From positions 6,842,501-6,906,500 of the forward strand of contig CP107851.1 in NCBI GenBank assembly GCA_036013505.1: a DNA stretch of 64,000 nt, read 5' to 3'. Shown here one piece after another: positions 1 to 64,000 of the stretch. The stretch comes from Streptomyces sp. NBC_00510 (GTDB lineage: Bacteria > Actinomycetota > Actinomycetes > Streptomycetales > Streptomycetaceae). The notes beneath the pieces are model-generated. The model had not been told where the DNA came from. It did no database searches and saw only the letters and a list, made by a program, of their open reading frames with translations. The position numbers were made by a program, and so were the translations under genes. How positions within the stretch are numbered: position 1 is the first letter of the stretch; every line of letters starts with the position of its first letter.

Positions 1-2
1 CG

Positions 3-1523
3 GGCACCCAGGTGGTGTCCAACGAGCAGTTCAACCAGCTCTTCACGATGCACGGCACCGTGATGCTGCTGATGTTCGCGACCCCGCTCTTCGCCGGCTT
101 CGCGAACTGGATCATGCCGCTGCAGATCGGCGCCCCCGACGTCGCGTTCCCGCGGCTGAACATGTTCGCCTACTGGCTCTACCTGTTCGGCTCGCTGATC
201 GCGGTCGCCGGCTTCCTCACCCCGAACGGCGCCGCCGACTTCGGCTGGTTCGCCTACTCCCCGCTGACCGACGCGGTCCGCTCGCCGGGCATCGGCAGCG
301 ACCTGTGGATCATGGGTCTGGCGTTCTCCGGCTTCGGCACGATCCTCGGCTCGGTCAACTTCATCACCACGATCATCTGCATGCGCGCCCCCGGCATGAC
401 GATGTTCCGGATGCCGATCTTCGTCTGGAACGTGCTGCTCACCGGTGTGCTGGTGCTCTTCGCTTTCCCGGTGCTGGCCGCCGCGCTGCTGGCCCTGGAG
501 GCCGACCGGAAGTTCGGTGCGCACGTGTTCGACGCCGCCAACGGCGGCGCCTTGCTGTGGCAACACCTCTTCTGGTTCTTCGGGCACCCAGAGGTGTACA
601 TCATCGCGCTGCCGTTCTTCGGCATCATCAGTGAGGTCATCCCGGTCTTCTCCCGGAAGCCGATGTTCGGCTACGTCAGCCTCATCGCGGCGACGATCTC
701 GATCGCCGGCCTCTCGGCGACGGTGTGGGCCCACCACATGTACGTCACCGGTGGAGTGCTGCTGCCGTTCTTCTCCTTCATGACCTTCCTGATCGCGGTA
801 CCGACCGGTGTGAAGTTCTTCAACTGGATCGGCACCATGTGGAAGGGCTCACTGAGCTTCGAGACACCCATGCTCTGGGCCATCGGCTTCCTGATCACCT
901 TCACCTTCGGTGGTCTGACCGGTGTCATCCTGGCCTCGCCGCCACTGGACTTCCACGTCTCCGACTCGTACTTCGTGGTGGCGCACTTCCACTACGTCGT
1001 CTTCGGCACGGTCGTCTTCGCGATGTTCTCCGGCTTCCACTTCTGGTGGCCGAAGTTCACCGGCAAGATGCTCGACGAGCGCCTGGGCAAGATCACCTTC
1101 TGGACGCTGTTCATCGGCTTCCACGGCACCTTCCTCGTCCAGCACTGGCTGGGTGCCGAGGGCATGCCCCGCCGCTACGCGGACTACCTGGCCGCCGACG
1201 GCTTCACCACGCTGAACACCATCTCGACGATCAGCTCCTTCCTGCTGGGCCTGTCGGTCCTGCCGTTCGTCTACAACGTGTGGAAGACGGCGAAGTACGG
1301 CAAGCCGGTCGAGGTGGACGACCCGTGGGGCTACGGCCGCTCGCTGGAGTGGGCGACCTCCTGCCCGCCGCCGCGGCACAACTTCCTCACGCTGCCCCGC
1401 ATCCGGTCCGAATCCCCGGCCTTCGACCTCCACCACCCGGAGATGGCCGCTCTGGACCAGCTGGAGAACGTCGGCGCGGCTCCGGCCGTCTCCGGCGGCG
1501 ATGAGAAGGAGAGCGGCAAGTGA
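3..1523 (+). CDS. ctaD: Cytochrome c oxidase subunit I, 5' end cut by the window edge
   Basis: This is the catalytic heme-copper subunit of the aa3-type terminal oxidase, which reduces O2 and pumps protons in the plasma membrane. The frame is already open at base 3, so the true start lies upstream. Visible signatures are TMHGT (heme a histidine), [14 protein letters not shown] (CuB ligand and cross-linked Tyr), WAHHMYV (two more CuB histidines) and AHFHYVVFG (heme ligands). Many hydrophobic segments fill the rest, and the C-terminal tail is soluble and actinobacterial in style. The gene overlaps ctaF through GTGA, so the two are probably translationally coupled. Identity is secure; only the N-terminus is missing. 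Confidence 0.97.
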
Positions 1524-1918
1524 AGTTCCAGGGCAAGCTGTTCCTGTGGCTGTCCGTCTTCTTCCTGGGCATGGCCGTCGTCTACGGCCTGTGGTCCAAG
1601 GAGCCGGTCGGCACCACGGCGCTCTTCCTCTCCTTCGGCCTCGCCGTGATGGTCGGTTTCTACCTGGCCTTCACCGCCCGGCGCGCCGACACCGGCGCCC
1701 AGGACCGTGAGGATGCGGACGTCGCGGACGACTCCGGCGAACTGGGCTTCTTCAGCCCGCACAGCTGGCAGCCGCTGCTGCTGGCCTTCGGTGGAGCCAC
1801 CGCCTTCCTGGGCATCATCTTCGGCTGGTGGCTGATCTACTTCGGCGCGCCCTTCATCCTCGTCGGCCTGTGGGGCTGGGTCTTCGAGTACTACCGGGGT
1901 GAGAACCGCACCCAGTGA
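1520..1918 (+). CDS. ctaF: Cytochrome c oxidase subunit IV (actinobacterial CtaF)
   Basis: This 132-residue membrane protein is the small accessory subunit found in actinobacterial aa3 oxidases. It has two hydrophobic helices near the N-terminus ([17 protein letters not shown] and the next segment), a hydrophilic loop rich in Asp and Glu, and two further helices ending in WVFEYYRGE. The GTG start overlaps the ctaD stop by four bases. A strong terminator follows, which closes the ctaD-ctaF unit. The call rests on size, topology and its fixed position behind ctaD. Confidence 0.92.
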
Positions 1919-1942
1919 GCGCCCGGCGCCCACGCACCGCAC

Positions 1943-1984
1943 GGCGATGGCCCGGACCCCGATGGGGGGGTCCGGGCCATCGCC
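1943..1984 (+). terminator. Rho-independent-type terminator after ctaF
   Basis: A perfect 18-bp inverted repeat (1943-1960 with 1967-1984) encloses a six-base loop 25 bases after the ctaF stop. There is no long T tract, as is usual in Streptomyces. It should stop ctaD-ctaF transcripts before the transpeptidase gene. Confidence 0.85.
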
Positions 1985-2038
1985 CGTTCGTACGCGCTCG
2001 GCGAGCGCCGGAGATCATCTCTGCTTAGCGTGGTGACC

Positions 2039-3304
2039 ATGGGTCACTTTTCTCCGCGCCGCATGGCGACCGCGATCGCTGCAGTGACACTCTCCGCGCC
2101 GCTGGCCTCCTGTTCGGGCGGCGGCGATCCCCTCGCCACCGCCCCCTACGACGCCGCCGGCCAGGTCGTGTGGACCGGGGGAATCACCGGGTCGAAGAAG
2201 GCCGACCCCAAGAAGCCGCTGGAAATCACCGTCAAGGGTGAAGGCAACCGCATCACCGACGTGACGGCCACCGACGGTTCGGGACGCTACGTGAGCGGCC
2301 GCCTGTCCGCGGACGGCAAGCGCTGGCGCAGCACCTCGAAGCTCTCCTCCGCGGCGCACTACGTCGTCCAGGTGACCACCGAGGACGCGAAGGGCCACCA
2401 GGGACGCAAGACGCTCGCCGTGGACACCACGGGCACCAAGCGCCATCTGAAGGTCACCTTCGGCCCGGAGAGCGGCACCTACGGCGTCGGGCAGCCCATC
2501 ACCGCCGAGCTCAGCTCCCCCGTGAAGGACGCCCTCGGCCGGAGCGTCGTCGAGCGCAACCTGCACGTCAACGCCTCCCCGGCGGCCGACGAGGGCGCCT
2601 GGTACTGGGTCGACGACAAGACCCTGCACTACCGCCCCCGTACCTACTGGCCCGCGCACGCCCGCATCGACGTGCGCAGCACCCTGGACAACGTGCACAT
2701 CAAGGGCTCGCTCTACGGGGGTGACGTCAAGCCGCTGACGCTGCGCACCGGCGACCGCATCGAGGCCGTCACCGACGCCGCGACGCACTCCATGACCTTC
2801 AAGCGCAACGGCAAGCTCGTCCGCACCATCCCGGTGACCACCGGCAAGCCGGGGTTCTCCACCCGCAACGGCATCAAGGTGGTGCTGGGTCAGGAGGCCA
2901 ACGTACGGATGCGCAGCGAGACCGTGGGGATCGCCTCGGGCAGTTCCGACTCCTACGACCTGCCCGTCCAGTGGGCCACCCGAGTGACCTGGAGCGGTGA
3001 GTACGTGCACGCGGCGCCCTGGTCGGTGGGCTCGCAGGGGATCGCCAACGTCAGCCACGGCTGCGTCGGCATGAGCACCGAGAACGCCCACTGGTTCTTC
3101 GACAACGTGCGGCGCGGCGACCTCGTCTCGGTCGTCCACAGCCTGGGTGAGGACATGCCCGCCTTCAGCAACGGCTTCGGCGACTGGAACCTGTCCTGGA
3201 GCGAGTGGCGCAAGGGCAGTGCGACGGGAACGCGCAAGGGCGCCGACCCGGCCGTCGCCGACCGTACCGACGCCCCTGAGGCCCGTCTTCAGCCCGAGAT
3301 GTGA
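2039..3304 (+). CDS. L,D-transpeptidase lipoprotein (YkuD domain, Ig-like N-terminal domain)
   Basis: This is a secreted lipoprotein of about 421 residues that forms 3-3 cross-links in peptidoglycan. A short positively charged signal peptide ends in a lipobox (LASC), followed by a bacterial Ig-like domain and then a YkuD catalytic domain from about residue 240. The active-site motif SHGCVGMS holds the nucleophilic Cys, with the upstream His of the HAAPWS segment. I chose ATG 2039 rather than GTG 2030 because a TANNNT hexamer (2026-2031, TAGCGT) overlaps the GTG and lies seven bases before the ATG, which suggests a leaderless mRNA. It stands alone between terminal-oxidase genes, an arrangement I recall in other Streptomyces. 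Confidence 0.9.
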   Translation: MGHFSPRRMATAIAAVTLSAPLASCSGGGDPLATAPYDAAGQVVWTGGITGSKKADPKKPLEITVKGEGNRITDVTATDGSGRYVSGRLSADGKRWRSTSKLSSAAHYVVQVTTEDAKGHQGRKTLAVDTTGTKRHLKVTFGPESGTYGVGQPITAELSSPVKDALGRSVVERNLHVNASPAADEGAWYWVDDKTLHYRPRTYWPAHARIDVRSTLDNVHIKGSLYGGDVKPLTLRTGDRIEAVTDAATHSMTFKRNGKLVRTIPVTTGKPGFSTRNGIKVVLGQEANVRMRSETVGIASGSSDSYDLPVQWATRVTWSGEYVHAAPWSVGSQGIANVSHGCVGMSTENAHWFFDNVRRGDLVSVVHSLGEDMPAFSNGFGDWNLSWSEWRKGSATGTRKGADPAVADRTDAPEARLQPEM

Positions 3305-3306
3305 CG

Positions 3307-3708
3307 CTACGCGTCGACGGCCAGCCGCTGCCTCAGCAGCCCCGCCAGGGCCTCGTTCAGCGCGACCGGGTCGACCGGGTGGCTCACCGCCGCGTCGGCC
3401 CGGCTCCAGCTGGCCAGCCAGGCGTCCTGGGGGCGCCCGATGAGCACCAGCACCGGCGGGCAGCGGAAGATCTCGTCCTTCACCTGGCGGCACACTCCCA
3501 TGCCGCCGGCCGGGACGGCCTCGCCGTCGAACACGCACGCGTCGATGCCGCCGTTCTCCAGCGCGCTGAGGACCGCCGGGAGGGTCGCGCACTCCATGTA
3601 CTCCACCGGCGGCAGGTCGCTCGCAGGGCGGCGGCCGACGGCCAGACGGACCTGTTCCCGGGTGTTCCTGTTGTCGCTGTAGACCAGCACCGTCGCGGTC
3701 GTCTGCAT
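3307..3708 (-). CDS. Stand-alone degenerate response-regulator receiver protein
   Basis: This 133-residue protein resembles a CheY-type receiver with no output domain. Strand 1 reads VLVYSDN with a single acidic-pocket Asp, and the strand-3 phosphoacceptor position is kept (ACVFDGEA). The conserved switch Thr/Ser after strand 4 is absent (VLVLIGRP), and the strand-5 Lys is replaced by His (VSHPVD). Phosphotransfer may therefore be altered or lost. It converges on the transpeptidase with two bases between stop codons and diverges from ctaE. A role in the oxidase region is only a contextual guess. Confidence 0.7.
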   Translation of the reverse strand: MQTTATVLVYSDNRNTREQVRLAVGRRPASDLPPVEYMECATLPAVLSALENGGIDACVFDGEAVPAGGMGVCRQVKDEIFRCPPVLVLIGRPQDAWLASWSRADAAVSHPVDPVALNEALAGLLRQRLAVDA

Positions 3709-3866
3709 CCGTGCCTCCTCGCCCTCGTGGAGTCGCCTGCCTGTGGCCGAACCTTACTCCCGGGCAGGGTGCTTCGAGGAGGGTTAGCTCCTTCGGGCGA
3801 CGCCTTTCCCTACCTCAAGGGCCTTGACACACCGAATGGCACCCCCCGGAGTGAGCGCGAGATAAG

Positions 3867-3887
3867 CGACCGACATAATGTCGGTCG
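3867..3887. promoter_or_regulatory. Perfect palindrome across the ctaE start codon
   Basis: Two 10-bp arms, CGACCGACAT and ATGTCGGTCG, flank a single A at 3877, and the right arm begins with the ctaE ATG. No convincing Shine-Dalgarno sequence precedes that ATG. The repeat could be a repressor operator, or an RNA hairpin hiding the start codon. A TANNNT hexamer (TAATGT, 3876-3881) lies inside it, so a leaderless start at GTG 3887 is an alternative. Confidence 0.6.
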
Positions 3888-4498
3888 TGGCGACAGCAAC
3901 AGCAGTAGAAACCGGGCACGCGCACCCGTCGGTCAACCGGCCGAACCTCACCAGCGTCGGAACCATCATCTGGCTGAGTTCCGAGCTGATGTTCTTCGCG
4001 GCCCTCTTCGCGATGTACTTCACCCTTCGCTCGGTGACGGGTGCCGAGTACTGGAAGGCGCACGCCGACGTCCTGGACATCCCGTTCTCGGCGACGAACA
4101 CCACGATCCTCGTGCTCTCCTCCTTCACCTGCCAGATGGGTGTCTTCGCCGCCGAGCGCGGCGACGTGAAGAAGCTGCGCGCGTGGTTCATCGTGACGTT
4201 CATCATGGGCGCGATCTTCGTCGGCGGTCAGATCTTCGAGTACACCAACCTGGTCAAGGAGGACGGCCTCTCGCTCTCCTCCGACCCGTACGGTTCGGTG
4301 TTCTACCTGACCACCGGATTCCACGGTCTGCACGTGACGGGTGGTCTCATCGCCTTCCTGCTGGTCCTCGGACGGACCTACGCGGCACGGCGGTTCACCC
4401 ACGAGCAGGCCACCGCGGCCATCGTCGTGTCCTACTACTGGCACTTCGTCGATGTCGTCTGGATCGGCCTCTTCGCCACGATCTACCTGATCAAGTAG
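3878..4498 (+). CDS. ctaE: Cytochrome c oxidase subunit III
   Basis: This 206-residue membrane protein is the third core subunit of the aa3 oxidase, which stabilises subunit I and its proton uptake. Five hydrophobic segments are evident, including [17 protein letters not shown], the [15 protein letters not shown] region typical of subunit III, and the C-terminal [14 protein letters not shown]. The length fits the short five-helix actinobacterial form. It precedes qcrC by 81 bases and probably starts the ctaE-qcrCAB unit, which encodes the oxidase part of a bcc-aa3 supercomplex. The start may instead be GTG 3887, as noted for the overlapping palindrome. Confidence 0.95.
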
Positions 4499-4579
4499 TC
4501 GGGGCCCCGCGCGAGTTGCGCACACGGTCAACGACATCCAGAACCATCGACGCAAGAGATCCTGACACCGGGGTAATCC

Positions 4580-5389
4580 GTGAAAAAGCTCTCCGCACGA
4601 CGGCGCCACCCGCTGGCGGCGCTCGTCGTCCTACTTGTCGCGCTCACGGCCATCGGGGGGCTGTACGCCGCGCTCGCGCCGGCGCCCAAGGCGCAGGCCG
4701 ACGACAGCTCTCAGTCCCTCGCCATCGAAGAGGGCAAGAAGCTGTTCGCCGTCGGCTGCTCCAGCTGCCACGGTACGTCGGGGCAGGGCGGCAGTGACGG
4801 CCCCAGCCTCGTCGGCGTCGGCTCCGCGGCCGTGGACTTCCAGGTCGGCACCGGTCGCATGCCGGCCCAGCAGCCCGGCGCCCAGGTGCCGCGCAAGAAG
4901 GTCATCTACGACCAGAAGCAGATCGACCAGCTCGCGGCGTACATCGCCTCGCTGGGCCCCGGTCCGGTCACGCCCACCGAGGAGCAGTACGACCCGGCCG
5001 GCGCCGACGCCGCGCGCGGCGGGGAGCTCTTCCGCACCAACTGCGCCCAGTGCCACAACTACCAGGGCAAGGGCGGAGCGCTGACGCACGGCAAGTACGC
5101 GCCCACGCTGGAAGGCGTGAGCGACAAGCACCTGTACGAGGCCATGCTGACCGGCCCGCAGAACATGCCGTCCTTCCCCGACACGACGATGCCGGAGGAG
5201 AACAAGCGGGAGATCATCGCTTACCTCGACGCCGTCAACGGCGAGGGCGCGCCGAGCCCCGGCGGCATGTCGCTGGGCAGCCTCGGCCCGGTCACCGAGG
5301 GTCTCTTCGGCTGGATCTTCGGCCTCGGGGCCCTGATCGCCTGCGCCATTTGGCTCGCGGCCCACACCACCAAGGCGAAGAAGTCATGA
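4580..5389 (+). CDS. qcrC: Di-heme cytochrome c subunit of the bcc complex
   Basis: This 269-residue protein carries electrons from the Rieske centre of the bcc complex directly to the aa3 oxidase, replacing a soluble cytochrome c. It has an N-terminal membrane anchor after a basic start (KKLSARRRHPLAALVVLLVAL). Two heme c sites follow, CSSCH at residues 60-64 and CAQCH at 155-159. A C-terminal helix (IFGLGALIACAIWLA) is typical of QcrC. The stop overlaps the qcrA ATG through ATGA, so the genes are coupled. Confidence 0.96.
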   Translation: MKKLSARRRHPLAALVVLLVALTAIGGLYAALAPAPKAQADDSSQSLAIEEGKKLFAVGCSSCHGTSGQGGSDGPSLVGVGSAAVDFQVGTGRMPAQQPGAQVPRKKVIYDQKQIDQLAAYIASLGPGPVTPTEEQYDPAGADAARGGELFRTNCAQCHNYQGKGGALTHGKYAPTLEGVSDKHLYEAMLTGPQNMPSFPDTTMPEENKREIIAYLDAVNGEGAPSPGGMSLGSLGPVTEGLFGWIFGLGALIACAIWLAAHTTKAKKS

Positions 5390-6438
5390 GTCAGGACATG
5401 TCACAAGAGAACCTGCCGGACAGGCCGGCACACCAGGGCGGCGGCCAGCTCGCGACCGCGGAGAACCCGTTCGCGGACCCGGGCTTCCCGGCTCACCTGC
5501 CGCGCCGCCAGGACATCGACGAGAAGGCCGCGAGGTCCTCCGAGCGCACGGTGGCCTTCCTGTTCACCGTGTCGATGCTCGCCACACTGGCCTTCATCGC
5601 CAGCTTCGTGGTCATCCCGATCGACAAGATCGTCTACATCTGGCCGCTGGGTCACATCAGCGCGCTGAACTTCGCGCTGGGCATGACCCTCGGCGTCTCG
5701 CTCTTCGCTATCGGCGCCGGCGCGGTCCACTGGGCCCGCACGCTGATGTCGGACGTCGAGGTCGCCGACGACCGCCACCCGATCGAGGCGAGCCCCGAGG
5801 TCAGCGCCAAGGTCAAGGCCGACTTCGCCACCGGGGCCGGGGAGAGCCAGATCGGCCGCCGCAAGCTGATCCGCAACACCATGCTCGGCGCGCTGACCCT
5901 GGTGCCGCTCTCCGGTGTGTTCCTGCTGCGCGACCTCGGCCCGCTGCCGGAGGACAAGCTCCGCCACACGCTGTGGTCCAAGGGCAGGCTGCTGATCAAC
6001 CAGAACACCAACAAGCCGCTGCGTCCCGAGGACGTCGCCGTCGGCTCGCTCACCTTCGCCGTGCCCGAGGGCCTGGAGGAGGAGCAGCACGACTACCAGG
6101 CGCAGCTCGCCAAGGCGGCCCTGATGATCGTCCGCATCCAGCCGGACGACATCAAGGACAAGAAGTCCCGCGAGTGGGCGCACCAGGGCATCCTGGCGTT
6201 CTCCAAGATCTGCACCCACGTCGGCTGCCCGATCAGCCTCTACGAGCAGCAGACGCACCACGTGCTCTGCCCGTGCCACCAGTCGACGTTCGACCTTTCC
6301 GACGGTGCCCGGGTGATCTTCGGTCCCGCCGGTCACGCCCTGCCGCAGCTGCACATCAGCGTGAACGGTGAGGGTTACCTCGAGGCACTGGGCGACTTCG
6401 AAGAGCCCGTGGGCCCTGCGTTTTGGGAGCGTGGATGA
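5386..6438 (+). CDS. qcrA: Rieske iron-sulfur subunit of the bcc complex
   Basis: The 350-residue Rieske protein passes electrons from menaquinol to cytochrome c. It has a hydrophilic N-terminus, three hydrophobic segments (the extended actinobacterial form) and a C-terminal Rieske fold. The cluster ligands are visible as CTHVGC at residues 276-281 and CPCH at 295-298. The ATG overlaps the qcrC stop by four bases, and the gene ends by overlapping the qcrB ATG in the same way. It works in the cytoplasmic membrane within the bcc-aa3 supercomplex. Confidence 0.96.
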   Translation: MSQDMSQENLPDRPAHQGGGQLATAENPFADPGFPAHLPRRQDIDEKAARSSERTVAFLFTVSMLATLAFIASFVVIPIDKIVYIWPLGHISALNFALGMTLGVSLFAIGAGAVHWARTLMSDVEVADDRHPIEASPEVSAKVKADFATGAGESQIGRRKLIRNTMLGALTLVPLSGVFLLRDLGPLPEDKLRHTLWSKGRLLINQNTNKPLRPEDVAVGSLTFAVPEGLEEEQHDYQAQLAKAALMIVRIQPDDIKDKKSREWAHQGILAFSKICTHVGCPISLYEQQTHHVLCPCHQSTFDLSDGARVIFGPAGHALPQLHISVNGEGYLEALGDFEEPVGPAFWERG

Positions 6439-8072
6439 GCACCAACACGAGCGCGAGCGCGAAGCAGCGCGGAAAGGCGCCCGCCGGCGAACGTGTCGCC
6501 GACTGGGCCGACGGCCGGCTGGGCATCTACAGCCTGGGCAAGGCCAACCTGCGGAAGATCTTCCCGGACCACTGGTCCTTCATGCTGGGCGAGATCGCCC
6601 TCTACAGCTTCATCATCATCATCCTGACCGGTGTCTACCTGACGCTGTTCTTCCACCCGGCGATGAACGAGGTCGTCTACGACGGCTCCTACGCGCCGCT
6701 GCAGGGCATCACGATGTCCGATGCGTACGCGTCGACCCTGCACATCAGCTTCGACGTGCGCGGCGGTCTGCTCGTCCGCCAGATCCACCACTGGGCGGCC
6801 ATCGTCTTCGTGGCCGCGATGCTCGTGCACATGATGCGCATCTTCTTCACCGGTGCGTTCCGCAAGCCGCGCGAGGTCAACTGGGTCTTCGGCTTCCTGC
6901 TGCTGTTCCTCGGCATGTTCGACGGCTTCATGGGCTACTCGCTGCCGGACGACCTGCTGTCGGGCACCGGTATCCGCTTCATGGAAGGCGCCGTGCTGTC
7001 CGTGCCGATCGTCGGCACGTACCTCTCGTTCTTCCTCTTCGGCGGCGAGTTCCCCGGCACCGACATCGTGCCGCGGTTCTACACGATCCACGTGCTGCTG
7101 ATCCCCGGCATCATGGCGGGCCTGCTGGTGGCCCACCTGATCCTGATCGTCTACCACAAGCACACGCAGTTCCCCGGCCCCGGCAAGTCGGAGAAGAACG
7201 TCGTGGGCATGCCGTTCTTCCCGGTCTACACGGCCAAGGCGGGCGGCTTCTTCTTCATCGTCTTCGGTGTCATCGCGGCCATGTCCGCGCTGGTCTCCGT
7301 GAACCCGGTGTGGGCGTACGGCCCCTACCGTCCGGACCAGGTGTCGACCGACGCCCAGCCCGACTGGTACATGGGCTTCTCCGAGGGCCTGATCCGCATC
7401 ATGCCGGGCTGGGAGATCAACTTCGCGGGCCACACGCTCGTCCTGGGCGTGTTCATCCCGCTGGTGATCTTCCCGCTGGTCCTGGGCTTCATGGGCGTCT
7501 ACCCGTTCCTGGAATCCTGGGTCACCGGTGACAAGCGCGAGCACCACCTGCTCGACCGGCCGCGCAACCGGCCCGTCCGCACGGGCATCGGCGCCGCCTG
7601 GATCAGCCTCTACCTGATCCTGCTCGTCGGCGGTGGCAACGACCTCTTCGCCACCCGCTTCCATCTGTCGATCAACGCGATCACCTGGGTGGTCCGGATC
7701 TCGTTCTTCGTGCTGCCGGTGCTGGTCTTCGTCGTCACCAAGCGGATCTGCCTGGGTCTGCAGCGACGCGACCGCGACAAGGTGCTGCACGGTCGCGAGA
7801 CCGGCATCATCAAGCGGCTCCCGCACGGTGAGTTCATCGAGATCCACGAGCCGCTGGAGCAGGGCTCGCTGTTCAAGCTCACCCAGCACGAGCAGCCCAA
7901 GCCGCTCGAGGTCGGCCCCGAGGTCGACGAGAACGGCGTGGAGAAGAAGGTCGGCCCCACGGCGAAGCTGCGCGCGAAGCTGTCCCGCGGCTACTACGGC
8001 GAGGGGACGCAGATCGACAAGCCCACGGTCGAGGAGTACGAGGAGATCACGAGCGGCCACGGTCACCACTGA
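6435..8072 (+). CDS. qcrB: Cytochrome b subunit of the bcc complex
   Basis: This is the 545-residue membrane subunit holding both b hemes and the menaquinol sites. Paired histidines occur in helices two and four (QIHHWAA; YTIHVLL and AHLILIVYHKH), and the Qo-site motif appears as PDWY, as in other actinobacteria. A long soluble C-terminal extension of roughly 120 residues is actinobacterial. I chose the ATG inside ATGA at 6435, overlapping the qcrA stop, rather than the GTG 12 bases upstream. A terminator follows. Confidence 0.96.
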   Translation: MSTNTSASAKQRGKAPAGERVADWADGRLGIYSLGKANLRKIFPDHWSFMLGEIALYSFIIIILTGVYLTLFFHPAMNEVVYDGSYAPLQGITMSDAYASTLHISFDVRGGLLVRQIHHWAAIVFVAAMLVHMMRIFFTGAFRKPREVNWVFGFLLLFLGMFDGFMGYSLPDDLLSGTGIRFMEGAVLSVPIVGTYLSFFLFGGEFPGTDIVPRFYTIHVLLIPGIMAGLLVAHLILIVYHKHTQFPGPGKSEKNVVGMPFFPVYTAKAGGFFFIVFGVIAAMSALVSVNPVWAYGPYRPDQVSTDAQPDWYMGFSEGLIRIMPGWEINFAGHTLVLGVFIPLVIFPLVLGFMGVYPFLESWVTGDKREHHLLDRPRNRPVRTGIGAAWISLYLILLVGGGNDLFATRFHLSINAITWVVRISFFVLPVLVFVVTKRICLGLQRRDRDKVLHGRETGIIKRLPHGEFIEIHEPLEQGSLFKLTQHEQPKPLEVGPEVDENGVEKKVGPTAKLRAKLSRGYYGEGTQIDKPTVEEYEEITSGHGHH

Positions 8073-8095
8073 TCACTGAAGCTGTGCCACCGGGC

Positions 8096-8126
8096 AGGGT
8101 CCCGTCCATCCGATGGACGGGGCCCT
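8096..8126 (+). terminator. Terminator after qcrB
   Basis: Arms AGGGTCCCGTCC and GGACGGGGCCCT pair with one G-T wobble around a seven-base ATCCGAT loop, 24 bases after qcrB. A short T run follows the stem. It ends the ctaE-qcrCAB transcript. Confidence 0.85.
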
Positions 8127-8200
8127 TTCCCGTTCCCCGGCGCCGATAGGCTGGAGCCGAAGGATTCCCGTCGCACGTCAGACCCCATGGAGTGTGGACC

Positions 8201-9265
8201 ATGAGCGTTGTGAACCCCGCCGGAGGCGCATCAATGGCGGGCGGCTCCTGGCCCGACGTCCTGGGTGCGCTGCTGAACGGCAAGGACCTGACCGCCGCGG
8301 AGGCGGCGTGGGCGATGGACCGGATCATGAGCGGTGAGGCCTCGGACGCCCAGGTCGCCGGCTTCATGGTGGCGCTGCGGGCCAAGGGGGAGACTGTCGA
8401 GGAGGTCACCGGCCTCGTCGAGTCGATGTACGCGCACGCGGAGCCGCTGCACATCCCCGGCCCCGCCGTGGACATCGTCGGCACCGGCGGCGACCGGGCC
8501 AAGACGGTGAACATCTCGACGATGTCCGCCATCGTCATCGCCGGCACGGGGGCCAAGGTCGTCAAGCACGGCAACCGCGCCGCCAGCAGCGCCAGCGGCG
8601 CCTCCGACGTCCTGGAGAAGCTCGGCATCAACCTCGACCTGCCCGCCGACCGGGTGGCGAAGGTCGCCGAGGACACCGGGATCACCTTCTGCTTCGCGGC
8701 GAAGTTCCACCCCGCGATGCGGTTCGCCGCCCCGGCCCGCCGCGACCTGGGCATCCCCACCTCGTTCAACATCCTCGGCCCGCTGACCAACCCGGCACGC
8801 GTGGGCGCCTCCGCCGTGGGGTGCTTCGACACCCGGATGGCCGGGCTGATCGCCGGCGTGCTGGCCCGCCGCGGCTCCTCCGCGCTGGTGTTCCGGGGCG
8901 ACGACGGGCTGGACGAGCTCACCGTCACGTCCACCTCCCAGGTGTGGGTGGTGCGGGACGGGAAGGTCGAGCAGGAGTCCTTCGACCCGCGCGACGTCGG
9001 CATCGAACTGGTGCCGATCGAGGCGCTGCGGGGCGCGGACGCGGCGTACAACGCCGACGTCGCCCGGCGGCTGCTGGCCGGAGAGACGGGCCCGGTCCGC
9101 GACGCGGTGCTGCTCAACTCGGCGGCCGCGCTGGTGGCGCTGGAGGGTGCGGGCGGCTCGCTGACCGACCGGATCGCGGCCGGGATCGCCCGGGCGGCCG
9201 AGTCGGTCGACTCGGGTGCGGCCGCGCGGACGCTGGAGCGGTGGGCCGCGGCCACGCAGGCGTAG
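8201..9265 (+). CDS. trpD: Anthranilate phosphoribosyltransferase
   Basis: This 354-residue enzyme transfers phosphoribosyl from PRPP to anthranilate, the second committed step of tryptophan synthesis. The PRPP-binding loop VGTGGD is followed by the NIST and KHGNRA segments that define the family. ATG 8201 has a GGAG Shine-Dalgarno sequence with eight-base spacing; an in-frame GTG at 8192 is less likely. A terminator follows, so trpD is probably monocistronic here. The fused trpE(G) and aroH genes occur elsewhere in the window. Confidence 0.95.
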
Positions 9266-9281
9266 TCGCGGGAACGACCGT

Positions 9282-9311
9282 GGAGGGCCGGGGCCGTTGC
9301 CCCGGCCCTCC
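9282..9311 (+). terminator. Terminator after trpD
   Basis: A perfect 12-bp stem (GGAGGGCCGGGG at 9282-9293 with its complement at 9300-9311) and a six-base loop start 16 bases after the trpD stop. It separates trpD from the SAM-IV leader. Confidence 0.82.
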
Positions 9312-9392
9312 GTGCTGTCCGCCCGCGGGCGGACCGTCCGGGATGCGGACCGCGGCTTGCGGCGCCCCGCCCGTGTGGCATGATGCTGCGCA

Positions 9393-9510
9393 GGTCACGA
9401 GTGACAGCGACACGGCCCCGGCCCGCTGTCCGGCAACCCTCCTTCCGTGGCGGGGTGCCCCGGGTGATGACCAGGCCGCAGGCAGCGAGGTCTGCGGCAA
9501 GCGCGGTCAG
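9393..9510 (+). ncRNA. SAM-IV riboswitch
   Basis: The segment matches the actinobacterial SAM-IV consensus as I know it. It begins GGTCACGAGTGACAGCG, holds the core CCGGCAACCCTCC, then GGGGTGCCCCGGGTGATGACC, a variable hairpin (CCGCAGGC...TCTGCGG) and the 3' CGGCAAGCGCGG block. It should bind S-adenosylmethionine. The next element is a GAGGAG Shine-Dalgarno sequence and a six-codon ORF, so control is more likely at translation initiation than by a terminator. This places the downstream aminotransferase in sulfur metabolism. Confidence 0.92.
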
Positions 9511-9522
9511 AGGAGTTCCTCC

Positions 9523-9543
9523 ATGAGCAAGCGAATGCGCTAG
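9523..9543 (+). CDS. Six-codon ORF immediately behind the SAM-IV aptamer
   Basis: ATG starts a peptide MSKRMR that ends at TAG. An AGAGGAG Shine-Dalgarno sequence ends eight bases upstream, directly behind the aptamer. That ribosome site lies in a small inverted repeat (GAGG-AGTT-CCTC). Two GC hairpins follow the stop (GGGCC...GGCCC and CGGGC-CTTC-GCCCG). Translation of this ORF may relay the riboswitch state to the downstream gene. It could also be a fortuitous frame. Confidence 0.5.
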   Translation: MSKRMR

Positions 9544-9659
9544 GGCCTTTCGGGCCCCCAGCCGTCCTACCCCTCCCCGGGCCTTCGCCCGTCGTGCCGA
9601 GGGCTGTTCCGTCATCACTGACGTCCCGTCACTCCCGCATGCTCCCAGGAGAGTTCGCC

Positions 9660-11054
9660 ATGTCGCTGCGCCCTGCCCTGCCCTCGTCCGTCCACACCGC
9701 GCTGCCCGTGCTCGGGCGCGACGTCCTCGTGCCGCTCGTGACCGGGGGCGAGGTCGGCTACGCCGCCCTCGACTACGCGGCCAGCGCGCCCGCCCTGCAG
9801 CGGGTCTGGGACGACGTGGCGGCCTACGCGCCGTACTACGGCAGCGTCCACCGGGGGGCCGGCTACCTCTCGCAGCTGTCGACGGACCTGTTCGAGCAGA
9901 GCCGGGCCACGGTCGCGGAGTTCCTCGGCTGCCGCCCCGACGACCAGGTGGTCTTCACCCGTTCGACCACCGACTCGCTGAACCTGCTGGCCGCCGCCGT
10001 ACCGGCCGGAACGAGCGTCTTCGTCTTCGAGACCGAGCACCACGCGTCCCTGCTTCCGTGGCGGAACGCCGACGTGACCTACCTGGGCGCCCCCCGCACC
10101 CCGGGGGAGGCCGTGGCGACGCTGGAGCGGGCACTGGCCGCCCGGGAGCCGTACGGACCGGCGCTGGTCTGCGTGACCGGGGCGTCCAACGTGACCGGCG
10201 AGCTGTGGCCGGTGCGGGAGCTGGCCGCGGCGGCCCACGCGCACGGTGCCCGGATCGTGCTGGACGCGGCGCAGCTGGCCCCGCACCACCCGGTGGACAT
10301 CGCCGAACTCGACGTGGACTGGGTGGCCTTCTCCGGGCACAAGCTGTACGCGCCGTTCGGCTCCGGTGTGCTCGCCGGCCGCGCCGACTGGCTGTGTGCG
10401 GCCGAGCCCTACCTGGCCGGGGGCGGCGCCTCGCGGCGGGTGGCCCGGCGCGCGGACGGCGGCGTGGACGTCGACTGGCACACCACGGCCGCCCGGCACG
10501 AGGCCGGCTCGCCCAACGTCATCGGCGCCTACGCGATCGCCTCGGCCTGCCGCGTGCTGACAGAGGCCGGGTTCGACCGGCTGGTCGAGCGCGAGCAGGC
10601 GCTGGTGGCACGGGTGCGGGCCGGACTGACCGAGGTGCCCGAGGTGAAGGTGCTGTCGCTGTTCGGCGACGACGCCCCCCGGGTCGGCGTCATCTCCTTC
10701 GTCGTCGAGGGCTGGAACAGCTCCCACTTCGCGGCGGCGCTCTCCGCCGAGTACGGGATCGGCGTCCGCGACGGCCTCTTCTGCGCGCACCCCCTGGTGC
10801 GCACCCTGCTCGGCGGCGCCGACCAGGAGCCGGGTGAGTGCGGTGCCCCCGACGCCGCCCCCGGCGAGCTCGCCGGGCCTTCGGCCGGGGGTGCCCCCAC
10901 GCTCAACGCCATCCGCGTCTCGTTCGGCGCGGGCACCCCGGACGAGCACGTGGAGCGCTTCGTCGCCGCGGTGCGGGAGCTCGTGGCGGACGGTGCCAAG
11001 TGGCGCTACCGCACCGAGGACGGCCGCTGCGTCCCGGACCGGGACCAGGCCTGA
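9660..11054 (+). CDS. Class V PLP-dependent aminotransferase, cysteine desulfurase-like
   Basis: This 464-residue fold-type I PLP enzyme belongs to the class V group (cysteine desulfurases, isopenicillin N epimerases and related enzymes). Recognisable features are the GxVHRGAGYLS segment, the TRSTTDSLN cofactor-phosphate loop, ETEHHA, the aspartate strand VLDAAQLAPH and the Schiff-base lysine in FSGHKLYAPFG. The ATG has an AGGAGAG ribosome site. Residues about 395-425 form a low-complexity Gly/Ala/Pro insertion not expected in the fold. The SAM-IV riboswitch upstream suggests a sulfur-containing substrate such as cysteine, but that is inference. Confidence 0.82.
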   Translation: MSLRPALPSSVHTALPVLGRDVLVPLVTGGEVGYAALDYAASAPALQRVWDDVAAYAPYYGSVHRGAGYLSQLSTDLFEQSRATVAEFLGCRPDDQVVFTRSTTDSLNLLAAAVPAGTSVFVFETEHHASLLPWRNADVTYLGAPRTPGEAVATLERALAAREPYGPALVCVTGASNVTGELWPVRELAAAAHAHGARIVLDAAQLAPHHPVDIAELDVDWVAFSGHKLYAPFGSGVLAGRADWLCAAEPYLAGGGASRRVARRADGGVDVDWHTTAARHEAGSPNVIGAYAIASACRVLTEAGFDRLVEREQALVARVRAGLTEVPEVKVLSLFGDDAPRVGVISFVVEGWNSSHFAAALSAEYGIGVRDGLFCAHPLVRTLLGGADQEPGECGAPDAAPGELAGPSAGGAPTLNAIRVSFGAGTPDEHVERFVAAVRELVADGAKWRYRTEDGRCVPDRDQA

Positions 11055-11101
11055 GCGGCCCGGCCCGGCCTGGCCCCGCAGCGCCGCGCCGGGCGGACGG
11101 G

Positions 11102-11383
11102 CTACGCGTCCAGGCCGATGGCGAAGGCCGTCTCCAGGTCGTGCTGGGAGTAGGTGCGGAAGGCCACGTGCGTGTCCGTGGCCTCGACACCGGGGATCTT
11201 GCTGATCCGGCCGGGGATGACGTCCGCGAGCTCGTCGTGCCGGGCCACCCGCACCATGGCGACCAGGTCGTACGTCCCCGTGACGGAGTAGACCTCGCTG
11301 ACGCTGTCGAGCGCGGCGATGGACTCCGCGATCTCGGGGATACGGTCGACGCTGGTCTTGATGAGCACGATCGCGGTGATCAC
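11102..11383 (-). CDS. Stand-alone Lrp/AsnC effector-binding (RAM) domain protein
   Basis: The 93 residues cover only the alpha-beta sandwich of Lrp/AsnC regulators (start VITAIVLIKTS, middle SVTGTYDLVAMVRV). There is no helix-turn-helix, so it cannot bind DNA by itself in the usual way. Such proteins assemble into rings and may bind amino acids or partner with full-length Lrp proteins. The GTG start overlaps the stop of the upstream rhomboid gene by four bases, indicating a two-gene operon. Function is unknown. Confidence 0.85.
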   Translation of the reverse strand: MITAIVLIKTSVDRIPEIAESIAALDSVSEVYSVTGTYDLVAMVRVARHDELADVIPGRISKIPGVEATDTHVAFRTYSQHDLETAFAIGLDA

Positions 11384-12159
11384 GGCTGTAGGTCTCCTTG
11401 GGTCGCCCTGGCTGCGGGCTCAAGCTTAGGCGTTGCGCGATAGCACACCCACGCGCACAGGAAGCCGAAGACGAAGCCCGTGATGTGGGCGAGGTAGGCC
11501 ACCCCGGGACCGGTCTGCTGGATCTCGCCGGCGAGCCACTGGAGGACGAACCAGAAGATCAGCACCATCCAGGCCGGGAAGCGCAGCGGCAGGAAGAAGA
11601 GGAAGGGGAAGACACTGGTGACCCGGGCCTTGGGGTAGAGGTAGAGGTACGCGCCGAGCACCCCGGAGATCGCGCCGGACGCGCCGACCAGGGTCTGGGT
11701 GGAGGAGGCGTGTCCCAGCGCGTAGCCGTACGTCGCCAGGTAGCCCGAGACGACGTAGAAGAGCAGGAACCGGAAGCGGCCCATGCGGTTCTCGACGTTG
11801 TCGCCGAAGACCCAGAGGAACAGCATGTTGCCGAGCAGGTGGACCCAACTGCCGTGGACGAACAGTGCGGTGAGCACCGACACGAACGGCGAGGTGGCGA
11901 AGGACCCCAGCGGCGGGCAGTCCGCCGGCATCGGCACCTGCGCCAGGGGGATCCGGCCGTGCCAGAGCTCGGCGGGGATGACACCCCAGCGGGCGAAGTA
12001 CGTCGCCTGGGCGCACACCTGATCGTGGCCCATGCCGTACATGTAGTTGAGCCCGGAGGACGGGCTGATGAGGAAGAGCAACGCGCACAGCCCGATCAGG
12101 GCGTACGTGACCACGGGTGTGCGGTGGACGGGGTTCTTGTCGTACACCGGGATGACCAT
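11380..12159 (-). CDS. Rhomboid-family intramembrane serine protease
   Basis: The 259-residue membrane protein has the rhomboid layout of six or seven hydrophobic helices. The catalytic serine lies in GASGAISG, the catalytic histidine in AHITGFVFG, and the helix-2 motif FVHGSWVHLLGNMLFLWVFG carries the conserved HxxxN. A long L1-type loop (residues 40-90) includes two Cys residues. ATG 12159 is the first start that gives the usual short cytoplasmic N-terminus. It is co-transcribed with the Lrp-domain protein. Substrates are unknown. Confidence 0.9.
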   Translation of the reverse strand: MVIPVYDKNPVHRTPVVTYALIGLCALLFLISPSSGLNYMYGMGHDQVCAQATYFARWGVIPAELWHGRIPLAQVPMPADCPPLGSFATSPFVSVLTALFVHGSWVHLLGNMLFLWVFGDNVENRMGRFRFLLFYVVSGYLATYGYALGHASSTQTLVGASGAISGVLGAYLYLYPKARVTSVFPFLFFLPLRFPAWMVLIFWFVLQWLAGEIQQTGPGVAYLAHITGFVFGFLCAWVCYRATPKLEPAARATQGDLQP

Positions 12160-12273
12160 GGACCGATCATGACGGAACGGGCGTAACGGTCGTGGGGTGC
12201 CTCGCCGCAGCGCGGGGGACCACCGAGGCCGTAGGGTGACCGGAACGCATCCGCGCGACCGAGGAGACGACCG

Positions 12274-12525
12274 ATGCCGGTGCCCCTGCCGACCGCCACG
12301 ACCCGCTGGCGTTGCTCCCTGTGCGGCAATCTGACCCGGTTCGACGTCACCCGCTCCAGCAAGGTCGTCGAGTACGTCCACCTGGACCTGGCGGGCGAGC
12401 CCACGGTCGAGGAGCGCGAGGTGCTCAGCGAGTCCGTGGAGTCGGTGCGCTGCCGCTGGTGCAACGCCGTGGACCAGGTCGAGCTGGTCGACCGCCCCGG
12501 TGCGGCGGCGGCGACGCAGGCCTGA
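12274..12525 (+). CDS. Small zinc-ribbon-like protein
   Basis: This 83-residue hypothetical protein has two CxxC pairs, WRCSLCGN near residue 15 and VRCRWCNA near residue 60, spaced like a zinc ribbon. A GAGGAGA ribosome site precedes the ATG. It diverges from the rhomboid gene and lies just upstream of the NYN-domain gene, with about 90 bases between. I recall it as conserved in Streptomyces without known function. Nucleic-acid or protein binding is plausible. Confidence 0.75.
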   Translation: MPVPLPTATTRWRCSLCGNLTRFDVTRSSKVVEYVHLDLAGEPTVEEREVLSESVESVRCRWCNAVDQVELVDRPGAAAATQA

Positions 12526-12614
12526 GCGCCGCCGGGGACAATAGAAGAATGCGGCGCGGCCAGAGAGGTTGAAGGAGGCCGGGGAGGCGCCCACGGACTG
12601 GACGGGAGTGACGG

Positions 12615-14018
12615 GTGGACGGGACCGGCGGTAACCCGGGCCGCGGCGACGAAGCGGCCGCGCCCGAGGCTACGGCTGCGCCGGAGGAGTCCGTCCACGG
12701 CGAGGCGCTGGACCGACCGCTGCCCGAGGGCGTACGGCACCGCGTGGTCGCCCTGGCGGCGGAGGCGTTCGGCGGGCTGACCCCGGGCGAGCTTCCCGCG
12801 GTGCTGCGCCCGTACGCCCGGTTCACCCCGAGCCGTCGCGCCAAGTTCGCCGCCACCGCGCTCGCCACGGCCCTGGAGGGCGACCCGTCCTTCCGGCAGC
12901 GGGTGGGCGCACGGCTGCGCGAGTCCGAGCCCGACCTGTGCGATGCGCTGGACGCCGGCACCCCGCCCCCCGCGGTCGACCCGCTGGACGTGGCGGCCGC
13001 CGCGTACCTGCTGCGTCCCGCGGGCTGGGCCAAGCTGGTGGCCGCCGCGGGCGAGGAGGCGCAGCGGGTCAGCGCCGAACGGGCGGGCGAGGAAACGCAG
13101 CGCGAGCTGCGGCAGCTGAAGGTGGAACTGGACGAGGCCCGCGCGCAGGCGCGTACCGAGGGCATGCGGGTCCGCACCGAGCTGGAGGCGGCCCGCAAGG
13201 AGGCCGAGTCGCTGCAGCGCAAGCTGCGCAGCGCGGCGAGCGACGTGAAGCGGGCCGAGGCGGCGCTGCGCAAGGTCGAGGCCGAACTGGACGAGACCCG
13301 CGCGGCCGCGGCCGCGGAGAAGACGTCGGCCGACGGCGAGGCCCGCCGGCTGCGGGCCCGGCTCGCGGAGGCCGAGCAGGCCGTGGAGGCGTCCCGCCGG
13401 GCGGCCCGGGAGGGCCGCAGCACCGAGGACATGCGGCTGCGCCTGCTGCTGGACACCGTGCTCGACGCCGCCTCGGGACTGCGCCGGGAGCTCGCGCTGC
13501 CGCCGCGCGACACCCTGGGCGCCCGGCCCGCGGACACCGTCGACGCGGTCACGCCGGGGGCGATCAGCCCCAAGGACATCGCGCGGCGCGCCCTGTCCGA
13601 GGACGACCCGGCGCTGCTGGACCAGCTGCTGGCGCTGCCCCAGTCCCATCTGGTGGTCGACGGCTACAACGTGACCAAGACCGGCTATCCGGCGCTGCCG
13701 TTGGAGAAGCAGCGGCTGCGGCTGCTGGGCGGCCTGGCCGTGCTGGCGGCGCAGAGCGGTTCCGAGGTCACCTGCGTCTTCGACGGTGCCGATCTGGACG
13801 CCCCGGTGCTGCTGGCACCGCCGCGCGGGGTCCGGGTGCTGTTCAGCAAGGCCGGTGAGACGGCGGACGAGTTGATCCGGCGTCTGGTTCGGGCGGAACC
13901 TCCCGGTCGTCCGATTGTGGTGGTTTCTTCCGATCGCGAAGTTGCTGACGGTGTGGCCCGTGTCGGCGCCCGCCCGGTCGCATCCACCTTGCTGCTGAAG
14001 CGACTTGCCCGGGTGTGA
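12615..14018 (+). CDS. NYN-domain (YacP/PIN-like) putative ribonuclease with coiled coil
   Basis: The 467-residue protein has an acidic Ala/Pro N-terminus, a helical region, and a long heptad-rich coiled coil at about residues 150-275 (REL.QLKVELDEA, ESLQRKLRSAASDVKRAEAAL). A NYN/YacP nuclease-like domain starts at about 340 (LVVDGYNVTKTGYP, CVFDGADL, VVSSDREVADG). The three conserved acidic positions of the fold are present. It is probably an RNA-processing endonuclease that oligomerises through the coiled coil. The GTG start has a weak ribosome site. Confidence 0.8.
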   Translation: MDGTGGNPGRGDEAAAPEATAAPEESVHGEALDRPLPEGVRHRVVALAAEAFGGLTPGELPAVLRPYARFTPSRRAKFAATALATALEGDPSFRQRVGARLRESEPDLCDALDAGTPPPAVDPLDVAAAAYLLRPAGWAKLVAAAGEEAQRVSAERAGEETQRELRQLKVELDEARAQARTEGMRVRTELEAARKEAESLQRKLRSAASDVKRAEAALRKVEAELDETRAAAAAEKTSADGEARRLRARLAEAEQAVEASRRAAREGRSTEDMRLRLLLDTVLDAASGLRRELALPPRDTLGARPADTVDAVTPGAISPKDIARRALSEDDPALLDQLLALPQSHLVVDGYNVTKTGYPALPLEKQRLRLLGGLAVLAAQSGSEVTCVFDGADLDAPVLLAPPRGVRVLFSKAGETADELIRRLVRAEPPGRPIVVVSSDREVADGVARVGARPVASTLLLKRLARV

Positions 14019-14138
14019 CCTGGAGCACACCGTGGGGCGTGTGGGGCGCTTTTCGGGGACGCAGCGTCAACTCGTCATCACTGCACGTGCGATGTATGTA
14101 AAGAAAACGCTGCCGAGCGACTTTTTTTCTTCAGGGAT

Positions 14139-14168
14139 TTGATCCGATCACAAGATGGTCACTAGGGT
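14139..14168 (+). promoter_or_regulatory. Vegetative-type promoter for the first NlpC/P60 gene
   Basis: TTGATC (14139-14144) and TAGGGT (14163-14168) are 18 bases apart, a good HrdB-type match. It lies in an AT-rich patch with a run of seven T residues just upstream. The predicted start of transcription is near 14175. Confidence 0.55.
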
Positions 14169-14174
14169 CGTGCC

Positions 14175-14333
14175 TCGAACCTCTGCCCAGTCGATCATCC
14201 AGTCCGGATGGCGGCGGAGGTCCCGCCGATCTGAAGTGCCGTGCGTACGACGGGGGACGCCGACGCTTGGAGCCGGGGAACGTGGTTCCCGATGCATGCG
14301 GCAGGCGGCTGGAGGAAGAAGGAGCTCGCCCGA
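14175..14333 (+). other. Long structured 5' untranslated leader of the NlpC/P60 gene
   Basis: The 315 bases between the NYN gene and the hydrolase hold no gene; about 160 of them should be transcribed as leader. Inverted repeats include GGCGG...CCGCC (about 14211-14229) and GGGAAC-GTG-GTTCCC (14276-14290). An in-frame ATG at 14241 would give a poor signal peptide. A cyclic di-AMP riboswitch was considered because such leaders precede other Streptomyces wall hydrolases. The conserved GGTGAAT and ACAGCT-type blocks are absent. Confidence 0.4.
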
Positions 14334-15359
14334 GTGGCGTCCCACCGTCGTCCCAAGCAGGCCAGTCGCACACGTGTCACCGTGCTCACCGCGACCGCCG
14401 CCGCAGCCGTCGCCCTGTCCGCGCAGGCCGCCCAGGCCGCGCCGGCCAAGCCGTCCGTCAAGAGCGTCAAGGCCAAGGTCGACGGTCTCTACGAGCAGGC
14501 CGAGCAGGCGACCGAGAAGTTCAACGGCGCCAAGGAGAAGCAGCAGAAGCTGCAGAAGCAGGTCGAGGACCTGCAGGACGAGGTGGCCCGCGAGCAGTCG
14601 GAGCTCAACGACCTCCAGGACGACCTCGGCACCCTGGCCAGCGCCCAGTACCGCAGCGGCGGCATCGACCCGACGCTCCAGCTCTTCCTCTCCGCCGACC
14701 CGGACACCTACCTCGACAAGGCGTCCACCCTCGACCAGCTGAGCACCAAGCAGGCCGAGGCGCTCCAGCAGATCGCGGAGAAGAAGCGCACCCTCAACCA
14801 GCAGAAGGCGGAGGCCGCGAGCAAGCTCAACGAGCTCGACGAGACCCGCACCGAGCTGGGCAAGAAGAAGAAGGAAGTCCAGGCGAAGCTCGCCGAGGCG
14901 CAGAAGCTCCTCAACTCGCTGACCGCCTCCCAGCGCGCTTCCCTCGCCGCCGCCGACGCCCGCGCCAACCGCTCCAACGAGCGCGTCGACCTGGGCAACG
15001 TCGCGCCGGCCTCCTCGCTCGCCGCCGCCGCCCTCTCGGCCGCCCAGAGCAAGATCGGTTCGCCGTACGTCTACGGCGCCACCGGCCCGAGCTCCTTCGA
15101 CTGCTCCGGCCTCACCTCCTGGGCCTACGCCCAGGCCGGCGCCTCGATACCGCGCACCTCCCAGTCCCAGGCCAACGCGGGCACGCGGCTGTCGATGAGC
15201 CAGCTCGCGCCCGGCGACCTCGTCATCTTCTACGGCGACCAGCACCACGTGGCCCTGTACGCGGGCAACGGCATGGTCCTGCACGCGCCGCGCACCGGCA
15301 CGGTCGTGCGCTACGAGTCCATCAACAACATGCCGTTCCAGTTCGGCGTCCGGATCTGA
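14334..15359 (+). CDS. Secreted NlpC/P60 peptidoglycan hydrolase, copy 1
   Basis: This 341-residue exported endopeptidase probably cleaves stem peptides in the cell wall. A basic N-terminus and an Ala-rich signal peptide (to about AQAAQA) are followed by a long coiled coil (residues 45-210, Lys/Gln/Glu-rich). A C-terminal NlpC/P60 domain carries the catalytic Cys in FDCSGLTSWAY, a His in QHHVALYAG and a third polar residue in VLHAPRTG. GTG 14334 has an AAGGAG ribosome site nine bases upstream, which decides the start. The layout matches RipA-like hydrolases with an autoinhibitory coiled coil. It is paralogous to the next gene. Confidence 0.92.
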   Translation: MASHRRPKQASRTRVTVLTATAAAAVALSAQAAQAAPAKPSVKSVKAKVDGLYEQAEQATEKFNGAKEKQQKLQKQVEDLQDEVAREQSELNDLQDDLGTLASAQYRSGGIDPTLQLFLSADPDTYLDKASTLDQLSTKQAEALQQIAEKKRTLNQQKAEAASKLNELDETRTELGKKKKEVQAKLAEAQKLLNSLTASQRASLAAADARANRSNERVDLGNVAPASSLAAAALSAAQSKIGSPYVYGATGPSSFDCSGLTSWAYAQAGASIPRTSQSQANAGTRLSMSQLAPGDLVIFYGDQHHVALYAGNGMVLHAPRTGTVVRYESINNMPFQFGVRI

Positions 15360-15468
15360 CCGGCAGCGCCGACGCCCGTTGAACCTATCGGGTGATCTCG
15401 TACGGTGACGGTCCGGCGGTGACCTGCGCAAGCGGAGTCCCGCCCGGCCGCCCGGCGGTACCCGGTCT

Positions 15469-15504
15469 TTGAACTCCCCGTGTCCGGCTGACTACTGTCA
15501 GCCG
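15469..15504 (+). promoter_or_regulatory. Promoter with an inverted repeat over its -10 region
   Basis: TTGAAC (15469-15474) and TACTGT (15493-15498) are spaced 18 bases, and the -10 ends eight bases before GTG 15507, so the mRNA is probably leaderless. A perfect repeat CGGCTGAC-TACT-GTCAGCCG (15485-15504) covers the -10, as a repressor operator would. No Shine-Dalgarno sequence is present. Confidence 0.55.
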
Positions 15505-15506
15505 AC

Positions 15507-16562
15507 GTGCCATCTCATCGACGCATCCCGCAGCCCGGCCGGGCCCCGCGTACCTCCAGGGCCACGGTCCTGACGGCGGCGGCCACGGCCGCCGCCGCGA
15601 TGGCGGGCGCGGCCGGCACCGCGCAGACGGCCGCCGCCGACCCGGCGGACACCTCCGTCGATGTCGCGGCCCGCATCGACCACCTCTACACCCAGGCCGA
15701 ACGGGCCACCGAGCAGTTCAACGCCGCCCGTGAGAACACCCAGCGGCTCCGGCGCGAGGTGGAGGTGCTCCAGGACCGGGCCGCGCGCGGCCAGGAGCGG
15801 GTCAACCGGCTCCGCGACGACCTCGGCACGTTCGCCGGGGCCCAGTACCGCGGCGGGGGAGTGGACCCCACCCTCGCCCTGCTGCTCTCTCCCGACCCCG
15901 CGACCTACCTCGACCGGGCCGCCACCCTCGACCGGATCAGCAGCCGTGGCGACGCGCGGCTGGGCGAACTCCGGTCCGCCCAGCGGTTCCTGGACCAGGA
16001 ACGCTCCCGGGCCACCGAACGGCTCGACGAGCTCGAGCGGGCCCGCACCAGCCTCACGGCCCGCAAGAAGGCCGTGCAGCGCAAGCTGATGGCGGCCGCC
16101 CGCCTGGTCAACTCCCTCTCCCCGGAGGATCGGGCCCGGCTCGCCCGCCGCCTGGAGGCCCGTGCCTCCCGTTCCGGTCGCACGGTCGACATCCCCGACC
16201 TCGGCCCCCTGTCCGTACGCGCCGCGACGGCCGTCGCCGCCGCGCGCTCCGCCGTCGGCGCCCCCTACGTGTGGGGTGCCACCGGCCCCGGCTCCTTCGA
16301 CTGCTCCGGCCTGATGGTCTGGGCGTACCGCCAGGCCGGCGTGGGCCTGCCCCGTACCTCCCAGGCCCAGCTGCACGCCGGGCGGCACGTGCCGCTCGGC
16401 CAGGCCCGCCCCGGCGACCTGGTCATCTACCGCGGCGACGCCAGTCACGTCGCCATGTACGTCGGCGACGGCCAGGTCATCCACGCCCCCTACCCCGGCG
16501 CCCGGGTCCGCTACGACCCCGTCGCCATGCTGCCGATCTCGGCGGTGACCCGGCCCGCGTGA
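15507..16562 (+). CDS. Secreted NlpC/P60 peptidoglycan hydrolase, copy 2
   Basis: This 351-residue exported hydrolase is built like its upstream neighbour: signal peptide, coiled coil (about 50-215) and NlpC/P60 domain. Its catalytic Cys is in FDCSGLMVWAY and its His in ASHVAMYVGDG. Segments such as LYTQAERATEQFNAARE and SFDCSGL align closely with copy 1, so this is a tandem duplication. The coiled coil is Arg-rich where copy 1 is Lys-rich, showing long divergence. It begins at a GTG directly behind a -10 hexamer. A 147-base gap separates the copies, and each has its own promoter. Confidence 0.92.
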   Translation: MPSHRRIPQPGRAPRTSRATVLTAAATAAAAMAGAAGTAQTAAADPADTSVDVAARIDHLYTQAERATEQFNAARENTQRLRREVEVLQDRAARGQERVNRLRDDLGTFAGAQYRGGGVDPTLALLLSPDPATYLDRAATLDRISSRGDARLGELRSAQRFLDQERSRATERLDELERARTSLTARKKAVQRKLMAAARLVNSLSPEDRARLARRLEARASRSGRTVDIPDLGPLSVRAATAVAAARSAVGAPYVWGATGPGSFDCSGLMVWAYRQAGVGLPRTSQAQLHAGRHVPLGQARPGDLVIYRGDASHVAMYVGDGQVIHAPYPGARVRYDPVAMLPISAVTRPA

Positions 16563-16593
16563 CCGCCCCCGCCGGGACCGTACGATCGGCGGC

Positions 16594-17769
16594 GTGGCCC
16601 TCTTCCGCTCGCCGACCCGCGCCGTGGCCGCCGCGCTGTGCTGCGCGGCGGTGCTGCTCGCGGGCTGCGGACCCGCGGGCGACGGGGCGGCGGAGCACGG
16701 GGGGCCCGGGGACCCGGTCGTCCGGCAGCTGCTGGAGCGGCGGGCCGACGCGGTCCTGGGGCACGACGAGAAGGCGTACCTGGCCGATGTGACGCCCGCC
16801 CGGCACGCCGCCGAGCGCCAGGTCTTCCGCAACCTGGAGGAGCTCCCGCTCGCCTCCTGGTCGTACCGGCTGGTCTCCACCGAGGGCGCGGACCCGGTGA
16901 CCGCCCGCGTCCAGCTGCGCTACCGCCTGGGGGGCTACGACAGCACCCCGGTCACCACCGACGAGTCCCTGCTGCTGCGCGCGGACGGCGCCGGACGTTG
17001 GCGGGTGGCCGGCGACGGCGACCCCGGCGGCCTGCTGTGGGAACAGGGCCCGCTGCGCGTCGTCCGCGGCAGCCACAGCCTCGTCCTCGGCACCGGCGAC
17101 CGGGCGGAACTGGCCGGGTACGCCGCCGACGCGGACCGGGCCGTCCCGCAGGTGCGGCGGGCCTGGGGCGGGCAGGGCTGGACCGGGCGGGTGGTGCTGG
17201 AAGTGCCGTCCTCGCTGCGGCGGATGGGACAGCTCCTGGACGCCCCGGCGGAGACGTACGCGGGCGTCGCGGCCGTCACCACCGGGGAGGTCGGCGGCAG
17301 CGGCACCGCGCCCGCCGGACGCGTCATCGTCAACCCCGAGGCCTTCGCCGGGCTGTCGGCCTTCGGCCGTCAGGTCGTGCTCACCCACGAGACCACCCAC
17401 GTCGCCACGCGCGCCGTGACGACCTCCCGCACCCCGCTGTGGCTCTCCGAGGGCTTCGCCGACTGGGTCGCCTACCGGGACTCCGGCCGTACGGCGGCGA
17501 GCCTGGCACCCGAGCTGCGCCGGGACGTCACGGCCTCGGGGCCGCCCGGACACCTCCCCGCGGACGCCGACTTCGCGCCCGGCGCGCCCGCGCAGGCCCA
17601 GGCGTACGAGGGCGCCTGGCTGGCCTGCCGGTTCATCGCCGACACCTGGGGCGCCGATCGGCTGGTCGCGCTGTACCGTTCCCATGCGGATCTGCGCGGC
17701 ACGCTCGGCATCGACGAGGACGCCCTCACCGAGCGCTGGCGGGCCTACGTCAAGGGGGAGTTGGGATGA
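16594..17769 (+). CDS. Lipoprotein with a gluzincin-type metallopeptidase motif (peptidase MA-like)
   Basis: The 391-residue protein has a signal peptide ending in a lipobox (LLAGC), so it should be anchored on the outer face of the membrane. Residues about 30-160 resemble an NTF2-like or stress-type domain. The C-terminal part holds HETTHVATR, followed by the third zinc ligand in LSEGFADWVAYR, a gluzincin arrangement. A TACGAT hexamer ends seven bases before the GTG, suggesting a leaderless mRNA. The stop overlaps the M48 protease start through ATGA. Substrate is unknown. Confidence 0.8.
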   Translation: MALFRSPTRAVAAALCCAAVLLAGCGPAGDGAAEHGGPGDPVVRQLLERRADAVLGHDEKAYLADVTPARHAAERQVFRNLEELPLASWSYRLVSTEGADPVTARVQLRYRLGGYDSTPVTTDESLLLRADGAGRWRVAGDGDPGGLLWEQGPLRVVRGSHSLVLGTGDRAELAGYAADADRAVPQVRRAWGGQGWTGRVVLEVPSSLRRMGQLLDAPAETYAGVAAVTTGEVGGSGTAPAGRVIVNPEAFAGLSAFGRQVVLTHETTHVATRAVTTSRTPLWLSEGFADWVAYRDSGRTAASLAPELRRDVTASGPPGHLPADADFAPGAPAQAQAYEGAWLACRFIADTWGADRLVALYRSHADLRGTLGIDEDALTERWRAYVKGELG

Positions 17770-18857
17770 GCGCCACGGACGGGGACTTCACGCCGGAGGA
17801 GACCGCCCGCGGCAGGGCGCTGCGCCGCGCGCAACTGCCCTTCCTGCTCGGCGGCCGCCTCGCCGGGCTCGCGCTGCTGCTCGTGCTGGGGCTGACCCCC
17901 GCGGGCGCCGCCCTCACCGGGCTGTTCGGCGACGCCTGGGCCCTGCGCGTGGCAGCCGGCGGCCTGCTGCTGGTGCTGCTCCAGCAGGCGGTCACCCTGC
18001 CGTTCTCCGCCCGGGTCCGCGTCGTCCGGCGCCGCTACGGGCTCGTCACCCAGGGCTGGGGCGGCTGGGCCGTCGACGTCCTGCGCGGGCTGCTCGTCTC
18101 CGTACCGCTCGTGCTGGCCGCGCTGTACGGCTACTACGGCCTCGGCTGGGCCTGGGCCGCCCTGGGCGCCGTCTGCGCGGCCGTGGTGCTGTCCTGGCTC
18201 GCCCCGGTCGTGCTGGAACCGCTCTTCAACCGCTTCCGGCCGATGGAGGGCGGGCCCCTGCGCGACGCGCTGCTGGCCCTGGCCGAGCGCGACGGGATCC
18301 CCGTGCGGGCGGTGCTCGTCGCCGACGCGTCCCGGCGGACGACCGCGCTCAACGCGTACGTCTCCGGCTTCGGCCGCACCCGGCGGATCGTCGCCTACGA
18401 CACGCTGCTCGGCACGGCCCCTGCGGAGGAGGTCGAACTCGTCGTCGCCCACGAACTGGGCCACGTCAAGCACCGCGACGTGCCGCGCGGCACGCTGCTC
18501 GGCGCCGTCGGCGCGGGGGCGGGCGTCTGCGTGCTCTCCGCGGTCATGACCGCATCCTCCTACGGCACCGGTGACCCCCGCGGGCTGTTCCTGCTGGCCG
18601 CGGTGGCCGCGGTGCTGTCGGCGTGCGCCGGGCCGTTCGGCTGCGCCCTGAGCCGGCGGATCGAACGGCGGGCGGACGTGCACGCGCTGGAACTCACCAG
18701 AGACGCCGAGCGGTTCATCGCCATGCAGCGTCGCCTCACCGTCACCAACGTCTCCGACCCCGACCCCCCGCGCCTGCTGCACGTCCTCTTCGGCACGCAC
18801 CCCACCCCCGTCCAGCGCATCGCCGCCGCCCGCGCGTTCGCCTCCGCCACGGGGTAG
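17766..18857 (+). CDS. M48-family membrane metalloprotease (Ste24/HtpX-like)
   Basis: This 363-residue integral membrane peptidase has several hydrophobic helices, a cytoplasm-facing zinc motif HELGHVKH near residue 230 and a downstream glutamate ligand in ERRADVHAL. The family includes CAAX prenyl protease Ste24 and HtpX; prenylated substrates are not expected in Streptomyces, so a membrane protein quality-control role is more likely. The ATG overlaps the upstream lipoprotein stop, so the two proteases form one operon. Confidence 0.9.
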   Translation: MSATDGDFTPEETARGRALRRAQLPFLLGGRLAGLALLLVLGLTPAGAALTGLFGDAWALRVAAGGLLLVLLQQAVTLPFSARVRVVRRRYGLVTQGWGGWAVDVLRGLLVSVPLVLAALYGYYGLGWAWAALGAVCAAVVLSWLAPVVLEPLFNRFRPMEGGPLRDALLALAERDGIPVRAVLVADASRRTTALNAYVSGFGRTRRIVAYDTLLGTAPAEEVELVVAHELGHVKHRDVPRGTLLGAVGAGAGVCVLSAVMTASSYGTGDPRGLFLLAAVAAVLSACAGPFGCALSRRIERRADVHALELTRDAERFIAMQRRLTVTNVSDPDPPRLLHVLFGTHPTPVQRIAAARAFASATG

Positions 18858-19307
18858 CGCCCGGCACGGCGCGTCGCGGGGCGACGCCGTCCCGGGGTGG
18901 CCGCCGTCGCCCACGTGGGGCTTCCGTGCGTGGCGTTCGCGGCGGGCGGCACCGGCCTGCCGGGCGGAGACGGCGTTGTTGCCTGGCCCGCGGGGCGGTT
19001 CCCGGGCAGGGACCGCACCCAGGCTGCGCGCGATAGCACGTCCCGTACGGCCCGCGCCGTCCCGGGCCCGCCCGTTCGGCCGGAGCGCACATGGGCGAGG
19101 CCTTCCGCACGCCTCCGGCCGCAGCCCCGGGGCGGTCGGAGGGCCCGACGCACCCTTCCCGCCACCCCGCCCCGGAAGATGCCGGCTGGACTCACCGGGA
19201 GCACGGGGCGTCGCCGGCCACGCGCCTGGCTCCGCCGGGCGGCAGCCGGGCGTACCCCGTCCCGTGCCCGTCCGGCGGGCATACCGTGCGTCCGGACGGC
19301 GTACGGC
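18858..19307. other. 450-base stretch without a recognisable gene
   Basis: I find no frame with convincing codon bias, start signal or protein motif on either strand, and no tRNA. The DNA is GC-rich with scattered inverted repeats. It may be a decayed gene between the M48 protease and PadR. Confidence 0.5.
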
Positions 19308-19832
19308 TCAGGCGGTGAGGTCCGCGAGGGCCTCCGTGAGCCATTCGCGCTCCGCGTGGCCCGTGGCGCGGGCGACGCGGAGCATGCCCTGGCGGAAGGG
19401 GTCGTCCGCCTCCTCGGCGCGCACCGGCCTGCCGCGGTCGTAGAAGAAGCTGGAGGGGGTCTCCAGGAACTCCAGCCGGCGCCGCAGCACCGCCGCCTGG
19501 GCCGTCGCGTCGGGCAGGTGCCTCAGGAAGGCCAGCACGGCGAAGAAGCGGGTGGAGTCGGTGATCTCGATCGGCTTGGGGTCGCGGAGCCGGGCGAGCA
19601 GCCGCGCGCGCCCGGTGTCGGTGAGCGACAGCACGCGGCGCGGTGCGGCGCCGACACCCGGCTCGGTGTGCTCGCTGACCAGTCCGGCGGAGGTGAGGCG
19701 GTTGATGGCCGGGTAGAGCGCGCCGTCGCTGACCGGGCGGACGTGGCCGTTGAGTGCGGCGATGCGCTCCTTGAGCTCGTAGCCGTGCAGGGATTCCTTG
19801 AACAGGAAGCCCAGGATCGTCAGCTCCAGCAC
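19308..19832 (-). CDS. PadR-family transcriptional regulator
   Basis: This protein of about 174 residues has the PadR winged helix at its N-terminus (LTILGFLFKESLHGYELKERI, then SDGALYPAINRLTSAGLV with the wing) and a helical Vir-like dimerisation region. GTG 19832 follows AAAGGTGG by six bases and fits the family start; longer frames upstream would run into the operator. It diverges from a MATE transporter, and inverted repeats lie between them. The classical arrangement is repression of the pump and of itself, relieved by the pump substrate. Confidence 0.9.
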   Translation of the reverse strand: MLELTILGFLFKESLHGYELKERIAALNGHVRPVSDGALYPAINRLTSAGLVSEHTEPGVGAAPRRVLSLTDTGRARLLARLRDPKPIEITDSTRFFAVLAFLRHLPDATAQAAVLRRRLEFLETPSSFFYDRGRPVRAEEADDPFRQGMLRVARATGHAEREWLTEALADLTA

Positions 19833-19886
19833 CGTTCGCCACCTTTCTCGATCATGCGTTCGCACTTGCCCGTGTGGTGCCATGAT

Positions 19887-19922
19887 GATACCTCTAAACG
19901 TGGTATCTCGAATCGAGGTACC
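19887..19922. promoter_or_regulatory. Three-half-site operator between padR and the MATE gene
   Basis: A near-perfect palindrome GGTATCTCGA-A-TCGAGGTACC (19902-19922, one mismatch) sits next to a third half-site, GATACC (19887-19892), which pairs with the same GGTATC. It lies between the divergent start codons, 17 bases before the MATE ATG. PadR is the obvious candidate ligand. Confidence 0.65.
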
Positions 19923-19938
19923 AGAGGGAGGGGAACCC

Positions 19939-21339
19939 ATGACGCACCGCGCCCGGCTGGTCGCACTGGCCGGCCCGGTCTACCTGGAACTGCTCGCGGG
20001 CGTCGTCGCCGGGATCATCGACGTGCTGTGGGTGGCGCGGCTCGGCGGCGGGGGAGCGGCCGTCGCGGCCGTGGCGGTGGCCACGAACACCGAGAACGTG
20101 CTGCTCGGGGTCGTGCTGATGGCCGCGCAGGGGACGACGGTGCTGGTCTCGCGGGCCGCCGGAGCGCGGGACCCGGCGGCGGTCAGGGCGGCGGTCCGCG
20201 GCGGCTGGGCGCTGTGCGCGCTGCTGACCCCGGCCGTGGCCGTCGGCGGTCTCCTGTGCCGGGAGCCGCTCGCGGCGCTGCTGCTCGGTGCCCACGGCGA
20301 CCCGGCGGCGGTCCGCCTCGCGGCCGGGTACTTCGCGGTCTCGCTCCCCGGCACCGCGGTGTTCTACGCCCAGAACACCCTGGACGGGGTCTTCAAGGGC
20401 GCCGGCGACACCCGCACCCCGATGCGGCTCGCGCTGCTGGCGGGCGGGCTGATCCTGCTCCTCGACCCGTTCCTGATCCACGCCCTCGGGGTGCGGGGCG
20501 CCGCCGTGGCCACCGTCGCGGGCCGGGCCGTGGCCCTCGCCGCGGGGCTGGCGCTGCTGCGCCGGAACCCCCTGGTGCGGCAGGCCGCGCAGGTGCCGCC
20601 CGCCGAACCGGTGGCGGCCGCGCTGCGCCGTACCGCCGTGACCGGGGCGCCGATGGCGGCGGACTTCCTGGTCCGGATGGCCGGCACGCTGACCCTGGTG
20701 GTGATCGTGGCCCGGCTGGGCGTCGCCCAGGTCGCGGCGTACGGGATCGCGACCAAGGCGATGTACGTGGCGACGATGGGCTTCTACGCCGTGCGCCAGG
20801 CGGCCTCGATCCACACCGCGTACCACCTGGGCGCCGGCCGCGACGAGCGGCACGCGATAGGCCGCCGGGCCCTGCTGCTCGGCGGCGGGCTGGGACTCCT
20901 CGCGGCGGTCGTCCTGCTGCCCGCCGCGCCGTGGATCATGGCCGCCTTCGGCGCGGAGCCCGGCGTGGCGGCGGCCGGGACGGTCTTCCTGCGCACGCTG
21001 GGCCCGTACCTGGTGTTGCTGGGGTGCTTCATCGCGCTGGGCGGCGTCTTCCAGGGCGGCGGCGGGGCCACCTTGCTGGTCCGGGTGACCCTGGTGGGCA
21101 CGGCGGTGCAGCTGCCGCTGGCCTACGCGCTGGCGGGCCCCGCCGGGCTGGGGCTCGTGGGCGTCGGCGTGGCGCTGGCCGTCGCGGCGGGGTTGCAGTG
21201 CCTGGCCGTGACGGCGGCCTTCACCAGGTCAGCAGCTTCTCGGCGTCCTGGCCGTGCTCGGGCACAGGTGTGGCCGGAGCCCTGCGCGCCCTCTCCGGCA
21301 GGCCCGTCGAAGCCACCCACAGCCGGCGGCAGGCGATGA
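19939..21339 (+). CDS. MATE-family multidrug efflux transporter
   Basis: This 466-residue polytopic protein has about twelve hydrophobic helices in two related halves, with MATE features such as PVYLELLAGVVAGIIDVLWVARLG at the start and GVFKGAGDTRTP at the half junction. It should export cationic drugs or dyes using a Na+ or H+ gradient. A GGGAGGGG ribosome site precedes the ATG. The last 39 codons overlap the 3' end of the opposing GT87 gene, and this tail (Arg/Pro-rich) is unlike a MATE terminus. It may have been acquired by loss of the original stop. Confidence 0.9.
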   Translation: MTHRARLVALAGPVYLELLAGVVAGIIDVLWVARLGGGGAAVAAVAVATNTENVLLGVVLMAAQGTTVLVSRAAGARDPAAVRAAVRGGWALCALLTPAVAVGGLLCREPLAALLLGAHGDPAAVRLAAGYFAVSLPGTAVFYAQNTLDGVFKGAGDTRTPMRLALLAGGLILLLDPFLIHALGVRGAAVATVAGRAVALAAGLALLRRNPLVRQAAQVPPAEPVAAALRRTAVTGAPMAADFLVRMAGTLTLVVIVARLGVAQVAAYGIATKAMYVATMGFYAVRQAASIHTAYHLGAGRDERHAIGRRALLLGGGLGLLAAVVLLPAAPWIMAAFGAEPGVAAAGTVFLRTLGPYLVLLGCFIALGGVFQGGGGATLLVRVTLVGTAVQLPLAYALAGPAGLGLVGVGVALAVAAGLQCLAVTAAFTRSAASRRPGRARAQVWPEPCAPSPAGPSKPPTAGGRR

Positions 21340-22471
21340 CGGAGGCGGCCACCAGCAGGCCGTTGCGGAGCAGCAGCAGGGCGATGCCGAGGTCGGTGCT
21401 GCCGACGACGTCGGCGAAGCGCACCGGGAACTCGTACAGGGTGAGCACCGTCGCCGCCAGCACCAGCACCGCGGGCAGTGCCATCACGCTGGCCCGCAGC
21501 GTGAGGCAGACGGCCGCCAGGCCGATCAGCCAGATCATGTACTGCGGGCTGATCACCCGGCTGGTCGTGGTGAACAGCAGCACCGCGGTGAACGCGGCGT
21601 CGAAGGGCGTGCTCGGGCCGTACGTCCGGGTCCGCAGCCGCCACAGCAGCAGCCAGGCGAAGGCCACCGCGGTCAGCCCGAGGGCGAGGTCGCTGACCAG
21701 GCCCACGTAGGGCCCGAGGAACTCCACCGAGCCGTAGTTGAGCAGGACCTGACCCTGCCAGCCGTGGTGCCGGGCGATGTGGAAGACCAGGGAGCCCAGG
21801 GACTCCACCTCGGTGCCCCGCTCGCCCTGGAAGCGCAGGAAGGCGAAGGCCCCCGGCATCCACAGCCAGAAGCCCAGGGCGAGGACGCCCGCCCCGGCCA
21901 CGGCCGCCGTCCAGATCCGGCGGTCGCGGACCCCGGTGAGCAGCAGCACCGGCCAGACCTTGAGCATCGCGCCGAACGCGATCAGCGCCCCCGCGACCCT
22001 GGGGCGGCGCACCGTGGCCAGCAGCGCGGCCATGGCGACGGCGGTGACCATCACGTCGTAGCGCGCGTACGCGGTCGGCCCCAGCAGCGGCACGCCCAGC
22101 ACCCACACGTAGGCGCCGGCCACCCGCCGTCCCTCGCCGCGCGAACCGCGCAGCAGCAGCGCGAAGGCGACGAGGTCGGCGGCGCAGGCGAGCCAGAAGA
22201 ACGCGGTCGCGTAGTCGAGGAACGGCAGCATCGCGGGAGCGAGCACCGCGAGCGCGGCGGCGGGCGGGTACTGCCAGGTGACGTCGTGGTGGGGGAAGGT
22301 GCCGGTCCGCAGGACCTCGTACCAGCCGTGGTAGATCACCGAGACGTCGGTGGTCACGTCCAGCGGGGACAGGGTGAGCACCTTGAAGACGTAGAGCAGC
22401 AGCACGACCCGGGTGGCCGCCCAGGCGAGGACCGGCCCGACCGGGAGCCGCTTGCCACTGTCGCCTGCCAT
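21221..22471 (-). CDS. GT87-type polyprenyl-phosphate mannosyltransferase-like membrane protein
   Basis: This 416-residue polytopic protein resembles the GT-C enzymes of family 87 (DUF2029), which extend phosphatidylinositol mannosides or lipomannan with polyprenyl-phosphate mannose. About ten hydrophobic helices are visible, with the acidic loop residues expected after helix 1 (SPLDVTTDVSVIYHGWYEVL) and the WQYPPAA motif. ATG 22471 has GAGG five bases upstream. It lies back to back with pimB, which supports a role in glycolipid synthesis. Its 3' end overlaps the MATE gene. Confidence 0.85.
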   Translation of the reverse strand: MAGDSGKRLPVGPVLAWAATRVVLLLYVFKVLTLSPLDVTTDVSVIYHGWYEVLRTGTFPHHDVTWQYPPAAALAVLAPAMLPFLDYATAFFWLACAADLVAFALLLRGSRGEGRRVAGAYVWVLGVPLLGPTAYARYDVMVTAVAMAALLATVRRPRVAGALIAFGAMLKVWPVLLLTGVRDRRIWTAAVAGAGVLALGFWLWMPGAFAFLRFQGERGTEVESLGSLVFHIARHHGWQGQVLLNYGSVEFLGPYVGLVSDLALGLTAVAFAWLLLWRLRTRTYGPSTPFDAAFTAVLLFTTTSRVISPQYMIWLIGLAAVCLTLRASVMALPAVLVLAATVLTLYEFPVRFADVVGSTDLGIALLLLRNGLLVAASVIACRRLWVASTGLPERARRAPATPVPEHGQDAEKLLTW

Positions 22472-22607
22472 GTCCACCTCGTCGAATCGGTTCTGCTGTG
22501 GTGATGATGCACGATGCCGGTCTCACCCGTGGACAGGCTGTGGAGCTTAGACGCGCGGGGGGCCGCGGTCGGTTGCCGCGGACCGCACCGGATACCCTCG
22601 GCGACGT

Positions 22608-23738
22608 ATGGACAAGACCTTGATCGTCACCAACGACTTCCCGCCACGCCCCGGTGGCATCCAGGCGTTCGTGCACAGCATGGCGCTGCGCCTCGATCCC
22701 GGCCGGGTGGTGGTGTACGCGTCGACCTGGCGGGACGGCTCCGAGGTTGCCGCGTTCGACGCCGAGCAGCCCTTCCCGGTCGTACGTGATCGTACGACGA
22801 TGTTGCTGCCGACCCCGAGAGTGACCCGGCGGGCCGCCGAGCTCCTGCGTGAGCACGGCTGCACCTCGGTGTGGTTCGGGGCGGCGGCCCCGCTCGGGCT
22901 GATGGCGCCCGCGCTGCGGAAGGCCGGGGCCCGCCGGCTGGTGGCGACGACCCACGGGCACGAGGCGGGGTGGGCGCAGCTGCCCGCGAGCCGCGGGCTG
23001 CTGCGGCGGATCGGCGAGGGCACCGACACGATCACCTACCTGGGTGAGTACACCCGGTCCCGGATCGCCCGGGCGCTGACGCCGCAGGCCGCCGGGCGCA
23101 TGGTGCAACTGCCTCCGGGCGTGGACGAGAAGACCTTCCACCCGGCCTCCGGCGGCGAGGCGGTGCGCGCCCGGCTCGGGCTCACCGACCGGCCGGTGGT
23201 CGTCTGCGTCTCCCGCCTGGTGCCGCGCAAGGGCCAGGACACCCTCATCGAGGCGATGCCGCTGATCCTGGCCGCCCAGCCCGACGCCGTCCTGCTCGTC
23301 GTGGGCGGCGGCCCGTACGCGGACGACCTGAAGCGGCTCGCCGAGCGGACCGGGGTGGCGGAGTCGGTGCGGTTCACCGGGGCCGTGCCCTGGCAGGAGC
23401 TGCCCGCGCACTTCGGCGCGGGGGACGTCTTCGCCATGCCGTGCCGCACGCGCCGCGGCGGGCTGGACGTCGAGGGGCTCGGCATCGTCTACCTGGAGGC
23501 CTCGGCCACCGGCCTGCCGGTCGTCGCGGGCGACTCCGGCGGGGCGCCGGACGCGGTGCTGGACGGCGAGACCGGCTGGGTGGTGCGCGGCGGGGAGCCC
23601 GCGGAGGCCGCCGAGCGGATCCTGGTGCTGCTGGGCGACGCGGAACTGCGGCGCCGTATGGGCGAGCGCGGACGCAAGTGGGTCGAGGACGCCTGGCGGT
23701 GGGATCTGCTCGCGGAGCGGCTGAAGGCCCTCTTGTAA
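22608..23738 (+). CDS. pimB: GT4 glycosyltransferase, PimB-type mannosyltransferase
   Basis: This 376-residue GT-B enzyme matches PimB', which adds the second mannose to phosphatidylinositol monomannoside using GDP-mannose. The N-terminal motif TNDFPPRPGGIQAFV, the central VSRLVPRKGQDTLIEA and the C-terminal donor site GLDVEGLGIVYLEASATGLPVVAGDSGGAPDA are all present, including the EX7E pair. A TACCCT hexamer lies nine bases before the ATG. The adjacent GT87 gene is divergent and may act in the same pathway. Confidence 0.9.
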   Translation: MDKTLIVTNDFPPRPGGIQAFVHSMALRLDPGRVVVYASTWRDGSEVAAFDAEQPFPVVRDRTTMLLPTPRVTRRAAELLREHGCTSVWFGAAAPLGLMAPALRKAGARRLVATTHGHEAGWAQLPASRGLLRRIGEGTDTITYLGEYTRSRIARALTPQAAGRMVQLPPGVDEKTFHPASGGEAVRARLGLTDRPVVVCVSRLVPRKGQDTLIEAMPLILAAQPDAVLLVVGGGPYADDLKRLAERTGVAESVRFTGAVPWQELPAHFGAGDVFAMPCRTRRGGLDVEGLGIVYLEASATGLPVVAGDSGGAPDAVLDGETGWVVRGGEPAEAAERILVLLGDAELRRRMGERGRKWVEDAWRWDLLAERLKALL

Positions 23739-23748
23739 AAGACCATGA

Positions 23749-25413
<1,665 letters not shown>

Positions 25414-25417
25414 GAAC

Positions 25418-25460
25418 GCCGGTGGCCGCCGTACGCCCGAGGCGCACGGCGGCCACCGGC
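25418..25460. terminator. Bidirectional terminator between convergent genes
   Basis: A perfect 15-bp stem (GCCGGTGGCCGCCGT with its complement at 25446-25460) and a 13-base loop lie five bases after the oxidase stop and 30 before the stop of the opposing gene. It can serve both. Confidence 0.8.
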
Positions 25461-25489
25461 GATGTGGGTGAGGGCCCGTCAGCGCGGGC

Positions 25490-27286
25490 TCACCTGCCGT
25501 AGATCGCGGCGATCTCGTCCGCGAAGTCCCGCAGTACCACGTTGCGCTTCAGCTTCAGCGAGGGCGTCACGTGACCGGACTCCTCGGTGAACTGCGTGGC
25601 CAGGACGCGGAACTTCTTGACCGCCTCCGCCTTGGACACCGCGGCGTTGCCGTCGTCGATCGCCGACTGCACCTCGGCCAGCAGCTCCGCGTCCTCGCGC
25701 AGCTCCGCGACGGTGCGGCCGGACTTGCCGTGCTGCTCGGCCCAGCGGGGCAGGAACTCCTCGTCCAGGGTGACCAGCGCGCCGATGAAGGGCTTGCCGT
25801 CGCCGACCACCATGCACTCGGCGACCAGCGCGTGGGCGCGGATGCGGTCCTCGATCACGGCCGGGGCGACGTTCTTGCCGCCCGCGGTGACGATGATCTC
25901 CTTCTTGCGGCCGGTGATGGTGATGTAGCCGTCCTCGTCCAGCGTCCCGATGTCGCCGGTGTGGAACCAGCCGTCCGTGACGGCCTCGGCGGTGGCCGCC
26001 TCGTTGTTCCAGTAGCCCGCGAACAGGTGCTCGCCGTGGAGCAGGACCTCGCCGTCGTCGGCGATGCGGACCGTGGAGCCCGGCAGCGGCTGGCCGACGG
26101 TGCCGATCTTGGTGCGGTTCCAGGGGTTGAAGGCGGTGGCCGCACAGGACTCGGTCAGGCCGTAGCCCTCCAGCACCGTGAAGCCGATGCCGCGGTAGAA
26201 GTGGCCCAGCCGCTCGCCCAGCGGGGCCCCACCGGAGATCGAGTACTCGGCGCGGCCGCCGAGCACGGCGCGCAGCTTGCTGTAGACCAGCCGGTCGAAG
26301 ACCTTGTGCTTGAACTTCAGGCCGAGCGAGGCACCGCCGGCCGAGTCCAGCGCGCGGCTGTACTCGATCGCCACGTCGGTGGCCTTGTCGAAGATCTTCC
26401 CCTTGCCGCCGGCCTGCGCCTGGGCGCGCGCGGAGTTGTAGACCTTCTCGAAGACCCGCGGCACGCCCAGCAGCAGCGTCGGGCGGAAGGCGGCCAGTTC
26501 GCCGGTAAGGTTCTTGATGTCGCTGACGTGCCCGAGTTTGATCGGCGCCATGATGGCGGCGACCTCGACCAGCCGGCCGAAGACGTGCGCGAGCGGCAGG
26601 AAGAGCAGGATCGAGGAGTCCCCGGTGCGGAAGAGCGGCTTCAGGCGCTCCACGACGTTGCCGCACTCCGCGAAGAACGCGCGGTGCGTGAGCACGCAGC
26701 CCTTGGGGCGCCCGGTGGTGCCGGAGGTGTACACGATGGTGGCCGGCGAGTCGGCCTTGGCCCAGGCGCTGCGCTCGTCCACGGTCGCCTCGGCGACGTC
26801 CGTGCCGGCCGCGCCGAGCGTCTCCACCGCGCCCGCCTCGATCCGCCACACGTGCTTCAGCTGCGGCAGGCGGTCGCGCACCGACTCCACGGACTTCTCG
26901 TGGGCCTCGGTCTCCACCACGGCGGCGACGGCGCCGGAGTCGCCGAGGATCCACTCGACCTGCTCGGCGGAGGAGGTCTCGTAGACCGGGACGGTGACCG
27001 CGCCCGCGCTCCAGATGGCGAAGTCGAACAGCGTCCACTCGTAGCGGGTGCGGGAGATCAGGGCCACCCGGTCGCCGGGCTGCACGCCCGAGGCGATCAG
27101 GCCCTTGGCGGCGGCGCGTACCTCGGCGAGGAAGGCGGTCGAGGTGACGTCGGCCCAGTCACCGGCCGCGGTCTTCCGGGCGATGACGGCAACGTCCGGA
27201 TGCTGAGCGGCGTTGCGGCGGATGAGATCCGTCAGATTGCCGTCCGCGGGGACCTCGTAGAGAGCCGGAAGGCTGAACTCGCGCAA
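25490..27286 (-). CDS. Long-chain fatty-acid-CoA ligase (FadD15-like AMP-forming)
   Basis: This 598-residue ANL-superfamily enzyme activates fatty acids to acyl-CoA through an acyl-AMP. The P-loop-like motif IVYTSGTTGRPKG, the A5 motif GYGLTESCA, the A7 motif GWFHTGDIG and the A8 hinge GRKKEIIVTAGGKNVAP are all present, together with the catalytic C-terminal lysine region TPSLKLKRN. The start is a TTG at 27286 with a GAGGAG ribosome site eight bases upstream. The long insertion before A5 is typical of the FadD15 type. It may supply fatty acyl-CoA for lipid synthesis or degradation. Confidence 0.93.
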   Translation of the reverse strand: MREFSLPALYEVPADGNLTDLIRRNAAQHPDVAVIARKTAAGDWADVTSTAFLAEVRAAAKGLIASGVQPGDRVALISRTRYEWTLFDFAIWSAGAVTVPVYETSSAEQVEWILGDSGAVAAVVETEAHEKSVESVRDRLPQLKHVWRIEAGAVETLGAAGTDVAEATVDERSAWAKADSPATIVYTSGTTGRPKGCVLTHRAFFAECGNVVERLKPLFRTGDSSILLFLPLAHVFGRLVEVAAIMAPIKLGHVSDIKNLTGELAAFRPTLLLGVPRVFEKVYNSARAQAQAGGKGKIFDKATDVAIEYSRALDSAGGASLGLKFKHKVFDRLVYSKLRAVLGGRAEYSISGGAPLGERLGHFYRGIGFTVLEGYGLTESCAATAFNPWNRTKIGTVGQPLPGSTVRIADDGEVLLHGEHLFAGYWNNEAATAEAVTDGWFHTGDIGTLDEDGYITITGRKKEIIVTAGGKNVAPAVIEDRIRAHALVAECMVVGDGKPFIGALVTLDEEFLPRWAEQHGKSGRTVAELREDAELLAEVQSAIDDGNAAVSKAEAVKKFRVLATQFTEESGHVTPSLKLKRNVVLRDFADEIAAIYGR

Positions 27287-27570
27287 AACTGCTGCTCCTC
27301 ATCGGCGCCGGCGGCGGTGCTGGCTGCGTCCACTGCATGGTTGAGCGTGGAACGGACGGCCTGGACGTTACCCACCGGTAAAGCTTCAGCGGTAGGGGGT
27401 GCCGTGTAGATGTTTTGTGTGTCACATCGTCGTCACACGCCGCAGGCTCACCGCGACACCGTGCGGATCCACTGGTCGGAAGCCTAGTCGAGGCCTCCGG
27501 TGACCCGCAGGTAACCGGAGCCCCGGTGTGCCCTCCCCAACCCCGCCCGGCGCGTCCTACAGTGATCGTC

Positions 27571-28338
27571 ATGCGGGTCCATGTCGTCAGTGACGTCCAC
27601 GGCGCCTCCGAGGCCCTCGCCGCGGCCGGCGAGGGCGCGGACGCGCTGATCTGCCTCGGCGACCTGATCCTCTTCCTCGACTACGCCGACCACTCGCGGG
27701 GCATCTTCCCCGACCTCTTCGGGGCCGAGAACGCCTCCCGCATGGTCGGGCTGCGCACCGCCCTGCGCTGGGACGAGGCCCGCGCCCTCGACCGCGAACT
27801 GTGGGCGGGGCTCGGCACCGACCGGCGCACCGCCATCGAGTCCGCCGTGCGCCGCCAGTACGCCGAGCTGTTCGCCGCGTTCCCCACCCCGACGTACGCC
27901 ACCTACGGCAACGTCGACATCCCCGCGCTCTGGCCGGAGTACGCCCGGCCCGGCACCACGGTGCTCGACGGCACCACCACCGAGATCGGCGGCCTGGTCT
28001 TCGGTTTCGTCGGCGGCGGGCTGCGCACCCCGTACCGCACCCCGTACGAGATCGACGACGAGACGTACGCCGCCAAGGTGGCCGCCCTCGGCGAGGTCGA
28101 CGTGCTGTGCTCGCACATCCCGCCCGCCGTCCCCGAGCTCTGCTACGACACCGTCGCCCGGCGCCTCGAACGCGGCAGCGAGGCACTGCTCGACGCGATC
28201 CGCCGGGTGCGCCCCCGCTACGCGCTCTTCGGCCACGTCCACCAGCCGCTCGTGCCGCGGATGCGCCTGGGCAGGACCGAATGCGTCAACGTCGGCCACT
28301 TCAACTCCACCCGGACACCCTGGGCACTGCGATGGTGA
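27571..28338 (+). CDS. Metallophosphoesterase
   Basis: This 255-residue calcineurin-like phosphoesterase shows the metal-binding blocks in order: SDVHG at residues 6-10, CLGDLI, YGNVD, CSHIPP and GHVHQ. Substrate cannot be predicted. A TACAGT hexamer ends seven bases before the ATG, consistent with a leaderless transcript. The 284 bases upstream, divergent from the acyl-CoA ligase, contain no gene. Confidence 0.85.
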   Translation: MRVHVVSDVHGASEALAAAGEGADALICLGDLILFLDYADHSRGIFPDLFGAENASRMVGLRTALRWDEARALDRELWAGLGTDRRTAIESAVRRQYAELFAAFPTPTYATYGNVDIPALWPEYARPGTTVLDGTTTEIGGLVFGFVGGGLRTPYRTPYEIDDETYAAKVAALGEVDVLCSHIPPAVPELCYDTVARRLERGSEALLDAIRRVRPRYALFGHVHQPLVPRMRLGRTECVNVGHFNSTRTPWALRW

Positions 28339-28435
28339 CCGCCCCGGCGGTCTCCGGCCGCCCGACCAGGCGGTAGCCTTCACCAGCAGACGTACAACAG
28401 CAGGTACGACGCGACGTCCCGGAGGGGCCACGGCG

Positions 28436-28879
28436 ATGGCGGAACACACCAGGTCGAGCATCACCATCGACGCGGCCCCGGCCGATGTCATGGGCGTCAT
28501 CGCGGACTTCGCCCGGTACCCGGAGTGGACCGGCGAGGTGAAGGAGGCCGAGATCCTCTCCGCCGGCGGCGACGGCCGTGCCGAGCAGGTCAGGCTCCTC
28601 CTGGACGCGGGCGCCATCAAGGACGACCACACCCTCGCCTACACCTGGGTGGGCGACAACGAGGTCCGCTGGACCCTGGTCAAGTCCCAGATGCTGCGCA
28701 CCCTGGACGGCGCCTACATCCTGGCCCCGCTGGAGGACGGCAAGCGCACCGAGGTCACCTACCAGCTGACCGTCGACGTCAAGATCCCCATGCTCGGCAT
28801 GATCAAGCGCAAGGCCGAGAAGGTCATCATCGACCGCGCCCTCGCCGGCCTGAAGAAGCGCGTCGAGTCCCAGGGCTGA
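28436..28879 (+). CDS. SRPBCC (START/polyketide cyclase-like) family protein
   Basis: This 147-residue protein has the helix-grip fold pattern seen in SRPBCC proteins: SSITIDAAPADVMGVIADFARYPEW at the N-terminus and a long C-terminal helix (KRKAEKVIIDRALAGLKKRV). It should bind a hydrophobic ligand. A GGAGGGG ribosome site precedes the ATG. The stop is one base before the ArsA-like gene, so the two are co-expressed. It may be a lipid carrier or cyclase-like protein; no catalytic residue can be named. Confidence 0.85.
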   Translation: MAEHTRSSITIDAAPADVMGVIADFARYPEWTGEVKEAEILSAGGDGRAEQVRLLLDAGAIKDDHTLAYTWVGDNEVRWTLVKSQMLRTLDGAYILAPLEDGKRTEVTYQLTVDVKIPMLGMIKRKAEKVIIDRALAGLKKRVESQG

Positions 28880-28880
28880 C

Positions 28881-30113
28881 GTGCGCACGCTCCTGGTCAC
28901 CGGCACGGGCGGCGCCGGGCGCACGACGGTCGCCGCCGCCACGGCCGTGGCCGCGAGCACGCCCGGGCGGCGTGTGCTGCTGCTCTCCACCGACCGCGAC
29001 GCCTCCCTCGACGGGGTCCTGGGCCCGGTGCCGCCCCCGGCCGGGGACGGCGGTGGTCCGCGGCCGGACGGGGCGGCGCCCCTGCCCATCGCGCCGGTCG
29101 GGTCCGTACCGGGTCTGTGGGCCGCGCGCGTCGACGCGGCCGCCGCCTTCCGGGCCGACGCCGGGGCCGTCCAGCAACGCCTGGGCTCCCTGCTCGACCT
29201 GCTCGGCGCGGCCCCGCTGGACCCCGAGGAACTGACCGAACTCCCCGGCGCCGACGCCTTCGCGCTGTTGCGCGCCCTGCGGGACACCGCCGGCGGCTGG
29301 GACCTCGTGGTCGTCGACCTCCCACCGGTCCACGACGCCCTCGCCGCCCTCGCGCTGCCCGCGCAACTGCGCCGCTACATCGCCCGGCTGGTCCCCCAGG
29401 AGCGGCAGGCCGCCCGCGCCTTGCGCCCCGTCCTCGCCCAGCTCGCCGGTGTGCCCGCGCCCGGAGCCTGGGCCTACGAGGCCGCCGCCCGCGCCGACCG
29501 GGAACTGGCCGCCGCCCAGGCCGTGATCGAGGACGCCGCCACGACCGTCCGGCTCGTCGTGGCCCCCGGCACGAACGCCGCCGACGCCGTGCGCCGGGCC
29601 CGCACCGGACTGGCCCTGTACGGCCACCGCCTCGAGGCCGTGGTCGCCAACCGGATGCTGCCCGCCGGGTCCCCGGACCCCTGGCTGACCGAACTGGCCG
29701 CCCACCGGCGCAAGGAAGTGCGCGCCCTGCGCGCGGAACTCGCCGGCACGCCCACCGCGCTCCACGAACTGCCCCACCTCGGCCGGGAACCACGCGGCGC
29801 CGAGGACCTCGCCCGGCTCGCCGCGCAGCCGCCCGCCGACGCGCCCGAGGGCCCCGCGGCGCCGCCGTGGACCACCGAGGACCGGCTCGCCGCCGAGGGC
29901 CACTTCCTCTGGCGGCTGCCACTGCCCGGCGCGACACGCGACACCGTCGACCTCGTACGCCGCGGCGACGAACTCGTCGTCGACGCCGAGGGATACCGCC
30001 GCATCCTCCCGCTGCCCTCCGCGCTGCGCCGCTGCACCGTGGCCGGTGCGGCGCTCCGCGACGGCGCGCTGCAGGTCCGGTTCGCCCCGGATCCCGGTCT
30101 TTGGCCCCGCTGA
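28881..30113 (+). CDS. ArsA/GET3-like ATPase with C-terminal Hsp20-like domain
   Basis: This 410-residue protein has a deviant Walker A motif (GTGGAGRTT), a switch-I-like STDRDAS and an intrasubunit Asp segment LVVVDLPPVHDA, as in the ArsA/GET3 ATPase family. The last 75 residues (FLWRLPLPGATR onward) match the ArsA-associated Hsp20-like domain. No metal-binding Cys triad is seen, so arsenite transport is unlikely; a chaperone or targeting role is possible. Translation starts at GTG one base after the SRPBCC stop. Confidence 0.82.
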   Translation: MRTLLVTGTGGAGRTTVAAATAVAASTPGRRVLLLSTDRDASLDGVLGPVPPPAGDGGGPRPDGAAPLPIAPVGSVPGLWAARVDAAAAFRADAGAVQQRLGSLLDLLGAAPLDPEELTELPGADAFALLRALRDTAGGWDLVVVDLPPVHDALAALALPAQLRRYIARLVPQERQAARALRPVLAQLAGVPAPGAWAYEAAARADRELAAAQAVIEDAATTVRLVVAPGTNAADAVRRARTGLALYGHRLEAVVANRMLPAGSPDPWLTELAAHRRKEVRALRAELAGTPTALHELPHLGREPRGAEDLARLAAQPPADAPEGPAAPPWTTEDRLAAEGHFLWRLPLPGATRDTVDLVRRGDELVVDAEGYRRILPLPSALRRCTVAGAALRDGALQVRFAPDPGLWPR

Positions 30114-30181
30114 GCGCTGAAAACGCCGCCCCCGTTCGGGTACCGTCGTGGGTACCAAGCCCGGAGCCTTACGGAGCCACC

Positions 30182-30583
30182 ATGAGCGAATCCACGGACC
30201 GCGCGGGCCGCCCCGACACCGATTCCGACGCCTGGGCCAAGGCGAGCGCGGAGGACATCGCCGCGGAGAACGCCCGCCGACGGCAGCAGGGCGGACAGAC
30301 CCCCGGCAGCGCCGGCGAGGAGCTGCGGCGTCTCGCGGAAGCGGTCACCGACCGCTTGTCGATGCTCCGCAGCCCCGCCGCCGAGATGGCGGCGCAGGGA
30401 CTGATCTCGCAGGTCAAGCAGGCGGTGGAGCCGATCGTCGAGCGCAACCCCGAGGTCTTCGACCACCTCGCCGCCGCGGGCGCCGAACTCCTGGCCGCCT
30501 ACCGCGCGGTGGTGAGCGGACAGGAACGACGCTGGACCTCCGGCGGGGACACCCCGCCCAGCGAACGCATCGACCTGGACTGA
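30182..30583 (+). CDS. DUF5304 family protein
   Basis: This acidic, helical 133-residue protein has a disordered N-terminus and a conserved middle segment (ELRRLAEAVTDRLSMLRS... GLISQVKQAVEPIVERNPEVFDHLAAAGAELLAAYRA). I recognise it as the actinobacterial DUF5304 family. It sits between the ArsA-like ATPase and glucokinase, with a TACCGT hexamer about 35 bases upstream. Function is unknown. Confidence 0.8.
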   Translation: MSESTDRAGRPDTDSDAWAKASAEDIAAENARRRQQGGQTPGSAGEELRRLAEAVTDRLSMLRSPAAEMAAQGLISQVKQAVEPIVERNPEVFDHLAAAGAELLAAYRAVVSGQERRWTSGGDTPPSERIDLD

Positions 30584-30687
30584 ACGGCGCGACGCGGACC
30601 CGGGACGAGCATCGGGCCCGAACAGGGCGCGGGTCGCCCTCCGGTACGGTGGGACGCAGCGGGGCTCGACCGAATACTGAGGGATAC

Positions 30688-31629
30688 ATGGGACTCACCA
30701 TCGGCGTCGACATCGGCGGCACGAAGATCGCGGCCGGCGTGGTCGACGAGGAAGGCGCGATTCTCGAGATCGTCAAGGTGCCGACCCCGCAGACCTCCGA
30801 GGGGGTCGTCGACGCCATCGCGAGCGCGGTGCACGACGTCAGTGTCGGCCACACGGTCGAGGCCGTCGGCATCGGTGCCGCCGGCTACGTCGACGACAAG
30901 CGCGCCACGGTGCTCTTCGCACCCAACATCCGGTGGCGCCACGAGCCGCTGAAGGACAAGGTCGAGCAGCGCGTCGGCCTGCCCGTGGTCGTCGAGAACG
31001 ACGCCAACGCCGCCGCCTGGGGCGAGTACCGCTTCGGCGCCGGCGCGGGCCACGACGACGTCATCTGCATCACCCTCGGCACCGGGCTCGGCGGCGGCAT
31101 CATCATCGGCAACAAGCTGCGCCGCGGCCGTTTCGGCGTGGCCGGCGAGTTCGGGCACATCCGCATGGTGCCGGACGGTCTGCTGTGCGGCTGCGGCAGC
31201 CAGGGCTGCTGGGAGCAGTACGCCTCCGGCCGGGCACTGGTGCGCTACGCCAAGCAGCGGGCCGTCGCCCAGCCGGAGAACGCCACCCTGCTGCTGTCGC
31301 TCGGCGACGGCACGCCCGAGGGCATCCAGGGCCAGCACATCAGCCGGGCCGCGCGTGACGGCGACAAGGTCGCGATCGACTCCTTCCGCGAGCTGGCCCG
31401 CTGGGCCGGTGCCGGGCTCGCCGACCTGGCCTCGCTCTTCGACCCCTCCGCCTTCATCGTCGGCGGCGGTGTCTCCGACGAGGGCGAACTCGTCCTCGAG
31501 CCCATCCGCAAGTCCTTCCGCCGCTGGCTGGTCGGCGGCCAGTACCGGCCGCACGCCCAGGTACTCGCCGCCCAGCTCGGCGGCAAGGCCGGCCTCGTCG
31601 GCGCGGCCGACCTCGCCCGCCAGGGCTAG
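30688..31629 (+). CDS. glkA: ROK-family glucokinase
   Basis: This 313-residue kinase phosphorylates glucose and, in S. coelicolor, is needed for carbon catabolite repression (GlkA). The phosphate-1 motif GVDIGGTKI, the catalytic region VVENDANAAAWGEY, the GTGLGGGI loop and the ROK zinc motif CGCGSQGCWEQYASG are all intact. The start has a GAGGG ribosome site, and a TACGGT hexamer lies about 34 bases upstream. A strong terminator follows, so it is probably monocistronic. Identity is firm by family and recalled gene order. Confidence 0.95.
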   Translation: MGLTIGVDIGGTKIAAGVVDEEGAILEIVKVPTPQTSEGVVDAIASAVHDVSVGHTVEAVGIGAAGYVDDKRATVLFAPNIRWRHEPLKDKVEQRVGLPVVVENDANAAAWGEYRFGAGAGHDDVICITLGTGLGGGIIIGNKLRRGRFGVAGEFGHIRMVPDGLLCGCGSQGCWEQYASGRALVRYAKQRAVAQPENATLLLSLGDGTPEGIQGQHISRAARDGDKVAIDSFRELARWAGAGLADLASLFDPSAFIVGGGVSDEGELVLEPIRKSFRRWLVGGQYRPHAQVLAAQLGGKAGLVGAADLARQG

Positions 31630-31657
31630 TCCCGGCGGTCACCCGCCCGGCACCGAT

Positions 31658-31692
31658 GCCCCCGTCACTCCCTGCACAGGAGTGACGGGGGC
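31658..31692 (+). terminator. Terminator after glkA
   Basis: A perfect 14-bp stem, GCCCCCGTCACTCC with its complement, surrounds the loop CTGCACA. It starts 29 bases after the glkA stop. Confidence 0.85.
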
Positions 31693-31755
31693 ACCCGGCT
31701 TCCCGGCCGGGCACACGCCGCCCCCGTGTGACCGCGCCGCCGCTACAGTGAGCCC

Positions 31756-32520
31756 GTGAGCGAGGGCCCGCTGCCGGAGCTGCCGGCGTCCCGTACCGAG
31801 CCGGACGGCTCCGCCGTCGTCCGCGTGCTGAGCTACAACATCCGCTCCATGCGGGACGACACCGCCGCGCTCGCCCGGGTGATCCGCGCCTGCGACCCCG
31901 ACCTCGCGCTGATCCAGGAGGCACCCCGCTTCTTCCGCTGGCGCAAGGCCGTCGCCCGCCTCGCCCGCGCCTGCGGCCTGGTCGCCGTCACCGGCGGGGC
32001 CACCGCCACCGGGCCTCTCGTGCTGTCGTCCCTGCGGGTGCACGTGGAACGCGCCGAGGACGTCCTGCTGCCCCGCACACCCGGCCTGCACCGGCGCGGC
32101 TTCGCCACCGCCGTCGTGCGCGTCGGCGGAGCCCGCCTGTCCGTCGTCAGCTGCCACCTCTCGCTCCAGGCCCGCGAGCGCTACGACCAGGGCGGCATGC
32201 TGCTGGACCGGCTCGCCGCCATGGGCGAGCCGTACGCGGTCGTGGGCGGCGACCTCAACGACCGCCCGCACGGCCGCACCTTCCGCCGGCTCGCCGGCGA
32301 CCTCCAGGACGCCTGGGCGGCCCGGCCCTGGGGCGGCGAGTACACCTCCACCCCGTACGACCCGCACCAGCGGATCGACGCGATCTTCACGACCCCCGGC
32401 ATCGAGGTCCTCGGCTGCGGGGTCCCGCACGGCCTGCCCGGGATCACCCCGCACGACCTGAGGGCGGCCACGGACCACCTCCCGGTCCTGGCCGCCCTCA
32501 AGGTGCCCGCGTCCGCCTGA
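31756..32520 (+). CDS. Endonuclease/exonuclease/phosphatase family protein
   Basis: This 254-residue EEP-fold hydrolase has the family blocks VLSYNIRSM, LALIQEAP, VSCHLSL, GGDLNDRP and the C-terminal TDHLPVLA. It could act on DNA, sphingolipid or inositol phosphates; the substrate cannot be told. A TACAGT hexamer ends six bases before the GTG start, suggesting a leaderless mRNA. No export signal is evident. Confidence 0.88.
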   Translation: MSEGPLPELPASRTEPDGSAVVRVLSYNIRSMRDDTAALARVIRACDPDLALIQEAPRFFRWRKAVARLARACGLVAVTGGATATGPLVLSSLRVHVERAEDVLLPRTPGLHRRGFATAVVRVGGARLSVVSCHLSLQARERYDQGGMLLDRLAAMGEPYAVVGGDLNDRPHGRTFRRLAGDLQDAWAARPWGGEYTSTPYDPHQRIDAIFTTPGIEVLGCGVPHGLPGITPHDLRAATDHLPVLAALKVPASA

Positions 32521-32529
32521 CGGCGCCGG

Positions 32530-33102
32530 TCAGACCACGGCGCCGCCGCCCGGCAGGTCGTCGTCCTCGTCGCCGCCCGGACGCATGCGCGTCACCAGGG
32601 TGGCGAAGCCGCCGAGGAAGCCGCCGACGCCGACGGTGAGCGCCCACCACGGCATCGGCTCCTGGAAGAGGACGAAGCCGAAGATCAGCAGCGGGCCGCC
32701 CACGGCGGCCAGCCACGCGAACTTCGTCGTCACGTCCGCCTCCGGCAGCGGCGGCGGCTCCGGCGGCTCGTAGTGCCCCTCGTCCGCTTCCTCGTCGAGC
32801 GCGTAGTCACGGGGACCGGACAGCACGGGGTGCAGGACGATACGCGTCGCGTCCGGCGCCGCGGGCAGCGCGGACGGGTCCGCCGTGCCCTCGCTCCCGT
32901 CACGCTCGCCGTCGGCCCCGCCCTCGCCGTCCCGCTCCGCCGCCGGGACGTCCTCGGCCGCGGGCCAGGAACCCGTCCCGGGCTCCGGGTCCTTCTCGTA
33001 CGCCGCGACGATCTCGGCCCACGCCGACTCCTCGTCCAGCGGCGCGCGCTCCGGCTCGCCGCCCTCCGGCACCTGGCGACGCTCCTCCTCGGGCTCAGCC
33101 AC
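32530..33102 (-). CDS. Acidic hypothetical protein with two C-terminal membrane helices
   Basis: This protein of about 190 residues has a long acidic, probably disordered N-terminal region rich in Glu, Asp and Pro. Two hydrophobic segments follow near the end (FAWLAAVGGPLLIFGFVLF and WWALTVGVGGFLGGFATLV). I chose GTG 33102, which overlaps the upstream hydrolase stop by eight bases. No domain is recognised. Its coupling to a lipase-like protein is the only clue. Confidence 0.7.
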   Translation of the reverse strand: MAEPEEERRQVPEGGEPERAPLDEESAWAEIVAAYEKDPEPGTGSWPAAEDVPAAERDGEGGADGERDGSEGTADPSALPAAPDATRIVLHPVLSGPRDYALDEEADEGHYEPPEPPPLPEADVTTKFAWLAAVGGPLLIFGFVLFQEPMPWWALTVGVGGFLGGFATLVTRMRPGGDEDDDLPGGGAVV

Positions 33103-33880
33103 TGGCCGCGTCCTCCTTCTCCGCCTGCTCTCCCGCACCCGACAGCCGCTCGACGAAGGCGTACGACTCCTCGAAGACCGTCTCCGCGTCGTGGTCCAGC
33201 GTCGCAACGTGGTAACTGCGCTCCAGCACCGTCTCGGTGACGTCCGTCGACGACACCCGGCTCAGCACGACCGCCGAGTTCGACGGGTGCACCACGTGGT
33301 CGACCCGGCTGTGCAGCAGCAGGAGCGGCTGCGTCACCTGCGGCAGCTCATGGCGTACCAGCGTCCAGAAACGGCTCAGTGAGTGCACCGCCCGCAGCGG
33401 GGTGCGGTCGTAGCCGACCTCCTGCGAGCCCTCCTTCGCGATGTCGCTCGCGATGCCCGGCACGGTGGGGACGAAGTGGCGCAACAGGGGAACGACCTTC
33501 AGCTGATGGCTGTCGGCCTTGACCGAGGGGTTGACCAGGGCGATGCCACTGACCGCGGCGCCGTGCTGCGCGGCCAGCCGCAGGGTCAGGGCCCCGCCCA
33601 TCGACATTCCGAAGACAAACACGCGGTCACAGCGCTCGGACAGCGCGCGGAATTCCCGGTCCACCTCCGCGTACCAGTCCTCCCAGCCGGTGAGCTGCAT
33701 GTCCTGCCAGCGCGTGCCGTGCCCCGGCAGCAGCGGTACGGACACGGTCAGGCCCCGCTCGGCCAGGTACTCGGCCCACGGCCGCATGGACTGCGGTGTG
33801 CCGGTGAATCCGTGGCACAGCAGGACACCGACCTCGCCGCCGTCGTGGCGGTAGGGCTCGGCTCCGGGCATCAGCGGCAC
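33095..33880 (-). CDS. Alpha/beta-hydrolase, carboxylesterase or monoacylglycerol lipase type
   Basis: This 261-residue serine hydrolase has the oxyanion segment LLCHGFTGTPQSM, the nucleophile elbow GMSMGGAL, an acid in LLLHSRVDHVVHPSN and a late His (RSYHVATLDHD). The layout fits small carboxylesterases such as Est30. GTG 33880 follows AGGAG by six to seven bases; ATG 33871 is the alternative. It is the first gene of a two-gene unit and diverges from an acyltransferase gene, which suggests lipid metabolism. Confidence 0.88.
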   Translation of the reverse strand: MPLMPGAEPYRHDGGEVGVLLCHGFTGTPQSMRPWAEYLAERGLTVSVPLLPGHGTRWQDMQLTGWEDWYAEVDREFRALSERCDRVFVFGMSMGGALTLRLAAQHGAAVSGIALVNPSVKADSHQLKVVPLLRHFVPTVPGIASDIAKEGSQEVGYDRTPLRAVHSLSRFWTLVRHELPQVTQPLLLLHSRVDHVVHPSNSAVVLSRVSSTDVTETVLERSYHVATLDHDAETVFEESYAFVERLSGAGEQAEKEDAASG

Positions 33881-34007
33881 CGTACGTCTCCTGTTCGGTG
33901 GAATGCGCGAAAAGCGATACCTCACAGTACGCGGACGGCCGACACCGGGGGAGAGCACCGGCGGATCTGGCGTTAAGGTCTTCCCGTCAGACACAGGAGG
34001 TCATCGG

Positions 34008-34727
34008 TTGTTGTACGGCGTGATGAAGATCGCCATCGGGCATCCCCTGCGGGCCGCGTTCCGGCCGTGGGTGGAGGGGATGGAGCACATCCCCAAGCAG
34101 GGAGCGGCGATCCTGGCGAGCAACCACCTGTCCTTCTCGGACTCCTTCTTCCTGCCGGCCGTGCTCGACCGCAAGGTCACCTTCATCGCCAAGGCCGAGT
34201 ACTTCACCACGCCCGGCATCAAGGGCAAGCTCACCGCCGCCTTCTTCAAGGGCGTCGGCCAGCTCCCCGTGGACCGCTCCGGCGCGCGCGGCGCCGGCGA
34301 GGCCGCGATCAACAGCGGGATAAAGGTCATCGAGGCCGGCGAGCTCTTCGGCATCTACCCCGAGGGCACCCGCTCGCCCGACGGCCGTCTCTACCGCGGC
34401 AAGCCCGGCGGCCTGGCCCGCATCGCGCTCGCCACCGGCGCCCCCGTGATCCCGGTCGCCATGATCGACACGGAGAAGATCCAGCCGCCCGGCCAGGTCA
34501 TGCCCAAGCTGATGCGCCCCGGCATCCGGATCGGCAAGCCGCTGGACTTCAGCCGCTACATGGGCATGGAGCACGACCGCTTCATCCTGCGCTCGATCAC
34601 CGACGAGGTGATGTACGAGATCATGAAGCTCTCCGGCCAGGAGTACGTGGACATCTACGCGACCGCCGCCAAGCGGCAGATCGCCGAGGCGGCCAAGAAG
34701 CAGCAGCAACAGCACGGCGAGTCCTAG
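34008..34727 (+). CDS. 1-acyl-sn-glycerol-3-phosphate acyltransferase (PlsC family)
   Basis: This 239-residue membrane-associated acyltransferase carries the catalytic motif NHLSFSD (residues about 39-45), the glycerol-phosphate-binding motif FGIYPEGTRS and a third block VIPVAMI. It probably makes phosphatidic acid or acylates a related lipid. The start is TTG 34008, fixed by AGGAGG seven bases upstream. The Gln-rich end (KKQQQQHGES) is low complexity. It is followed 34 bases later by macS. Confidence 0.92.
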   Translation: MLYGVMKIAIGHPLRAAFRPWVEGMEHIPKQGAAILASNHLSFSDSFFLPAVLDRKVTFIAKAEYFTTPGIKGKLTAAFFKGVGQLPVDRSGARGAGEAAINSGIKVIEAGELFGIYPEGTRSPDGRLYRGKPGGLARIALATGAPVIPVAMIDTEKIQPPGQVMPKLMRPGIRIGKPLDFSRYMGMEHDRFILRSITDEVMYEIMKLSGQEYVDIYATAAKRQIAEAAKKQQQQHGES

Positions 34728-34761
34728 CCGGACGCGCCCGGGGGAAACGGGGGGACGGCCC

Positions 34762-36000
34762 ATGGCCGGGGAGAAGACCGGCGCGACCGGGGGGAGACCC
34801 GGCGGGTCCGCCGCCGCGCGGCCCGCACGCGTCACACGCATGTCCGTCGAGCAGCCGCTGTGGCGGGCCCTCACCGGCTACCGACTGCTGACCGCGGCGT
34901 ACGCCATCGGGCTCTACGCCGCCGCCTACCACGAGCACGCGTACCCCCTGGCGGGCGCGGCCTACATGGCGGTGCTCGCCGTGTGGACGCTGGCCACCGT
35001 CGGCAAGGTGAGCTCGCCCCAGCGCTGCACCAGGCCCTTCCTGATCATCGACCTCGGCGTCGCGATCACCGGCATCCTCATCACACCGGCCGTCGAGGCG
35101 CACCAGCGCATCCTCGACGGCGGCCCCACCCTCCCGTCGATCTGGACCGCCGGCTCCGTGCTCGCCTTCGCCATCAAGGGCGGCTGGCGCTGGGCCGCCG
35201 CCGCCTCCTGCCTCGTCGGCGGCGCCAACCTCGTCGAACGCGGCGCCCCGGCCCGCGACACCCTCCACAACGTGCTGCTGGTGGCCATCGCCAGCATCGC
35301 CATCGGGTACGTCGTCGAGGTCGCCCGCGCCAGTGAACGCACCCTCGCCCGCGCCCTGCAGATCGAGGCCGCCACCCGTGAGCGGGAGCGCCTGGCCCGC
35401 GACATCCACGACAACGTGCTGCAGGTGCTCGCCATGGTGCAGCGGCGCGGCGCCGAGATCGGCGGCGAGGCCGAGGCCCTGGGCCGCATGGCGGGCGAGC
35501 AGGAGGCCGCCCTGCGCGCCCTGGTCACCGACGGCGCCGCCGCCCTGCCGTCCCCCCGCGGTGCCACCGGCGCCGATGCCGGGGCCGGGGCCGGCGCCGG
35601 CCAGGACCCGGACGCGCCCCGCGACCTGCGCCCGCTGCTCTCCCCGTACGGCAGCGCCCGGGTCACCGTCGCCGCCCCCGGCACCCCCGTCCTCGTCCCG
35701 GCCCGCGCCGCACGCGAACTCGCCGCCGCCGTGGGCGCCGCCCTGGAGAACGTCCGCCGGCACGCGGGCGAGGACGCCCACGCCTGGATCCTGGTCGAGG
35801 ACGAACCCGAGGCCGTACTGGTCAGCGTCCGCGACGACGGCCCCGGCATCCCCGAAGGCCGCCTCGCCGCCGCCGAGGCCGAGGGCAGACTCGGGGTCGC
35901 CCAGTCCATCCGCGGCCGGCTCCGGGACCTCGGCGGCACGGCGGAACTGGTGTCGGTGCCCGGGCAGGGGACAGAAGTCGAGTTGAGGCTCGCGAAGTGA
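34762..36000 (+). CDS. macS: MacS sensor histidine kinase
   Basis: This 412-residue sensor has four or five hydrophobic segments over residues 35-185, a HisKA_3 helix with the phosphorylated His in RLARDIHDNVLQVLAM, and a HATPase domain. The N box is divergent (LENVRRHAG) and the G box is DDGPGIPEG. It forms the MacRS pair with the next gene, known in S. coelicolor as a regulator of membrane-protein genes, development and antibiotic production. A Gly/Ala-rich low-complexity insert lies before the HATPase domain. The signal it senses is unknown. Confidence 0.88.
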   Translation: MAGEKTGATGGRPGGSAAARPARVTRMSVEQPLWRALTGYRLLTAAYAIGLYAAAYHEHAYPLAGAAYMAVLAVWTLATVGKVSSPQRCTRPFLIIDLGVAITGILITPAVEAHQRILDGGPTLPSIWTAGSVLAFAIKGGWRWAAAASCLVGGANLVERGAPARDTLHNVLLVAIASIAIGYVVEVARASERTLARALQIEAATRERERLARDIHDNVLQVLAMVQRRGAEIGGEAEALGRMAGEQEAALRALVTDGAAALPSPRGATGADAGAGAGAGQDPDAPRDLRPLLSPYGSARVTVAAPGTPVLVPARAARELAAAVGAALENVRRHAGEDAHAWILVEDEPEAVLVSVRDDGPGIPEGRLAAAEAEGRLGVAQSIRGRLRDLGGTAELVSVPGQGTEVELRLAK

Positions 36001-36017
36001 GGGAGGAGATTGGGGTC

Positions 36018-36677
36018 ATGGCGGTGAAGGTGATGGTGGTCGACGACCACCCCATGTGGCGGGACGCGGTGGCCCGCGACCTCACCGAGGCCGGATACGT
36101 GGTGGTCGCCACCGCCGGCGACGGTCCGGAGGCGGTGCGGCGCGCCAAGGCGGCGATGCCCGAGGTGCTCGTCCTCGACCTCAACCTCCCCGGCCTGTCC
36201 GGTGTCCAGGTCTGCAAGGACGTCATCGCCGACAACCCCGCCCTGCGGGTACTGGTGCTCTCCGCCAGCGGCGAGCACGCGGACGTCCTGGAGGCCGTGA
36301 AGTCCGGTGCCACCGGCTACCTGCTGAAGTCCGCCGGCCGCGAGGAACTCCTCAACGCCGTCCGCCGCACCGCCGTAGGCGACCCCGTCTTCACCCCCGG
36401 CCTCGCCGGCCTCGTCCTCGGCGAGTACCGCCGCCTCGCCTCCGACCCCGCCCCCGCCGCGGCCGACACCCCCGAGGCGCCCCGCCTCACCGACCGCGAG
36501 ACCGAGGTCCTGCGGCTCGTCGCCAAGGGGCTGAGCTACAAGCAGATCGCCGAACGGCTCGTCATCTCCCACCGCACCGTCCAGAACCACGTCCAGAACA
36601 CCCTCGGCAAGCTCCAGCTCCACAACCGCGTCGAACTCGTCCGTTACGCCATCGAACGCGGACTGGACGAGGAATAG
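36018..36677 (+). CDS. macR: MacR response regulator (NarL/FixJ type)
   Basis: This regulator of about 219 residues has a receiver domain with the acidic pair VDDHP, the phosphoacceptor Asp in LVLDLNLPG and the switch Lys in LLKSAG. A C-terminal LuxR helix-turn-helix follows (LTDRETEVLRLVAKGLSYKQIAERL). A GTG at 35997 overlaps the macS stop and would add seven residues; ATG 36018 has GGAGGAG upstream, so either start is possible. MacR binds TGAGTAC-NN-GTACTCA in S. coelicolor, and that exact site occurs at 59386 in this window. Confidence 0.9.
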   Translation: MAVKVMVVDDHPMWRDAVARDLTEAGYVVVATAGDGPEAVRRAKAAMPEVLVLDLNLPGLSGVQVCKDVIADNPALRVLVLSASGEHADVLEAVKSGATGYLLKSAGREELLNAVRRTAVGDPVFTPGLAGLVLGEYRRLASDPAPAAADTPEAPRLTDRETEVLRLVAKGLSYKQIAERLVISHRTVQNHVQNTLGKLQLHNRVELVRYAIERGLDEE

Positions 36678-36793
36678 CCCCGACGCCGCCTCCGGGGGCG
36701 CGCCCGCCAGCGCCGCGCGCCGCCCGGAAGGGTGAAATCGGCGGACCAACATCCCCGCGGATCAAGGGATTTCACCGAACGGCCCATCCCACC

Positions 36794-36816
36794 TGTGACG
36801 CCGGTCACGCTAGCGT
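36794..36816 (+). promoter_or_regulatory. Putative Crp-type site and -10 hexamer upstream of pfkA
   Basis: TGTGACGCCGGTCACG (36794-36809) fits the GTG-N6-GNCAC pattern reported for Streptomyces Crp. TAGCGT (36811-36816) lies one base later and could be a -10, 41 bases before the pfkA ATG. The site would overlap the RNA polymerase footprint. Confidence 0.4.
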
Positions 36817-36857
36817 CGTGGGCGCAGGCAAATGGTGCGAACGGGAAGGGATGGATC

Positions 36858-37886
36858 ATGCGAGTTGGCGTGCTGACCGGCGGCGGAGACTGCCCCGGGC
36901 TCAACGCGGTCATCCGTGCCATCGTGCGCAAGGGTGTCCAGGAGTACGGATACGAGTTCACCGGTTTCAGGGACGGCTGGCACGGCCCCCTCGAGGGCGA
37001 CACCGTGCCGCTCGACATCCCCGCCGTGCGCGGCATCCTCCCGCGCGGGGGCACGATCCTCGGCTCGTCCCGCACGAACCCGCTCAAGGCGGAGAACGGC
37101 GTGCGCCGCGTCAAGGAGAACCTCGCCAAGTACGAGGTCGACGCACTCATCGCGATCGGCGGCGAGGACACCCTCGGCGTCGCCACCGCCCTGTCGGACG
37201 AGTACGGCGTCCCCTGCGTCGGCGTACCCAAGACCATCGACAACGACCTGGCGGCCACCGACTACACCTTCGGCTTCGACACCGCCGTCAACATCGCCAC
37301 CGAGGCCATCGACCGCCTCCACACCACCGCCGAGTCGCACATGCGCGTCCTCGTCGTCGAGGTGATGGGCCGCCACGCCGGCTGGATCGCCCTCCACTCG
37401 GGCCTCGCCGGCGGCGCCAACGCCATCCTCATCCCCGAGCAGCGCTTCGACGTCGACCAGGTCTGCGCCTGGGTGGAGAGCCGCTTCAAGATCCGCTACG
37501 CGCCCATCGTCGTGATCGCCGAGGGCGCCATGCCCAAGGACGGCGACATGGTGCTCAAGGACCAGTCGCTCGACTCCTTCGGCCACGTACGGCTCTCCGG
37601 CGTCGGCGAGTGGCTCGCCAAGGAGATCGAGAGGCGCACCGGCAAGGAGGCCCGCACCACCGTCCTCGGCCACATCCAGCGCGGCGGCACCCCCAGCGCC
37701 TTCGACCGCTGGCTCGCCACCCGCTTCGGCCTGCACGCCATCGACGCGGTCCGCGACCAGGACTGGGGCAAGATGGTCGCCCTGCGCGGCACGGACATCG
37801 TCCGCGTCCCGCTGCGCGACGCGACGGCCCAGCTCAAGACGGTCGATCCGCGGCTCTACACCGAGGCGGCCGTCTTCTTCGGGTAA
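36858..37886 (+). CDS. pfkA: 6-phosphofructokinase, residues suggest pyrophosphate as donor
   Basis: This 342-residue enzyme phosphorylates fructose 6-phosphate at C1. The P-loop-equivalent TGGGDCPGLN, the catalytic PKTIDND and the substrate segment MGRHAGW are intact. The donor-selecting positions read GGEDT (Asp104) and PKTIDND (Lys125). In the established comparison, Gly104 with Gly124 marks ATP enzymes and Asp104 with Lys124 marks pyrophosphate enzymes. This pairing therefore points to a PPi-dependent, reversible enzyme. ATP use cannot be excluded from sequence. Confidence 0.9.
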   Translation: MRVGVLTGGGDCPGLNAVIRAIVRKGVQEYGYEFTGFRDGWHGPLEGDTVPLDIPAVRGILPRGGTILGSSRTNPLKAENGVRRVKENLAKYEVDALIAIGGEDTLGVATALSDEYGVPCVGVPKTIDNDLAATDYTFGFDTAVNIATEAIDRLHTTAESHMRVLVVEVMGRHAGWIALHSGLAGGANAILIPEQRFDVDQVCAWVESRFKIRYAPIVVIAEGAMPKDGDMVLKDQSLDSFGHVRLSGVGEWLAKEIERRTGKEARTTVLGHIQRGGTPSAFDRWLATRFGLHAIDAVRDQDWGKMVALRGTDIVRVPLRDATAQLKTVDPRLYTEAAVFFG

Positions 37887-38017
37887 ACACGGCGTTTCCC
37901 CGGCGCCGTCTGCGCTTTCCCCGCTTGCCATGGGCGATCACGCGGCCGTACATTCCCTGCACCCGGCTTGTCCGGCCGCTTCGTCTATCCCCCTTGAGCA
38001 CATGAGGAGCGCCCGGC

Positions 38018-38680
38018 ATGACGGGTGTACTGGCGGTCGCAGGCGGCACCGCATCCGGCAAGTCCACCCTTGCCGAGGCCCTGTCGCTGCAGTGTCCCGA
38101 GAGCATCGCACTGGTCCATCTGGACGACTACTACGTGCCCGCGCACGATCCCCTCAGGGGCGTGTGGACGGTCAGCGCCGGCGGGCACGCCATCCTCGAC
38201 TGGAACCACCCCGGCTCCATCGACGAGCCCGCCGTCAGCGCCGCGATCGACGCGGCGCTGGCGCGGCCCGGGGTGCGCCTCGTGGTGGTCGAGGGCCTGT
38301 TCGCCCTGGCCCTGCCGTCGGTGCGGGAACGGGCGGACTGGCGGGTGTACGTGGACGCCCCCGACGACGTCCGGCTGGCCCGCAAGATCCTCCGCAAGAT
38401 CGAGGTCCAGCGGCAGGACCCGCGGCTGTCCCTGCTGAACTACCTGCAGAGCGGACGGGACCGCCACGTCGCCCACGTCGCACCCTCGCGGGCGCTGGCC
38501 GACCTCGTGGTGGACGGCCTCAACGAGGGCCCGGACATGGTGGCGGCGGTGCTGGGTCTCATCGGCCCCCTCCTGTCGCCCGTCCCCGGGCCCGTGCCCG
38601 ACCCGGTCCCCGCCGCCCGCCCCCGCCGGCCCCGCGCGGTCACCCCGCGGACGCACCAGTTTCCGGCGGCCGCGGTCTGA
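38018..38680 (+). CDS. Uridine kinase-like P-loop kinase
   Basis: This 220-residue protein has the Walker A motif GGTASGKST, the LVHLDDYYVP segment and the lid region RKILRKIEVQRQDP of the uridine kinase/phosphoribulokinase family. The FDxP-type acceptor loop is replaced by DWNHPGSID, as in many such kinases. A Pro/Arg-rich tail of about 40 residues is probably disordered. It may phosphorylate a nucleoside, but the exact substrate is uncertain. Confidence 0.85.
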   Translation: MTGVLAVAGGTASGKSTLAEALSLQCPESIALVHLDDYYVPAHDPLRGVWTVSAGGHAILDWNHPGSIDEPAVSAAIDAALARPGVRLVVVEGLFALALPSVRERADWRVYVDAPDDVRLARKILRKIEVQRQDPRLSLLNYLQSGRDRHVAHVAPSRALADLVVDGLNEGPDMVAAVLGLIGPLLSPVPGPVPDPVPAARPRRPRAVTPRTHQFPAAAV

Positions 38681-38718
38681 CCTGCCGGGGCCGCGTGCCG
38701 GGCGGCAGGTCGCGGGCG

Positions 38719-40662
38719 TCAGCCCGCCACCGTCACCCCCGCCAGGAGTTCCGCCACGATCGCCGTGCCGCCCAGCGTGAGCACGGACTCGGGGTGGAAC
38801 TGGACGCCCGCGAAGCCCGGGCCGCGCAGGGCGTGGACGTCGCCGGTGGCGGGGTCGCGGATCAGTTCGACGCGGTGCATGGCGAGCTCCTCCGCCGCCG
38901 CGTCGTCGCAGCGGGCGGTGAAGGAGTTGTAGAACCCCACGGTCTCCACCTTCCCGAACAGGTCGACGGATGTCTGCGCGCCCTGGAAGGGGACGTCCTT
39001 GCGGACGATGTCGAGGCCGAGTTCGGCGGCGATCAGTTCGTGGCCGAGGCAGACCCCGAGCAGGCCGTGCCGGTGGCCGCGGACGAGTTCGGAGGCGAGG
39101 CCGCGCAGGAGGGCCATCTTGGGGTCGCCGGTGTCGGACGGGTCGCCGGGGCCCGGACCGAGGACGACCGGGCCCTGGTGTGCGAGGGCGGCCTCGCGCA
39201 GTCCCGGGGCGTCGAAGCGGCGCACGGTGACCTGCAGCCCGGACGACCTCAGCACGTGCGCGAGCATCGCGGTGAAGGTGTCCTCGCCGTCCACCACGAG
39301 GGCGTGCCCGGTCGGCGTGCCGGGCTGCTCCGCGGTGCGCATGCGCAGCCAGAACGGGGCCAGGTTCCGGCGGCGTCCGTCCAGCGCGGCCCGCACCCGG
39401 ATGTCGTCGCCGAGCGGTGGCCGGTCAGCCGCCGGGCCCTGCGCCCGTCCGGGGCGGACCCCCAGCGCGGCCAGCACGGCCGCCGCCTTCGCGTGCGTCT
39501 CGGCGACCTCCGCGTACGGGTCGGAGCGCCGGACGAGGGTCGCGCCCACCGGGACCTTCAGGCCGCCCGCGGCGTCGACGTCCGCGGTGCGGATCAGGAT
39601 GGGCGAGTCCAGGGTCTGTGCCCCGCCCGCGTCCCGCCCGATCAGGGCGAGGGCACCGGCGTAGTAGCCGCGGCCGCCCGGCTCGTGGCGCTCGATCACC
39701 CGGCAGGCGTTCTGCACCGGCGAGCCGGTCACCGTCGCGGCGAACATCGTCTCGCGCAGCACGTCCCGCACGTCCATGCTGCTGCGGCCGCGCAACTCGT
39801 ACTCGGTGTGCGCCAGGTGCGCCATCTCCTTCAGGCGCGGGCCGACGACGACGCCGCCGAGGTCGCCGACGGTGCACATCATCTTCAGTTCCTCGTCGAC
39901 CACCATCGTCAGCTCCTCCGCCTCCTTGGCGTCCCGCAGGAAGGCGAGCAGCCCCTCCGCGTCCGGCCCCTGCGCGGGGTAGCGGTAGGTGCCGCTGATG
40001 GGGTTCATGACGACCGTGCCGCCGGCCATCCGCACGTGCACCTCGGGGCTCGCGCCGACCAGGGTCCGCTCCGGGGTCCGCACCACGAAGGTCCAGTAGG
40101 CGCCGCGCTCGCCGTCGAGCAGCCGCCGGAACAGCGCGAGCGCGTCGGCCGCCGCGAACCCCGGGATCTCCCCGCGGAAGGTGCGCCGGATGACGAAGTT
40201 CGCGCCCTCGCCGCGCCCGATCTCGTCCTCGATGACGCGCTCCACGATCCCGGCGTACGTGTCGTCGTCGACGTCGAAGGCCCCGCCTTCCACGCGCACC
40301 GCGTGCGCGGGCAGGGCCGCCATGAGCTCGGGGAGCGGCAGCTCGTACGTCTCACGGGGCCGTAGCACGACCAGTGGCGTCCCGTCGTCGCGCACGTCGA
40401 AGCCGCGCTCCCTGATCTGCCGGTACGGCACCAGCGCCAGTGCGTCCACCGCGGGCCGCGCCCCTTCGGGTGCCCCGGTCGGCAGCGCGATGCCGGTCAG
40501 CCGCTCCGCCGTCGTGACCGGGCCGAGCAGCACTTCGACGGTGTCCGTGTCCCGGCCGGGCGCTCTGCGCCTGAGCAGAGCGAAGGGCGGGCACGCGGGG
40601 TCCAGCAGCCGTTCGACGAGCGCGGCGGCGGGGGGTGCGGCGGCGGGATCGTGGTTCTCCAC
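38719..40662 (-). CDS. trpE: Fused anthranilate synthase (TrpE and TrpG domains)
   Basis: This 647-residue protein combines both anthranilate synthase parts. Residues to about 430 are the chorismate-binding TrpE domain (NPISGTYRYPAQGP, ATVTGSPVQNACRVIERHE, GRGYYAGALALIG). From about 465 a class I glutamine amidotransferase follows with the nucleophile in GVCLGHEL and the FHPES His-Glu pair. GTG 40662 has GGAAGGA upstream. It converts chorismate and glutamine to anthranilate. Transcription is controlled by the trpL attenuator immediately upstream. Phenazine-type or antibiotic-cluster homologues share the fusion, but the attenuator points to tryptophan. Confidence 0.95.
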   Translation of the reverse strand: MENHDPAAAPPAAALVERLLDPACPPFALLRRRAPGRDTDTVEVLLGPVTTAERLTGIALPTGAPEGARPAVDALALVPYRQIRERGFDVRDDGTPLVVLRPRETYELPLPELMAALPAHAVRVEGGAFDVDDDTYAGIVERVIEDEIGRGEGANFVIRRTFRGEIPGFAAADALALFRRLLDGERGAYWTFVVRTPERTLVGASPEVHVRMAGGTVVMNPISGTYRYPAQGPDAEGLLAFLRDAKEAEELTMVVDEELKMMCTVGDLGGVVVGPRLKEMAHLAHTEYELRGRSSMDVRDVLRETMFAATVTGSPVQNACRVIERHEPGGRGYYAGALALIGRDAGGAQTLDSPILIRTADVDAAGGLKVPVGATLVRRSDPYAEVAETHAKAAAVLAALGVRPGRAQGPAADRPPLGDDIRVRAALDGRRRNLAPFWLRMRTAEQPGTPTGHALVVDGEDTFTAMLAHVLRSSGLQVTVRRFDAPGLREAALAHQGPVVLGPGPGDPSDTGDPKMALLRGLASELVRGHRHGLLGVCLGHELIAAELGLDIVRKDVPFQGAQTSVDLFGKVETVGFYNSFTARCDDAAAEELAMHRVELIRDPATGDVHALRGPGFAGVQFHPESVLTLGGTAIVAELLAGVTVAG

Positions 40663-40714
40663 GGCGGTTCCTTCCGGTCTTCGGCGAGGGAAGGGACGGC
40701 CGCGCAAACACCGA

Positions 40715-40735
40715 AGGCCGCCCCTCGGGCGGCCT
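40715..40735 (-). terminator. trp attenuator terminator
   Basis: Read on the minus strand, AGGCCGCCC-GAG-GGGCGGCCT is a perfect 9-bp stem followed by TTCGGTGTTT, between trpL and trpE(G). An alternative antiterminator forms when GGCGGCC of the trpL 3' end (40774-40768) pairs with GGCCGCC of the terminator's first arm (40734-40728). Confidence 0.85.
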
Positions 40736-40761
40736 GAGCGTCTGCCTGTGCGTACGCGCTG

Positions 40762-40821
40762 CTAGTGGGCCGCCGGATCCGCGGTCCACCACCACTGCAG
40801 GTGCGTCTGCTGCGCGTACAT
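40762..40821 (-). CDS. trpL: trp leader peptide with three tandem Trp codons
   Basis: This ORF encodes MYAQQTHLQWWWTADPAAH. Three consecutive TGG codons sense charged tRNA-Trp. A ribosome stalled there would free the 40774-40768 segment to form the antiterminator, while complete translation allows the terminator. A TAGGGT hexamer (40829-40834 on the plus coordinate) ends seven bases before the ATG and no Shine-Dalgarno sequence is present, so the leader is probably leaderless. The arrangement is the classical Streptomyces trp attenuator. Confidence 0.88.
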   Translation of the reverse strand: MYAQQTHLQWWWTADPAAH

Positions 40822-40975
40822 GTTCCGCACCCTAACGCATCCGCCCACGACGCGGCGGCCCCGTCCCACGCTTTCGGGTGTCGTCCTGGACCGGCGCAAA
40901 CCGGCCCGGCCCGGACCTCGTCCTGGTCCGGGCCGGGCCGGGCCGGCGGGATCGGGCGGCCGCAGCCGCCGCCCC

Positions 40976-41746
40976 TCACCTCACCAGCCGCCACAGGGAC
41001 GCCCATTGCCCGGCCGTGAGGTCCTTGGGGAGGGCGTGCGGGGGGACGCGTTCGGCACGCAGCCAGTCGCGCAGTGCCGTGCGGTCGAAGTGGCCGGTGC
41101 GGGCGAGGACTTCGCGCAGGCCGCGGCCCGGGCCGGTGAACACCCGCTGGACGAAGGCCTGGTAGGCGCGGCGGTCGCCGGTGACGAGCGGCTGCGGGCG
41201 CCGGGTCATGGTCAGCAGTCCGCCGTCGACGGAGGGTGCCGGGCGGAAGGCGCGGGCGGGGACGCGGGAGTGGAGGGTGAAGTCGTACCAGGGCCACCAG
41301 GAGGCGGTGAGCATGCTGGCGCCGGCGACGCCCGCGCGGCGGCGGGCGACCTCCCACTGGACGAGCAGCACCGCGCACTCCCACCGGTCCGCGGCCAGGA
41401 CGCGCCGCATGATGGTGGTCGTGAGGTGGAAGGGCAGGTTGCCGACGATCACGTGCGGTTCGCGCGGGAAGCGGTAGCGCAGGACGTCGGTGGTGACGAC
41501 GTGCGCGCCGCGCGGGAGCCGCCGCTGCAGGCGCTGTGCGCGTCCCGGGTCGATCTCCACGGCCGTGAGGGGGCGGCCGGTGCGGCTGAGGGGGAGGGTC
41601 AAGGCGCCGTCGCCGGGGCCGATCTCGACGATGGGTCCGCTGGTGGCGGCGACGAGGGCCTCGATGGAGGCGATGACGGTGCGGTCGGTGAGGAAGTTCT
41701 GGCCGAGCTCGTGCCGGCCGCCCACCATGGACCGGTGGTGAGGCAT
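40976..41746 (-). CDS. Erm-family 23S rRNA (adenine-N6) methyltransferase
   Basis: This 256-residue SAM-dependent enzyme should methylate A2058 of 23S rRNA and give macrolide-lincosamide-streptogramin B resistance. It opens with the hallmark LGQNFLTD, then the SAM motif VEIGPGDGALT, the acidic loop VEIDPGRA and the catalytic GNLPFHLT. The family resemblance is to Streptomyces Erm enzymes, some of which monomethylate. ATG 41746 has GGAG nine bases upstream; ATG 41728 is an alternative. KsgA is excluded because the N-terminus and motif spacing are Erm-like. It lies among core genes as an apparent insertion. Confidence 0.9.
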   Translation of the reverse strand: MPHHRSMVGGRHELGQNFLTDRTVIASIEALVAATSGPIVEIGPGDGALTLPLSRTGRPLTAVEIDPGRAQRLQRRLPRGAHVVTTDVLRYRFPREPHVIVGNLPFHLTTTIMRRVLAADRWECAVLLVQWEVARRRAGVAGASMLTASWWPWYDFTLHSRVPARAFRPAPSVDGGLLTMTRRPQPLVTGDRRAYQAFVQRVFTGPGRGLREVLARTGHFDRTALRDWLRAERVPPHALPKDLTAGQWASLWRLVR

Positions 41747-41791
41747 GGGTGTGCACTCCGCGACATGAGAGGTTCCGACGATGGACCCGAT

Positions 41792-41814
41792 GCCGCGGCG
41801 AAGAGCGCCGCGGC
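41792..41814 (-). promoter_or_regulatory. Hairpin between the erm leader peptide and erm
   Basis: GCCGCGGCG and its complement form a 9-bp stem with a five-base loop, overlapping the last base of the leader stop codon. No T tract follows. A ribosome paused in the leader ORF would cover or perturb the first arm. Confidence 0.65.
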
Positions 41815-41852
41815 TATGCCCGGCGCAGCTTGATGTAGTAGGTGCAACCCAT
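41814..41852 (-). CDS. Candidate erm leader peptide with a Lys-Leu-Arg motif
   Basis: The 12-residue ORF encodes MGCTYYIKLRRA and ends 67 bases before the erm ATG. Lys8-Leu9-Arg10 matches the +X+ pattern at which macrolide-bound ribosomes stall, as known for ErmDL-type leaders. A TACCGT hexamer (41860-41865 on the plus coordinate) ends seven bases before the ATG and there is no Shine-Dalgarno sequence, suggesting leaderless translation. Its translation is a prediction. Confidence 0.65.
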   Translation of the reverse strand: MGCTYYIKLRRA

Positions 41853-42456
41853 GTGCCGCACGGTATCCCGGGCCCGGTCGGTTCCGCACGCGGTTTTCCG
41901 CGGTCTCCGTGTGGACGCTCGCGTATGGGGCGGAGCGTCCGGGCCATGTTCCGTCTCACCGGGCCCGGCTTCACTGGTCGCATGACTTCCCGAGACGCCG
42001 TCCTCGTCGCGGCCACCGTCGCCGTCGGCCTCATGGCCGGGCTCTTCTTCGCCTTCTCCGTCGCCGTCATGCCGGGTCTGGCCAAGGCGGCCGACCGTAC
42101 GCTCGTCGACGCGATGCAGCGCATCAACGCCGCCATCCAGAACGGCTGGTTCCTGCTGGTCTTCGGTGGTTCGCTGCTGCTGTGCGCCGCCGCGGTGGCG
42201 CTCTGCCTGCGCGACGGAGGCCGCGGTCCGCTCCCGTGGGTGATCGCCGCGACCGTGCTCTACCTGGCGGTGCTCGTCGTCACCTTCGGCGTCAACATCC
42301 CGTTGAACGACCGGCTGGACGCGGCGGGCGACCCCGGGAGCCTCGCCGATCCCGCCGCCGTGCGCGAGCGGTTCGAGGCGGCCTGGGTCCGCTGGAACCT
42401 GGTGCGCACGCTCCTGTGCACGGGGGCGCTGGGCTGCCTGGGCCAGGCGCTCGTCC

Positions 42457-44616
<2,160 letters not shown>

Positions 44617-44642
44617 CGGCGGCCGTTCCCTGCGGACCCTGA

Positions 44643-44675
44643 GAGGGGCGCGGATCACATCGATCCGCGCCCCTC
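44643..44675 (+). terminator. Terminator after aroH
   Basis: Arms GAGGGGCGCGGATC and its complement (14 bp, perfect) enclose the loop ACATC, 26 bases after the aroH stop. Confidence 0.87.
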
Positions 44676-44703
44676 GCCGGTTTTCAGCCACTCGCCCGGC
44701 GGG

Positions 44704-44722
44704 TAAGGTTAGGTTAACCTCA
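44704..44722 (+). promoter_or_regulatory. Iron box (DmdR1/IdeR-type operator) upstream of bfd
   Basis: TAAGGTTAGGTTAACCTCA matches the 19-bp actinobacterial iron box (TTAGGTTAGGCTCACCTAA) in nearly all positions. It lies 28 bases before the GTG of the ferredoxin gene. DmdR1 with iron should repress. Confidence 0.82.
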
Positions 44723-44750
44723 GGCCGGGATCGAGAGAGAGGGGAACCGC

Positions 44751-45059
44751 GTGTACGTCTGCTCATGCTTCGGCATCACCGAAGAGCAGGTCAAGCAGCA
44801 TGCGGACGCCGGCCGCTGCACCCCTCGCCAGATCGCCTCCGCCTGCAAGGCGGGCACGGACTGCGGTTCCTGCGTGCGCCGGATACAGGCGCTTCTCGGC
44901 CGCGGCGACGGCTGTGCCACCCGTACGAAGCTCGACACGGCGAATCCCGGAGCGCCCGCGGAGCCCCTCGGCGCCCCCGCGCCGGCCTCCCTGCCGGTCC
45001 CGCCCGCACTGCCGGTGCCGGTCGCGGTCCCGCTGCCCGCGGCGGCCAGCGCCGCCTGA
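44751..45059 (+). CDS. bfd: Bacterioferritin-associated ferredoxin
   Basis: This 102-residue protein has the Bfd [2Fe-2S] domain in the first 65 residues, with CSC at 4-6 and CGSC near residue 38. It should reduce ferric iron in bacterioferritin and release it. A Pro/Ala/Val-rich tail of about 35 residues is unusual for Bfd and probably disordered. The GTG follows an AGGGG site and an iron box. It converges on the bacterioferritin gene, 25 bases from its stop. Confidence 0.9.
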   Translation: MYVCSCFGITEEQVKQHADAGRCTPRQIASACKAGTDCGSCVRRIQALLGRGDGCATRTKLDTANPGAPAEPLGAPAPASLPVPPALPVPVAVPLPAAASAA

Positions 45060-45084
45060 ACGGCTGCGGCCCGGCCGACGGCCG

Positions 45085-45564
45085 TCAGCTGTCGGGCTGC
45101 TCGATGACCTGCGCGATGTACAGCGGCTCCCCGAGCTTCTCGATGAGCTCGAGCTGGGTGTCCAGGTAGTCGATGTGGTGCTCCTCGTCGGCGAGGATGT
45201 CCTCGAAGATGTTGGCCGACGTGATGTCGCCCTTCGCGCGCATGACCTCGATGCCGCGCTTGAGGCGGTCGATCGCCTCGACCTCGACCTGGCGGTCGGC
45301 CTGGAACATCTCGGTGACGGTCTGCCCCACCCGGACGTGGAAGAGCCGCTGGTAGTTCGGCAGTCCGTCGAGGAAGAGGATGCGGTCGGTCAGCACCTCG
45401 GCATGCTTCATCTCGTCGAAGGACTCGTGCCGCGTGTACTTGGCGAGCTTCGTCCAGCCCAGGTTCTCCTGCATCTTGGCGTGCAGGAAGTACTGGTTGA
45501 TCGCCGTCAGCTCGCCCGTCAGCTGCTCGTTCAGGAACTCGATGACCTCGGGGTCGCCCTGCAT
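45085..45564 (-). CDS. bfr: Bacterioferritin
   Basis: This 159-residue four-helix protein stores iron in a 24-subunit shell. Ferroxidase ligands are seen in LNEQLTGELTAINQYFLHAK (Glu18 region), HESFDEMKHAE, and ILADEEHHIDYLD. Met52 in DEMKHAE is the heme ligand, so this is a true heme bacterioferritin. The start ATG follows GGAAAGGACGG. It converges with bfd, and the pair acts together in iron storage and release. Confidence 0.95.
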   Translation of the reverse strand: MQGDPEVIEFLNEQLTGELTAINQYFLHAKMQENLGWTKLAKYTRHESFDEMKHAEVLTDRILFLDGLPNYQRLFHVRVGQTVTEMFQADRQVEVEAIDRLKRGIEVMRAKGDITSANIFEDILADEEHHIDYLDTQLELIEKLGEPLYIAQVIEQPDS

Positions 45565-45633
45565 GGCAAGCCCGTCCTTTCCGGAGGAATCCACACGATG
45601 GGCGCATCTTCGCACCGCCGGTGGAAGCGATCC

Positions 45634-45676
45634 AGTAAGTTCACACTTACTCCGGTGGCCCTGGTTGTCATACTTT
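45634..45676 (+). promoter_or_regulatory. Palindromic operator overlapping a promoter in the bfr/oxidoreductase intergenic region
   Basis: AGTAAGT-TCAC-ACTTACT (45634-45651) is a perfect 7-bp inverted repeat. TTACTC (45647-45652) and TACTTT (45671-45676), 18 bases apart, look like -35 and -10 for the rightward gene, so the right half-site covers the -35. The cognate regulator is unknown. Confidence 0.6.
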
Positions 45677-45725
45677 GACCTGGTGCTGGTCGGTAGCACT
45701 GCATCCGGTCTGTCACCATGGACGC

Positions 45726-46340
45726 ATGGGTCAGTCCGAACGCCGCGAAGGGGAGCTTCCTCCCGGACAGCGGCTCCAGCGGGGCTGGCCGGTCACCCAC
45801 TACGGTCCGGTGCCCAGGTTCAAACCCGAGCGCTGGGAGTTCCAGGTCTTCGGCGCCACGGCGGACGGTGGCAAGCGTGCGTGGGGCCACGAGGAGTTCG
45901 CCGCGCTGCCGTACACGACGGTCACGGGCGACTTCCACTGCGTGACCAAGTTCAGCATGCTCGGCGTCGAGTGGGGCGGTGTCTCCACCGCCGAGATCCT
46001 GCGGCTGGCGCCGCCCGCGCCGGACGTCACGCACGTCATGGTGTGGGCCGAGTACGGCTTCAGCTCCAACCTGCGGCTGGCGGACTTCGCCGACCCCAAG
46101 TCGATATTCGCGACCCACCGCGGCGGCGAGCCGCTGACCGCGGAGCACGGCTTCCCGGCCCGGCTCATCGTGCCCCACCTCTACGCCTGGAAGGGCCCCA
46201 AGTGGGTCAGGGGCGTGGAGTACATGACGTCCGACCGCCGCGGCTTCTGGGAGGAGCGCGGCTACCACAACCTCGGCGACCCCTGGAGCGAGCAGCGCTA
46301 CTCGTACCAGGAGGAGCCCGGCGACGGGCCGGAGTTGTAG
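45726..46340 (+). CDS. Sulfite oxidase-like molybdopterin oxidoreductase
   Basis: This 204-residue protein consists of a molybdopterin-binding domain of the sulfite oxidase/MsrP (YedY) type. The molybdenum-ligand Cys is in TGDFHCVTKFSMLGVEWGG, and the C-terminal WVRGVEYM region is typical. There is no dimerisation domain, heme domain or signal peptide, so it is probably cytoplasmic. Substrate is unknown. A promoter with an overlapping palindrome lies upstream. Confidence 0.87.
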   Translation: MGQSERREGELPPGQRLQRGWPVTHYGPVPRFKPERWEFQVFGATADGGKRAWGHEEFAALPYTTVTGDFHCVTKFSMLGVEWGGVSTAEILRLAPPAPDVTHVMVWAEYGFSSNLRLADFADPKSIFATHRGGEPLTAEHGFPARLIVPHLYAWKGPKWVRGVEYMTSDRRGFWEERGYHNLGDPWSEQRYSYQEEPGDGPEL

Positions 46341-46361
46341 CCGCCGGGCCTGCGCAGCGGG

Positions 46362-46898
46362 TCAGTGGTACCGGTGGACGACCGCGTGTCCCTTGCCGCG
46401 GCCGATCATCCACTTGTTGACGGGTGTGGTCACCAGGAAGGCGACCACGAAGGCCAGCGCGAGGCTGATCCAGAACAGCGCGTCCGACAGCGTGGCGTCC
46501 ATCGCGCCCGGGAACAGCAGGATCGTCCCGTTGTCCGCGAGTTCCATGAAGATGATCGAGACGGTGTCGGCGGCGAGCGCCACCTGTACGGCGCTGCGCA
46601 GGTCCAGGCCGGCCCGCAGGACGCCGCGCATGGTGAGCGAGTAGCCGAAGACGAAGGCCAGGGCGATCGCCAGGGTCATCGTCGGGACGTTGTGCCAGCC
46701 GAGGGCCGTGCCGATCAGCATGCCGAGGACCTCGCCGATCGCACAGCCGGTGAGGCAGTGCAGGGTGGCCTGGACGGCGGTGCCCCAGGAGGCCGGGCCG
46801 GTGCGGTGGGCCGCCGTGTGGTGCTCGTGGTGGGACTGCTCGTGGTGGGAATGCTCGTGGTGGGACTGATGCCGGTGGGAGTGCTCGACGTGCTGCAT
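46362..46898 (-). CDS. DUF4396 membrane protein with His-rich N-terminus
   Basis: This 178-residue protein begins with about 30 residues very rich in histidine (HSHRHQSHHEHSHHEQSHHE), followed by a DUF4396 domain with four or five helices (ATLHCLTGCAIGEVLGM, HNVPTMTLAIALAFVFGYSLTM). The His cluster should bind Cu, Ni, Zn or Co. A CsoR-like operator 58 bases upstream of the start supports copper or a related metal. It may be a metal-handling membrane protein; transport has not been shown for the family. Confidence 0.82.
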   Translation of the reverse strand: MQHVEHSHRHQSHHEHSHHEQSHHEHHTAAHRTGPASWGTAVQATLHCLTGCAIGEVLGMLIGTALGWHNVPTMTLAIALAFVFGYSLTMRGVLRAGLDLRSAVQVALAADTVSIIFMELADNGTILLFPGAMDATLSDALFWISLALAFVVAFLVTTPVNKWMIGRGKGHAVVHRYH

Positions 46899-46956
46899 CC
46901 TGTGTCCCCCAGGGATGAGTGCGGGTGTCGTCGTGCGTGCTCGCTGCTCAACGCAT

Positions 46957-46971
46957 TACCCCCCTGGGGTA
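46957..46971. promoter_or_regulatory. CsoR-like operator upstream of the DUF4396 gene
   Basis: TACCCC-CCT-GGGGTA is a perfect inverted repeat with the ATACCCC...GGGGTAT core typical of CsoR/RcnR-type repressor boxes in Streptomyces. It is 58 bases before the ATG of the His-rich protein and 17 after the end of the endonuclease gene. Confidence 0.6.
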
Positions 46972-46987
46972 TTCCCGTCCGATCCGG

Positions 46988-47893
46988 TCAGACCGGCCGC
47001 AGCGACTTCAGCACGGCCACGTCCGTGGCCATCCCGGTGCCCTTGGGGCCGCCGTTCGGCGTCTCCACGACCAGCGGCACGCCCTCCGTGGCGGGGTGCC
47101 GGAACAGCTCCCCGAAGGCGGCGGCACCGATGTGACCGGCGCCGATGTTCTCGTGGCGGTCCTTGTGGGCGCCGGCGACGTCCTTGGAGTCGTTGGCGTG
47201 GACGAGCTTCAGCCGCCCCTCGCCGACCGTCGCCACCAGCTCGTCCAGGACGGCCTTGACCCCGCCGGCCGCCGCGAGGTCGTGCCCGGCCGCGAACACA
47301 TGACAGGTGTCCAGGCAGACCCCCAGCCGCGGGTGGTGGTCCAGGGCGTCGAAGTACGGGCCCAGGTCCTCCACCAGCGAGCAGAGCGAGAAGCCCTGCC
47401 CCGCGGTCGGCTCCAGCAGCAGCCACGGGTCGTCGTCGTGCGTCAGCTCCTCCAGCAGCGGCAGCATCCGCTCCCGTACCTGCGCCAGCGCGGTGGCCCG
47501 GGAACGGCCGCCGGTCGCCGACCCGGTGTGCACGACCGTGCCCAGGGCGCCGATCGCCCGCCCGCGGCGCAGCGAGTGGCGCAGCGAGTCCACCGAGTGG
47601 TCGACGGTCGCCCCGGTGTGCGAGCCGAAGTTGATCAGGTACGGCGCGTGGACGTACGCGGGGAGTCCCCGCGCGGCGCAGCGCTCGCGGAACTCCTCGT
47701 CCTGGCGCGGACTGCCGGGCGGGGTCGCCCACCCGCGGGGGTTGGCGACGAAGACCTGCACGGTCTCGGCGCCCATCCGCGCGGCCTCCGCCAGCCCGGT
47801 GGTGGCCAGGCCCCCGGCCACGGCGACATGGCCGCCGACGGGGTTGCGGAGCGCGGCGGCGGCGCCGCCATCGGACGTGACTATCGCACCCAC
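46988..47893 (-). CDS. nfo: Deoxyribonuclease IV (endonuclease IV, AP endonuclease)
   Basis: This protein of about 301 residues has the TIM-barrel endonuclease IV pattern: PRGWATP, YVHAPYLINFGSHTGA, LGTVVHTGSA, LLLEPTAGQGFSL, GVCLDTCHVFAAGHDL and HANDSKDVAGAHKDRHENIGAGHIG. The zinc-binding His, Asp and Glu residues of the family are in these blocks. It cleaves abasic sites in DNA repair. The best start is GTG 47893, which overlaps the kinase stop by 13 bases; a start further inside is possible. Confidence 0.85.
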   Translation of the reverse strand: MGAIVTSDGGAAAALRNPVGGHVAVAGGLATTGLAEAARMGAETVQVFVANPRGWATPPGSPRQDEEFRERCAARGLPAYVHAPYLINFGSHTGATVDHSVDSLRHSLRRGRAIGALGTVVHTGSATGGRSRATALAQVRERMLPLLEELTHDDDPWLLLEPTAGQGFSLCSLVEDLGPYFDALDHHPRLGVCLDTCHVFAAGHDLAAAGGVKAVLDELVATVGEGRLKLVHANDSKDVAGAHKDRHENIGAGHIGAAAFGELFRHPATEGVPLVVETPNGGPKGTGMATDVAVLKSLRPV

Positions 47894-49791
47894 AGTGTGA
47901 TCGTGCTGCCCTTCGGTGCCTCGGTGCCGCCGGCGGGCGACTGGTTGTTGACCTGGCCGGTGAAGAAGAACTGGATGACGCGCACGTCGAAGCCCGCGGC
48001 CTCCAGCTTCGCCTTCGCCTCGTCGACGTCCAGGCCCTGCACGTCCGGTACCACGACCATCTCCTGGCCCTTGGAGACCTGCAGCGTGACCGTGTCCCCG
48101 GCCGCCAGCCGCGTGTTCGCGCCGGGCGTCTGCCCGGCGACCGCGCCCTCGTCCGCCTGGTCGGAGTAGACCTGCCGCGGGTCCACCTTGACCCGCAGCC
48201 CGGCGTCCTCCAGTTGCCGGCGGGCGTCCTCCAGCGGCTGCCCGACCACGTCGGGGGCGTCGACGGGCGCGCCCTTGCTCACCACCAGCGACACGGCCGA
48301 GTCCGGCCGGCGGCTCGCGCCCGAGCCGGGGTCGGTGGAGATCACCCGGCCCCGCGGCACCTCGTCGCTGAACTCCCGGGAGACCGTCCCCGGGCTCAGT
48401 CCGGCGGCCTTCAGGCGCCGCTTTGCCTCCGCCAGCCCCTCGCCCACCACGCCCGGGACCTTCACCCGTTCCGGGCCCTTGGACACGGTGATCGTCACCG
48501 TGCCGTTGTCCCGGATGCGCTCGCCGGTGCCCGGGTCGGTGGAGGCCACCTTGCCCTTGGTCATGGTGGGGTCGAACGCCTCGACGACCTCGACCCGCAG
48601 CCCGGCGTCGCGCAGCTGGCGCTCCGCCTGCGCCTGCGGCAGCCCGACGACGGCGGGGGTCCGGGTGAACTGGCCGTCGTTGATGTACCAGATGCCCGCG
48701 CCGACGCCGAGGACCAGCAGCAGGGTCGTCACGACGGCGATGGCCCCGGGACGCCGCCGGGGCCGGGTCGCCGTCCGGGACCCCGCCCGAGTCGCCGCCC
48801 GGGGCTGCTGCCGGGTCGGCTCGGGCGAGAACTCCAGGCGCGCGGTGCGGTGCACCACCGTCGTCGGTTCCTCGGCGCCGGCCGGTGCCGCGGGGGCGTG
48901 CACGGGGGTCCGCGCGCCCGGCGGCACCAGGTCCAGCTGCTCGGGCGTCATGCCCTGGCGCACCGCGTGCAGCCGCCGCAGCAGCTCCGCGGCGTCGGCC
49001 GGACGCCGGGCGGCGGCACGCGCGGTCGCCTCGGCCACCAGCGCGTCCAGCTGCGGGGGCAGCCCGGGGGAGGCGGCGGACGGGGCGGGCACGTCCTCGT
49101 TCACCAGTTGGTAGACCACCTGCACGGGCGTCCCGCCGGTGTGCGGCTTGAGGCCGGTGAGCATCTCGTAGAGCAGCACCCCGCACGCGTACACATCGGT
49201 GCGCTCGTCGGTCGTGGGGCTCTCGACCTGCTCCGGCGCCATGTACGAGACCGTGCCGAGGACACCGCCGGCGGAGGTGTTGGTGTGCGTGCCCGCGATC
49301 CTGACCAGGCCGAAGTCCGCCACCTTGACGCGGCCGTCGTCACCTATGAGGACGTTCTCCGGCTTCATGTCGCGGTGCACCAGCCCCGCGCGGTGCGCCG
49401 CGCCGAGCGCGGCCAGCACGGGCTCCAGGATGTCCAGCGCGGCGCGGGGCGGCAGGGCGCCGCGGTCGCGCAGCACGTCGCGGAGGGTGCAGCCCGCGAT
49501 GTACTCCATGGCCAGGTAGACGTAGGTGCCGTCGGCGCCCTGGTCGTAGACCTGCACCACATTGGGGTGGTCGAGGCGCGCCACCGTCTTCGCCTCGCGG
49601 ATGAAGCGCTCCACGAAGCCGGGCTCGGCGGAGAGGGCGGGGTGCATGACCTTCAGGGCCAGCACCCGGTCCAGGCGGGTGTCCAGCGCCCGGTACACCG
49701 TCGCCATGCCGCCGACCGCGATCCGGGACTCCACCCGGTAGCGGCCGTCGAGCGTCTGCCCGACGAGCGGGTCCTGAAGCGTCGTATCCAC
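47881..49791 (-). CDS. Ser/Thr protein kinase with four PASTA domains
   Basis: This 636-residue membrane kinase has a Hanks-type domain at residues 10-275: Gly-rich loop RIAVGGMATVYRA, VAIK-type lysine ALKVM, HRDMKPEN, DFGLVRIAG and APEQVE. A basic Pro-rich linker and one membrane helix (about 355-375, IAVVTTLLLVLGVGAGIWYI) lead to four extracellular PASTA repeats that bind peptidoglycan. It is PknB-like. GTG 49791 fits the family start; TAAACT lies eight bases upstream. It should link wall status to phosphorylation of cell-division or metabolic proteins. Confidence 0.93.
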   Translation of the reverse strand: MDTTLQDPLVGQTLDGRYRVESRIAVGGMATVYRALDTRLDRVLALKVMHPALSAEPGFVERFIREAKTVARLDHPNVVQVYDQGADGTYVYLAMEYIAGCTLRDVLRDRGALPPRAALDILEPVLAALGAAHRAGLVHRDMKPENVLIGDDGRVKVADFGLVRIAGTHTNTSAGGVLGTVSYMAPEQVESPTTDERTDVYACGVLLYEMLTGLKPHTGGTPVQVVYQLVNEDVPAPSAASPGLPPQLDALVAEATARAAARRPADAAELLRRLHAVRQGMTPEQLDLVPPGARTPVHAPAAPAGAEEPTTVVHRTARLEFSPEPTRQQPRAATRAGSRTATRPRRRPGAIAVVTTLLLVLGVGAGIWYINDGQFTRTPAVVGLPQAQAERQLRDAGLRVEVVEAFDPTMTKGKVASTDPGTGERIRDNGTVTITVSKGPERVKVPGVVGEGLAEAKRRLKAAGLSPGTVSREFSDEVPRGRVISTDPGSGASRRPDSAVSLVVSKGAPVDAPDVVGQPLEDARRQLEDAGLRVKVDPRQVYSDQADEGAVAGQTPGANTRLAAGDTVTLQVSKGQEMVVVPDVQGLDVDEAKAKLEAAGFDVRVIQFFFTGQVNNQSPAGGTEAPKGSTITLWVR

Positions 49792-49967
49792 GAAGGTGCA
49801 GTTTACGGTGCCGACATGACCCTTCTGGGCTAACGCGCCCAAGTTGTACCTCACCCGTGCGGTACCGCGACCGCCCCGTGACCCGCGCTGCCACGCGCCA
49901 CGGGGCGGGCGCGGCCCCGGTCCGGCGCGGACCCCCGCAGGTCGCGGCCGGGTGCCCGGGCCACGGG

Positions 49968-52140
<2,173 letters not shown>

Positions 52141-52152
52141 GATGTTCCCGCT

Positions 52153-52244
52153 CCTCCCTTCGCCGGCATGACCCGGATCAGGTTCGTACGGTCGGCGGCC
52201 GCTCCAGCCGCCCTCTCAGCCCGGTGCGCCGGGCTCCCGCGAGT
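52153..52244 (-). ncRNA. TPP riboswitch (THI box)
   Basis: On the minus strand the leader reads GGGAGCCCGGCG, then CTGAGAGGG, ACCGTACGAACCTGATC and CGGGTCATGCCGGCGAAGGGAGG, the canonical TPP aptamer. The Shine-Dalgarno sequence of thiO is the GGGAGGAG at its 3' end, so binding of TPP should block translation of thiOSG. Boundaries are approximate. Confidence 0.95.
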
Positions 52245-52332
52245 GCTCCTGAACCACCTTAGTACGCGCCATCCGCGGCGAGTAGGGCACCGGTACCGGC
52301 GGGCGGCGCCCCCGCGGCGTTACGGTGATCGC

Positions 52333-53538
52333 GTGACCAGCAGCAGCGAGCAGCGCGTCGTCGTCGTCGGGGCCGGGATGGCCGGAGTGCAGACCGCCGT
52401 GTCCCTGCGTGAGCAGGGCTGGGGCGGGACGATCACGCTGATCGGCGCGGAGCCGCACGCACCCTACGACCGGCCGCCGCTGTCCAAGGGCGTGCTCTTC
52501 GGCGCCGAGGAGGGCCCGGCGCTGGACGTCGACTTCGCCGGGATCGACGTCGAACTGCTGCTCGGGCGGCACGCGAGCGCCCTGCGCCCCGGGGAGCGGC
52601 AGGTCCACACCGACGCCGGCCCGGTCGGCTACGACAAGCTCGTGCTGGCCAGCGGCGCCGAGCCGGTCATGCTGCCGGGCAGCGAGGGCACGCCGGGCGT
52701 GCACGTGCTGCGCACCCTGGACGACGCCACCGCGCTGCGCCCGGTGCTGGAGAACCGGCACCGGGTCGTGGTGGTCGGCGCGGGCTGGATCGGCGCCGAG
52801 TTCGCCACCGCGGCACGTCACGCCGGGTGCGAGGTGACCGTCGTCGAGGCCGCCGACCACCCGCTCGCCGGGGTGCTGCCCGAGCACATCGCCGAACGGA
52901 TGCGCGGCTGGTACGCGGAGGAGGGCGTGGAGCTGCGCACCGGCGCGGTCGTCTCCTCCGTCGAGCCGGGCGCGGTGCGCCTGGCCGACGGCAGCGTGCT
53001 CGCCGCCGAGGCGGTCGTCATCGGGATCGGCGCCCGGCCCGCCACCGGGTGGCTGGCCGGCTCCGGCGTCGAGCTGGGGCCGGACCGCTCGGTCCTCGCC
53101 GACGACCGGCTGCGCACCTCGGTGCCGGACGTGTACGCCGTGGGGGACTGCGCCTCCTTCCCGTCGGCGCGGTACGGGGAGCGGCTGCTGATCCACCACT
53201 GGGACAACGCGGTGCAGGGGCCGCGCACGGCCGCCGCGAACATCCTGGGCGGCGACGAGCCCTACGACCCCGTCCCCTACTTCTGGTCCGAGCAGTTCGG
53301 GCGTTTCGTGCAGTACGCCGGGTACCACGTGGACTCCGACCGCATGCTGCTGCGCGGGGACCCGGACGGGCCCGCCTGGTCGGTGCTGTGGCTGCGCGAC
53401 GGCCAGCTGGTCGCGCTGTTCGCCGTCGGCCGGCCCCGCGACCTGGCGCAGGCCCGCAAGCTCATCGCCCGCGGCGTCCACCTCGACGACGCCCTGGCCG
53501 CCGACCCCGCGGTGCAGCTCCGGGCGGCGGTCGTCTGA
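52333..53538 (+). CDS. FAD-dependent ferredoxin/putidaredoxin reductase-like oxidoreductase
   Basis: This 401-residue flavoprotein has an FAD Rossmann motif (VVVVGAGMAGVQTA), the PYDRPPLSKGVL segment, an NAD(P) motif (VVVVGAGWIGAEFA), the FAD motif TSVPDVYAVGDCAS and a reductase C-terminal domain. It resembles ferredoxin reductases that serve P450s and dioxygenases. A TACGGT hexamer ends six bases before the GTG. It diverges from the thiamine operon and lies before an Rv2175c-like gene. The redox partner is not in the window. Confidence 0.9.
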   Translation: MTSSSEQRVVVVGAGMAGVQTAVSLREQGWGGTITLIGAEPHAPYDRPPLSKGVLFGAEEGPALDVDFAGIDVELLLGRHASALRPGERQVHTDAGPVGYDKLVLASGAEPVMLPGSEGTPGVHVLRTLDDATALRPVLENRHRVVVVGAGWIGAEFATAARHAGCEVTVVEAADHPLAGVLPEHIAERMRGWYAEEGVELRTGAVVSSVEPGAVRLADGSVLAAEAVVIGIGARPATGWLAGSGVELGPDRSVLADDRLRTSVPDVYAVGDCASFPSARYGERLLIHHWDNAVQGPRTAAANILGGDEPYDPVPYFWSEQFGRFVQYAGYHVDSDRMLLRGDPDGPAWSVLWLRDGQLVALFAVGRPRDLAQARKLIARGVHLDDALAADPAVQLRAAVV

Positions 53539-53638
53539 CACCCGTGGTGGTGTCGGAGGCGTAGCGGACCCGTCAGGACGGAGCAACGGGTGGCCTGAGC
53601 GGTTCCATGGTGTCGGTCCGGGATGGCACGCTTGTCCT

Positions 53639-54004
53639 GTGACCGAGATCGACGCAAAGATTGACTCCCTCGTCCCCTCCTGGCTGTACGTCCCCGATGT
53701 CGCCGAGCGCCTCGGCGTGGAGGTGACCCGGGTCCGCCAGCTCATCAAGGAGGGCCAGCTCATCGCCGTGCGCCGCGGTGAGAACCGGGTGCTGATGATC
53801 CCCGCCGACTTCATCGGCGAGGAGAAGATCGTGAAGGGCCTCGCGGGTACCCTCACCCTGCTCAAGGACGACGGGTTCAGCGACGAAGAGACCCTGGAGT
53901 GGCTGTTCACCCCGGATGAGAGCCTGCCCGGCACCCCCGTCCAGGCCCTGCGCGACAACCGCGGCACCGAGGTGAAGCGCCGCGCCCAGGCACTCGCCGT
54001 CTGA
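53639..54004 (+). CDS. Rv2175c-family winged-helix DNA-binding protein
   Basis: This 121-residue protein matches the Rv2175c family, a DNA-binding protein that in mycobacteria is phosphorylated by PknL. It has a helix-turn-helix near residues 20-45 ([26 protein letters not shown]) and a C-terminal domain with [23 protein letters not shown] start is used. It lies between the FAD reductase and thiE; the PASTA kinase is 4 kb away and is a conceivable modifier. Confidence 0.85.
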
Positions 54005-54050
54005 CCGAACGACCCGCCACCACCGCAGCCACCCGAGGGGACCCGCCCGT

Positions 54051-54737
54051 ATGAGCACGCGTACGAGCACGAGCACCAGCACGGGCATCCGCGCCCAGCT
54101 CGCCGACGCCCGGCTCTACCTGTGCACCGACGCGCGCAAGCGCCACGGCGGCCTGGAGGAGTTCGCGGCGTTCGCGGACGCCGTGCTCGCCTCCGGGGTC
54201 GACGTCATCCAGTTGCGCGACAAGGGCCTGGAGGCCCGCGAGGAGCTGGAGTACCTCGCGGTCCTCTCGGAGGAGTGCGGACGGCACGGCAGGCTGCTCG
54301 CGGTGAACGACCGCGCCGACGTGGCGCACGCCGCCGGGGCGGACGTCCTGCATCTGGGCCAGGGCGACCTGCCCGTGCCGGCCGCCCGCGCGCTTCTCGG
54401 CGACGAGGTGATCATCGGGCGGTCCTGCCACTCCGAGGCCGAGGCGGCCGCGGCCGCCGTGGAGCCCGGTGCGGACTACTTCTGCACCGGGCCGGTGTGG
54501 CCCACCCCGACCAAGCCCGGCCGGCCCGCGCCGGGCCTCGGCCTGGTCCGGTACGCGGCGGACCTGGGCACGGACCGGCCGTGGTTCGCGATCGGCGGGA
54601 TCGACCTTTCCAACGTGGAGCAGGTGCTCGACGCCGGGGCCCGACGGATCGTGGTCGTACGGGCCGTCACCGAGGCGGCCGACCCGGGTGCCGCGGCGGC
54701 CGAGCTGGCCAAGCGGGTGCGCTCCTACGAGGACTGA
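54051..54737 (+). CDS. thiE: Thiamine phosphate synthase
   Basis: This 228-residue TIM-barrel enzyme joins hydroxymethylpyrimidine pyrophosphate and thiazole phosphate to thiamine phosphate. The blocks [45 protein letters not shown] and [14 protein letters not shown] are diagnostic. The first 14 residues are Ser/Thr-rich. It lies 46 bases after the Rv2175c-like gene, close to the thiOSG operon but on the opposite strand, and I saw no TPP aptamer in front of it. Confidence 0.95.
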
Positions 54738-54820
54738 GCGAGGGCCGGGCGAGGGCGGAGCGGTGGCCCGCAGGGGGGCGGGCGCCGCCGTACGCGGCCG
54801 TCTCGCGCCGCGAGTGCGGG

Positions 54821-54883
54821 ATGTCCAAGGAGTGGACATTTGGGCGTCGTCTGTTGGGACGGCCCAGTAGTCGCCGATAGCCT
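54821..54883 (+). promoter_or_regulatory. metF promoter with upstream palindrome
   Basis: TTGGGA (54854-54859) and TAGCCT (54878-54883) are 18 bases apart, and the -10 ends seven bases before the metF ATG, so the mRNA may be leaderless. ATGTCCA-AGGAG-TGGACAT (54821-54839) is a perfect 7-bp repeat 14 bases upstream of the -35, a possible activator or repressor site. Confidence 0.5.
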
Positions 54884-54890
54884 GAGGCGC

Positions 54891-55808
54891 ATGGCCCTCG
54901 GAACCGCCTCCACCAGGACCGATCACGCGGTCACCATCCGTGAGCTGCTGGCCTCCGGCGAGCGCTCGTACTCCTTCGAGTTCATGGCGCCGAGGACCGA
55001 GAAGGGCGAGCGGACCCTGTGGAACGCGATCCGCCGCATCGAGGCGGTGGGCCCCACCTTCGTCTCCGTCACCTACGGCGCGGGCGGCAAGTCCCGCGAA
55101 GGCACGGTCCGGGCGACCGAGCGGATCGCCTCCGACACCACCCTGACCCCGGTGGCGCACCTGACCGCGGTCGACCACTCCGTCGCCGAGCTGCGCAACA
55201 TCATCGGCCAGTACGCGGACGCGGGCATCCGCAACATGCTCGCGCTGCGCGGCGACCCGCCCGGCGACCCCATGGGGGAGTGGCTGCGGCACCCGGAGGG
55301 CGTCGACCACGCCTACGAACTGGTCCGGCTCATCAAGGAGTCGGGCGACTTCTGCGTGGGTGTCGCCGCCTTCACCGAGATGCACCCCCGTTCGACCGAC
55401 TGGGAAAGTGATACGCGTCACTTCGTCGAGAAGTGCCGGGCCGGCGCGGACTACGCCATCACCCAGATGTTCTTCAACGCCGAGGACTACCTGCGCCTGC
55501 GTGACCGCGTCGGGAAGGTGGGCTGCGAGACCCCGATCATCCCCGAGATCATGCCGGTCACGAACGTGAAGCAGATCGAGCGCTTCGCCCAGCTCGGCAA
55601 CGCGCCTTTCCCGCAGGAGCTCGCGGACCGTATCCTCGCGGTCAAGGACGATCCGGCCGCGGTGCGGGCGATCGGGGTCGAGTACGCGACCGAGATGTGC
55701 CGGCGGCTGATGGCCGAGGACATCCCGGGGCTGCACTTCATTACCCTTAATCACTCCACGGCGTCGTTGGAAATCTACGAGAATCTGGGACTGCACCAGA
55801 GGTCGTGA
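54891..55808 (+). CDS. metF: 5,10-methylenetetrahydrofolate reductase
   Basis: This 305-residue flavoenzyme makes 5-methyltetrahydrofolate for methionine synthesis. The motifs [38 protein letters not shown] and [11 protein letters not shown] are present, covering the catalytic Glu and folate and FAD sites. The ATG follows TAGCCT by seven bases. It connects one-carbon metabolism with the SAM-responsive gene at 9.6 kb. Confidence 0.95.
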
Positions 55809-55864
55809 GGGCGGACCCGCCGCCCCAGTGGGCCGACGACGGTGAACGGTGAGGAAGTGCGCTC

Positions 55865-56830
55865 ATGGCCTACACAGTGCTCTACATCGCCTTCGGGGTG
55901 GTCGCGCTGTGGCTGCTCGGTGAAGTGCTCCTGCAGTACAAGGCACGGCTGAGGTGGCGGCTGCTTGCCTTCGCGGGGTTCCTTGGTGTCGTCCTGGGCG
56001 TCTACCTGCCCTCGGTCCTCGTCATCGTGGTCGGTGCCGTCGCCTTCGGCGCGGGCCAGACCTTCGTCACGCTCTCCTACCGCCGCGGCTTCGTCGAGGG
56101 ATGGGCGCTGCGGTCCCCCAAGGAGGGCGCCGAGGACGAGGACGACGAGGAGGCGCCGCCGCTGCCACGCCGTGCCGCCGGCCGCCGCGGCCGGGGCGCG
56201 CAGCGTGACGAGCTGCCGGACGACGGCCTGACGACGCCGTACGAGGAGCCCGCGGGCGACACTCCGGCCGGTGCGGGCGTCGGGCAGTCCTACGACAGCT
56301 ACGCCGCCGCCGCCGGCCCGGCCGCGGCGGCACCCGCCGGGATGGACTCCACACAGGTCTACCAGCCCATGCCCCTGCACGAGGACAGCGGCGAGTACCC
56401 GATGTACAACGGGCAGCCGAACTACGCCCAGGACCCGTACGCGGGCGCCGGTTACCAGGACTACGCCGCCACCACCGGCTACGGCGACTGGAACGGCGGC
56501 CAGCAGCAACAGCAGCCCGCCGCCGCCTCGTACGACGCGTACGGACAGCAGCAGCAGACCGGCGGCTGGGAGCAGCAGCAGACGGCGGCCTACGGCACCT
56601 ACGCGGGCGGCTACCAGGACCCGTACCAGGGGCAGGGCCAGGGTCAGGGTCAGGGCACCCAGCAGCAGTACGGCTACGACACCCCGGCGGGCGGCGTGTG
56701 GGTGCCGCAGCAGGGCGGGGAGCAGCAGCCCTACGTCCCACAGCAGCAGAACACCTACGACCAGCAGGGCCAGCAGCAGGGGCAACAGCAGGGCCAGTAC
56801 GACCCGTACGACCCCTACCGCTACAACTAG
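55865..56830 (+). CDS. Membrane protein with Gln/Tyr/Gly-rich low-complexity tail
   Basis: This 321-residue protein has two or three N-terminal hydrophobic helices (residues 3-70), an acidic stretch (EDEDDEEA), then about 200 residues rich in Gln, Tyr, Gly, Pro and Ala. Repeats such as QGQGQGQGQG, QQQQQ and DPYDPYRYN resemble prion-like or phase-separating domains. It lies 56 bases after metF. I recall it as conserved in Streptomyces without a function. A scaffolding or polarity role is a guess. Confidence 0.75.
   Translation: MAYTVLYIAFGVVALWLLGEVLLQYKARLRWRLLAFAGFLGVVLGVYLPSVLVIVVGAVAFGAGQTFVTLSYRRGFVEGWALRSPKEGAEDEDDEEAPPLPRRAAGRRGRGAQRDELPDDGLTTPYEEPAGDTPAGAGVGQSYDSYAAAAGPAAAAPAGMDSTQVYQPMPLHEDSGEYPMYNGQPNYAQDPYAGAGYQDYAATTGYGDWNGGQQQQQPAAASYDAYGQQQQTGGWEQQQTAAYGTYAGGYQDPYQGQGQGQGQGTQQQYGYDTPAGGVWVPQQGGEQQPYVPQQQNTYDQQGQQQGQQQGQYDPYDPYRYN
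56629..56655 (+). repeat. Tandem GGG runs, potential G-quadruplex, inside the Gln-rich gene
   Basis: Five runs of three or four G separated by two or three bases (GGGGCAGGGCCAGGG, then two TCAGGG units) lie on the coding strand and encode the alternating Gly-Gln repeat. The spacing meets the usual quadruplex rule. Confidence 0.6.
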
Positions 56831-56851
56831 CGCCCGCGGGCCGCGGACCCG

Positions 56852-57170
56852 TCAGCCGAAGCCGACCCGCTCCAGCCGGAAGTCCAGCGGCCCGGCGTCG
56901 CCGAGGACCTGCACGTCCACCGGCGGCGACGGGCCGCCGCCGGTGGACGAGGAGCAGAAGTCCGAGCAGCGGGCCGCGCATCGCGAGGGCAGCCTTCTCG
57001 CCCCGAGGTGCCGCAGCAACTGGCCGGCGTTCCAGCGGGGACTTCAGGGCACCGGGGAGGTAAGGTCCGCGCCCTCCGGCACGGAGCCCGGCAACTCGGT
57101 CTGCGCGACGATCTCGCAGCACAGGCGGCAGGGGGCGCCACCGGTGTCCGGGCGCCGGACGCGTGCCTCA
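56852..57170 (-). pseudogene. Possible decayed reading frame with one internal stop
   Basis: Directly after the phytoene-desaturase-like gene, one minus-strand frame keeps strong third-position GC for 318 bases, apart from an internal TGA at 57044-57046. The first part reads RRPDTGGAPCRLCCEIVAQ, and the last part reads PPVDVQVLGDAGPLDFRLER. No start codon is evident before the internal stop. A frame of this quality broken by one stop suggests a recent pseudogene or a sequencing error. The 337 bases hold nothing else recognised. Confidence 0.3.
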
Positions 57171-58697
57171 GCGGCTGCCGCCGGGACCGCCCGCAATGAG
57201 GTCGGCGGCGATGGCACCGGACATGCCGGTGTGGGCGAGGCCGCCACCGGGGTGGGACCAGCCGCCCACCAGGTAAAGACCCGGGACGAGGAGCCGGTTG
57301 CCGGGGTGCAGATGCGCCCCGTCCGCGCCGGCCAGGGCGGGGCGGGGGAGCCGGCCGCCAGGGGTGCCCGTCTCCTCCTCGGTGTCGGCGGGCGTGTGCA
57401 CCGCCCGCCACAGCAGGCGGTCCGTCAGATCGGGCAGGACCGCGGCCGCGGCCTCCTGCGCCGCGTCCGCGACGCGCTCGGCCGGACCCGGCGCCCGCCA
57501 GTCCACCCCCGACGAGCCGTGGGGCGGGACCGTGACGCTCAACGTGACCGACTCCGAGGCGTCGTCGGGCCGCAAGGTGTCGTCGTCGGGGCGCAGCACC
57601 GTGACCGTCGGGCGGTCGTACAGCTCGCCCCGCGCCAGTGCGGCCGCCTCGGCCTCCAGGTCCGCGGTGTGGACGACCGTACGGTGCACGGCGTCCGAGG
57701 GCCGGGCGCCGCGCAGCGCCAGACAGACCGTGAGGCGCCCGGGGCCCTCGCAGCGGGGGCCGGGACCGATGCCGTCCCACACGCGGTCGGCGCCCCGGAC
57801 GCCCCCGGCGCCGTGCGCCAGCAGCGGGGGCAGCAGCCACGGGGCGACACCGGCGACGACCGTGTCGGCCTCCACCCTTGTGCCGTCGGCGAGTTCGAGA
57901 CCGGCCGCGCGGCCGTCCTTCTCCACGATCCCCGCGACCCCGGTCCCGAAGTGGAACTCCACCCTCCGCGCCACGCACCGGGCGTGCACGGCGTCGGCCA
58001 GCGCCCGCATGCCGCCGCGTACGTACCAACTGCCGAAGGTCTGCTCCAGGTACGGCAGCACGGTGGCGCTGCCGGGCGCGGTGCGCGGGTCGAAGCCGTA
58101 CGCCAGGGCGTAGGAGCCGAGCAGCGCGGCGAGCCGCGGATCGTCCAGTTCGCGCCGGCCGACGTCGGCCAGGGTGGGCGCGCCGCGCCGGAACAGCCCC
58201 CGTCGCACGGGAGGCGCCGGATACGGATCGCGGCCGAGCGCGGCCGGGTCGCCGGCGAGCGCGTCCTCCAGCAGGGGGCGGCGCGTGGCGTCCCACACCT
58301 CCCGGGCCCGCACCAGCAGCTCGCTCCAGCGCTCGCCCGCGCCGGTGCCGAGCGCCGCGTCCAGGGCCGCGACGACCCCGCCGCGGGACGCGTTGGGCAG
58401 CGACACGGACGTGCCGTCGGAGAAGAGGTGGCGGCTCGCCGGGTCGACCTGGCGCAGCGCGACGGTGTCCTCCAGGCTCTCCCTGCCGGTCTTGACGAAC
58501 AGGTCGCGGTAGACGGCGGGCAGGTGCAGCAGGCCCGGGCCGGTGTCGAACCCGAAACCCGCGCGCTCCAGTCGCCGCACCCCGCCCCCGTGGGTGCCGG
58601 CCCGCTCGTACACCGCCACCCGGTGCCCGCCGGTGGCGAGCCGGGCGGCGGCAGCCATGGCGCCCATGCCCGCGCCGATCACCGCAATCCGTGCCAT
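57168..58697 (-). CDS. Phytoene desaturase-like FAD-dependent oxidoreductase
   Basis: This 509-residue flavoprotein of the CrtI family has an N-terminal FAD motif (IAVIGAGMGAMAAAARLATGGHRVAVYE), GFDTGPGLLHLP, a middle substrate domain, and a C-terminal GLYLVGGWSHPGGGLAHTGMSGAIAADLI segment. The closest named relatives desaturate or saturate polyprenoids; here no other carotenoid gene is nearby, so the substrate is unknown. ATG 58697 lies 10 bases after the stop of the DUF4126 gene, so the two are probably one operon. Confidence 0.88.
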   Translation of the reverse strand: MARIAVIGAGMGAMAAAARLATGGHRVAVYERAGTHGGGVRRLERAGFGFDTGPGLLHLPAVYRDLFVKTGRESLEDTVALRQVDPASRHLFSDGTSVSLPNASRGGVVAALDAALGTGAGERWSELLVRAREVWDATRRPLLEDALAGDPAALGRDPYPAPPVRRGLFRRGAPTLADVGRRELDDPRLAALLGSYALAYGFDPRTAPGSATVLPYLEQTFGSWYVRGGMRALADAVHARCVARRVEFHFGTGVAGIVEKDGRAAGLELADGTRVEADTVVAGVAPWLLPPLLAHGAGGVRGADRVWDGIGPGPRCEGPGRLTVCLALRGARPSDAVHRTVVHTADLEAEAAALARGELYDRPTVTVLRPDDDTLRPDDASESVTLSVTVPPHGSSGVDWRAPGPAERVADAAQEAAAAVLPDLTDRLLWRAVHTPADTEEETGTPGGRLPRPALAGADGAHLHPGNRLLVPGLYLVGGWSHPGGGLAHTGMSGAIAADLIAGGPGGSR

Positions 58698-58707
58698 GAA
58701 CGGGACT

Positions 58708-59322
58708 CTAACCCCAGCCACCGACAACGCCGCGACCGGCCTTGCGGCGTTCCCTGCGGGCCTTCCAGCGCTGCCAGGCACGGCGGATCCGCGACAGTAT
58801 GAAGATCACCGTGATGACGCCCAGCACGAGCAGCACGGCCGCGATGCAGGCCGCGGCCACCGGGTGGAAGAGCGCGAAGACGATGATCGCGGCGACGCCG
58901 ACGTCCTCCGCGAGGCTGATCACGATGTTGCTCACGGGCTCCGGCGAGGTGTTGACGCCCATGCGGAGCCCGGCCTTCACCAGATGGCTCACCAGCGCCG
59001 TCGTCCCGCCGACCGCGCCCGCGGCGAGCTGCGGCAGCGACCCGTCCTGCCCGGCCAGCAGGGCCGCCACCACGCCCCCGGCGACCGGCCGGATCGCGGT
59101 GTGCACGGCGTCCCACGTGGTGTCGACGTAGGGGATCTTGTCCGCGACCGCCTCGCAGAGGAACAGGATCCCCGCGGCGATCAGCACGTCGGTTCGCTCC
59201 AGGGCGGGCGGCACCTGGTCGCTGACGCCCGTGGCGCCCATCAGGCCCAGCAGGAAGACCACGGCGTAGGCGTTGATCCCGCTCGCCCAGCCGCTGGTGA
59301 ACACGAGCGGAAGTACCGACAT
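58708..59322 (-). CDS. DUF4126 membrane protein, predicted MacR target
   Basis: This 204-residue membrane protein has five or six hydrophobic helices with the DUF4126 pattern (TSGWASGINAYAVVFLLGLMG, KIPYVDTTWDAVHTAIRPVAGG, TTALVSHLVKAGLRMGVNTSPEPVSNI) and a basic tail (RRAWQRWKARRERRK). Its promoter region contains a perfect MacR operator 64 bases upstream of the ATG. It precedes the CrtI-like gene. Function is unknown, but MacRS control implies a role in the cell envelope. Confidence 0.88.
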   Translation of the reverse strand: MSVLPLVFTSGWASGINAYAVVFLLGLMGATGVSDQVPPALERTDVLIAAGILFLCEAVADKIPYVDTTWDAVHTAIRPVAGGVVAALLAGQDGSLPQLAAGAVGGTTALVSHLVKAGLRMGVNTSPEPVSNIVISLAEDVGVAAIIVFALFHPVAAACIAAVLLVLGVITVIFILSRIRRAWQRWKARRERRKAGRGVVGGWG

Positions 59323-59385
59323 GGGCCGTGATGCTACCGAAGCCGTGGAAAACCACCGCGGCCTTTGAGCGATACGACCCGGTCA

Positions 59386-59401
59386 TGAGTACCTGTACTC
59401 A
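59386..59401. promoter_or_regulatory. MacR operator (TGAGTAC-NN-GTACTCA)
   Basis: TGAGTACCTGTACTCA equals the consensus published for S. coelicolor MacR with no mismatch. A further half-site, TGAGTAC, lies at 59412-59418. The site is 64 bases upstream of the DUF4126 gene. The region to the TetR gene (59402-59611) contains no gene. Confidence 0.82.
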
Positions 59402-59611
59402 GACCCCCACTTGAGTACCCGCACGGATGAGCGCGGGGCGGCCCGGACGCCAAGGTGGAGGCAACGGAAGGGCACGGCACCGGCACCGCCGACACGGGGC
59501 GGCGGAACGGCGCTGCGCCCGGCCGGAGCGGGGGTGCACGGGGGAGCGCCGTCCCGGAACGGCCCGACGGGGGATCGGGCCGCGCCGGGGCGGCGCCCCG
59601 TCGTGCGGCGC

Positions 59612-60223
59612 TCAGGTGCGGGCGTGCCCCGCGACCCGTCCCTGCAGGAGCCGCGACAGGGCCGCGTGCACGTCGTCGATCGACCGCTCGGGCTGGAAGG
59701 ACAGCCAGTCCAGCGCCGCGACGAGCACCATCCCGAAGAGAGCGGCCGCCGTGAGCGGCACGTCGATCTCGTCGCTGAGTTCGCCCGCCGTCACCGCGTC
59801 GTGCAGCGTCTGCTCCACGACCGCGACCGCCTCCTTGCGCAGCACCATGAGCGTGTCCTGCCAGGCGCGGTTGGTCCGCCACAGCTCGGCCACGTACAGC
59901 TGCGTGAAGGACGGGTACTCGGCGATGAACGCGAGCCCGGCCCGGATCATCGCGTCGATCGCGTCCACGTGGCTGCCGCCGCGGGCGGTGACGCCCGCCC
60001 CCGCCTCCCTCAGGGAGGCCGTGAGCAGGCCGACGCCGTGCCGCAGCAACTCCTCGAAGAGCTCGTTCTTGCTGGCGAAGTTGTAGTAGACGGTGCCCTT
60101 GGCCACCCCGGCGCGCTCGGCGATCTCGTCGACCGTGGTGGCGGAGAAGCCCTGCTCGGCGATGAGCGTGACCGCGGCCTGGAAGAGCTTCTGCCGGGTG
60201 GCCTGCCGTCGTGCACTGTTCAT
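59612..60223 (-). CDS. TetR-family transcriptional repressor
   Basis: This 203-residue regulator has a TetR N-terminal helix-turn-helix (ATRQKLFQAAVTLIAEQGFSATTVDEIAERAGVAKGTVYYNFASKNELFEEL) and a helical ligand domain. It is the last gene of a minus-strand group with the YhgE and ABC genes, 43 bases after YhgE. A TetR-like palindrome precedes the first gene of the group, so it probably represses its own operon. The inducer is unknown. Confidence 0.92.
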   Translation of the reverse strand: MNSARRQATRQKLFQAAVTLIAEQGFSATTVDEIAERAGVAKGTVYYNFASKNELFEELLRHGVGLLTASLREAGAGVTARGGSHVDAIDAMIRAGLAFIAEYPSFTQLYVAELWRTNRAWQDTLMVLRKEAVAVVEQTLHDAVTAGELSDEIDVPLTAAALFGMVLVAALDWLSFQPERSIDDVHAALSRLLQGRVAGHART

Positions 60224-60266
60224 GACGACGATTGTCTACGGTCCGGGCGCCCGGTTCCGTGCGGCC

Positions 60267-62381
60267 TCACAGGGACAGCTCCGGATGCAACCGGTCCAGC
60301 GTCCACACCTGCCTGCGGCGGGCCGCCACCGCGGTCAGCGCCAGCGCGCCCGCGGTGAAGGCGAGCAGCACCAGGACCGCCCGCCACACCGGCCAGAGCC
60401 CGCCGCCCGTGATGAGGTGGCGCAGCCCCTCGACGACGTAGGTCATCGGCAGGAAGGGGTGGATCGCGTTGAAGAAGCCGGGGCTGGTCTGCACCGGGTA
60501 GGTGCCGCCCGCCGAGGTGAGCTGCAGCATGAGCAGCGCCAGCACCAGCACGCGTCCCGCCGGCCCGAAGCGGGCGTTGAGCCACTGCACGATGGCGGCG
60601 AAGCAGGCGGTCACCAGCACGAGGAAGCCGACCGTCCCGGCCGCCCGCACCATCTGCAGGCCGATCGCCCAGTGCAGCACCGCCATCAGGGCCAGTGTCT
60701 GCAGCACTCCTATGGCGAGCACCGGCAGCCACCCGGCCACCGCGATCCGCCAGGCGGGGGCGCCCGCGGCCATGGCACGCCTGCTGAGCGGCGTCAGCAG
60801 CATGTAGGCGACCATCGCGCCGACCCACAGGGACAGCGGGATGAAGTAGGGGGCGAAGCCCGTCCCGTAGTTGGGCGCCTTGTGCAGCGACTGCGCGGCG
60901 AGCCGGACCGGGTCGGCCATCACCTCGGTGCGGTCGGCGCGCTCCGCGCCGTCGTAGTCGGGGATCCGGGACGCGCCGTCGTGCAGGCCGTCGGCGAGCT
61001 GACCGCTGCCGTCGGTGAGCCGGGTCAGACCGGTCGTCAGCTGGTTGCTGCCGTCCGACAGCCGGTACATCCCGCCCGCCAGGGTGTCGGCTCCGGAGGC
61101 CAGGTCCCGGAGCCCGGCGTCGAGGGCGCCCGCGCCGTCCGACGCCGTCCGCAGCCCCTTCGCCACCTTGTGGGCGCCCGCGTTGAGCCGGTTGACACCG
61201 TCGACGGCGTTCTGCAGCTTCGTGGCGAGCGCCGGGTCCGACAGCGCCACGGCCGCCGAGTGCAGCGTGCCGAGGTCGTCGCGGAGGTCGTCGAGTGCGG
61301 CGGAGTGCCCCTGCACGTAGGTGTCGAGACGGGCGGCGACGCCTGCCACCTCGTCGGCGGCGTCGACGGCCTTCTTCAGCGTCCGGCACTGGGGGGTGAC
61401 GGCGCCCAGGGGGCACTGCTCGGCGTAGGCGTCGTGGATCCCGGCGGCGGCCGCCTCGGCGTCGCGGACCGCCCGCGCCGACTGCCGCGGCAGGTCGCCG
61501 ATGCCGTCACGGGCGGCCTGCGAGCCGCGGGCGACGACCCGGGCCACCGCGTTGATCTCCTTGACGTGCTGCTTGACGAAGGTCAGTTCGTCCGAGGCAC
61601 CGTTGACCTTGTCGGCCAGTGCCTGGGTCCCCGAGGCGACCTGACCGGCGCCGCTGTCGAGCGCTCCCAGCCCGCCGGCCAGCGAACTGCTGCCCTTCTT
61701 CGCCGTGTGCAGGCCGCCGGCCAGCCGGCGCGCGCCGTCCTCGGCGGTGGAGATGCCGTCACCGAGCCTCTTGGAGCCGGTCCGGGCCGAGCCCGCGCCC
61801 TTGGCGACGTCGTCCGCGCCGTCGGCGGCCGTGACCGTCTCGTCGTGGAGGTCGGAGAAGGCCACGAAGATCCGGTCGTAGAAGTCCCTCGACGCCTTGG
61901 TGGAGGCGGCGGACCGCACTTCGGAGAAGACCGTGCGGGAGATCTGCCCCACGACGTAGTTGTTCGCGTCGTTGGTGCGCACCTGGAGCGCGCCGGTACG
62001 CGGGTGGTCGCCGGAACTCGATGCGACGCGCGCGCTGAAGTCCCGCGGGATGGTCAGCGACAGGTAGTACGTGCCGTCCTCGACGCCCTTGGCCGCCTCG
62101 GCGGCGCTGGTCTCGCGCCAGTCGAAGGTGTCGCTCTCCCGCAGGCCGTCCACGATGGAGTCGCCCGCGGCGAGCCGTTGCCCGTTCACGGTGGTGCCCT
62201 GGTCGGCGTTCACCAGGGCGACGGGGATCTTGTCCAGCCGCCCGTAGGGGTCCCAGAAGGACCACAGGTACAGGGCGCCGTAGAGCAGCGGCAGGAGCAG
62301 CAGCGACACCATGGCCGCGCGTGGCAGCCGCCCCCTGCCGAACTTCCTCAGCTCAAGCGCTGCCAGCCTCGGCGTGCGCAT
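60267..62381 (-). CDS. YhgE/Pip family membrane protein
   Basis: This 704-residue protein has an N-terminal helix (VSLLLLPLLYGALYLWSFWDPYG), a long extracellular region with YhgE-type repeats (SGAGQVASGTQALAD, TLAGGMYRLSDGSNQLTTGLTRLTDGSGQLADGL) and about five C-terminal helices of the ABC-2 type. Family members act as phage infection proteins or ESX-like/lipid exporters. It overlaps the ABC ATPase gene by 29 bases and should form the permease of that transporter. Confidence 0.9.
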   Translation of the reverse strand: MRTPRLAALELRKFGRGRLPRAAMVSLLLLPLLYGALYLWSFWDPYGRLDKIPVALVNADQGTTVNGQRLAAGDSIVDGLRESDTFDWRETSAAEAAKGVEDGTYYLSLTIPRDFSARVASSSGDHPRTGALQVRTNDANNYVVGQISRTVFSEVRSAASTKASRDFYDRIFVAFSDLHDETVTAADGADDVAKGAGSARTGSKRLGDGISTAEDGARRLAGGLHTAKKGSSSLAGGLGALDSGAGQVASGTQALADKVNGASDELTFVKQHVKEINAVARVVARGSQAARDGIGDLPRQSARAVRDAEAAAAGIHDAYAEQCPLGAVTPQCRTLKKAVDAADEVAGVAARLDTYVQGHSAALDDLRDDLGTLHSAAVALSDPALATKLQNAVDGVNRLNAGAHKVAKGLRTASDGAGALDAGLRDLASGADTLAGGMYRLSDGSNQLTTGLTRLTDGSGQLADGLHDGASRIPDYDGAERADRTEVMADPVRLAAQSLHKAPNYGTGFAPYFIPLSLWVGAMVAYMLLTPLSRRAMAAGAPAWRIAVAGWLPVLAIGVLQTLALMAVLHWAIGLQMVRAAGTVGFLVLVTACFAAIVQWLNARFGPAGRVLVLALLMLQLTSAGGTYPVQTSPGFFNAIHPFLPMTYVVEGLRHLITGGGLWPVWRAVLVLLAFTAGALALTAVAARRRQVWTLDRLHPELSL

Positions 62382-63102
62382 CGGCCGCCCCCTCCTCGTC
62401 GTCGGTCTTCGTGTCGGTTTCCGCGGCGGTTTCCGTGGTGGGCTGCCGGGTGCGCACCACCACGGCGTCCCCCGGAGCCTGGGAGCACACCGCCAGCACG
62501 GTCGTGCCGCCCGCGGCGACGGCCCGCAGCATCGCCCAGGCCTCCTCGCGTTCCGACGGGGCCAGCTTGTGGTCGGCGTCGTCCACCGCCAGCGCCTTGG
62601 GGCGGGCCAGCAGCGCGAGGGCGGTGCCCAGACGCAGGGCCTCGAGCCGCTCCAGGTCCCGGGCGGCGGTGCGCTCGGCCTTGGGCAGCGTCGACAGGTC
62701 CAGCCCGGCCGCCGTCAGCGCCTCGTCGACGCGCGCCCCGTCCGTCGCGCCGGGCCGCACCAGTTCGCGCAGCGAGCCGCCGAACCGCCGCTGCAGCAAC
62801 ACGCGTTCCCGAAGGTGCTCGCCGACGGTGAGGGCCGGGTCGAGTTCCGCGACCCCGGTGACGGGGCCGAGCGCCGCGACGCGGCGGACCGCGGCGAGCT
62901 GTTTGGGCAGCGTGAGCCCGGCCACCTCGGCCCGGCCCTCCGTGGCGCGCATGCGCCCGGTCAGCGACAGCAGCAGACAGGTGCGGCCCGAGCCGGAGGC
63001 ACCCTCGACGGCGACCAGACCGCCCGCCGGCGCGGTGAAGGTGACGTCCCGGAACACCCAGCCCCGGGGCCCCTTGAGCCCGAACCCCTCCGCGGTGATC
63101 AC
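62353..63102 (-). CDS. Degenerate ABC-type ATP-binding protein
   Basis: This 249-residue protein has an ABC ATPase fold with a Walker A (GASGSGRTC), a Q-loop region (GPVTGVAELDP) and a weak Walker B (ALAVDDADH). The LSGGQ signature is not recognisable (DLERLEALRLGTALA), and the Walker B glutamate is an Asp. ATP hydrolysis may be slow or absent. An acidic tail of about 30 residues follows (TDTKTDDEEGAADAHA). It is the first gene of the YhgE-TetR group, behind a TetR-type palindrome. Confidence 0.8.
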   Translation of the reverse strand: MITAEGFGLKGPRGWVFRDVTFTAPAGGLVAVEGASGSGRTCLLLSLTGRMRATEGRAEVAGLTLPKQLAAVRRVAALGPVTGVAELDPALTVGEHLRERVLLQRRFGGSLRELVRPGATDGARVDEALTAAGLDLSTLPKAERTAARDLERLEALRLGTALALLARPKALAVDDADHKLAPSEREEAWAMLRAVAAGGTTVLAVCSQAPGDAVVVRTRQPTTETAAETDTKTDDEEGAADAHAEAGSA

Positions 63103-63123
63103 TCGCCCGCCCCCATTCTTTGA

Positions 63124-63137
63124 ACTGACCAGTCAGT
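63124..63137. promoter_or_regulatory. TetR-type operator upstream of the ABC gene
   Basis: ACTGAC-CA-GTCAGT is a perfect 6-bp inverted repeat, of the TGACTGGTCA class bound by many TetR regulators. It lies 22 bases before the ABC ATG, next to an AT-rich patch. Confidence 0.6.
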
Positions 63138-63301
63138 GCAAAAACACTAACGCATGGCGTCACCGGACCGCGAATCCAGGGACGTTGTCCGGCCACCGCG
63201 ACCGTTTGCGCAGGTCAGCGCGATTGTCAGAGGTGTGCTTCACGATGAGTGGTGAAGGTCAGGAACTGTCGGACACGTCATGCGAAGACAGGAGGAACGT
63301 G

Positions 63302-63793
63302 ATGACCGTGCCAGCCCGCAGGGCCGCCGTCGTCGGCGGCGGTGCCGCCGACGTCCACCCCGTGCTGCGCAAGGCCACCGCCCCCGCGGCCGCCCTCGAC
63401 CTGCTCGTCCAGGCCCGGCGGGGGCTCGATGAGGCCGCCGCCCTGGAGACCCCCAACGACCGTTTCGCCACCGCCCACTTGGCCGCCCTGCGCACCGCGG
63501 CCGCCGTCCTCGCCGTGCGCGGCCGCCCCGAACCCACCAGGCGGCGCCGGCAGCGGATACGCAGTGCCTGGGAGGTGCTGCCCGAGGTCGCGCCCGAACT
63601 GGCCGAGTGGAGCGCCCTGTTCGAGGCGGGAGCCCGTCAGCGGGCACGCGCCGAGGCCGGCATCCAGGGCGCGGTCAGCCCCCGGGAGGCCGACGACCTC
63701 GTCCGTGCGACGGGGATGTTCCTGCGGCTCGTGGAGCGCCTGCTGGTGCTGCAGCCCGTGCTGGACCGGCCGCAGACCGGCCGTCCCGCTTGA
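63302..63793 (+). CDS. HEPN-like SAV_6107 family protein
   Basis: This helical 163-residue protein matches the actinobacterial SAV_6107 family of HEPN-like proteins: ALDLLVQARRGLDEAAALETPNDRFATAHLAALRTAAAVLA, then SAWEVLPEVAPELAEWSALFEAGARQRA. The catalytic RxxxH of active HEPN toxins is not seen. AGGAGGAAC before the ATG decides the start. It precedes a methyltransferase gene. Function is unknown. Confidence 0.8.
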   Translation: MTVPARRAAVVGGGAADVHPVLRKATAPAAALDLLVQARRGLDEAAALETPNDRFATAHLAALRTAAAVLAVRGRPEPTRRRRQRIRSAWEVLPEVAPELAEWSALFEAGARQRARAEAGIQGAVSPREADDLVRATGMFLRLVERLLVLQPVLDRPQTGRPA

Positions 63794-63880
63794 TCGGCCG
63801 CCGGGCGGCGGCCCACTAGAGTGGGTCCCAGGCTGGGCCGACCGGTCCCCTGCCCCGTCCGTCCGCGAGGAGCCGTCCGC

Positions 63881-64000
63881 ATGTCCCGTCCAGGAGGGGC
63901 CGAACCGCTGCGGCCCCGCGCAGCCCTGCGTACCGCCGTGGTCTGGGAGGTCCTGCGCGATGCGCTCGACCGGCAGGCCAAGGCCGCCGGACGGGACGTC
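63881..64000 (+). CDS. SAM-dependent methyltransferase, 3' end cut by the window edge
   Basis: Forty codons are visible, starting MSRPGGAEPLRPRAALRTA and continuing with VVWEVLRDALDRQAKAAGRDV. This matches the N-terminus of a class I methyltransferase I recall at this position in Streptomyces. An AGGAG ribosome site lies about nine bases upstream. The SAM-binding motif is outside the window, so the product is inferred from the N-terminus and gene order. Confidence 0.6.
   Translation, partial: MSRPGGAEPLRPRAALRTAVVWEVLRDALDRQAKAAGRDV

Follow-up and report, generated by a model that had tools for sequence, protein, structure and literature searches.

An erm gene behind an apparently leaderless +X+ leader peptide and a WblC-type promoter, in a layout that recurs among actinobacterial erm loci

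The erm gene and its neighbors

The stretch of DNA analyzed here, 64,000 nucleotides in full and referred to as the window, carries on its minus strand an intact erm gene encoding 256 amino acids (ATG at 41746, stop codon ending at 40976), preceded by the Shine-Dalgarno (SD) sequence GGAG at 41759-41756. Profile comparison, the nearest solved structure, which is Erm(38), and an Erm tree in which the protein stands clear of KsgA identify the product as a 23S rRNA (A2058-N6) methyltransferase. As a general Erm it scored 280 bits against the NCBIfam model Erm23S_rRNA_broad, for which the cut-off is 212. The nearest subfamily models were those of Erm(46), Erm(38) and Erm(55); on comparison with these the protein belonged to none of the three, and the cut-offs for Erm(46) and Erm(38) were not reached. 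The gene product probably methylates A2058 of 23S rRNA and would give MLS resistance.

A preliminary description of the window had placed erm between trpE(G) and DUF1772, and both neighbors were found: trpE(G), with a WWW leader of its own, lies downstream, and a divergent DUF1772 gene lies upstream. The host, whose genome is a single contig of 10.1 Mb, is not Streptomyces coelicolor; the named species closest to it is Actinacidiphila glaucinigra, whose Erm is 95% identical, and these two are the only ones among 35 genomes of the genus to have an Erm of the window type. DUF1772 orthologues failed as a marker of the empty site in relatives, and trpE(G) served instead. In at least seven relatives trpE(G) adjoins a divergent DAHP synthase gene, with neither erm nor DUF1772 found in between, and one congener has the trpE-DUF1772 arrangement without erm. 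Because the trpE(G) sites of relatives are empty or variable, erm looks like an addition within a variable stretch.

Leader, promoter and RNA arms upstream of erm

Ahead of erm, on the same strand, is a 12-codon ORF (41852-41814; ATG at 41852-41850, TAG at 41816-41814) that encodes the peptide MGCTYYIKLRRA, in which Lys8-Leu9-Arg10 forms a +X+ motif. The preliminary description had reported this ORF, had read Lys-Leu-Arg as a +X+ pattern and had noted a TACCGT hexamer ending seven bases ahead of the ATG. All three observations held: the hexamer, a -10 box, is at 41865-41860, exactly 7 nt before the leader ATG, and comparison showed that the motif is conserved across the class. An in-frame GTG 9 nt upstream, which would begin a longer leader, was rejected as a start because it overlaps the -10 box. 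Arg/Lys-X-Arg/Lys is known to arrest ribosomes in the presence of macrolides and, above all, ketolides, with X occupying the P site (ErmDL; PMC8298421).

The published WblC site reads GAAAWY-3-TKGMNN-16..19-TANNNT (PMC7157823). In the window, the AT-rich sequence GAAAAC (41898-41893), which matches GAAAWY, is followed after 3 bp by the -35-like element GTGCGG (41889-41884), which has one mismatch to TKGMNN, and then after an 18-bp spacer by the -10 box. The promoter GAAAAC-CGC-GTGCGG-18 bp-TACCGT is thus a predicted WblC/WhiB7-type site with one -35 mismatch. Among the proteins of the host is one of the WhiB family with the AT-hook-like C terminus RPRGRPRK. In S. coelicolor, WblC raises the mRNA of the Erm(O)-type gene SCO6089, which is within the WblC regulon; in Mycobacterium abscessus, WhiB7 binds upstream of erm(41), and mycobacterial erm(41) is reported to be WhiB7 controlled. 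These observations suggest that the window erm promoter is under WblC control.

The window leader has no SD and its start codon follows the -10 box at 7 nt, as expected of a leaderless ORF. At WblC promoters of S. coelicolor, transcription begins 7 to 8 bp after the -10 box (PMC7157823). Given this distance, the 7-nt spacing and the lack of a leader SD, the leader would start at the 5' end of the transcript or one nucleotide in; that is, the 5' end is predicted at the leader start codon or one nucleotide before it.

Four RNA arms can be distinguished between the end of the leader and erm. Arm 1, defined by folding and conserved complementarity, comprises the last leader codons (41825-41817); arm 2, GCCGCGGCG, runs from the G of the stop codon (41814-41806); arm 3 is CGCCGCGGCAT (41800-41790); and arm 4, ATGTCGCGGAG (41766-41756), contains the erm SD GGAG. 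The 9-bp hairpin previously described as beginning at the leader stop codon does so, at the G of TAG, and is formed by 41814-41806 and CGCCGCGGC (41800-41792) with the loop CTCTT. In the predicted fold of the free window RNA, however, arm 1 is base-paired to arm 2, arm 3 to the erm SD arm and the first 11 nt of the leader, AUGGGUUGCAC (41852-41842), to the complementary erm start at 41756-41745 (P = 0.007 for this last pairing). The lock would be the pairing of 41800-41790 with 41766-41758 over the erm SD; the 9-bp hairpin is more readily interpreted as the helix of the ON state (anti-sequestor) than as the lock. The window RNA therefore has mutually exclusive pairings of the ErmC type, one of which hides the erm SD. 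When folding was followed stepwise with a ribosome at Leu9, arm 2 was predicted to be available to arm 3, so that the 9-bp hairpin could form before the SD arm exists.

Comparison of actinobacterial erm loci

The preliminary description had proposed a search for the leader, hairpin and erm arrangement in other Streptomyces. Relatives were gathered from the genus, family, class and phylum and from named genomes and plasmids, and a strict rule was applied: TANNNT, 6 to 8 nt, a start codon and an ORF of 8 to 26 amino acids with a terminal [KR]xR. This rule found the layout in 37 of 48 non-redundant actinobacterial erm loci, compared with 0.09% of dinucleotide shuffles, and in none of 27 ksgA upstream control regions; within the window, where 456 stretches were scanned, the erm leader was the single match. 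Most of the 11 loci that were missed were excluded solely by their spacing, by where the motif lies or by the limits of the search. The shared layout consists of TANNNT, 6 to 8 nt, ATG or GTG, a leader mostly of 10 to 25 residues and then a GC-rich post-stop arm, and in the Erm tree a leader is present in all main branches. Leaders in relatives end in R-x-R-R-x or R-x-R-T-A; examples are MCCFACFTRIRRS (Microbispora), MFAFAFTRTRRF, MSVFALIRMRRF, MCGIAVTKVRRV and MGTIFFAPVMGRTLVFRDRRA and, on plasmids, MGSPSIAVTRFRRF [erm(36)] and VGITSVAVIRIRRF [erm(55)], while erm(46) and erm(50) have the design in altered form. The erm(X) leader contains RLR, and a Nocardioides plasmid erm is preceded by a similar leader, MLFHGTASLRLRS....

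The promoter and start geometry recur as well. The -10 box is 7 nt from the start in 32 of 45 erm loci, GAAAWY is at the expected place with at most one mismatch in 28 of 43 (compared with 1.6% of shuffles), and an SD-like sequence precedes none of 44 leaders but all 44 erm genes. The leaderless leader claimed for the window is thus upheld as a geometry conserved across the class, although it is not peculiar to this locus.

We compared the peptides of the 44 leaders. The first basic residue of +X+ is K or R in 43, specified by five different codons (AGG, CGG, CGC, AAG and CGT); at least 10 different residues occur at X; the second basic position is occupied by Arg in all 44; and the A-site codon of the motif is two codons ahead of the stop in 38. 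In A. glaucinigra, the sister species, the leader differs from that of the window solely by Y6C and K8R, and the motif is retained as RLR. That +X+ is conserved through varied codons and at a fixed spacing from the stop indicates that both the charge pattern of the leader and its distance to the hairpin are under selection. Because the second Arg codons are also within an RNA helix, their conservation alone is no proof of selection on the peptide, and the first basic residue is the cleaner case. The N-terminal parts of the leaders are nearly devoid of charged residues and contain 21% Ala, 11% Phe and 10% Cys (about 4.6% Cys in shuffles).

The alternative pairings were conserved to a similar extent. 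In 95% of the 44 loci the ON helix was predicted to form ahead of the synthesis of the SD arm, compared with 57% when the spacers were shuffled, and both alternative helices were predicted in 66% compared with 14%. In an alignment of 22 sequences, 85% of cells are paired for the OFF helices and 93% for the ON helices, whereas slid-alignment controls gave 38 to 57% (35 to 57% for ON alone). Compensatory changes, such as that in L032, where a G-C pair of the ON helix is replaced by A-U with both sides changed, are few because the sequences are conserved, and we count this against the switch. Pairing of the first 14 nt of the leader with the erm start region beat 95% of shuffles in only 10 of 44 loci, and this clamp is therefore treated as accessory; in L070 the same 14 nt pair with the SD itself. 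In most relatives a further hairpin, absent from the window, separates arm 3 from the SD arm, and the window thus represents a compact form. A search of Rfam returned no relevant family within the region. An RNA covariance model of the element, run over 150 genomes of the family, gave matches at erm loci only, with the compact window version falling under the threshold.

When the full-length RNAs of the 44 loci were folded at equilibrium with a ribosome footprint imposed, the SD was not released (mean unpaired fraction, 0.11 before and 0.13 after; P = 0.89), and in the window alone the unpaired fraction went from 0.24 to between 0.02 and 0.25, depending on the footprint edge. This negative result suggests that the switch, if real, needs cotranscriptional kinetics or is more complex.

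Several loci depart from the design, among them three of the 11 missed by the strict rule (L044, L057 and L084). L057 keeps the promoter region but has neither the +X+ end nor the post-stop arm, and L044 has no recognizable leader start; both have apparently lost the leader, and their erm genes may be constitutive after this natural loss. On a Rhodococcus gordoniae plasmid, the leader of erm(46), MGNTNIAVTEFRRF (L084), has Glu in place of the first Arg/Lys. Its IAVTE resembles the IAVVE arrest motif of an ErmA leader, and this leader has perhaps switched stalling class. The R. gordoniae record was used for erm(46), and L079, annotated as the Prescottella (Rhodococcus) equi pVAPA plasmid, was left out. 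Contig C80 of genome G264 carries an adjacent pair of erm genes on opposite strands (L045 and L049; 64% and 46% identity to the window Erm), only one of which, by eye, has the conserved leader.

A model for erm control and its alternatives

From the sequence and its comparison we infer drug-dependent stalling, an RNA switch and regulation of the window erm, and we consider it probable that the gene is inducible and controlled at two levels, by a WblC-type promoter and by a leaderless +X+ translational attenuator. The promoter would start the transcript at the leader's own AUG, so that the 12-residue leader, acting as the drug sensor, would be read from a leaderless 5' end. In the absence of drug, the leader would be finished, its last codons would pair with arm 2 and arm 3 with the erm SD arm, and erm would be off. 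A ribosome bound by a macrolide or ketolide would stall when Lys8-Leu9 occupies the P site and Arg10 the A site, covering the message up to about the stop codon; arms 2 and 3 would then form the 9-bp hairpin, the SD would be released, and the Erm made would methylate A2058 of 23S rRNA. Arrest at K-x-R may be weaker than at R-x-R, which counts against this explanation.

Each part of the proposed design has a counterpart in known systems. As in ErmDL/ErmD, a short leader with Arg/Lys-X-Arg stands ahead of erm and the predicted stall puts X and Arg in the P and A sites, respectively (PMC8298421); unlike that leader, the window leader has no SD, is apparently leaderless, is served by a WblC-type promoter, has its +X+ two codons before the stop and is otherwise unrelated in peptide sequence. 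The four-arm logic, in which arm 2 is kept by the leader and the SD is masked by arm 3 until stalling lets 2:3 form, is that of ErmCL/ErmC, but here the stalling motif and peptide are different, the leader is apparently leaderless, and the arms overlap the last leader codons and the stop. The erm(X) leader of corynebacteria is likewise a short leader of an actinobacterial erm for which translational attenuation has been proposed; the available part of that report (PMC3350403) describes neither a leaderless start nor a WblC-type site. Leaderless short ORFs act as attenuator sensors in the mycobacterial polycysteine attenuators, although these (Canestrari 2020, cited in PMC9031893) sense cysteine supply rather than a drug and serve other genes. 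The uORFs of wblC/whiB7 also sense antibiotics in actinobacteria; they are SD led and act with a transcription terminator, whereas the window leader is apparently leaderless and its attenuator would be translational.

The WblC-type promoter, the rise of SCO6089 mRNA under WblC and the binding of WhiB7 upstream of erm(41) would all be accommodated if WblC simply induced the promoter on ribosome stress and the leader were passive. We regard such control at the level of transcription only as unlikely: the negative equilibrium folding agrees with it, but it leaves the conserved +X+ with its varied codons, the fixed stop distance and the alternative pairings without a reason. Stalling could instead prevent a terminator hairpin from forming between the leader and erm, as known for whiB7 uORFs, wblC and the ARE ABC-F genes of Streptomyces. 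GC-rich hairpins do exist in this interval, yet none is followed by a U-run, as a terminator would be, and the alternative pairing stops precisely at the erm SD, a sequence present in 44 of 44 loci. Since actinobacterial terminators can be without a U-run, a terminator could still form here, but we hold transcription attenuation to be quite unlikely.

The equilibrium folding would also suit a third mechanism, in which drug-induced stalling stabilizes the message instead of, or besides, opening the SD; a ribosome near the leaderless 5' end could protect it, and message stabilization is reported for an erm methyltransferase in the available part of PMC5118997. The conserved complementarity of arm 3 to the SD would then go unexplained, and we judge this very unlikely. 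Short ORFs abound and the TANNNT motif is weak, and so the ORF, box and hairpin might have come together by chance. This reading is exceedingly improbable and was rejected: it is at odds with the shuffles and the ksgA controls set against the 37 of 48 loci, and with a leader that turns up in every main branch of the Erm tree as well as at the 15 best Erm(O)-type loci.

Those 15 loci, the best Erm(O)-type loci of Streptomyces (L135 to L149), belong to the Erm(O)/lrm/SCO6089 group, a different Erm clade with a longer leader. In all 15, the start codon comes exactly 7 nt after TANNNT and the leader has a basic-x-R-R stretch (R-x-R-R), in most as RMRRGPGALTGPG, for example in MAAFNAIFNSGLGRGCTYSIRMRRGPGALTGPGSPRR; most also have GAAA[AT] upstream. 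The other hits of the Erm(O) profile (L150 to L159) mostly showed no such leader by the same scan, and the design is therefore not universal among Erm(O)-profile hits. Congener G014 has a distant erm (L155/L003) with a boxed leader of its own, MSIFGITKAFIAVRRPRTGPARAH, preceded by GAAAAC-CGA-TTGCCG and TATCTT.

The occurrence of the same layout ahead of the matching erm in nearly every actinobacterium examined suggests that it is an old, shared antibiotic-sensing switch. More tentatively, and with the odds somewhat against it, actinobacterial Erm genes of at least two major clades might share one ancestral, two-level WblC-driven leaderless +X+ sensor in which the leaderless start and, in some loci, a clamp joining the 5' end to the erm start are integral to the switch. 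Leaders of erm genes are a textbook case of drug sensing, and those known come mainly from Firmicutes. In 2024, a family-wide survey of erm upstream regions and uORFs found no universal pattern of conservation and proposed independent origins (PMC11264731). If true, a shared ancestral sensor would overturn, for Actinobacteria, this view of unpatterned, independently arisen erm leaders. Erm attenuation as such is already known; what is new is the class-wide, WblC-linked, leaderless +X+ design. We found neither a leaderless erm leader nor a class-wide layout in the openly licensed literature, and older work on lrm/mlr, ermSF, ermSV and erm(36), which reportedly treats leader control, may hold part of it.

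One leader design recurs through the sampled Actinobacteria, including the plasmid-borne erm(36) and erm(55) and, altered, erm(46) and erm(50), and it would join WblC/WhiB7 induction, leaderless initiation and nascent-chain arrest, which are usually studied apart. If the model is right, transcripts should begin at the leader start codon, toeprinting should show a stop at the X codon, and ketolides as well as macrolides should induce erm. Whether a leaderless start can serve a stalling leader under antibiotic stress also becomes testable.

The window contains a second apparently leaderless attenuator leader within about 1 kb of that of erm. The trpE(G) leader, MYAQQTHLQWWWTADPAAH (40821-40762, minus strand), has a TAGGGT-7-ATG layout (40834-40762), and congeners have trp leaders with a similar layout. 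Because the trpE(G) leader shares the arrangement of -10 box, 7 nt and ATG, leaderless attenuator leaders may be a general actinobacterial device.
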